Program-made: the position numbers and the translations under genes | Shown: positions 1-29,342 of the stretch, in pieces | How positions within the stretch are numbered: the stretch's first letter is position 1 | Layout: each line of letters begins with the position of its first letter | From: a virus | DNA: 29,342 nucleotides | Reading direction: 5' to 3' (one strand) | IMG/VR virus record: IMGVR_UViG_3300020438_000189 | Location: 1 to 29,342 of that record | The notes under the pieces: model-generated | What the model saw: the letters and a program-made list of their open reading frames with translations, nothing else | Databases searched by the model: none | What the model was told of the DNA's origin: nothing

Positions 1-558
1 GAAGATGAAATTGTAGCAAGTCCTTTTGCCGCAACTGTATCTAAACCAATTGGTGAAAGCTTTTTAGACATGATAATACCTACTATCTACTCAGTTGATG
101 ATGACGGACAGCCAAGTGGGTTTAGTAATATGCCTAGAATATTATATAATTCAACAGGGGGGTCACCTACAACATTAACATCATCTACTTATTACATACC
201 AACGCAAAACGGAACGTCTAGTGAAAATGCTACTGACTTTTTTACATTCTCACATTTAACAGATATTCCAACTACATCAACAACAAATGACTTTAATTTT
301 GGGGAATGTCAATTAATATCACCAATAGGAAGTGCAGTATCAAGTAATTTATTTAATAATAATTGGCTTCCTTATTACAATGAATTATATAACCCTGACA
401 CAAAAGTAATGACAATAAAAGTCAACCTAAGTCCAGGGGATATTGCGGAGTTTGAATTTTCTGATATGGTTATGATTAAGAATAGGGCATATAGGGTTAA
501 TAGAATTGACTACAAACCAAAAGATTTATCAACTGTTGAATTTATTTTAATTGGATAA
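1..558 (+). CDS. C-terminal part of large distal-tail protein (continues from 27131 across the window ends)
   Basis: The frame is open from base 1. The first ATG, at 70, is internal, because the codons before it already encode protein-like sequence (reading EDEIVASPFAATVSKP). The C-terminus (YRVNRIDYKPKDLSTVEFI) looks like the end of large baseplate or distal-tail proteins of Bacteroidota phages. The protein cut by the right edge of the window ends in GLTVLEG, and in this family I expect that to run straight into EDEIVASPFAATV. I therefore read 1-558 as the missing C-terminus of that gene, not as a separate gene. Frame continuity needs one G fewer than simple end-to-end joining provides. The downstream gene overlaps by one base (TAATG). 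The precise role within the tail tip is inferred. Confidence 0.7.
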   Translation, partial: EDEIVASPFAATVSKPIGESFLDMIIPTIYSVDDDGQPSGFSNMPRILYNSTGGSPTTLTSSTYYIPTQNGTSSENATDFFTFSHLTDIPTTSTTNDFNFGECQLISPIGSAVSSNLFNNNWLPYYNELYNPDTKVMTIKVNLSPGDIAEFEFSDMVMIKNRAYRVNRIDYKPKDLSTVEFILIG

Positions 559-1397
559 TGGAATTTAGAAACGGATATACAATAAAACCGAAAGAAGTTT
601 TAAGAAGTGGGCAAGTAGTATTTACTGACGGCACAAATGATGCAACACCAAATCAAGCTGCTTGTGAAGCTTATGGTTATACTTACGATACATCAACAGG
701 TACCTGCAGGGCTTATACTTATTCAATGGGTACTGAAAGGGCAATAAGCAATGAAACTAATTTTATTAAAGGAACAAGAAACCTTACTGAATCATCTACA
801 ACTAACACTATGGTAATGGGTCAAGGCAACATTACAAAAGGAAATAACAGAAGTAATATTATAGTCGGAAGTAGTAATGAAATAGAAAATGGGGTAAATA
901 ATGTAACTGTATTTGGTACTAAGGGGAATGTTACTACTGACAATTCAATAGTGTTAGGTGGCAATCAAGGAACAGACATATTAGGCGAAAGACAGGCAAT
1001 ACATTTAATGTATGGAACACAGACTACGCAGGGTGCAGAAGTTGATAGTTACTTGAATAATTTATCAGGCAGTTATTTTCAACCACCTGCAAATTCTATA
1101 TTTTATTTTCACGCAGATGTGATAGCTGTTAGAGTAGCAGGTTCAGCAGGAGAGGGTGCTGTTGGTGATTATGCTAGTTGGGTAGAACGTGGTGTATTAA
1201 TAAACCAATCAGGAACGCTAAGAATAAATAGAGAAAAAGATCCAATCAAAAGTAATGGGGTTGTTACAGATTGGCGCCCTAGATCAGATGTGTCAGGAAG
1301 TAATTTTATAATCCATGTTAGAGGTGAAACAGACACAACTATTGAATGGAATTGTTACGTAAGAATGACACAAATACAAACAAGTGTAGCACTATAA
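558..1397 (+). CDS. Putative tail fibre or spike protein with YadA-like beta-roll repeats
   Basis: 279 residues; the ATG overlaps the preceding stop (TAATG), indicating translational coupling. Residues about 66-135 show a short repeat pattern of N-I, I-V-G, S-N-x-I and V-x-V-F-G units ending in SIVLGG. This resembles the head/stalk repeats of trimeric YadA-type adhesins, which form left-handed beta-rolls. The C-terminal half (residues about 150-279) is beta-rich with no motif I can name. It lies between the large distal-tail protein and the tape measure, which suits a tail-tip fibre or receptor-binding component. Cys36 and Cys50 lie in an N-terminal region of unknown role. Trimerisation and receptor binding are inference; 'tail protein' is the safer label. 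Confidence 0.5.
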   Translation: MEFRNGYTIKPKEVLRSGQVVFTDGTNDATPNQAACEAYGYTYDTSTGTCRAYTYSMGTERAISNETNFIKGTRNLTESSTTNTMVMGQGNITKGNNRSNIIVGSSNEIENGVNNVTVFGTKGNVTTDNSIVLGGNQGTDILGERQAIHLMYGTQTTQGAEVDSYLNNLSGSYFQPPANSIFYFHADVIAVRVAGSAGEGAVGDYASWVERGVLINQSGTLRINREKDPIKSNGVVTDWRPRSDVSGSNFIIHVRGETDTTIEWNCYVRMTQIQTSVAL

Positions 1398-1407
1398 AAA
1401 ATAAGTT

Positions 1408-3231
1408 ATGGCAAAAGAAGAATTAATTTTAGATGTAAAGACAAATATTGGTAAAACTACCAAAGAAACGAAGGATTGGGCTAAAGAATTAAAAGAAGTA
1501 AACGAACAGCTTGTAATACAAGATAAAGTTATTAATGACTTAGAAAAAGAGTTAATACAATTAAAGGCAAAGCAAGATGCTATTCCTAAAGGTGCTTGGG
1601 TAAAAGGAATGGATAAGCTTAATGACAAGATTAAGAGAACATCTACTGAATTAAAATTAGAGAAGAACGCCTTAAATGATTTAAAAAACGAACAGAAACA
1701 AGCTGCAAGTGAAGCTAAAAAATACAATCAAGCACAAAAAGATCAAAACAATGCAGCAAAAGAAAGTATAGGTAGTTTTACTTTAATGGGTGTTTCATTA
1801 AATGGTGTTAGGGCTGCTATGGTAAAAGTCGCTGCGACATCAAAAGCTATGTTTGCTTCAATAAAAGCAGGGCTAATAAGCACAGGTATAGGTGCTTTTG
1901 TAGTGGCTATTGGGTCTTTAGTTTCTTATTTTACACAAACAAAACGAGGTTCAGACTTATTAAAACAAGCTTTGGCAGGGCTTGGTGCTATTGTTAGTGT
2001 TGTAACAGATAAGTTTTCACTTTTAGGCGAAACAATGGTGAATGCCTTTAAAGAACCTAAAAAAGCTGCTAAAGAATTAATTGATTTTCTTATAGATAAT
2101 GTCATGAATAGGTTAAGCGGTTTTGTTAATGGCTTTGCAGCAGCAGGTAAAGTGATTGAAGCAGCACTTGACTTAGATTGGGAAAGGGCAAAACAAGGTG
2201 CTTTTGAGTACGGACAAGCATTAATTCAAGTTACAACAGGTTTTGATACCGAACAACAAGAAAATTTTATAAATGGAATAAAAAAGACAACTAAAGAATT
2301 AAAAGAAGAAACAAAAGCTATGGCTGCTTTAGAAAAAGCTAGGCAAAATCTAAGAGATGAAGAAAATGAATTTATTGTAACAAAAGCAAACACAAGAAGG
2401 GAAATAGAAAAAGCAAGACTAGGTGCAGAAGATGAAACTAAGTCAGCAGAACAAAGGTTAGCAAGCCTTGAAAAAGCTTTAGAATTAGAAGGAAAAACTA
2501 CTAACAAAGAATTAGAATTAGCTAAACAAAGGGTTACTGTTCAAGAACAAGAAATGGCTTTAAGCGAAAACATGGCAGAAGATGAAGCTGAGTTAGCACG
2601 ATTAAGGGCAGATGTTATTGATAGGGAAACTGCTTCTGTTAGAATGCAGAAAAGAGTAATAATGGAAGTAAACACTCTAAGAAATGAAATTAATGCACAA
2701 GCAGAAGCTGAGAGAAAGAAAATAGAAGATGAGATAGCAAAAGACAACGAAGATGCTGCAAAAGCTGCTAAGCTAATAGCAGAAAAGACAGCAGCCGCAA
2801 AAATAAAGACACTTGAAATGACTAGGGACGTAGCTATGAAGATAGCAGGAGAGGGAAGCGCAGTAGGGAAAGCAGTAGCTGTAGCGTCTGCAATTATGAA
2901 TACAAAAGATGCCGTTACGGCTGCTTTAGGTGCAACACCTTATGGGCCTTGGAATATAGCACAAGCAGTAGCAACAGGTGCGTTTGGAATGATGCAAGTA
3001 AAAGATATATTAAGCACACCCACACCAGGAAATGCAAGTGGTGGTGGAAGTATATCAGCAGGTTCAATGGCAACAGCAACAGCCCAACCCCCTGCACCTC
3101 AAATGATGGGTGGTTCTTTTGAACTAGGTAGTGGAGTAAAACCTGATCCTGTTCAAGCATTTGTTGTAAGTGATGATATAACAAACAATCAAGATAAATT
3201 AGCCGCAATTAGAAGAAGGGCTACAATTTAA
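1408..3231 (+). CDS. Tail tape measure protein
   Basis: 607 residues, ATG start in an A-rich leader 10 bases after the previous stop. The organisation is typical of tape measures: a charged, coiled-coil-rich N-terminus (about 15-115), a long hydrophobic glycine/alanine-rich segment (about 120-250), a second very long heptad-like coiled coil rich in E/K/A (about 285-475), and a small-residue hydrophobic region (about 490-540) before a Gly/Ser-rich C-terminus. Tape measures fill the tail tube, set its length and enter the host envelope at DNA injection. At the usual 0.15 nm per residue, 607 residues would fit a tail of about 90 nm, so a siphovirus-like tail is plausible. It lies between tail-tip genes and the head module, which is not the commonest order. 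Confidence 0.85.
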   Translation: MAKEELILDVKTNIGKTTKETKDWAKELKEVNEQLVIQDKVINDLEKELIQLKAKQDAIPKGAWVKGMDKLNDKIKRTSTELKLEKNALNDLKNEQKQAASEAKKYNQAQKDQNNAAKESIGSFTLMGVSLNGVRAAMVKVAATSKAMFASIKAGLISTGIGAFVVAIGSLVSYFTQTKRGSDLLKQALAGLGAIVSVVTDKFSLLGETMVNAFKEPKKAAKELIDFLIDNVMNRLSGFVNGFAAAGKVIEAALDLDWERAKQGAFEYGQALIQVTTGFDTEQQENFINGIKKTTKELKEETKAMAALEKARQNLRDEENEFIVTKANTRREIEKARLGAEDETKSAEQRLASLEKALELEGKTTNKELELAKQRVTVQEQEMALSENMAEDEAELARLRADVIDRETASVRMQKRVIMEVNTLRNEINAQAEAERKKIEDEIAKDNEDAAKAAKLIAEKTAAAKIKTLEMTRDVAMKIAGEGSAVGKAVAVASAIMNTKDAVTAALGATPYGPWNIAQAVATGAFGMMQVKDILSTPTPGNASGGGSISAGSMATATAQPPAPQMMGGSFELGSGVKPDPVQAFVVSDDITNNQDKLAAIRRRATI

Positions 3232-3254
3232 AAATCAAATATATTAACTTAAAA

Positions 3255-3265
3255 TCTATTATATA
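3255..3265 (+). promoter_or_regulatory. TCTATTATATA motif, copy 1 (putative phage promoter)
   Basis: Exact 11-mer ending 2 bases before the ATG at 3268, at the head of the capsid protease/scaffold/capsid block. Four other exact copies lie in comparable places (3989, 6417, 19728, 22949). The recurrence and block-boundary positions are seen in the sequence; promoter function is inferred. Confidence 0.55.
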
Positions 3266-3267
3266 CT

Positions 3268-3987
3268 ATGCCTTGTAAAAAATGTAAAGACGGAAAAGTA
3301 AAATGGGGAGAAACAGGAGAATGCGAGTATGATACTATCGCTGAATGTGAAGAAGCCAACAAAGACTATTACGAAAAGACTACATCTATTGTAGAATTGG
3401 TTATTGATGATGACAGTCAAGAATTAGCTATTGATGCTATAAGTCTAGTGGCTTCACCTGCCATAGAACAAGATTTTGTTTACTTTGGAAAAGAAAAGAA
3501 CAACTTAACTTTTGCTAAAGTAGACGAAGAAAAACGTATGCTCGTCAGTCCTGCTTTAATCCCTAACAAACAAATATTCAGATATGATCCTAATACTGAT
3601 TCAGAATACTATGTGTATTTCAGCCCTGAAACAGTTAGAAAAGCATCTGAACTCTATTTAAAACATAACAATCATCATAAAGCAACCTATGAACATCAAG
3701 ATAGAGTATCAGGAGTTTTAACTGTTGAATCTTGGATAAAGGAAGGGGATAGTGACAAATCTAAATTATACGGATATGACTTACCTAACGGAACGTGGTT
3801 CGTTAAGATGAAAATAACAAATGATGAATTGTGGAGTAAAGTTAAGGGTGGTGAACTTAAAGGGTTATCAATCGAAGGTTATTTTACGGACAAAATGGAA
3901 AAGATGTCAGAAAAAGCACCTACTGATGAAGAAATACTATCAGCTTTAAACGAAATAATAAAGGAAAATCAAACAAAACAAAAATAA
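3268..3987 (+). CDS. Prohead maturation protease, XkdF-like, with N-terminal Cys motif
   Basis: 239 residues. The stretch from about residue 150 to 206, including VESWIKEGD, NGTWFVKMKI and GLSIEGYF, matches XkdF-type putative phage serine proteases, which process scaffold and capsid during head maturation. Likely catalytic candidates are a His in the HHKATYEHQ segment (His137 or His143) and Ser201 in GLSIEG. The N-terminus carries four cysteines (3, 6, 19, 27) that could form a small zinc-binding knob. Placement directly before an acidic scaffold-like gene and the major capsid gene supports the role. The promoter-like 11-mer TCTATTATATA stops 2 bases before the ATG, leaving practically no leader. 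Catalytic assignment is by family knowledge, not by alignment. Confidence 0.75.
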   Translation: MPCKKCKDGKVKWGETGECEYDTIAECEEANKDYYEKTTSIVELVIDDDSQELAIDAISLVASPAIEQDFVYFGKEKNNLTFAKVDEEKRMLVSPALIPNKQIFRYDPNTDSEYYVYFSPETVRKASELYLKHNNHHKATYEHQDRVSGVLTVESWIKEGDSDKSKLYGYDLPNGTWFVKMKITNDELWSKVKGGELKGLSIEGYFTDKMEKMSEKAPTDEEILSALNEIIKENQTKQK

Positions 3988-3988
3988 T

Positions 3989-3999
3989 TCTATTATATA
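3989..3999 (+). promoter_or_regulatory. TCTATTATATA motif, copy 2 (putative phage promoter)
   Basis: Exact 11-mer just after the protease stop and 21 bases before the scaffold ATG at 4021. This copy has the longest gap to its start codon; the other four sit 2-5 bases away, which argues against a ribosome-binding function requiring fixed spacing. Confidence 0.5.
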
Positions 4000-4020
4000 G
4001 CAGAACCTAAATAATAAACT

Positions 4021-4734
4021 ATGGATATTAAAGAACAAATACTAGTAGCACTTGGCTTAAACAAAGCCGAAGAAGAAGTTAAATTGGCTTGGCAAGCAAA
4101 AAGCGAAGATGGTACAATCTTTGTTTCTACTGCTGAGGAATTAGAATCAGGGGTGGATATAAGCGTTTTGACTGAGGACGGAACGACAATCCTTTTACCT
4201 ATCGGAACTTATAAAACTGACACAGGCGTATCTTTTAGAGTTGAAGAAGAAGGGGTAGTTGGTGAGGTTATTGAATCTGAAACGGAAGAAGAAGTTGAAG
4301 CTGAAAAAGAAGAAATGGCAGAAGTTAAAGAAGAAGAATTAGGTGAAGATAGAGGAGAAGATGATGATGAAGTTGCTGCTGATGATTGGGCAGGAATGGA
4401 AAAACGAGTGAAAAATCTTGAGGACGCTATTGCTGATCTTAAATCTAGAATTGGAGAAACAGGAGATGTAGAAGAAATGGCAGAAGAAGTTGTTGAGCCA
4501 TCTACAAACCCAAAGACAATCAAAACAACTGAAGTAGTTGAATTTTCAGCAGAAGAAGAAATTGAAAAGTTAAAAGCTGAAAACAAAAAACTAAAAACGG
4601 AATTAGCAGAATCACCTGCTGACAAACCAATTAACACAAATAAATTCAGCTCAGAAAACAATAAAGTTCTCAAAGCTGATTTAAGTAAAATGAGTAAAAG
4701 AGAAAAAATACTTTACACATTATCAAATAAATAA
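4021..4734 (+). CDS. Putative capsid scaffolding protein
   Basis: 237 residues, extremely acidic: residues about 75-125 are dominated by Glu/Asp, followed by short predicted coiled coils (about 125-145 and 180-200, the latter with KLKAENKKLKTEL). The C-terminus is basic and helical (SKMSKREKILYTL), a pattern common in scaffolds, whose C-terminal helix contacts the capsid protein. The position between the prohead protease and the major capsid gene is the classic scaffold place. No sequence motif proves it, so the call rests on composition, coiled coil and synteny. The strong Glu bias creates a long open frame on the opposite strand that is not a gene. Confidence 0.7.
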   Translation: MDIKEQILVALGLNKAEEEVKLAWQAKSEDGTIFVSTAEELESGVDISVLTEDGTTILLPIGTYKTDTGVSFRVEEEGVVGEVIESETEEEVEAEKEEMAEVKEEELGEDRGEDDDEVAADDWAGMEKRVKNLEDAIADLKSRIGETGDVEEMAEEVVEPSTNPKTIKTTEVVEFSAEEEIEKLKAENKKLKTELAESPADKPINTNKFSSENNKVLKADLSKMSKREKILYTLSNK

Positions 4735-4760
4735 ATAAATAATTAAAAAAAAGAAAAATT

Positions 4761-5684
4761 ATGCCTTTACCAACAGTAACACAACCAAACTTTGAAGGGA
4801 AAAGTGCTGGGTTTTATATCAGTGCCGCCCTACAAGCAGTAAATTCATTAGACTACTTTACAATGATGGAAAATGTGAAGTACAAATCAAACATCACTCG
4901 TATTGAGGGAACATCAATGGTTCATGATGCTACTTGTGATTTTACCGAAAATGCAGGAACAACTTTAGCATTAACAGAAAAAACTATTGAGCCAAAATTG
5001 GTTCAAGTAAATCTTGACATTTGTAAGAAGCAACTTTTAGATTCTTGGGAAGCTTTAACAATGAGAGCAGGGGCAGGGGGTAATCCATCAGCTACTTTTG
5101 AAGATTACATTATTTCTTATATAGGTGAGATTATAGCTTCTAACACAGAAAAATGTATATGGACAGGCAACACTGCTAACTCAGGTGAGTTCACAGGAAT
5201 GGTTACAGGTGCAGTAGGATTATTACTTCCAGGTGTAGATGCGACAGTTGTTCAGACCGCAGCTTCAGCTTCACCTTTTACAGCAGCAAATATCTTAGCT
5301 AACTTACAAGCAGGGGTTGATTCTGTTTCAGATGCTTTATATGGTAAAGATGACTTGCATATTTACTTGTCACCAACTTCTTACCAAATGTATATTGCAG
5401 CAGTATCTACTTTAGGATATGTAAATGCTTATCAAATGAATGGTGATTACAAACCTTTATATCAAGGTTTTAAACTTGCTATGTGCAATGGAATGGGTAA
5501 TGATGAGCTTGTAATTGCACAAAAATCAAACATGTTCTTTGGAACTGACTTATTATCTGATGCAACAAGAATAAATATGTTAGACATGAGCCAACTTGAC
5601 GGTAGTGATAATTTACGTGTAGTTTGTCGCTATTCAGCAGGTGTTCAAACTGGTGTAGGTTCAGATATTGTAAGAGTATCATAA
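4761..5684 (+). CDS. Major capsid protein (HK97-like fold expected)
   Basis: 307 residues with an ATG in an A-rich leader. Size, synteny (protease, scaffold, then this gene) and content fit a major capsid protein. The N-terminus (PTVTQPNFEGKSAGFY) resembles capsid proteins of Bacteroidota phages. The middle section (DYIISYIGEIIASNTEKCIW, residues about 114-133) looks like the long spine helix followed by a P-domain core. The C-terminus, ending in VGSDIVRVS, is beta-rich. A hairpin resembling a terminator follows the stop, as expected after a highly expressed gene. The HK97 fold is inferred from the phage type; I cannot run a structural comparison. Confidence 0.75.
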   Translation: MPLPTVTQPNFEGKSAGFYISAALQAVNSLDYFTMMENVKYKSNITRIEGTSMVHDATCDFTENAGTTLALTEKTIEPKLVQVNLDICKKQLLDSWEALTMRAGAGGNPSATFEDYIISYIGEIIASNTEKCIWTGNTANSGEFTGMVTGAVGLLLPGVDATVVQTAASASPFTAANILANLQAGVDSVSDALYGKDDLHIYLSPTSYQMYIAAVSTLGYVNAYQMNGDYKPLYQGFKLAMCNGMGNDELVIAQKSNMFFGTDLLSDATRINMLDMSQLDGSDNLRVVCRYSAGVQTGVGSDIVRVS

Positions 5685-5700
5685 TAAAATTAATCATGAT

Positions 5701-5724
5701 AGCAGGGGTGTAAAAACCCTTGCT
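5701..5724 (+). terminator. Hairpin after the capsid gene
   Basis: AGCAGGGGT pairs with ACCCTTGCT (9 pairs, one G-T wobble) around a 6-base loop, 17 bases after the capsid stop. No real U-run follows (CTCTTAACC), so it may be a weak or partial terminator, or an mRNA-stabilising 3' structure that raises capsid output over the downstream gene. Confidence 0.5.
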
Positions 5725-5751
5725 CTCTTAACCTTTAAAAAATAAAATAAT

Positions 5752-6333
5752 ATGGCTTGTACAAATTTAACAAAAGGTAGAGGACTTGATTGTAATAGAA
5801 TATCAGGAGGTGTCAAAAAAATATTTTTCTCAGTATTTGACCCAAACGTATCTTATACTTATGATGCAACACACCCTTTAGAAATTGATGCGATTGATTG
5901 GAACTCTACTACTATCTTTGAATATGTTATGCCGCTTGGAGTGGCTAGTGTTACTGACACTATTGTTGGTAGTCGTGAAAATGGAACTATCTATTACACT
6001 CCAACTGTTAACATAATTTTAAATAGACTTACAAAAGAAGATCAAAACGAAATAAAACTTTTAGGTCAAACTAAAGTAAGAATTTTTGCACAATTAAACC
6101 AACAGTTAGCTAATGGGCATGACGTGTTTATTGCTTTAGGAATGGCTAACGGAATGGAATTAAATGCAGGAACGATTGATAGTGGGGCAGCATTTGGTGA
6201 CAGAAACGGATACACTATGACCTTTGACGGCATGGAAGCAATACCTTTTGCTTTCTTAGAAGATTATACAACAACTCCATGGGATCAGTCTGGCTTTGTC
6301 AATGAAGCAGGAACATTCCCTACTACTTCTTAA
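5752..6333 (+). CDS. Putative major tail (tube) protein
   Basis: 193 residues. The N-terminus (MACTNLTKGRGLDCNRISGG) is a recognisable start of a structural protein found after the capsid gene in Bacteroidota phages. The C-terminal half (NGYTMTFDGMEAIPFAFLED) has the G-Y-x-x-T-F-x-G-x-E-x-x-P pattern seen in tail tube proteins. Two hairpins, one on each side, isolate this gene, consistent with separately tuned high expression. An alternative is a head decoration protein, given its position directly after the capsid gene and away from the other tail genes. No signal peptide or membrane segment is visible. Confidence 0.5.
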   Translation: MACTNLTKGRGLDCNRISGGVKKIFFSVFDPNVSYTYDATHPLEIDAIDWNSTTIFEYVMPLGVASVTDTIVGSRENGTIYYTPTVNIILNRLTKEDQNEIKLLGQTKVRIFAQLNQQLANGHDVFIALGMANGMELNAGTIDSGAAFGDRNGYTMTFDGMEAIPFAFLEDYTTTPWDQSGFVNEAGTFPTTS

Positions 6334-6365
6334 TCTTATTAGTAGTTTTTATATATTTCTTGATT

Positions 6366-6393
6366 AGAGGGCTTTTTAGCCCTCTTTTCTTTT
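6366..6393 (+). terminator. Strong rho-independent terminator
   Basis: AGAGGGCT (6366-6373), loop TTTT, AGCCCTCT (6378-6385), then TTTCTTTT. It is an 8-pair perfect stem with a T-rich tail, the clearest intrinsic terminator in the window. It ends the capsid/tube transcription unit. The next motif TCTATTATATA starts 24 bases downstream, making a terminator-promoter junction. Confidence 0.85.
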
Positions 6394-6416
6394 ATAGCAA
6401 ATAAAAACAAGGTTTT

Positions 6417-6427
6417 TCTATTATATA
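6417..6427 (+). promoter_or_regulatory. TCTATTATATA motif, copy 3 (putative phage promoter)
   Basis: Exact 11-mer between the terminator at 6366 and the ATG at 6433, with a 5-base gap that contains AGG. Because transcription should stop just upstream, this copy is the strongest positional argument that the motif is a promoter. Confidence 0.6.
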
Positions 6428-6432
6428 GTAGG

Positions 6433-7644
6433 ATGATACAAGCAATCACTAAGACCAATCTAACAACATACCTGCAAACTGAGGATAATAGAATCAACAC
6501 CGCAGTAGCAAGCAGCAATATTAGGCATTTGTTAAAATTTACAAATGTTATGGATAAGTCTGTACAATATTCTTATGGAGCAACAGAAACTATAAATAAT
6601 AGATTTACCAAGTTTACATTTGACTATAATATAATAACTGACATCTATACAGGAAAGGTCAATTTTGAGCCTGCTGGATATTGGACTTATGAAGTATATG
6701 AAGTAAGTTGGATTGGCACTGTATCTGTAACAGCTAATAAAGCACCTGTAAGCGAAACTGATGTATTGCCAGTAAATAATGACAATGGTGTAGTGCAGGG
6801 CTTAGTAACTAAGGGAAAAATGTATGTTGATGAAAAAGCAGGTACAGAACAGGTACAATACACACAGCACCCTGAACCAAGCGGAACAAACTACATTTTC
6901 TATGGTACACCTACTTTTAATAAATACTCTTGTACATTTGACGGAGTTGATGATTTTGTTGCGGTAAATGATTCAGCAGTATTAAGGCCAACAAGTGCAT
7001 TAACAATATCTTTATGGGTAAAACCTAGTGTTTGGGATATAACAACAGGATCTGATACACAGTATATTTTAGGGTGTGTTAGTTCAGGGGGTTGGGGTAT
7101 AAAGTTAGTTAATAGTGGGGGTAATGTTACTACATTACAATTTGAATTAAGAATAGGGTCAGGATATATATATGCTACAATTGATGAAGCAACAACAGAA
7201 GCATTTACAGGTTGGAAAAACATAATAGCAACGTATAACCAAACAACAGGGTTGTCAAAAATTTATCACAACAACGACACTACAGGAACAACAAATGGAA
7301 GTACAACGGCAGGAAACCTGATAAGTTATTCAGGATCACCTGTGCCCTTACTTATTGGTGCTGATGCTGCAAGTGCAACACCAACAGGTGCAGACTTTTT
7401 TAACGGTGCAATAGATGAAGTAGCAATATTTAATACAGAAGTAACCTCAGCACAAAGAACAGAAATATATAACTATGGAGTAGCAGATGATATAGCACAA
7501 ATGGCAGGATTAATAGGGTATTGGAGAATGGGAGATCCTGACGGACAATCTTCATTCCCAACTATTATTGATGTAACTACTAATGGTAACAATGGAACAA
7601 TGACTAATATGACAGCAGCAGACATAACAGGTGATGTACCTTAA
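6433..7644 (+). CDS. Structural protein with C-terminal LamG/concanavalin-like domain
   Basis: 403 residues in two parts. Residues 1 to about 160 form a phage structural domain ending in a TNYIFYG-like segment, as I know from uncultured marine Bacteroidota phage proteins. Residues about 164-403 form a LamG/concanavalin A-like jelly roll: CTFDGVDDFVAVNDS, LTISLWVKP, GWKNIIATYN, GAIDEVAIFN and GLIGYWRMGD are hallmark segments. Such domains usually bind glycans or surface polymers. It heads the block leading to the portal, so it may be displayed on the head, neck or a fibre. The fusion of a virion-attachment domain to a lectin-like domain is seen in the sequence; glycan binding is inferred. Confidence 0.65.
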   Translation: MIQAITKTNLTTYLQTEDNRINTAVASSNIRHLLKFTNVMDKSVQYSYGATETINNRFTKFTFDYNIITDIYTGKVNFEPAGYWTYEVYEVSWIGTVSVTANKAPVSETDVLPVNNDNGVVQGLVTKGKMYVDEKAGTEQVQYTQHPEPSGTNYIFYGTPTFNKYSCTFDGVDDFVAVNDSAVLRPTSALTISLWVKPSVWDITTGSDTQYILGCVSSGGWGIKLVNSGGNVTTLQFELRIGSGYIYATIDEATTEAFTGWKNIIATYNQTTGLSKIYHNNDTTGTTNGSTTAGNLISYSGSPVPLLIGADAASATPTGADFFNGAIDEVAIFNTEVTSAQRTEIYNYGVADDIAQMAGLIGYWRMGDPDGQSSFPTIIDVTTNGNNGTMTNMTAADITGDVP

Positions 7645-7655
7645 ATTGATATGAT

Positions 7656-7874
7656 ATGAATTATGTAATTTATGATATGAATAATGTTGCAAATATTGAC
7701 TTTTCTAAAGTTATAGAAAATAGCGTAGAAACTTTAAGACTTTCAGTAGATGAATCATTAACTGTTTTAAAATATGAAGGCAGAAAACCTAGCTTTTTAA
7801 ATGGTTTACAAAAATACACACATTCAGAAATACTTGCAATAATGAGAACATCTGAGTGGAATAAAGAAGAATAA
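7656..7874 (+). CDS. Small conserved phage protein, unknown function
   Basis: 72 residues, acidic C-terminus (NKEE). I recognise the general type (YVIYDMNN, then DESLTVLKYEG, then YTHSEILAIM) as a small protein between structural genes in related phages, but no function is known to me. The start region contains a near-perfect 15-base direct repeat at 21-base spacing (7651-7665 and 7672-7686), which places a second in-frame ATG at 7677. Either could be used; I chose 7656 because it begins closest to the upstream gene and keeps a hydrophobic first strand (YVIYDM). It is probably co-transcribed with its neighbours. Confidence 0.6.
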   Translation: MNYVIYDMNNVANIDFSKVIENSVETLRLSVDESLTVLKYEGRKPSFLNGLQKYTHSEILAIMRTSEWNKEE

Positions 7875-7892
7875 AAATAAAAATTAAAAAAA

Positions 7893-8153
7893 ATGGCAAT
7901 AGAAAATGTACAACAGCTCTTAACTGAGCAATTAGGTAAAAATGCAGGAACAGAAGTGTTTACAGGTGCAGTAACAGGTAAGAACTTTTATTGTGTTTAC
8001 TTTCCAGTAGAAAGTGTAGTAAGTGCGATAACAGCAGCAAGTGTAACAAATGTAACAGCTTTACAAACGACACTACCAGCAGGAACAACATTATTTATGA
8101 ATATTACGGCTATTACCCTAACAAGTGGTGTAGCAATAGGATATAAAGAGTAA
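7893..8153 (+). CDS. Small structural-type phage protein, unknown function
   Basis: 86 residues, ATG after an A-rich leader. Sequence is beta-rich and Thr/Ala/Val-rich (VSAITAASVTNVTALQ, FMNITAITLTSGVAIGY). This type recurs in marine phage genomes near head genes. Low charge and regular strands suggest a small virion or decoration protein. It ends one base before the next ATG (TAATATG), so the two genes probably belong to one translation unit. No catalytic or metal-binding residues are evident. Confidence 0.6.
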   Translation: MAIENVQQLLTEQLGKNAGTEVFTGAVTGKNFYCVYFPVESVVSAITAASVTNVTALQTTLPAGTTLFMNITAITLTSGVAIGYKE

Positions 8154-8154
8154 T

Positions 8155-8838
8155 ATGTTAGCATTAAAATTAGGATTAAATTTAGGTTCACCTAGACCAA
8201 TGGGTGCTTGGAACCCTATTGACGAATCTTCTTTAGAAGCGTGGTATCAAAATAAAGTGGGTATTACACTTAATGGTGCAGATGTAGAAACTTGGAGTGA
8301 TAGTTCTACGAATAGCCGTAATATGACACAGGGTACAGCAACTGAACAACCTGTATATAATGCGTCTACAGGGCAGCTTGGTTTTGTTGCAACAGATTTT
8401 AATAACTTACAAACTACATCACAAATTAGTTTAGCTGATGAATTTACTATTGGCTTTATTGCTGAACCTGATTCTTACAATGGAACAATATTAGGAGATA
8501 ATACTATCAATAACGAACTTTTTAAATATTCTACATCTGATAAATTTGTTATAAAAATAGACGGCACATCAAAGACATTTAGTTTAGATAGTGGTACATG
8601 GGGTTTAAATTATGTTGTAATAACTAGAAACTCATCAAACCAAATAGACTTTTGGGTAAATGGTGTTCGACAAGCTGACGTAGAAACAATGTCAGGAACA
8701 GCAGATATTGATGCAATAGGTATCAGAAATTCTAATGTCAATCCTTATGACGGAACACTTAGAGAAATACAAATATACTCATCAACAAGTGCAAAATTGA
8801 TAAGTAATGTAATATCACATCTTGGAAACCTGCTATAA
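8155..8838 (+). CDS. LamG-like structural protein
   Basis: 227 residues. After a short N-terminus it shows ESSLEAWYQNKVG and VETWSDSSTNSRNM, typical of the LamG/concanavalin-like proteins seen in uncultured marine phages. FTIGFIAEPD, YVVITRNSSNQIDFWVNG and DGTLREIQIYSS correspond to later jelly-roll strands. It is the second LamG-type protein within 2 kb, but shares only the fold pattern with the one at 6433, not obvious sequence identity. Likely a virion surface protein that binds polysaccharide. A short N-terminal segment (LALKLGLNLGS) could be the virion anchor. Binding specificity cannot be read from sequence. Confidence 0.6.
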   Translation: MLALKLGLNLGSPRPMGAWNPIDESSLEAWYQNKVGITLNGADVETWSDSSTNSRNMTQGTATEQPVYNASTGQLGFVATDFNNLQTTSQISLADEFTIGFIAEPDSYNGTILGDNTINNELFKYSTSDKFVIKIDGTSKTFSLDSGTWGLNYVVITRNSSNQIDFWVNGVRQADVETMSGTADIDAIGIRNSNVNPYDGTLREIQIYSSTSAKLISNVISHLGNLL

Positions 8839-8852
8839 TATAAAATAAAAAC

Positions 8853-10853
8853 ATGAAAGATAACATAATTAATATAAACCTGGAAACTAGCACCTCACCA
8901 ACTATTCAAGAGGTTAGGGGTAGAGATTGGATAGAATATGGAACTGATGATGGAAATTGGAGAAACCTATATCCACAATTCTTAATAGACTTGTACTATT
9001 CTAGTAGTATATCGGCAGCGATTATAAATGCAACTGCTGAAATGATAGCAGGTGAAGCACTAATCATAAAGGACGAAGATGATAGAGATTTAGAAGCTAG
9101 AGTTAAACTAGAAAACTTTATCAATAGGGCTAATGGAAATGAAAGTCTACATGAAGTTATTAAAAAGTTATCTTTTGATTTTAAATTACAAGGTGCTTTT
9201 GCACTTAATATAGTTTGGTCTAAGGACAGAACACAAATCGCCGAAATCTACCACGTGGCAGTAGAGAAAATTAGATGTGCAAGACCTGATGAATTTGGTA
9301 AAACTCCTGGCTACTACATCTCTAGTGATTGGAGTAATACAAGGCAGCACAAACCTTATTATGTTCCTGCCTTTAATACAAACGATAGAACATCAGCAAA
9401 TCAAATTATGTATTCAGGGCTTTATAGCCCTAATATGAACTCATATTTTACACCAGATTACGTTAGTTGTAATAACTGGGCTTTAATTGATTCTAGGGTG
9501 TCTGAGTATCATCTCAACAATATATCGAACGGCTTTGCAGGTTCTTTTATGATAAGCTTTGCAAACGGCATACCAACACAAGAGGAAAGAATACAAATAG
9601 AACAAAGTCTTACTGATAAGTTTTGTTCAGAAACTAATGCAGGAAAATTTGTACTTACATTCTCAGATGACAAAACAAGAACACCTGAAATAACACCAAT
9701 AAGCACAAGTGATTTAGACAAGAGTTATTTAGCACTCCAAGAACTATTGACTAGCAACATCTTGTCAGGCCATAGGGTGACCTCTAAGACACTTATGGGG
9801 ATTGATAGCACCAATGGGTTCTCAAGCAATACAGATGAGCTTATAAACGCCGCAGATTTTTACAGACAAACTGTTATAAAACCATTCCAAGACCAATTAG
9901 TAAAGCAGTTAAGAAAAATATTCCAAGTAAACCAAATGGACATGCCTGTTCGTTTTGTTCAGTTAAAACCTATTACTGTTCAATTTGATTCTAAAACTAT
10001 ACGTGAGGTAATGACTACTGACGAAATTAGAGAAGAACTAGGGCTTGAACCTTTAGATAATGAAGACACAGTTGAGCAAGATGTTAAATTAGCTAAAGTT
10101 GGAATGATAGACGGACAACCTGTTTTTAGCACAATAGAGGAAGCAGAAGCACACGCAAAGACAAAGGGGTGTACTGGTTACCATGAACATGAATTAGAAG
10201 GCAAAACAGTATATATGGCTTGTGAGGGGCATTCAGAAGCAACTGAACTGTCTAAGTTTATAGAAGAATTTGGTGAAGACATCCCTGAAGGTTGGGAAAT
10301 GGTTGATGAAGAAGTTGTAGATGGTGAACACCAAGACTTTGATTTTGAACAAGTTTTAAATGAAGTGGCAAATGAAAAGCTAGAGTTAGCTTCAACAGGA
10401 ACAGCTAGGCCAAACGCAAGGAGTAGTCAAGACGGAACAAACAAATCTGACAATGATTTTTACAAAGTAAGATATGTTTACACTAAAGACAACTTTTTAA
10501 GCCAAAAAGGTGAAACTAGAGATTTTTGCAAATTAATGTCGTCAGCTAAAAAAATATACAGAAAAGAAGATATTTTACAGATGAGCAATAAGGCAGTTAA
10601 TCCAGGGTGGGGACCAAGAGGTGCTAACACCTATTCAATTTGGCTTTACAAAGGCGGTGGGAATTGTCATCATTTTTGGTTAAGACAAATATACAAGACA
10701 TCTTTAAGGGGTGCTAAGGGCAAAATAAACTCAAACCAATTAATATCTTATACTAAAGCAAAAAGTGAGGGTTTTACAGCAGAAAAGAATGACAATTTAG
10801 TGGCTAGACCACCTAAGAGAATGAAGAATAACGGATTTTTAGAACCAAGGTAA
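8853..10853 (+). CDS. Portal protein with long C-terminal extension
   Basis: 666 residues. Residues 1 to about 405 look like a portal: an N-terminal entry region (IEYGTDDGNWRNLYPQFLID), a wing with FKLQGAFALNIVW, a stem/crown region with ISTSDLDKSYLALQE, and a clip-side end with EIREELGLEPLD. The rest is extra. Residues about 425-460 carry a Cys/His cluster (CTGYHEHE, then ACEGH) that could bind a metal, and residues about 550-612 hold a conserved phage domain (RDFCKLM, YRKEDI, then GGGNCHHFWLR). Portals of similar phages average 400-500 residues, so this is a fusion with modules more often found in head-morphogenesis proteins. The portal forms the dodecameric DNA channel. It lies far from the terminase, which is unusual. 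Confidence 0.75.
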   Translation: MKDNIININLETSTSPTIQEVRGRDWIEYGTDDGNWRNLYPQFLIDLYYSSSISAAIINATAEMIAGEALIIKDEDDRDLEARVKLENFINRANGNESLHEVIKKLSFDFKLQGAFALNIVWSKDRTQIAEIYHVAVEKIRCARPDEFGKTPGYYISSDWSNTRQHKPYYVPAFNTNDRTSANQIMYSGLYSPNMNSYFTPDYVSCNNWALIDSRVSEYHLNNISNGFAGSFMISFANGIPTQEERIQIEQSLTDKFCSETNAGKFVLTFSDDKTRTPEITPISTSDLDKSYLALQELLTSNILSGHRVTSKTLMGIDSTNGFSSNTDELINAADFYRQTVIKPFQDQLVKQLRKIFQVNQMDMPVRFVQLKPITVQFDSKTIREVMTTDEIREELGLEPLDNEDTVEQDVKLAKVGMIDGQPVFSTIEEAEAHAKTKGCTGYHEHELEGKTVYMACEGHSEATELSKFIEEFGEDIPEGWEMVDEEVVDGEHQDFDFEQVLNEVANEKLELASTGTARPNARSSQDGTNKSDNDFYKVRYVYTKDNFLSQKGETRDFCKLMSSAKKIYRKEDILQMSNKAVNPGWGPRGANTYSIWLYKGGGNCHHFWLRQIYKTSLRGAKGKINSNQLISYTKAKSEGFTAEKNDNLVARPPKRMKNNGFLEPR

Positions 10854-10855
10854 TT

Positions 10856-11431
10856 ATGGCATACGTACTATTTATATCAGAACAGAAATTAAAAGACAGC
10901 ACAGCAATCAATTTGAATGTCGATACAAACATATTGCTTCCTTATATAAGACAGGCACAGAAGCTTTATGTTGAGCCAAAGCTAGGAACGGATTTAACAC
11001 AAAAGCTTAAAGACTTAATCACAGCAGGAACACTTGGAAATGGTGGTAATGAAGCTTATGAAACTTTAGTAGATACATACGTTGGGGATATGCTACCTTC
11101 ATGGGCGTTTTACCACGCTATCCCATTCCTTAGGTTTAAGGTGGAAAATGGAAACATATATAATAAAGTATCAGAAACAGGAACAGCTTTAAGCACAGAA
11201 GAAGCACAACATTTAAGAGAAGAAATCAGGAACACAGCGGAATACTATACGGAAAGAATGATAGAGTACGTTAAAAACAATACATCATTATTCCCTGAAT
11301 ACTCTACCAATTCAGGTGCAGACATCTCCCCTGATTCCAATGCCTACTATAATGGAATGAACCTTGAACGCCCACCTAGACAGGGGAATAAATTAACTTT
11401 AAGAGATTTTTTAACACCTGACTTAACTTAA
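10856..11431 (+). CDS. Head-tail connector (adaptor) protein
   Basis: 191 residues starting 2 bases after the portal stop. The N-terminus (LPYIRQAQKLYVEPKLGTDL) and the helix with EEAQHLREEIRNTAEYYTER match the helical adaptor/connector proteins that bind below the portal in Bacteroidota phages. The C-terminus is Pro/Asn-rich and probably flexible. Immediate linkage to the portal supports a head-completion role. No enzymatic motifs. The stop overlaps the following small ATG (TAATG). Confidence 0.65.
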   Translation: MAYVLFISEQKLKDSTAINLNVDTNILLPYIRQAQKLYVEPKLGTDLTQKLKDLITAGTLGNGGNEAYETLVDTYVGDMLPSWAFYHAIPFLRFKVENGNIYNKVSETGTALSTEEAQHLREEIRNTAEYYTERMIEYVKNNTSLFPEYSTNSGADISPDSNAYYNGMNLERPPRQGNKLTLRDFLTPDLT

Positions 11432-11553
11432 TGAAGAAACATTACAAACCAAAGAAAGTAAATATAACTAAGCTAAAATCCTACTTGGAAACTAAGCCTA
11501 AAAATAATAATAATGACAGATCTAAAAGACACAATACAAGTAGGAATAGCTAA
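11431..11553 (+). CDS. 40-residue basic protein, unknown
   Basis: The ATG overlaps the connector stop (TAATG). Encodes 40 residues that are very basic (MKKHYKPKKVNITKLKSYLE at the N-terminus, then KRHNTSRNS). Composition suggests a nucleic-acid or membrane-surface binder, but no family is recognised. It overlaps the next small gene by about 40 bases in another frame, so one of the two could be spurious. The start-stop coupling is the main support. Confidence 0.4.
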   Translation: MKKHYKPKKVNITKLKSYLETKPKNNNNDRSKRHNTSRNS

Positions 11554-11665
11554 CGGATCAGCTATTGGAGTATCACTAGTTGAAGCAAACGAATTATTGA
11601 CTTTTATTTCTTTAATTCTAGCAATAGCATTTACTATTTATAAATTTGTAAAATTCAAAAAATGA
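11513..11665 (+). CDS. Small single-span membrane protein, holin-like
   Basis: 50 residues: an amphipathic N-terminal part (MTDLKDTIQVGIANG), a hydrophobic span (LLTFISLILAIAFTIY, residues about 28-43) and a basic tail (KFVKFKK). Short proteins of this layout sit in the lysis region of many Bacteroidota phages. With the holin-like protein at 12205 it may form a holin/antiholin or pinholin pair. Its TGA overlaps the next ATG (ATGA). Function is inferred from topology and position only. Confidence 0.55.
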   Translation: MTDLKDTIQVGIANGSAIGVSLVEANELLTFISLILAIAFTIYKFVKFKK

Positions 11666-11790
11666 AACGGCGTAAACTGAACAGCAACAATCCTAAGTAT
11701 AACAAAACCCAAGAAAGTGATGTTAAAGTGCGTAAAGAATTTGTTAAAGAAGTTAAAGGGTGTAAAATCTACAAAACCTATTATCTCTAA
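11662..11790 (+). CDS. Possible 42-residue basic protein
   Basis: ATG overlaps the previous TGA (ATGA). Encodes a Lys/Arg-rich peptide (MKRRKLNSNNPKYNKTQESD at the N-terminus). It overlaps the start of the DUF5675 gene by 71 bases in a different frame. It may be translated as a coupled small gene, or merely relay ribosomes to the DUF5675 start. Weak support. Confidence 0.3.
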   Translation: MKRRKLNSNNPKYNKTQESDVKVRKEFVKEVKGCKIYKTYYL

Positions 11791-12202
11791 CCCTAAACAC
11801 ATAAACCTTTTAATTCTTAGAGATACTTTTACTGATGAAAGTACAATAGGAGAATTATTTTTAGACGGTGAAAGGTTTTGTGATACATTAGAATTACCTT
11901 ATAGAGATAATCAAAGAAGTATATCCTGCATACCCACAGGGCAGTATAAGGTGAGAATAAGATACCCAAGAGAAAGTGCAACAAGAGAATATTTGCACTT
12001 ATTAGTTCAAGATGTAAAAGATCGTTCATATATATTATTTCATAGAGGAAATACAGCTAAAGACACAAGGGGTTGCATACTAGTAGGGCAAGGTAGCCAA
12101 CAAGACATTGTTCATAATTCAACTTTAGCTATGGACTTACTTATGAAAGAAATTATAAATTTGGGTGGCGAGAATATTAATTTAATAATCAAAAATAAAT
12201 AA
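11720..12202 (+). CDS. DUF5675-family protein, lysis-region
   Basis: 160 residues from the ATG at 11720; a GTG directly before it at 11717 is an alternative. AAGAAAG lies upstream. Residues about 30-130 match DUF5675: DESTIGELFLDGERFC, LELPYRDNQRSISCIPTG, then ILFHRGNTAKDTRGCILVG. Conserved features include the YRDNQ motif, the H-x-G-N turn and the RGC motif; the Cys/His arrangement recalls L,D-transpeptidase-like folds, but that is my inference. The N-terminus is basic (LLKKLKGVKS). These proteins often sit beside holins in phages of Bacteroidota. No other endolysin is evident, so it is a candidate cell-wall enzyme. Confidence 0.6.
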   Translation: MLKCVKNLLKKLKGVKSTKPIISNPKHINLLILRDTFTDESTIGELFLDGERFCDTLELPYRDNQRSISCIPTGQYKVRIRYPRESATREYLHLLVQDVKDRSYILFHRGNTAKDTRGCILVGQGSQQDIVHNSTLAMDLLMKEIINLGGENINLIIKNK

Positions 12203-12204
12203 TC

Positions 12205-12399
12205 ATGAAAAAGTTTTTAAAAAACTATTTAATCGGACAAATGTTTAAGTCTAAGAAGTTTTGGTACGCAGTAAGTTCAGTTGTTGTTCCTGCTATTGTT
12301 ACTTACTTAGGTGTTGATGAAACAACTGCAAAAGATTTATATTATGCAATCTTAACCTTAATTGTAGGACAAGGAATTGCTGATGTCGCTAAGAAATAA
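12205..12399 (+). CDS. Putative holin
   Basis: 64 residues, two hydrophobic stretches (FWYAVSSVVVPAIVTYLG, about 20-37, and LYYAILTLIVGQGIA, about 46-60) and a charged N-terminus (MKKFLKNYL). The layout resembles phage holins in related genomes. It starts 2 bases after the DUF5675 gene and overlaps the metallophosphoesterase by 17 bases, so it is part of a compact lysis cassette. Holins permeabilise the inner membrane at a timed point. Assignment is from topology, size and context. Confidence 0.55.
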   Translation: MKKFLKNYLIGQMFKSKKFWYAVSSVVVPAIVTYLGVDETTAKDLYYAILTLIVGQGIADVAKK

Positions 12400-13108
12400 T
12401 AGATACAGACTAAAGCCGCACGAAATTGTGGCACTACAAAAAATGCGAGAAACCGAAACTAGTAACGTCCTAGTTGTCGGTGACTTGCATGAACCATTTT
12501 GCCTAGACGGCTACCTGGACTTTTGCTTAGAACAATACGAAACTTATAATTGCAATCAAGTTATATTCATAGGTGATATCCTAGACAATCACGCATTTTC
12601 CTACCACGAACCTGATCCTGATGGAATGTCAGCAGGTTTAGAACTAGAAAAGACAATAGAAAAAGTAGCACAATGGTACAACGCTTTTCCTGATGCTGAT
12701 GTTTGTATTGGAAACCACGACAGAATGGCTAGTCGTAAAGCCATGACAGGCGGTATTCCTGCTGCTTGGATAAAGTCTTACAATGAAGTCTTAGGCACAC
12801 CTAATTGGAATTGGGTTGAATCAATAGTCTATGATGATGTGCTGTATGAACACGGTGAAGGTGGGCAGGCACAAGCTAAAGCAAAAAATAACCTAATGTC
12901 AAGTGTTTGTGGACATACTCACACGGAAGCATATTGCAAATGGTTTGTAGGAAAACGCTTTAGGGTGTTCGGTATGCAGGTAGGTTGTGGGGTTGATTCA
13001 ACCACTTATGCAGCAGCATACGCTAAAAACTTTAAAAGACAAGCTATAGGTTGCTCAGTCGTACTAAACAATGGTACACTACCAATAAACCTTTTAATGC
13101 CCTTATAA
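12383..13108 (+). CDS. Calcineurin-like metallophosphoesterase
   Basis: 241 residues from the ATG at 12383; a longer TTG-initiated frame from 12377 is possible but unnecessary. All metal-binding motifs of the family are in order: GDLH (33-36), GDILDNH (64-70), GNHD (110-113), an HGEGG (157-161) and GHTHTE (177-182). It is therefore probably an active di-metal phosphoesterase on a nucleotide, nucleic acid or phosphoprotein. Phage members are often called DNA repair exonuclease or phosphatase without proof. It overlaps the holin-like gene, so it is co-expressed with late or lysis genes rather than with the replication genes. The substrate is unknown. Confidence 0.8.
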   Translation: MSLRNNRYRLKPHEIVALQKMRETETSNVLVVGDLHEPFCLDGYLDFCLEQYETYNCNQVIFIGDILDNHAFSYHEPDPDGMSAGLELEKTIEKVAQWYNAFPDADVCIGNHDRMASRKAMTGGIPAAWIKSYNEVLGTPNWNWVESIVYDDVLYEHGEGGQAQAKAKNNLMSSVCGHTHTEAYCKWFVGKRFRVFGMQVGCGVDSTTYAAAYAKNFKRQAIGCSVVLNNGTLPINLLMPL

Positions 13109-13185
13109 TGCAGCTAAAAGACACTACAAAGCTCACACTATTCTATTTTCTTATAATAGTAATAGTATTGCTTTTCTCTATATAA
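13108..13185 (+). CDS. 25-residue single-span membrane peptide
   Basis: ATG overlaps the metallophosphoesterase stop (TAATG). Encodes MQLKDTTKLTLF followed by a strongly hydrophobic span (YFLIIVIVLLFSI) that runs to the C-terminus. It is the last gene before the regulatory gap. Topology suggests a tiny inner-membrane protein, possibly part of the lysis module. Start-stop coupling and the clear membrane span support it; no homolog is recognised. Confidence 0.5.
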   Translation: MQLKDTTKLTLFYFLIIVIVLLFSI

Positions 13186-13298
13186 AACACTAATTAACAC
13201 CTTTATTGTTAATAACTTTGTAAATTATTCTGTTTATAACATTGTTAATTCAAAAATAGTTTGTATTATTGCATCATATTAATCAATACGAAAATAAG
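13186..13298 (+). promoter_or_regulatory. Early control region: promoter-like box and TGTTAAT repeats
   Basis: The longest gene-free gap. It carries three copies of TGTTAAT: one inverted (ATTAACA, 13193-13199) facing 13207-13213 as a 7-base dyad with 7-base spacer, and one direct at 13243-13249. ATTG (13241-13244), a 19-base spacer and TATTATTG (13264-13271) approximate the Bacteroidota TTG/TAnnTTTG promoter with one mismatch. A perfect TAACTTTG box at 13213 lacks an upstream TTG. The repeat overlapping the -33-like TTG could be an operator. It would drive the early gene cluster starting at 13299. All functions are inferred. Confidence 0.5.
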
Positions 13299-13550
13299 AT
13301 GTACACAAACTACACAATGAAAGAAGCAACAAACAAACAGGAAGCTATTATATCAATATGTGATGTATTAAAAGAAAGGCCTGTATGGCTTAATAAATGC
13401 CTAAGTAACTTATCTGTTATTTTACAAAATAGCAACGAAACAAATCAAAATATTATATTACAATCTATGCCACCTGAAACTTGTGTAGATTTATTTGTTG
13501 AATTTAAAACCGAATACTATAACTTTAAAGACAATACAGTATGGAGTTAA
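13299..13550 (+). CDS. Early hypothetical protein
   Basis: 83 residues from the ATG at 13299. A longer TTG start at 13269 would lie inside the putative promoter and is rejected. The sequence is mixed helical (KEATNKQEAIISICDVLKER, then LNKCLSNLSVILQ) with an acidic, Asn-rich second half. No motif recognised. First gene of a chain of four overlapping small genes, so probably expressed immediately after infection. The 3' end overlaps the next gene by 10 bases. Confidence 0.6.
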   Translation: MYTNYTMKEATNKQEAIISICDVLKERPVWLNKCLSNLSVILQNSNETNQNIILQSMPPETCVDLFVEFKTEYYNFKDNTVWS

Positions 13551-13879
13551 AAGAAAAAATTGAACAAGAACGATTAGCTTTAGAATATATGGAAACTGTT
13601 TTAATTTGCGAATCCTTTTACTTTTATAATAACGGAGTATATAAAACAATAGAAGATCTATCGCCGCAGGGTTGGTTTACAGACTTAAAAAAAGTAGAAC
13701 CAAGTATCAGAATTTTTGGAACAAGAGAACAAATAGATGAAGCTTTAGATGTTTATATTGAAATGACAGGGCTTAATCTTGATGAAGTTTATGATTATGA
13801 AAATAAAGATATGCTAAAAATCTACAAAGAAAGATATAATAAAATGAATAATAATAAAGCACTAATAACAACGATATGA
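13541..13879 (+). CDS. Early hypothetical protein, acidic
   Basis: 112 residues, ATG start overlapping the upstream gene by 10 bases and ending in an ATGA overlap with the next. It is helical and acidic (KEKIEQERLALEYMETVLI at the start). The region about 43-80 (DLKKVEPSIRIFGTREQIDE) has a strand-helix pattern. Not recognised. Its place in the early cluster suggests a host-takeover or anti-defence role, but nothing in the sequence shows it. Confidence 0.6.
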   Translation: MELKEKIEQERLALEYMETVLICESFYFYNNGVYKTIEDLSPQGWFTDLKKVEPSIRIFGTREQIDEALDVYIEMTGLNLDEVYDYENKDMLKIYKERYNKMNNNKALITTI

Positions 13880-14145
13880 AAAACGAACACGAAGTAGCAC
13901 CTGTAATTGAAAAGATTTTTAATTTAGGAAAAAACGAAAAGCAAGAAGATGAATTAATACACAAAAGAATGAATGATATTAATACATTTCAAGCACACGA
14001 AAACGAAGTATATTTAAGAGGAACAGATGAATACGGACAAGACTTTCAACTTTGTTTTGATAGCTATGATTTTTTAGAATGGATAGATACAGAACAATTA
14101 GAATATATAAAAGAACAACTTACTAAATACATAAAAACAAAATGA
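13876..14145 (+). CDS. Early hypothetical protein, acidic
   Basis: 89 residues, coupled to both neighbours by ATGA overlaps. Mostly helical and acidic; the segment EVYLRGTDEYGQDFQLCFDS (residues about 46-65) forms likely strands followed by FLEWIDTEQLEYIKEQL. No known family identified. Small acidic early proteins in phages often inhibit host enzymes, but that is only a general expectation here. Confidence 0.6.
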   Translation: MKNEHEVAPVIEKIFNLGKNEKQEDELIHKRMNDINTFQAHENEVYLRGTDEYGQDFQLCFDSYDFLEWIDTEQLEYIKEQLTKYIKTK

Positions 14146-14438
14146 AAAAAAATATAGATCAATTTGAATTTGCAGCTTGGTTTGCAGAACATAGGCCAAA
14201 CGATTTTAGCCCAATAGGTAGGTTAGAATTATATGAAATGCTAAGAAGTTATGAAGAAGATACAGGGGAGGAAATAGAATTTGATCCTATTGCTTTCTGT
14301 TGTGAATATACAGAATACGAAGATATGGAAGAATTTTGGCTTGATTATGACAGGGCAGATTATCCTAATGAAGAATCAATAATGGACGCAACTTTTTATT
14401 GGGGATTTGGAGATTCTTTTATAATACAACAATTTTAA
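14142..14438 (+). CDS. Early acidic protein, conserved phage type
   Basis: 98 residues, strongly acidic with many aromatic residues. The segment EEIEFDPIAFCCEYTEYEDM (about 44-63) resembles a conserved small phage protein type with an 'IA-CC-EY-EY' core. Known members have no assigned function that I can state with confidence. The high density of Asp/Glu/Tyr could mimic DNA, as antirestriction proteins do, but this is speculation. It is the last gene of the first early cluster; a perfect TAnnTTTG box begins 12 bases after its stop. Confidence 0.55.
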   Translation: MKKNIDQFEFAAWFAEHRPNDFSPIGRLELYEMLRSYEEDTGEEIEFDPIAFCCEYTEYEDMEEFWLDYDRADYPNEESIMDATFYWGFGDSFIIQQF

Positions 14439-14449
14439 AATAAATTTTT

Positions 14450-14457
14450 TATTTTTG
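14450..14457 (+). promoter_or_regulatory. TATTTTTG box, Bacteroidota -7-like
   Basis: Perfect TAnnTTTG in the 47-base gap before the ATG at 14486. It would give a leader of roughly 25 bases for the recombination/replication block. No TTG is visible at the expected -33 distance, so strength is uncertain. Confidence 0.4.
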
Positions 14458-14485
14458 AACAGAATTATAAACTAAATTATTAAAC

Positions 14486-14872
14486 ATGAAAACAGAACTA
14501 ATTAAGGAAAAGTACAATCATTATGGCTTAACACCTGATGATGTATATAGGCATCAACACTATGTCATAATAACTAGATCAGGTATAGACAAGATACAAG
14601 CAATAGAAAATATAACTATTGATTATGAAGTAATAAATTGCGAAAAAGACTTTTGTGTTGTTAAAGCAAATGCACTAAAGGGTGAAGCATCAATACAAAC
14701 ATTTGGATCAGCCCTAAAAGGTGGGTTTAAAGATGGTAACTGCAACACTTGGTACGTTATGGAAATGGCTGAAAAAAGGGCTATGAGCAGGGCAGTACTA
14801 AAACTCACAGGTTTTTACGAACTAGGGGTGTTTGGTGAAGATGAATCAGAAGATTTTAAAAAGAAATATTAA
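14486..14872 (+). CDS. Putative single-strand annealing/recombination protein
   Basis: 128 residues. The part from FGSALKG (73-79) to EMAEKRAMSRAVLKLTG (93-109) resembles the helix with an A-x-K-R-A-x-x-R pattern that closes the core of phage annealing proteins of the Rad52/Erf type. The C-terminus (GVFGEDESEDF) is acidic. The following gene is an SSB-like protein, which commonly accompanies annealing proteins. Length is short for Rad52-type proteins, so it may be a minimal or divergent member, or another DNA-metabolism protein. A -7-like promoter box lies just upstream. Confidence 0.4.
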   Translation: MKTELIKEKYNHYGLTPDDVYRHQHYVIITRSGIDKIQAIENITIDYEVINCEKDFCVVKANALKGEASIQTFGSALKGGFKDGNCNTWYVMEMAEKRAMSRAVLKLTGFYELGVFGEDESEDFKKKY

Positions 14873-14890
14873 TAAATTAAATAAATAAAA

Positions 14891-15223
14891 ATGGAAATTA
14901 AAGGAAAAATAATTGGAATATTAGAATCAGAAACAGGTACAAGTAAGGCAGGTAAGTCTTGGGAAAGTCAAGTTTGTGTTATAGACACAGGTGCAGAATA
15001 CAACAATAAAATAGCCCTAAAATTTATGGGGGATAAAGTTAGTTTGCTGCAAAATTTAAGTGAAGGGGATAATGTTCATGCTCATTGTAATGTTTATTCA
15101 AGAGAATATAACGGAAGATTTTTTAATAACATAGACTGTTGGAGAATTGCATTGAGTAATACTGACGATATTAAAAGTTCCGTAGATGATGCTTGGGCAA
15201 CCTCAGATGATAATCCATTTTAA
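14891..15223 (+). CDS. SSB-like OB-fold protein (DUF3127 type)
   Basis: 110 residues, ATG after an A-rich leader. The opening (MEIKGKIIGILE), then KIALKFMGDKVSLLQNLSEG and FFNNIDCWRI, follow the strand pattern of DUF3127 proteins, which are predicted OB-fold single-strand DNA binders of Bacteroidota and their phages. The acidic C-terminus ends in DDNPF, like SSB tails that recruit partner proteins. Probably coats single-stranded DNA in replication and recombination. Adjacent to an annealing-like gene upstream and replication initiators downstream. Confidence 0.65.
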   Translation: MEIKGKIIGILESETGTSKAGKSWESQVCVIDTGAEYNNKIALKFMGDKVSLLQNLSEGDNVHAHCNVYSREYNGRFFNNIDCWRIALSNTDDIKSSVDDAWATSDDNPF

Positions 15224-15224
15224 G

Positions 15225-15734
15225 ATGATACAAGAAGAAAATTTTAAGAATTTATGTAACCTTACTACATCATTAGTAGGGCTGCGTAAAGGTTCTCTTT
15301 CTTACAAAAGCAGGGAACAGAAATATCAGATACCTAGAACAGTTGCAGCAGTAGTGGCAAGAATGGTTGATGATACACATCAAACAATAATAGCTAAAGA
15401 ACTTAAAAGAGATAGGAGTTTGGTTTATCATTATGAAAAGACACACCAAGCTAATTATAGATCTTTTCCTAAATATAGAGAAGTATTTAATAAAGTTTAT
15501 AATGCTTATAATAACATACAGGGATCAAAAAGGACTTTTGCAGACTTAGCACAGCTAAAAAATTATTTAAGAGAATGCGGTGTAACTAATAGTGAAAAGC
15601 ACCAACAAACTATCAGAATCACATCAGGTAGAGTTCAAGCTGATGTAAAATTGTCGTATAGAGATTTTTATAATCAATTAGAAAAGTGTAAAATTGCAAT
15701 GACAGATTGTAACTATAATTTAGAAATAATATAA
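15225..15734 (+). CDS. DnaA domain IV-like DNA-binding protein
   Basis: 169 residues from the ATG at 15225, one base after the SSB-like stop. A longer frame from 15186 would overlap that gene by 38 bases and adds an unlikely N-terminus. Residues about 27-72 (SYKSREQ to SLVYHYEK) read like the DnaA C-terminal helix-turn-helix domain: a polar loop, then IIAKELKRDRSLVYHY, where DnaA has a 'grdHSTVlha' signature. No ATPase domain is present. It may direct replication initiation at a phage origin or act as a regulator. The C-terminal part (about 95-169) is unassigned. Confidence 0.55.
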   Translation: MIQEENFKNLCNLTTSLVGLRKGSLSYKSREQKYQIPRTVAAVVARMVDDTHQTIIAKELKRDRSLVYHYEKTHQANYRSFPKYREVFNKVYNAYNNIQGSKRTFADLAQLKNYLRECGVTNSEKHQQTIRITSGRVQADVKLSYRDFYNQLEKCKIAMTDCNYNLEII

Positions 15735-16336
15735 TGACAAAACCCAACTACTATGCTATTATACCTGCTGATGTAAGATACAGTAAAAATATAACTCCTA
15801 ATGCGAAACTTCTTTATGCAGAAATAACTGCTTTGTGCAATATGAATGGCAAATGCACAGCTTCAACTCAATACTTTTGTAAACTCTATGAAGTTAGTAG
15901 GGTGTCAATTCAAAAATGGCTTAAAACATTAGAAGAAAACAATTATATAAAGCGTGTTAATATATATAAACAAGGTAGTAAAGAAATAGATACAAGGGTG
16001 ATAACTTTGGTTAACATGCCTACTAAAGAAAAGTTTACAGATAATAATAATATAAATATAACTAATACTAATCTTACAGATAGTAATAATAAAGGGCGTT
16101 TTAAAAAACCAACTAATTGGGAAATTAAAATTTATTGTGAGCAAAGAGAGAACAATATAGATGCGGAAACTTTTTATGATTTTTATGAAAGTAAAGATTG
16201 GAAAGTTGGTAAAACAAAAATGAAAGATTGGAAGGCATGTGTTCGCACTTGGGAAAGGAGAGAAGTAAAAAAACAAACAATGGGGAAACTACACTCACAA
16301 TTAAATGAATGGCAAGAAGCTAAAAAATTATTATGA
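15734..16336 (+). CDS. Replication initiator-like protein (winged helix)
   Basis: 200 residues, ATG overlapping the previous stop. The N-terminal half (NITPNAKLLYAEITALCN, then FCKLYEVSRVSIQKWLKTLE) is a winged helix like those of phage replication O proteins. An Asn/Thr linker (about 98-117) leads to a C-terminal domain (KKPTNWEIKIYCEQREN, TFYDFYESKDWKVG, MKDWKACVRTW) shared with DnaD/DnaT-like primosome proteins of Bacteroidota phages. Likely binds the origin and loads host helicase. The phage has no visible helicase or polymerase, so this protein probably links to the host replisome. Confidence 0.6.
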   Translation: MTKPNYYAIIPADVRYSKNITPNAKLLYAEITALCNMNGKCTASTQYFCKLYEVSRVSIQKWLKTLEENNYIKRVNIYKQGSKEIDTRVITLVNMPTKEKFTDNNNINITNTNLTDSNNKGRFKKPTNWEIKIYCEQRENNIDAETFYDFYESKDWKVGKTKMKDWKACVRTWERREVKKQTMGKLHSQLNEWQEAKKLL

Positions 16337-16701
16337 AACCATTAAAAAACGAAAACCTAAAAGATTTGGCAGAAAAAGTGTTAGATTTAGTAGCTAAGAC
16401 ATCAGTTGAAATAGGACATAAAACAGACGCAAATACTATGGCTACATTAAGTAAAATATTTGCACAAGATCTTATTCAAGAAAATCGTTTTGGAGATATG
16501 ACTTTTAACCAAGTTGAAGATGCTTTTAGACAGGGGGTAAGGTTTGGAAAAGATGAACCATTTTTAAATATTAGAACATTTTACAAATGGACTTATGCAC
16601 ATAAAAAAGTAGTAGATGATGCGACACATCAGGTAGAAAAGTTAGATATGCCAAAAGAAAAAGTACCATTTTACCAAGAAACAATAAAACTACTCAAATG
16701 A
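16333..16701 (+). CDS. Helicase-loader-like or accessory replication protein
   Basis: 122 residues, coupled on both sides by ATGA overlaps. The core (FGDMTFNQVEDAFRQGVRFG, then FLNIRTFYKWTYAHK) is a helical domain known from proteins encoded beside initiators in Bacteroidota phages. No ATPase motif. By position it may assist helicase loading or primosome assembly. Function not demonstrated; the family resemblance is from memory. Confidence 0.45.
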   Translation: MKPLKNENLKDLAEKVLDLVAKTSVEIGHKTDANTMATLSKIFAQDLIQENRFGDMTFNQVEDAFRQGVRFGKDEPFLNIRTFYKWTYAHKKVVDDATHQVEKLDMPKEKVPFYQETIKLLK

Positions 16702-16760
16702 TTGGGTGGGTAATAATCGCAGCAATAGTGCTGCATATAAACTATAAATTAAAAGAATGA
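16698..16760 (+). CDS. 20-residue membrane microprotein
   Basis: Encodes MIGWVIIAAIVLHINYKLKE. Its ATG overlaps the previous TGA and its own TGA overlaps the next ATG, both as ATGA. This double coupling in a tightly packed operon is strong evidence for translation despite the small size. A single hydrophobic span (about residues 2-13) precedes a basic tail. Not recognised. Confidence 0.55.
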   Translation: MIGWVIIAAIVLHINYKLKE

Positions 16761-16975
16761 AAACACTAACACAAAAAGATCGAATTATCAGACACTTAAA
16801 AGACAAAGGATCAATTACATCATTAGAAGCTATGCAGGAATATGGCATCATGAGATTAACATCAAGAGTTTGTGAATTAAAAGACGAAGGGTACAAAATT
16901 AGAAGTGAATTTGTGAGCAGTAAAAACAGGTACAATGAACCTGTATCTTTTAGCAAATATACTTTAATAAAATAA
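16757..16975 (+). CDS. Winged-helix DNA-binding protein (HTH_39 type)
   Basis: 72 residues, ATGA-coupled to the microprotein. DRIIRHLKDKGSITSLEAM, then MRLTSRVCELKDEGYKI and a final wing with NRYNEPVSFSKYTL match the small helix-turn-helix family PF14090 (HTH_39). The whole protein is one DNA-binding domain and may regulate phage transcription or assist DNA processing. Candidate binding sites include the TGTTAAT repeats near 13.2 kb, but that link is a guess. Confidence 0.65.
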   Translation: MKTLTQKDRIIRHLKDKGSITSLEAMQEYGIMRLTSRVCELKDEGYKIRSEFVSSKNRYNEPVSFSKYTLIK

Positions 16976-16978
16976 TAA

Positions 16979-17383
16979 GTGAAGTCAATAAGTAAACTAA
17001 AAAAAGAACTAGATAAATGGTTTAGTCTTTACATCAGATTAAGAGATGCTACAAATGAAGGCATGGTACAGTGCTTCACCTCGAACAGGGTTTACCACTA
17101 CAAGCAGATTCACGCAGGACATTTTATGTCAAGAAGATGTTTATCTACAAGGTGGTGTGAAATAAACGTACAGCCACAGTCAGCAGCAGACAATTTATTC
17201 GGTCAAGGTGAACAGTTCAAGTTTGGCCTTAATTTAGATGCTAAGTATGGTGAGGGTACAGCAGAAGAATTACAACTTAAAGCAAGACAAATTCAAAAGT
17301 TTTCAAGAGTAGATTACGAAGATAAAATAAGTTATTACAAAGACGCTGTTAAAAACTTAAAAAAAGAAAAAGGAATAGAGTAA
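16979..17383 (+). CDS. ninG: NinG/Rap-like recombination endonuclease lacking zinc cysteines
   Basis: 134 residues with a GTG start; the family begins near this point (LDKWFSLYIRLRDA), so GTG is accepted. HAGHFMSRR (45-53), STRWCEINVQPQ (56-67) and GEQFKFGLNLD (77-87) are clear NinG signatures. NinG/Rap is a structure-specific nuclease that resolves branched recombination intermediates. Usual members have CFTC and QCxxCN zinc ligands; here I read CFTS (Ser35) and QSAADN (Ser68, Asp71), so three of four expected cysteines are gone while the His-rich core remains. Zinc binding may be lost or rebuilt. It belongs to the recombination set with the annealing-like and SSB-like genes. Confidence 0.7.
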   Translation: MKSISKLKKELDKWFSLYIRLRDATNEGMVQCFTSNRVYHYKQIHAGHFMSRRCLSTRWCEINVQPQSAADNLFGQGEQFKFGLNLDAKYGEGTAEELQLKARQIQKFSRVDYEDKISYYKDAVKNLKKEKGIE

Positions 17384-17392
17384 CATTTTTTA

Positions 17393-17400
17393 TATCTTTG
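17393..17400 (+). promoter_or_regulatory. TATCTTTG box, Bacteroidota -7-like
   Basis: Perfect TAnnTTTG that ends 4 bases before the ATG at 17405. Transcription would begin at about the A of the ATG, giving a leaderless mRNA for this gene and the sigma-like gene after it. No -33 TTG is visible, so this could be chance in AT-rich DNA. Confidence 0.4.
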
Positions 17401-17404
17401 GCGT

Positions 17405-17761
17405 ATGCATACTCCGATTTATTCAAGTGAAGAACATAAGTCAATAGTTGAGGTGTATATAAAAACAGCCACACAGTTTGTTCAAGACGTAACTACTGAG
17501 CCAAGATATAACAACTATTTAGAAGTGCTAAGTCTTATTGTAGATTATTCAAATGGTTATGGTGAGGGGGTAAGAGAGAACAATTTTTATGATTGGATAA
17601 CAATACTACCTATAAACATTTCGGTTGCAACAGCAGGGTTTTTCGCAGGAATAGAGACAAAAGGAAATATGGCAGTATTAAGAGCATACAAAGTGGTGTT
17701 AGATCAGATGCTACAAGAAACAGTAACTAAGTTAGATGATTTAGAACCAACTAATGAATAA
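17405..17761 (+). CDS. Hypothetical protein
   Basis: 118 residues, helical, no membrane span or metal motif. HKSIVEVYIKTATQFVQDVT and YLEVLSLIVDYSNG are amphipathic helices; FAGIETKGNMAVLRAYKVVL follows. The last codons overlap the sigma-like gene by 8 bases, so they are translationally linked. It may be a partner or regulator of that protein, but no sequence evidence shows this. Confidence 0.6.
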   Translation: MHTPIYSSEEHKSIVEVYIKTATQFVQDVTTEPRYNNYLEVLSLIVDYSNGYGEGVRENNFYDWITILPINISVATAGFFAGIETKGNMAVLRAYKVVLDQMLQETVTKLDDLEPTNE

Positions 17762-18338
17762 GATATATACTGAAATAGCAAAATTGACTGACAAATTTAG
17801 GACTATGGCTTATGGCTTAACAAATGATGAAAACAAAATAAATGAAGCTGTGCAGGAATTAATGCTTTATTTTCTTCAAGCTAATCCTAATGTGATAAGA
17901 TCAATTTATGAGAAAGACGGAATACTTGGAATCACTCGTTATGGTGCAGTAGCTTTAAGAAGGGCTTTGACAAGCAAAAGAAGTAATTTTTATTATAAGT
18001 ATGAAAAGTATTACACACATATTGATAGGAGTATTCACTCTACTAATGACACTGGTGTTGATGATTTTACAGTTAGTGGCACTTATCACTATAAAGACAT
18101 ATCAAATATTCCTAATCAAGAAATAGACAACCATAAGCTAATAAAACTAGAATTGATAGATAAAGAATTAGATAAACTAGATAATTGGTACGATCGTGAA
18201 TTGTTTAAATTGTATTATTATGAAGGTAACACCCTTGATTCACTAGCTGCCAAAACTAAAATAAGCAGAAACAGTTTATTTACAACAATAGACAAAGTAA
18301 GAACAATATTAAAAAAAGAATTAAATGAAGATGTATAA
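17754..18338 (+). CDS. Sigma-70-like transcription factor (phage)
   Basis: 194 residues. The N-terminal part (residues about 14-42: FRTMAYGLTNDENKINEAVQ then ELMLYFL) resembles sigma region 2. The C-terminal part (about 149-190: ELFKLYYYEGNTLDSLAAKT then SRNSLFTTIDKVRTILKKEL) has the region 4 helix-turn-helix layout 'l-x-LyyyEg-t-l-x-i-A-x-x-t-x-i-s-x-x-s'. Between them is a divergent linker. Such sigma-like proteins recur in Bacteroidota phages. It could redirect host RNA polymerase to the TCTATTATATA promoters. Region 2.3/2.4 residues that recognise the -10 are not clear, so it might act as a partial sigma or other polymerase-binding regulator. Confidence 0.55.
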   Translation: MNKIYTEIAKLTDKFRTMAYGLTNDENKINEAVQELMLYFLQANPNVIRSIYEKDGILGITRYGAVALRRALTSKRSNFYYKYEKYYTHIDRSIHSTNDTGVDDFTVSGTYHYKDISNIPNQEIDNHKLIKLELIDKELDKLDNWYDRELFKLYYYEGNTLDSLAAKTKISRNSLFTTIDKVRTILKKELNEDV

Positions 18339-18405
18339 CCCAAAAACACACGACAGTTTTTTAATGCAGTTTGGATTTAGACACCCTGATTGGAAAAACA
18401 AATGA
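18331..18405 (+). CDS. 24-residue microprotein
   Basis: Encodes MYNPKTHDSFLMQFGFRHPD plus WKNK. It overlaps the end of the sigma-like gene by 8 bases and its TGA overlaps the next ATG (ATGA). Not hydrophobic; aromatic and basic. It fills what would otherwise be the only gap in this operon, which supports a real gene. No family known. Confidence 0.45.
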   Translation: MYNPKTHDSFLMQFGFRHPDWKNK

Positions 18406-18803
18406 ATAAGTTTTTTGTTCCTAATAATGTTTATGAAGATAGATTAGCAATTTGCAAATCTTGTATTTATTATTTTAAACCAACAGGAACGTGCAAGGAT
18501 TGTGGCTGTTTTATGAAACTCAAAGCAAGATTAGCACCAATGGAATGCGGACAAAGAAAATGGCAAAAGACAACAGAAATAGAAACCCCTGATGATTTGC
18601 CACAAGAAATGATAGATGAAGTATTAGATATGTGGAAAGATTTAAAAACAGGTAAGGCAAAAAATATAGCTGCTAAAAAAAGAATGATAGAAACCTATAA
18701 TGTTATATTTAACACTAGCTATTCTACTGGCACAAATTGTGGATCTTGTTTATCTACTTGCTTTGACGGAATAAAAAAACTATATAAAAAATACAGCGAA
18801 TGA
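18402..18803 (+). CDS. Zinc-binding protein with two Cys clusters
   Basis: 133 residues from the ATG at 18402; an upstream TTG at 18390 is rejected since the ATG is coupled to the preceding microgene. The N-terminal part holds Cys18, 21, 31, 34, 36 and 49 in a zinc-ribbon pattern (LAICKSCIYY, GTCKDCGCFMKLKARLAP) known from many phages. A second cluster (Cys113, 116, 120) lies near the C-terminus (TNCGSCLSTC) followed by a basic helix. Between is a helical linker. The 'GCFMKLKARL' ribbon type occurs in phage proteins of unknown role. DNA or RNA binding is plausible. Confidence 0.6.
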   Translation: MNKFFVPNNVYEDRLAICKSCIYYFKPTGTCKDCGCFMKLKARLAPMECGQRKWQKTTEIETPDDLPQEMIDEVLDMWKDLKTGKAKNIAAKKRMIETYNVIFNTSYSTGTNCGSCLSTCFDGIKKLYKKYSE

Positions 18804-19024
18804 GTTACTTAGCACACTTAAAAAGAAACAAAATGCACTATTCAAGCAGATGGATAGTTAAATATGAAAATAATGACACTAATGATTTAGTAAGGGAGGT
18901 AAAGTTAATATTTAACCCTCAAGAATATCGCAAGTCATCAAGATCAAGAACACTAAATACCCAAGAGGGTTTAATTAAAATACTAGAAAATGACAAAGAA
19001 AGAAGATTACAAGAAACACCCTGA
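18800..19024 (+). CDS. Hypothetical small basic protein
   Basis: 74 residues, ATGA-coupled to the zinc protein. Basic (HLKRNKMHYSSRW, YRKSSRSRTLN) with an acidic stretch in between. No family recognised. It overlaps the next gene by 35 bases, a longer overlap than usual in this operon, so either its 3' end or the start of the next gene may need revision. Confidence 0.5.
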   Translation: MSYLAHLKRNKMHYSSRWIVKYENNDTNDLVREVKLIFNPQEYRKSSRSRTLNTQEGLIKILENDKERRLQETP

Positions 19025-19253
19025 ACCAACTTATTACACAGGTACAATGTACGGCTACTCGGCTAGGAATATAGTAGAGGACTTTCAGTTAGGTTACAAC
19101 ACAGGTACGGCAGTTAGCTATTTATTACGTGCAGGAAAAAAAGAAGGCAATCCTGCTGAACAAGATATACAAAAAGCTATAAACCATTTACACTTTGAAT
19201 TAGACAAACTATATAAAGAAAGTAAAATAGTAACAGGAGGACTTGCACAATGA
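18990..19253 (+). CDS. DUF3310-family protein
   Basis: 87 residues. NIVEDFQLGYNTGTAVSYLL followed by RAGKKEGNPAEQDIQKAINH is the DUF3310 signature, a family often labelled nucleotide kinase in phages from distant similarity to T7 gene 1.7 product. Likely involved in nucleotide metabolism or resistance to nucleotide-starvation defences; biochemical function is unproven. The start overlaps the previous gene by 35 bases; no closer ATG precedes the conserved YYTGTMYG segment. Confidence 0.65.
   Translation: MTKKEDYKKHPEPTYYTGTMYGYSARNIVEDFQLGYNTGTAVSYLLRAGKKEGNPAEQDIQKAINHLHFELDKLYKESKIVTGGLAQ
19235..19240 (+). promoter_or_regulatory. Unusual perfect AGGAGG ribosome-binding site
   Basis: AGGAGG lies 9 bases before the ATG at 19250. 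Elsewhere in the window starts have A/T-rich leaders with no Shine-Dalgarno, as in Bacteroidota, so this is an exception. It lies within codons of the DUF3310 gene (GGL), so it may be coincidental. Confidence 0.4.
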
Positions 19254-19504
19254 CTCTATATAAATGTAAATGCGGCAACGAAGAAGAAATAGGCAAAGCA
19301 ACAATAGGGTTGAGGGAAGGGAAGTGGAGAACAATACAAGCGTTGTGCGATTGTGGGTTATGGATGGATTCAGAACCTGAAGATGGTATGCCTACTTTAA
19401 TAAGAACAGAAGCATCTTTGAGTAAAAAGAAAAGAGGTGATAAACTTTGGGATAGTGCAAAAGAAAAATTAATAGGCGAAAGAGGTGTAAATGAAGATTT
19501 TTAA
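19250..19504 (+). CDS. Small zinc-ribbon protein
   Basis: 84 residues, ATGA overlap with the previous gene. Cys6, Cys8, Cys33 and Cys35 (YKCKCGN and LCDCGLWMD) form a four-Cys ribbon of unusual C-x-C / C-x-C spacing. The rest is charged (SLSKKKRGDKLWDSAKEKL). Proteins of this kind are common in phage early regions; role unknown. It is one of the few genes with a perfect Shine-Dalgarno. Confidence 0.55.
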   Translation: MTLYKCKCGNEEEIGKATIGLREGKWRTIQALCDCGLWMDSEPEDGMPTLIRTEASLSKKKRGDKLWDSAKEKLIGERGVNEDF

Positions 19505-19708
19505 ATGAAAAACAAAAGAATAGTAAAAGAGCAAAAGGCATTAGCAAAGAAAGTTATTGAATACTTTTACAATAACCCTAAAGCAAATACATCTAAAGAA
19601 ATAGAAGAAGTCTTTAATGTATCACATAGAAGGGTTAGAATAATATTAAGTGAGCATTTAAAATATAAACTAGAAAATAGTTTAGCCAGAAGGTGTGCAA
19701 GTTACTAA
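19505..19708 (+). CDS. Small helix-turn-helix protein
   Basis: 67 residues, basic. KVIEYFYNNPKANTSKEIEE followed by FNVSHRRVRIILSEHLKYKL is a helix-turn-helix pattern like short winged-helix regulators. It is the last gene of the early cluster and starts directly at the previous stop. The next block opens with a TCTATTATATA motif, so this protein could help with the switch, but this is only positional inference. Confidence 0.5.
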   Translation: MKNKRIVKEQKALAKKVIEYFYNNPKANTSKEIEEVFNVSHRRVRIILSEHLKYKLENSLARRCASY

Positions 19709-19727
19709 TAAATAAATAAATTAAAAT

Positions 19728-19738
19728 TCTATTATATA
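19728..19738 (+). promoter_or_regulatory. TCTATTATATA motif, copy 4 (putative phage promoter)
   Basis: Exact 11-mer ending 2 bases before the ATG at 19741. The surrounding bases (AAAATTCTATTATATACTATG, split here as AAAATTC and TATTATATACTATG) are nearly the same as copy 1. It opens the ParB/glycosyltransferase/terminase block. Confidence 0.55.
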
Positions 19739-19740
19739 CT

Positions 19741-20469
19741 ATGAAGCAACAAGTTAAGATCAGCAAGGTAAAGGGAAACCCTAACAACCCTAGAATCATT
19801 AAGAATGATAAATTTAAGAAGCTAGTAAAGTCAATACAGGAATTTCCTGAGATGTTAAAGCTTAGGCCTATTGTTGTAGATGAAGATATGATGGTGCTTG
19901 GTGGCAATATGAGATTAAAGGCAAGTAAAGATGCAGGACTAAAAGAAGTGTGGATTGAAATAGCTGAAGGACTTACTGAAGAACAAAAGAAAGAATTTAT
20001 CGTTAAAGACAATGTAGGTTTTGGAGAATGGGAATGGGATATGTTAGCTAATGAATGGGATAGCGTTCAACTAGCTGATTGGGGTTTAGATGTATGGCAA
20101 AATGAAGATGATGTAAAAGAGGAAGAAGTTTATACAAAGAATATTGAAGCGCCCACTTATGAGCCTAAAAATGAAAAGCCAAAAGAAGAAGAACTTTACA
20201 ATGAAGATAAAGTAAAAGAGCTAATAAAAAAGATAGGGCTTTCTAATATAGAAAAGGAAGAAAAAGAATTTTTAATAAAAGCTGCTTACAGGCATACAGT
20301 ATTTAACTATCAAAGTATTGCAGACTTCTATGCTCACTCAAATAAAGAAGTTCAGGAATTAATGGAAGATAGTGCTTTAGTAATAATTGATTTTAATAAA
20401 GCTATTGAAAATGGTTTTGTTAAAGTAAGTGATAAAATTAAAGAACAATATTTAAGCGAATATGAATAA
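19741..20469 (+). CDS. ParB-like (ParB/sulfiredoxin-fold) protein
   Basis: 242 residues. NPRIIKNDKF (16-25), KLRPIVVDE (40-48) and VLGGNMRLKA (52-61) are the ParB N-terminal domain with the GGNxR core motif, followed by FIVKDNVGFGEWEWDMLANE, typical of phage ParB-like proteins often linked to DNA methyltransferases. A charged linker (about 110-160) leads to a C-terminal helical domain (FLIKAAYRHTVFNYQSIADF) also found with such proteins. No chromosome-partition context (no ParA or parS). In phages such ParB-like domains occur in DNA base-modification operons. It overlaps the glycosyltransferase-like gene by 8 bases, so the two very likely work together. Confidence 0.75.
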   Translation: MKQQVKISKVKGNPNNPRIIKNDKFKKLVKSIQEFPEMLKLRPIVVDEDMMVLGGNMRLKASKDAGLKEVWIEIAEGLTEEQKKEFIVKDNVGFGEWEWDMLANEWDSVQLADWGLDVWQNEDDVKEEEVYTKNIEAPTYEPKNEKPKEEELYNEDKVKELIKKIGLSNIEKEEKEFLIKAAYRHTVFNYQSIADFYAHSNKEVQELMEDSALVIIDFNKAIENGFVKVSDKIKEQYLSEYE

Positions 20470-21310
20470 AGATTTTGCAGTATTTATATTAACACACGGA
20501 AGGCCTGATAATGTTGTTACTTATAATACAATAAAAAATCAAGGTTACACAGGAGATATTTATATAGTAATTGATAATGAAGATAAGTCAGCAGATACAT
20601 ATTATAAAAATTTTGGTGATAAAGTAATAATGTTTGACAAGAAAGCCATATCAAAAACTTTTGATGAAGCAGATAATTTTGAAGATAGAAGGACAATCGT
20701 ATATGCTAGAAATGCCAGTTTTAAAATTGCTAAAGATTTAGGAATTAAATATTTTATGCAATTAGATGATGATTATACATTATTTCAATATAAGCTAATC
20801 GTTAAAAATAAACCTGTACATAGTGAAGTCAAAAATTTAGATAGTATATTTAACTCGTTAATAGATTATTATAAAACAATTTCTGCAAAAAGTATAGCTA
20901 TTGCACAGGGTGGAGATTTTATAGGTGGTATTGATAATGGGAATAGGGCTTACAGATTTAGTAAAAGAAAATGTATGAATAGTTTTATTTGTTCTACTGA
21001 AAGGCCTTTTAAATTCAATGGAAGAATAAATGAAGATGTAAATACTTACACTAATTCAGCAAGTAAAGGGTTTTTATTTCTTACTATACCTGAATTATGT
21101 CTAGTTCAAAAACAAACACAAAGTAATAAAGGTGGTATGACAGATATATATCAAGCAAAAGGAACTTATATAAAATCTTTTTATTCAGTTATTTTTCAAC
21201 CTTCAAGTGTTAGTGTTAATATGATGAAAACAAGTAATTCAAGATTACACCATAATATTAATTGGAAAACAACAGCCCCTTTAATTTTAGAAGAAAAATA
21301 TAAAAAATAA
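20462..21310 (+). CDS. TET-associated-glycosyltransferase-like enzyme
   Basis: 282 residues. The N-terminal HGRPDNVVTYNTI (12-24), IYIVIDNED (33-41), FDKKAISKTFDEADNF (58-73), RRTIVYARNA (76-85) and MQLDDDYTLF (99-108) match the GT-A type glycosyltransferase family predicted to sugar-modify oxidised bases in phage DNA (TAGT). LDDDY is the metal-binding DxD-like motif. The conserved order of motifs is complete and the length fits. No TET/JBP dioxygenase or hydroxymethylase is visible in the window, so the acceptor base is unclear. It is encoded with a ParB-like protein and just before the terminase, as DNA-modification genes often are. Target could also be RNA or protein. Confidence 0.65.
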   Translation: MNKDFAVFILTHGRPDNVVTYNTIKNQGYTGDIYIVIDNEDKSADTYYKNFGDKVIMFDKKAISKTFDEADNFEDRRTIVYARNASFKIAKDLGIKYFMQLDDDYTLFQYKLIVKNKPVHSEVKNLDSIFNSLIDYYKTISAKSIAIAQGGDFIGGIDNGNRAYRFSKRKCMNSFICSTERPFKFNGRINEDVNTYTNSASKGFLFLTIPELCLVQKQTQSNKGGMTDIYQAKGTYIKSFYSVIFQPSSVSVNMMKTSNSRLHHNINWKTTAPLILEEKYKK

Positions 21311-21664
21311 ATGGAACAAAATAGAACAAAGATTAACAAAGAGAGATTATTAAAAGCTTTAGAGTCAAGTCTAGGAGTAATTACAACTGCATTAAAAGCA
21401 ACTGATCTTTCAAGAACTAACTTTTACAAGTGGCTAAAAGAAGATGAAGAATTTGCAGCTAAGGTTGAGGAAATAGAAAACATACAGCAAGACTTTATTA
21501 AGTCAAAGTATTACGAATGTGTAAAAGACAAAGTGCCTGCTGTTGTAATACACGCTGCTAAGACTAGACTTGGTTGGAATGAAACCAACAGATTAGATGT
21601 AACCTCAGGAGATAAAGCAATTAATATGCCTATCATAACATTTATCGAAACTGATACTGAATAA
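21311..21664 (+). CDS. terS: Terminase small subunit
   Basis: 117 residues, starting directly after the glycosyltransferase stop. KERLLKALESSLGVITTALK followed by TDLSRTNFYKWLKEDEEFAA is the N-terminal helix-turn-helix of small terminases of Bacteroidota phages; a helical oligomerisation core follows (VEEIENIQQDFIKSKYY), then AAKTRLGWNE. It recognises packaging-initiation DNA and activates the large subunit. The 3' end overlaps the apparent start of the large subunit in another frame. Confidence 0.75.
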   Translation: MEQNRTKINKERLLKALESSLGVITTALKATDLSRTNFYKWLKEDEEFAAKVEEIENIQQDFIKSKYYECVKDKVPAVVIHAAKTRLGWNETNRLDVTSGDKAINMPIITFIETDTE

Positions 21665-22853
21665 AAAATACAACCCACTCTTTGAATCTGATGCTCGTTA
21701 TTTTATTATAACAGGTGGTAGGGGATCAGGCAAGTCGTTTGCTGTAACTGCTTTTTTAACTTTACTTACAATGACAAAGGGTATTAGAATACTCTTTACA
21801 AGGTTTACAATGGTTTCAGCCCATTTGTCAATTATTCCTGAATTTTTAGAAAAGATAGGGCTACTAGGGTTTGATGATATTTTTAGTATTAATAAAACAG
21901 AAGTGTTAAATACAAGCAATCAATCTGACATACTATTTAGAGGGATCAAGACATCAGCAGGTAATCAGACAGCTAGTTTAAAGTCTTTACAAGGTATTAG
22001 CTGTTGGGTATTAGATGAGGCAGAAGAATTAATTGATGAAGATATATTTGATACTATTGATTTAAGTATTAGAGAAAAAAACAAACAGAATAGAATCATT
22101 TTAATTCTAAACCCTGTTACTAAAGAACATTGGATATACAAAAGGTTTTTTGAGGACAAGGGCGTTGAAGCAGGTTTTAATGGCTTTAAAGACAATGTGT
22201 GTTATATCCATAGTACATACCTAGACAATAAAGAAAACCTCTCACAAAGCTTCCTAGAGCGTATTAAGACTATAAAGCACAACAACTTTAAAAAATACAC
22301 GCACAAGATAATGGGGGGTTGGTTAGACAAGGCAGAAGGTGTTGTATTTGAAAACTGGTCAATAGGTGAGTTTAATCCTGATGGATTACAAACGTCTTGT
22401 GGTATGGACTTTGGTTTTAGTATTGATCCTGATAGCTTGACAGAAGTAGCAATAGATAAACGCAAAAGAAAGATATATTTAAAAGAACATATTTACAAGA
22501 ATGGATTAAAATCACAAGAACTTGCTCAAATTGTTTTAGATAAAGTTGGCAACAAGCTTATAATTGCAGATTCAGCAGAACCAAGACTAATTGCTGACTT
22601 AAAACATTTAGGTGTAAATATAAAAGCAGTAAAGAAAGGAACAATTGAAAGTGGTATAACTCGTATGCAAGATTATGAATTAGTAATAACACCTGAATCT
22701 ACCAACATAGCTAAAGAATTAAACAACTATATATATAGTGATAAATCATCTAAGCTTTATGTCGATAATTACAACCATGCTATCGACGGAATAAGATACA
22801 ATGTTATATTTCACTTAGACAACCCAAATGCAGGGAAGTATTTTGTGCAATAA
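21657..22853 (+). CDS. terL: Terminase large subunit (non-canonical start)
   Basis: About 398 residues if begun at a CTG at 21657. The Walker A motif GGRGSGKS (residues 20-27 from that CTG) lies upstream of the first ATG at 21771, so that ATG cannot be the true start. The frame is open back to a stop at 21636, and contains only CTG (21651, 21657) and ATA (21654) as near-cognate starts. Walker B is WVLDEAEE (117-124), the coupling motif ILILNP is near 148, and the nuclease motifs are MDFGFSIDP (250-258), IIADSAE (302-308) and NHAIDGIRY (373-381). It is a two-domain ATPase-nuclease that packages DNA. CTG start, a +1 shift from the small subunit, or a sequence error are possible. Confidence 0.85.
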   Translation: MNKKYNPLFESDARYFIITGGRGSGKSFAVTAFLTLLTMTKGIRILFTRFTMVSAHLSIIPEFLEKIGLLGFDDIFSINKTEVLNTSNQSDILFRGIKTSAGNQTASLKSLQGISCWVLDEAEELIDEDIFDTIDLSIREKNKQNRIILILNPVTKEHWIYKRFFEDKGVEAGFNGFKDNVCYIHSTYLDNKENLSQSFLERIKTIKHNNFKKYTHKIMGGWLDKAEGVVFENWSIGEFNPDGLQTSCGMDFGFSIDPDSLTEVAIDKRKRKIYLKEHIYKNGLKSQELAQIVLDKVGNKLIIADSAEPRLIADLKHLGVNIKAVKKGTIESGITRMQDYELVITPESTNIAKELNNYIYSDKSSKLYVDNYNHAIDGIRYNVIFHLDNPNAGKYFVQ

Positions 22854-22857
22854 AAAA

Positions 22858-22884
22858 AGGGCAGTAGATAAATTCTACTACCCT
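22858..22884 (+). terminator. Hairpin after terL, oriented as a reverse-strand terminator
   Basis: AGGGCAGTAGA pairs with TCTACTACCCT with one C-A mismatch and a 5-base loop. On the + strand it is preceded by TAAAAAAA and not followed by a T-run; on the - strand it would be followed by a T7 run. It could stop antisense transcription and still attenuate + transcription, or mark a packaging or processing site. Confidence 0.45.
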
Positions 22885-22948
22885 CTCAAACTAAAATGAA
22901 ACACACAAACGTGGCAAATATACATTAATAAACTAAATAACAATAATT

Positions 22949-22959
22949 TCTATTATATA
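22949..22959 (+). promoter_or_regulatory. TCTATTATATA motif, copy 5 (putative phage promoter)
   Basis: Exact 11-mer ending 4 bases before the ATG at 22964, in the 110-base gap between terL and the tail module. The gap also holds a hairpin at 22858. It would start the tail transcription unit. Confidence 0.55.
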
Positions 22960-22963
22960 TTAG

Positions 22964-23608
22964 ATGAACATCAAAATTAAAAAAGACAAAGAAGTAAAAA
23001 GATTTAAACTGATTAATGATTGGGCTGATGTAACTTTAGGCAGGTGGATTAAACTTATAAAGTTACAGAATGTAAGTAAAGCAAAAGAAGCAAAAGAAAC
23101 AATAGCAGCTTTATCTGATATTCCTAAAAATTTAATTGACAAACTTGCACTAAAAGACATAGTATTACTTATGAGTAAACTATCCGAAATGCAAGAGAAT
23201 AAGAATAGCACTTTAAAAAAGATAATTGATATACAAGGCAAAAGGTATGGGTTTCACCCTGATCTTGATTCTATTACATTAGGAGAATATGCAGATTTGG
23301 AAACATTTTTAAAAGGTGGTGTCGAACAAAACTTACCTGAATTAATGGCTATCTTATATCGTCCTATTATAGAAGAAACATCAAGCGGTGTTTACACCAT
23401 TGATTCTTATGACGGAAATATAAGTATAAGGGCAGAAGAAATGAAAAAGATGTCAGCAGAACAAGTGCAATCAGCACTGGTTTTTTTTTATCATTTAGGG
23501 AAAGAGTTACTAATGACTTTGCCATTTGTTTTGACACAGCAGCAGAAGGAAATGACACAGCTATTGCATCAAATCAATTCGCAGAAAAGTGGAGTTGGTT
23601 TGGAGTGA
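22964..23608 (+). CDS. Tail assembly chaperone, zero-frame product
   Basis: 214 residues. YGFHPDLDSITLGEYADLET, LPELMAILYRPI and SALVFFYHLGKELL fit the tail assembly chaperone-like proteins that I know between terminase and tail genes in Bacteroidota phages. The C-terminal stretch NSQKSGVGLE looks like an out-of-frame reading of a conserved 'F-x-x-K-W-x-W' motif that appears intact in the -1 frame (FAEKWSWFG). A run of nine T at 23481-23489 lies upstream in codons GTT TTT TTT TAT, ideal for -1 slippage. Together with the next entry this recalls the G/GT frameshift of other tailed phages. The chaperone binds the tape measure during tail assembly. Confidence 0.6.
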   Translation: MNIKIKKDKEVKRFKLINDWADVTLGRWIKLIKLQNVSKAKEAKETIAALSDIPKNLIDKLALKDIVLLMSKLSEMQENKNSTLKKIIDIQGKRYGFHPDLDSITLGEYADLETFLKGGVEQNLPELMAILYRPIIEETSSGVYTIDSYDGNISIRAEEMKKMSAEQVQSALVFFYHLGKELLMTLPFVLTQQQKEMTQLLHQINSQKSGVGLE

Positions 23609-23748
23609 TGTATAGACTATGTAACGCAGACATATCAAAATTAGATGAAATAACCAACAAGAGTTTGTTAGAATGTTTAACTTGGTTAAGTTATGAAACA
23701 GATTTAGAATCGCAAAATAAAGTAAATTATGGCATTGACAATAAATAA
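23413..23748 (+). CDS. -1 frameshift extension of the tail chaperone
   Basis: The -1 frame is open from 23413 to the stop at 23746-23748. It encodes SNQFAEKWSWFGVMYRLCNA, then KLDEITNKSLLECLTWLSYE, a segment typical of the C-terminal part of the longer chaperone product. Slippage on the T9 run (23481-23489) would join residue ~174 of the upstream frame to LSFRERVTND and this extension. An independent 46-residue start at 23608 (TGATG overlap) is the alternative. Both remain possible; the homology-like motif begins upstream of that ATG, so I prefer frameshifting. The 3' end overlaps the next gene by 20 bases. Confidence 0.55.
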   Translation, partial: RKYKYKGRRNEKDVSRTSAISTGFFLSFRERVTNDFAICFDTAAEGNDTAIASNQFAEKWSWFGVMYRLCNADISKLDEITNKSLLECLTWLSYETDLESQNKVNYGIDNK

Positions 23749-24283
23749 GAGTTACAATAATGTAATAAACACCCTTTGTAGAATGGGTGAATATCACGAT
23801 CAAATATCAACAGTATCTGTTGGAGATATTTTTGACATTAACTTGGAGAAAATGGAGAAGATGCCTTTATTACATATTAACCCTACATCTGTAAATACAG
23901 GTGATAGTGAATTGGTGTATAACTTTCAAATATTTATAGCTGATTTAGTATCTGAAAAAGATAATTGGCAAACATACCAAGCAAAGCAATTAACTAAGTT
24001 GATTGATCCTAAAAATAATGAGCAAGAAGTTTGGAATCAGACTTTAGAAATATGCACAGACATTATAGGTATGTTAAGGCATAGTACAAGACAAGCAGTA
24101 GAAGGGACAAGTGATGCAATTAATCACCCACTTTATTTTACAGAAGATCAATTTAATATAGAGCCGTTTCAAGAAAGATTTGACAACCTTTTATGTGGGT
24201 GGACTTTTACAATAGGAATTAAAGTAATGAACGACTTTCAAACCTGTACTATCCCTGTAACAGATGCAGGTGCAGGGTACTAA
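23729..24283 (+). CDS. Tail terminator/completion-like protein
   Basis: 184 residues. ISTVSVGDIFDINLEK, PLLHINPTSV, SELVYNFQIFIADLV and LLCGWTFTIGIKVMNDFQTC, then IPV, match a protein conserved in Bacteroidota phages near the neck; the pattern of strands with a final 'NDFQTC-x-IP' suits a tail terminator or tail-completion protein, which caps the tail tube and joins it to the head. Position after the chaperone region supports it. The fold is inferred. It ends with TAATG, coupling to a tiny possible gene. Confidence 0.5.
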   Translation: MALTINKSYNNVINTLCRMGEYHDQISTVSVGDIFDINLEKMEKMPLLHINPTSVNTGDSELVYNFQIFIADLVSEKDNWQTYQAKQLTKLIDPKNNEQEVWNQTLEICTDIIGMLRHSTRQAVEGTSDAINHPLYFTEDQFNIEPFQERFDNLLCGWTFTIGIKVMNDFQTCTIPVTDAGAGY

Positions 24284-24351
24284 TGTTTAAATTCAAGATA
24301 TGGAAAATAGAGATACAACTAATACCACCAAAAATAACAATAAAACTTTAA
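24283..24351 (+). CDS. Possible 22-residue amphipathic peptide
   Basis: ATG overlaps the upstream stop (TAATG). Encodes MFKFKIWKIEIQ and then LIPPKITIKL, a regular alternation of hydrophobic and basic residues suggesting a beta-strand peptide. It overlaps the next gene by 52 bases. Could be real, or may only couple translation. Weak. Confidence 0.3.
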   Translation: MFKFKIWKIEIQLIPPKITIKL

Positions 24352-24713
24352 ACAGGGTGATAAACACTTATGATGACATATTAGTAAGGTTAGATGATAT
24401 AAGCATAAAGCTAGAAAGCTACAATGACTATCCACAAGCAGCAACTAATAACGCAAAACGTGCTAGAAAATGGAAGGAAGAAAATGGCAGTACTTGTGGA
24501 ACTAAAGTAGGGTGGACAAGAAGTTCACAATTAGCAAATAGAAAACCTATTAGCCGTGATACAATAGCAAGAATGGCTTCATTTAAAAGACATCAACAAC
24601 ACAAAGACGTGCCTTATTCAGAAGGGTGCGGTGGTTTGATGTATGACGCTTGGGGTGGTTCGTCAGGTATTAACTGGGCAATAAATAAATTAAAACAAAT
24701 AGACAAAAAATAA
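24300..24713 (+). CDS. Conserved phage protein with 'RxWK...GWTR...WGG' domain
   Basis: 137 residues. N-terminal helix/coiled segment (residues 1-45, Asn/Thr-rich then ILVRLDDISIKLESY), then a compact domain: NAKRARKWKEENG, KVGWTRSSQLANRKPISRDT, RMASFKRHQQHKD and CGGLMYDAWGGSSGINWAIN. This domain recurs as a fusion part of head or portal-linked proteins in many phages and prophages; its role is unknown to me. Here it stands alone in the tail/neck block. The Arg/Trp richness suggests nucleic-acid or protein docking. The portal of this phage carries a different extension domain of the same general class. Confidence 0.55.
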   Translation: MENRDTTNTTKNNNKTLNRVINTYDDILVRLDDISIKLESYNDYPQAATNNAKRARKWKEENGSTCGTKVGWTRSSQLANRKPISRDTIARMASFKRHQQHKDVPYSEGCGGLMYDAWGGSSGINWAINKLKQIDKK

Positions 24714-24717
24714 AATT

Positions 24718-25167
24718 ATGGCAGATTTAACAGTAACAATTAACGAAAGCGTAACCATTAATGGTGCTTTAAGAGGATCAACTAACACTCTAAACATAGC
24801 AAGTATAACAGATACTTTTGAAAGAGTAGTGACTTGTCCTAATGCAGCAACAACTACAATAGCAACATTTTCTTCTAATGTATATGATAGTGCAGGTGCA
24901 ATAGATGCTGAGAATGTTAGATACATTAGAGTATCAAACTTATCTGATACTTACGATATTGAAATTGGAGTAGCAGGTGCAGCTTCAAATTATTCAATGT
25001 TAATACCAGCAGGTAATTCACACATCATAGCAAGAGCAGACAATGTGATGTTAGCAGAAGCAGATGCAGTCCCTACTTATGGATCACTAGCAGATATTAC
25101 AAAATTAGAAGTTAGACCAACAGCATCAAACCCTGTTGACGTTGAAATATTTGTAGCTAGTATATAA
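24718..25167 (+). CDS. Conserved structural-type protein
   Basis: 149 residues, beta-rich and Thr/Ala/Val-rich (LTVTINESVTINGALRGS, LNIASITDTFERVV, YIRVSNLSDTYDIEIGV). Proteins of this type are frequent in marine phage genomes within tail or neck modules. Small, mostly neutral and regular in strands, so probably a virion protein. No catalytic motif. Its stop overlaps the next ATG (TAATG). Specific role unknown. Confidence 0.55.
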   Translation: MADLTVTINESVTINGALRGSTNTLNIASITDTFERVVTCPNAATTTIATFSSNVYDSAGAIDAENVRYIRVSNLSDTYDIEIGVAGAASNYSMLIPAGNSHIIARADNVMLAEADAVPTYGSLADITKLEVRPTASNPVDVEIFVASI

Positions 25168-25709
25168 TGAAGTTAGCAAACATAGAAAGGTACTTAGACA
25201 GCTTTGCTGATGATGTAGTGAAGCAATCTAAAGGTGTTTTATCTTCTTCTAAAGGTGATAGTGCTTTAGGCAAATCTATAAAAGCAAATGTTACAGAAGA
25301 TTCAAATGGGTACAGCATCAAATTTTTTATGTTTGATTATGGGAAATATTTAGACGAAGGTGTTTCAGGAAATAAAACCAAACAATCATTTATAAACTAC
25401 AAAGGCAAGAAAACTTTAAGTTCTTATAAATACACAACTAAAGGACCTCCTATTGATATTCTTTCTAAGTGGATAAAAAAGAAAGGTATAAAACCAAAAG
25501 GACTAGGAAGGGGTAGATCTAAAACAACAGGGCAATTCGTTTCAGGGTTTGCTTTTTTAATAAGTAAAAAAATAAAAAGAGAAGGTATTAAAAGTATCAG
25601 CTTCTTTCAACAACCTTTAGGGATAGAGTATAGAAAACTTAAAAAAAATCTATTAAAAATGTTAGAATTAGACATTCAAACTTATCTAACAACATTTACT
25701 AAAAAATAA
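25167..25709 (+). CDS. HK97 gp10-like tail/neck completion protein
   Basis: 180 residues, basic. FDYGKYLDEGVSG (about 67-79), then GKTTGQ-like and FAFLISKKIKREGIKSISFF, with a final helix KKNLLKMLELDIQTYLTTF, resemble HK97 gp10-type proteins, which complete the head-tail junction. Strong positive charge suggests contact with DNA or the acidic portal surface. Placement with other neck-like genes agrees. Alternative: another tail component. Confidence 0.5.
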   Translation: MKLANIERYLDSFADDVVKQSKGVLSSSKGDSALGKSIKANVTEDSNGYSIKFFMFDYGKYLDEGVSGNKTKQSFINYKGKKTLSSYKYTTKGPPIDILSKWIKKKGIKPKGLGRGRSKTTGQFVSGFAFLISKKIKREGIKSISFFQQPLGIEYRKLKKNLLKMLELDIQTYLTTFTKK

Positions 25710-25712
25710 ATT

Positions 25713-27131
25713 ATGGCAATCACAATAGAACAGAAACCTTTATATAACAACTTCCCTGCCGGACAGCAGATTATATATACAGTATCTGAACCAACAGTAG
25801 CTACTTATTTCAATTTTAAATACATAGCAGAAGTTTACATTAGCACAGGAGTGACTATTAATTTTGCAAGTACATCATTAAGGGTTGCTATATTTAAAAC
25901 AACACCAAACAATGCAGGGGTAGGTATTTTTGATTTACAGCCATTTTTGGAAAGCTATGTAACTGCTCAAAACACAGGTGTTGGTGGAACAAATCAAAGT
26001 TCTAGTGAATACAAGACAGTAGATTACAGCATAGACACACCACACCCTATACATTTGATAGATAAATACAGTAAAAATGCTATGGGTATTCGTGGTTTAG
26101 CAGTAAGATTTAAAGCTGAGGGATCAACTACTGCAACAGGCGCAGTAGCAGATTTAGGGTTTACTACAAATGGACGTATGTTGTATTTTTTTAATGGAGT
26201 ATTATATCAAGATAACCCCTTAACGTATAGCAGTGGAAATTATGGTTTTAATTTAGGTGCTGCTGACTTATATACTATCAGAACAGGTGATAAATTTTTA
26301 ACTAATGCACCGACTACTCAATATGCTAATATTGATGATTATGGAACAGTTGGTATGTTAAACTTTTTACCAGGAGGAACATCAGATAGAGTAAATGAAT
26401 TAAATTTTGAATACTTTAAAAAAGACGGATCAAGCGTAACAGAAACTAGCACTCAGGGGTACAGTGCTGGTGGTTGCACAAATTTAGATAATGTAAAGTG
26501 CATGTTTTTATTTGCAGGAATTTATCCTGCTAATCTTAGAAATTGGAGTACAGTATTTCAAGGCTTAGTAACAGCAGGCACAATAGACTATTATACTGTT
26601 CAAGCATCTTCAACAGCTAGTAACAATTTATCACAAAAGTATACTATTAACATTAATTGCCCTAACACAAAAGGGTATGAAAGTGTCAGACTTACTTGGT
26701 TGAATCAATGGGGTGCTTGGGATTATTATACATTCACACAAAAGTCTGTTAAATCATTAACAACAAACAGCACTACTTACACTCAAATGTCAGGATCTTG
26801 GAATGATAGTAAATATTTAATTCATGGATATAAAGGTGGTAGAAAGAATTTTAGAGTAAACTCAACTGAAAGGATAGTAGTCAATACAGACTATGTAACA
26901 GAAGAACATTCAGCGTGGTTTGAAGAATTAATAAATAGCACAGAAGTTTATATATTAAAAGGGTTTGATGCAAGTGAAACCAACCCCTACAACACAATAA
27001 CAAATAAATATGTAGAACCTGTATTAATCACAACATCTGATTATACTAGAAAAACAGTAGCTAATGACAGATTAATACAATATACATTCAACATGGAAAG
27101 AAACAAAACAAGACAAACACAGACTGCATAA
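25713..27131 (+). CDS. Large distal-tail/baseplate protein
   Basis: 472 residues in all-beta arrangement. The N-terminus (MAITIEQKPLYNNFPAGQQI) and internal features (VAIFKTTPNN, FDLQPFLESYV, LTWLNQWGAWDYYTFTQKS, then ERIVVNTDYVTEEHSAWFEE and YIQYTFNME-like end) match tail proteins of Bacteroidota phages, where the segment 'W-L-N-x-x-G-x-x-D-Y-Y-T-F' is conserved. It probably forms part of the tail tip. It overlaps the next gene start by one base (TAATG), so both are made together. Confidence 0.6.
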   Translation: MAITIEQKPLYNNFPAGQQIIYTVSEPTVATYFNFKYIAEVYISTGVTINFASTSLRVAIFKTTPNNAGVGIFDLQPFLESYVTAQNTGVGGTNQSSSEYKTVDYSIDTPHPIHLIDKYSKNAMGIRGLAVRFKAEGSTTATGAVADLGFTTNGRMLYFFNGVLYQDNPLTYSSGNYGFNLGAADLYTIRTGDKFLTNAPTTQYANIDDYGTVGMLNFLPGGTSDRVNELNFEYFKKDGSSVTETSTQGYSAGGCTNLDNVKCMFLFAGIYPANLRNWSTVFQGLVTAGTIDYYTVQASSTASNNLSQKYTININCPNTKGYESVRLTWLNQWGAWDYYTFTQKSVKSLTTNSTTYTQMSGSWNDSKYLIHGYKGGRKNFRVNSTERIVVNTDYVTEEHSAWFEELINSTEVYILKGFDASETNPYNTITNKYVEPVLITTSDYTRKTVANDRLIQYTFNMERNKTRQTQTA

Positions 27132-29342
27132 TGAGCGTACAGTTAATTTTATACCCCCAAATAGATTTAAATCAAGAATTTATGACAGATGCCATAGATT
27201 TTAGTTTAGTGGACTTTGCAGCTAATTATGACACAACAGTATCACCACCTATTTATTTAGACATAATGGCTAATGCGTCAGGTAGTGTTGGGAGTTGGAG
27301 AAGATTCAGACAAACATCAAATGGTACTATGGCTTTGCCTAACGGCACGTCAGGGGGTAACCTTGTTCTTAATGCTATCACTCAAGCAAATGCAGCAGGT
27401 AGATCAGGAGTATATCAAAAGCTAGGTGGATTAATAGTAGGTGCAAAATACACAATGATTGTAGAATATACAACAGGTGCAGGTGTAATACAATTAGCAA
27501 GGTATAACAACTTAAATAATGGAAGTGAAAGTGCGTGGGAATCATTAGCTAATGTATCAACAACATCTACTTTTTCATGGGAATTTACAGCCCTTACAAC
27601 TACTGACACAGTATTTCTTACTTACCTTTATCAAGGTGCAGACAACCTTACAGTTCAAAGTATTTCTGTAACTCCTTCTGCTTCACAAACTTATGAAGGA
27701 CAAGTAATATGCGACTTATACGAAGATGAAGAAATACCATTAACTTTAAGTGTTGATGATTTTAAAAATGTAGCAGAAAAAGTACAGTCGTACTCTAAAG
27801 ATTTTAACTTACCTGCAACTAAAAGAAACAACAAGATTTTTGGCAGCATCTTTGAAATAACAAGATCTATTGGTGATGTCAATTCTTTTAACCCTTATAT
27901 AAACACTAGGGCTGTATTAAAGCAAAATGGGTTAATGTTGTTTGACGGCTCTTTAAAGCTAATAGACATTCAAGATAAAGAAGGGGAAATAAGCTATAAT
28001 GTTAATTTGTTTGCACAAACAATCGCTTTGGCAGATACCTTAAAAAATAAAACTTTTGATAATATTAATTTTGATGAGTTAGAACATACTTATGATAAAG
28101 CAGCTATTAAAGGGAGTTTCTCTACAAACGGACTGCCTTTATCTAACCCTTTGCCAACAGGCACTTATGCAGGAACAGCAGGTGCTAGTGTTACAGATGT
28201 GTTGAAATACCCATTTGTAGATTGGACAGGGCAAATACTTATAGCTAATGGTGCAACAGGAAATTTCGCAACAGCAGGTAATCCTGAATTAACATCTTTT
28301 GAGCAAGCTTTTCGTCCGTTTATAAAAATTAAATATTTAATAGATAGAATATTTAGCGAATCAGACTACACATATTCATCAACTTTATTTGACAGCTCAG
28401 GTTTTGGTAATTTATTTATGGATTTTAATTGGGGGGGGGAAAGCATGCCGAGTGTAATTGGTGATACAAGTTATACGGCAACTTATTATTATGACGCAAG
28501 TGCATCAACCCCAACCTTTGAAAACGGCACATCTACTTTTGAAACTTTACCATTATTAGATAACTCAGTAACAGGAGGACAAACTACATCATCTGTACCC
28601 CCTGATTATAATACAACAGGGGGAGATATTTACAAAATTGTTGCAACAACCGACAATCAAGTTTACGATATAAATTATAATTGGTATATAATACATCAAG
28701 GTGGCTCAGCTTTTACAGCCGAAGTTCAATGGCAATATTATGATGCTAGTGCTACCTCTACAACTACAATAGATTTTCATTCGGAAACCACTTTAATTAA
28801 TGATGTGATAACTTATGCAGGTAATATGAATATTGCTTTAGACACAGGTGATAAACTTTGGGCTGAATACAGAATTGTAAGTCCAGGGACAGGTGCAAAT
28901 TTAAGAGTTTCACAAACACAAACATCAACAACTACTTTTAACCTTACTAGTTCAGTAGTTACAACCTCAACTCTAAATAGTCAAAGGGGGGAAATTAATC
29001 AATGGGAGTTTCTTAAAGGTATTTTTACAATGTTTAACTTAATAACATTAGAGGATAAAAGCAATCCTGGAAATATTATTATAGAATCTTATAGTGATGT
29101 ATTTACTAATATAGGTGCAGGAACAACATTAGCAGAAAGAGGAATTAACCATGATTGGACAGATAAAGTAGATTTAAAAGATATAAAATTAAAACCCTTA
29201 AATGATTTAAAGAAAAAGACTGTTTTTAAATATGAAGAAGATGAAGAAGATTATATTTTTAATGTATATAAAAGATCAACAAACGGACACTTATACGGAA
29301 GCAAAGTATTTAGTGCAGCAGGATTAACAGTCTTGGAAGGGG
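27131..29342 (+). CDS. Very large distal-tail protein, truncated by window end (continues at 1-558)
   Basis: 737 residues to the edge with no stop; 186 more codons including the stop lie at 1-558, giving about 920 residues. The N-terminal part resembles a carbohydrate-binding-like insertion (residues about 35-190: beta-rich, with GLIVGAKYTMIVEYT), followed by DLYEDEEIPLTLSVDDFKNV and KDFNLPATKRNNKIFGS, which are standard in tail-tip proteins, and near the end INQWEFLKGIFTMFNLI and IIIESYSDVF. An AT-poor run of nine G at 28431-28439 lies in frame (Trp-Gly-Gly-Glu). It is the likely hub or side of the tail tip. The join at the window ends needs a one-base adjustment. Confidence 0.7.
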   Translation, partial: MSVQLILYPQIDLNQEFMTDAIDFSLVDFAANYDTTVSPPIYLDIMANASGSVGSWRRFRQTSNGTMALPNGTSGGNLVLNAITQANAAGRSGVYQKLGGLIVGAKYTMIVEYTTGAGVIQLARYNNLNNGSESAWESLANVSTTSTFSWEFTALTTTDTVFLTYLYQGADNLTVQSISVTPSASQTYEGQVICDLYEDEEIPLTLSVDDFKNVAEKVQSYSKDFNLPATKRNNKIFGSIFEITRSIGDVNSFNPYINTRAVLKQNGLMLFDGSLKLIDIQDKEGEISYNVNLFAQTIALADTLKNKTFDNINFDELEHTYDKAAIKGSFSTNGLPLSNPLPTGTYAGTAGASVTDVLKYPFVDWTGQILIANGATGNFATAGNPELTSFEQAFRPFIKIKYLIDRIFSESDYTYSSTLFDSSGFGNLFMDFNWGGESMPSVIGDTSYTATYYYDASASTPTFENGTSTFETLPLLDNSVTGGQTTSSVPPDYNTTGGDIYKIVATTDNQVYDINYNWYIIHQGGSAFTAEVQWQYYDASATSTTTIDFHSETTLINDVITYAGNMNIALDTGDKLWAEYRIVSPGTGANLRVSQTQTSTTTFNLTSSVVTTSTLNSQRGEINQWEFLKGIFTMFNLITLEDKSNPGNIIIESYSDVFTNIGAGTTLAERGINHDWTDKVDLKDIKLKPLNDLKKKTVFKYEEDEEDYIFNVYKRSTNGHLYGSKVFSAAGLTVLEG

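Follow-up and report, generated by a model that had tools for sequence, protein, structure and literature searches.

The TET-associated glycosyltransferases (TAGTs) form a family reportedly defined by Iyer et al. in 2013. One enzyme assigned to this family (PF20691), the beta-glucosyl-HMC-alpha-glucosyltransferase (ggt) of phage T6, acts on DNA (PMC13216743). Solitary TAGT genes occur in 288 of the 753 phage genomes that encode these glycosyltransferases, and their function is described as unknown in the same study (PMC13216743). A second line of earlier work concerns ParB domains, one of which, occurring in fusion with an adenine methylase, has been reported to nick DNA (PMC5512222).

Here we analyze a viral DNA of 29,342 nucleotides (the window) in which overlapping genes for a ParB-like protein and a TAGT had been proposed, in a preliminary description, to constitute an undescribed two-gene modification system. 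One part of that proposal is upheld, in that the TAGT belongs to a real and conserved two-gene unit, but the ParB domain is not its constant partner; that role falls to the C-terminal domain of the ParB-like protein.

Organization of the locus

Comparison of the tail-protein open reading frames indicates that the record is a complete, circularly permuted genome, as its completeness had already been surmised: the first (1-558) and last (27131-29341) reading frames are two halves of a single tail protein, the last aligning with residues 1-704 and the first with residues 705-887 of an 888-residue relative, with a one-base discrepancy at the junction. The two genes of interest lie on the plus strand and overlap as initially described, an assignment that rests on the reading frames as well as on Pfam, PHROG and AlphaFold2 (AF2) analyses. 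Gene 1 (19741-20469; 242 residues) encodes the ParB-like protein, and Gene 2 (20462-21310; 282 residues) encodes the TAGT. The stop and start of the two genes share eight bases (20462-20469, plus strand; GAATATGAATAA), an arrangement that suggests translational coupling and that is also typical of their relatives.

Directly after the TAGT gene, and on the same strand, begins the gene for the terminase small subunit (terS, 21311-21664; PF20901, E=0.0012; phrog_4044, E=1.9e-5), followed by that for the large subunit (terL, 21771-22853; PF04466, E=1.2e-27). A Walker A sequence, GGRGSGKS, is found in the terL reading frame upstream of its first ATG (21650-21771, reading frame checked), and because this in-frame extension contains no ATG, GTG or TTG, use of a rare start codon is suggested. 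In an E. coli prophage the pair is located between the lysis genes and the terminase, while in phage c5 it lies 79 bases after cos.

Gene 2 is clearly a TAGT, matching PF20691 with E=3.7e-36 and 125.4 bits against a curated cut-off of 27.5, and phrog_842 with E=7.5e-72. Its AF2 model (pLDDT 86, pTM 0.87) adopts a GT-A fold with the acidic metal motif. The glycosyltransferase motifs, previously noted as intact, are indeed so: across 49 TAGT relatives, D103 and D104 of the DDD motif (residues 102-104; 20765-20773, plus strand), a predicted metal and nucleotide-sugar site, are invariant and D102 is at least 90% conserved; N190 and D192 of the NED motif (residues 190-192; 21029-21037, plus strand), the predicted catalytic base region, are invariant and E191 is at least 90% conserved; and the HH motif (H263-H264; 21248-21253, plus strand) is invariant. 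Grouping of the predicted structure with protein glycosyltransferases had been named in the preliminary description as an argument against a DNA substrate. The model is that of a generic GT-A enzyme, to which nucleoside, polysaccharide, teichoic-acid and protein glycosyltransferases are matched alike.

A constant companion of the TAGT

Gene 1 is composed of two domains. The N-terminal ParB/Srx domain (residues 1-110; 19741-20070, plus strand) retains intact NPNNPR and GGNMRLKA motifs. The protein matches phrog_620 (E=1.3e-33) and, slightly below the cut-off, Pfam ParB_N (PF02195; 4e-5). In the AF2 model (pLDDT 84.8) this domain resembles ParB CTPase structures, the best being the ParB-CTPgammaS complex 7bnr (E=2e-5), and a BFVD fold search returned mainly ParB-type proteins. 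A ParB_N CTPase domain is thus present, as judged by the fold match to ParB-nucleotide complexes and a Pfam score just short of the cut-off. The same ParB_N family also forms the N-terminus of phage N4/N6 DNA methyltransferases, as indicated by Pfam and by a PADLOC MTase_II match to this region; ParB_N and N6_N4_Mtase domains are fused in three of the loci collected (L050, L226 and L227), and in Streptococcus phage Javan128 a ParB_N-methyltransferase fusion lies shortly upstream of the terminase. By Pfam, the N6_N4_Mtase domain is absent from Gene 1. The contig of locus L050 bears both a ParB_N-N6_N4_Mtase gene (5438-6616) and a standalone partner-TAGT pair.

The second domain (residues about 126-235; 20116-20445, plus strand) comprises about 110 residues and is all-helical in the AF2 model. 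Alignments reveal a conserved extended segment, YxxKIxxPxYEP, and a set of near-invariant residues (Y131, P138, Y140, P147, R184, H185, Y197, E209, S211 and D217), although divergent proteins from Porphyromonas and Arsenicibacter do not conserve Y131. Assignment of this domain to a known fold was rejected, as searches of Pfam, NCBIfam and PDB structures gave no match and remote sequence searches of the PDB gave no convincing one; likewise, a literature search returned no account of the domain or of the function of ynaK, the E. coli K-12 gene discussed below. In the window the domain is fused to the C-terminus of ParB, and in many relatives it stands alone.

The association of this domain with the TAGT was assessed in loci drawn from the best 80 matches of each scan, so that percentages refer to sampled loci. 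A first scan of genome contigs with the TAGT gave no match. Among records collected for their TAGT, 88 of 90 contain the partner domain, and the remaining two have their TAGT match at the edge of a contig. A search with the partner domain identified, among the matches listed, a further 73 viral and 48 bacterial genome loci, and a TAGT is present in every one of these 121 (73/73 and 48/48, respectively), directly beside the partner domain in 111 and one gene away in 10. Similarly, the partner domain occurs in 28 annotated phage records, every one of them a TAGT record, and a divergent Porphyromonas phage also carries the domain. A TAGT without the partner is seen in the Vibrio 1.124.O/henriette enzymes, in T6 ggt and in the phages LL-Ku and Ld17. 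The partner domain is therefore an undescribed but constant companion of the TAGT.

Patterns of sequence divergence lead to the same view. In 106 non-redundant loci in which both domains are fused, TAGT distances correlate with partner distances at r=0.61 and with ParB_N distances at r=0.28 (bootstrap interval of the difference 0.22-0.43). Controlling for the partner abolishes the correlation with ParB_N (partial correlation -0.03). The partner, and not ParB, has thus co-evolved with the TAGT, although linked genes share a history, so that co-evolution supports rather than proves contact between the two proteins. The idea of ParB as an essential TAGT partner was accordingly rejected, both because ParB_N distances do not follow TAGT distances and because many loci have a partner domain with no fused ParB domain, as is the case in roughly one in three of the sampled viral carriers; in loci L071, L076 and L079 the ParB_N domain resides in a separate gene. 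ParB is an exchangeable part of the cassette.

Because the pair recurs in 142 non-redundant sampled loci (the partner being recognized in 137) and purifying selection maintains both genes (dN/dS 0.03-0.19), its occurrence is not due to chance. No third conserved pathway gene or enzyme was found near the pair in these 142 loci, only terminase genes recurring next to it, and no natural partner-TAGT fusion was found among the viral and bacterial loci listed. The smallest conserved unit is the pair itself. An extra gene of about 930 bases separates partner domain and TAGT in loci L109, L111, L114, L118, L120, L129, L131, L138 and L142; in the five loci read it encodes a fusion of a histidine phosphatase and a cytidylyltransferase, similar to a CobC-type phosphatase and glycerol-3-phosphate cytidylyltransferase, which Pfam confirmed in three (His_Phos_1 and CTP_transf_like). 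On a Verrucomicrobia contig, a class I methyltransferase-like gene occupies this position (L232, 5883-6719).

Carriers of the pair include phages and prophages from a broad set of bacteria as well as at least one archaeal virus, with hosts among the Bacteroidota, Bacillota, Pseudomonadota, Actinomycetota and haloarchaea, and bacterial partner-domain loci are spread over many phyla. Among 5,426 complete genomes of E. coli, 885 contain at least 80% of the version found in this species. In the Rac prophage of K-12 (NZ_CP010439.1, 2165858-2166111), ynaK is a 254-base remnant from the beginning of the ParB-partner gene; the sequence for the partner domain has been lost, as has the TAGT. In the Lactobacillus phages LL-Ku and Ld17 the partner has been lost and the TAGT genes are broken by deletions, and in PMBT4 an internal stop interrupts the TAGT close to its beginning. 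These broken genes indicate that the system can be dispensed with, as would be expected if it served as an accessory means of protection.

Possible acceptors and mode of action

The preliminary description had reported seeing neither TET/JBP nor a nucleotide hydroxymethylase, and targeted searches agree. A Pfam scan of the 40 window proteins revealed no 2OG-dioxygenase, hydroxylase or hydroxymethylase and no T4-type alpha- or beta-glucosyltransferase, and a family search for TET/JBP, run without a positive control, returned none from the window, 42 related records or the annotated carriers. The thymidylate-synthase/hydroxymethylase superfamily (PF00303), found in the T6 control, is absent from the window and from seven small annotated carrier phages. 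Such a gene was consequently rejected as a general component, being absent from the window and from nearly all carriers; the 191-195 kb Vibrio phages do contain a member of the thymidylate synthase family.

The best explanation of these data, to which we assign an even chance, is a glycosyltransferase of two components that is expressed late and modifies the DNA of the phage with no separately encoded hydroxylase. The functional unit would consist of the GT-A enzyme and an adaptor, namely the small helical domain that occurs only with TAGT, with or without a fused ParB/Srx domain. The YxxKIxxPxYEP segment and helices of the adaptor probably dock on the TAGT, while the ParB domain, where present, would hold the complex on DNA. 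Expressed together with the packaging genes, the complex would transfer sugar from a nucleotide-sugar donor to phage DNA that has been replicated but not yet packaged, probably at a limited number of sites, and the DNA-borne sugar would provide accessory protection against host nucleases. We infer DNA as the acceptor, and likewise a physical partner-TAGT interaction, late expression in this phage and a protective role. DNA appears the likeliest acceptor because the ParB_N domain is shared with phage N4/N6 DNA methyltransferases, with the Javan128 fusion near the terminase, because the pair itself lies near terminase or cos, and because the T6 TAGT acts on DNA. The inserted phosphatase-cytidylyltransferase gene fits a supply of activated (nucleotide-)sugar.

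As no separate hydroxylase is encoded, the acceptor of the TAGT would be a group native to DNA, or else one prepared by the partner domain. No glycosyltransferase is known to us to use an unmodified DNA base as its substrate, which leaves the best explanation with a genuine gap where the acceptor is concerned. With its all-helical model and conserved extended segment, the partner domain would more naturally be taken for an adaptor than for an acceptor-making enzyme. Only as a tentative suggestion, held with considerably less confidence, do we put forward a self-sufficient, two-protein glycosylation of otherwise unmodified phage DNA at packaging, in which the partner prepares or presents the acceptor and ParB is an optional clamp shared with methyltransferase systems. 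With the partner lacking a fused ParB domain in so many viral carriers, a connection to DNA by way of ParB does not extend to all of them.

An acceptor other than DNA must also be weighed. The TAGT could act on protein, be it the partner domain itself, the terminase or a virion protein, with the partner serving as substrate or chaperone and ParB being incidental. TAGT relatives are named 'GREB1-related' by NCBI, and GREB1 has been reported to be a protein O-GlcNAc transferase; fold matches in the PDB include glycogenin, SunS and collagen galactosyltransferases; the partner is obligate, with the near-invariant tyrosines Y131 and Y140 in its extended segment; and a hydroxylated base would be unnecessary. 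The lack of a conserved Y131 in the divergent proteins from Porphyromonas and Arsenicibacter, the fusion of ParB_N to DNA methyltransferases in other phages and the activity of the T6 enzyme on DNA nonetheless make a protein acceptor doubtful, if a serious contender.

The alternative of a cell-surface or small-molecule acceptor, which the pair would modify for instance to block superinfection, draws on the closeness of the generic GT-A fold to polysaccharide and teichoic-acid enzymes and on the similarity of the inserted cytidylyltransferase to CDP-glycerol and ADP-heptose enzymes. It is very unlikely in view of the position of the pair beside the terminase, the ParB domain fused to or beside the partner, a predicted TAGT fold with no long extra helix suggestive of a membrane anchor, and the use of a single cassette across Gram-negative, Gram-positive and archaeal hosts. 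A classical route, in which the host or an unrecognized enzyme supplies a hydroxylated base that the TAGT then glycosylates as in T6 and the TET phages, can point to the T6 relative, which acts after an adjoining dCMP hydroxymethylase, and to the thymidylate-synthase-family gene of the large Vibrio phages. To our knowledge, however, no hydroxylated base is common to hosts ranging from Bacteroidota, Bacillota, Pseudomonadota and Actinomycetota to haloarchaea, and the seven small phages devoid of a hydroxymethylase-type gene, together with the lack of a third conserved gene near the pair, render this route unlikely.

Relation to known systems

One large TAGT clade now has a defining partner, and because roughly every sixth complete genome of E. 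coli carries the pair, the question of solitary TAGTs becomes testable in laboratory strains of this species. The window TAGT shares with T6 ggt the GT-A fold, the Pfam family and the DDD and ED motifs. The two are nevertheless very distant, as a profile of the window TAGT clade misses T6 ggt (E 0.66), and T6 ggt, unlike the window enzyme, adjoins dCMP hydroxymethylase and has neither a partner domain nearby nor a link to terminase. The T-even glucosyl-HMC system combines dCMP hydroxymethylase with a T4-type glucosyltransferase, neither of which was found in the window. The phage hypermodification systems that pair TET/JBP with TAGT have the glycosyltransferase family in common with the window pair but differ in their TET/JBP component, of which the search without positive control detected none here.

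Comparisons centered on Gene 1 are similarly partial. The ParB CTPases of chromosome and plasmid partition share its N-terminal CTP-binding fold and motifs, whereas Gene 1 has no recognized parS-binding HTH, ends instead in the TAGT-partner domain, and is accompanied by no ParA among the scanned window proteins. The phage ParB_N-N6_N4_Mtase fusions, located upstream of terminase in Javan128, belong to the same ParB_N family, but their enzyme is a methyltransferase and their match to Gene 1 is limited to the ParB part. If DNA is the acceptor, the pair suggests that bases can be glycosylated without first being hydroxylated, with a bearing on restriction, type IV nucleases and DNA-glycosylase defenses. 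We know of no earlier case of DNA glycosylation that proceeds without prior base hydroxylation, and the window pair, should this hold true, would be the first.
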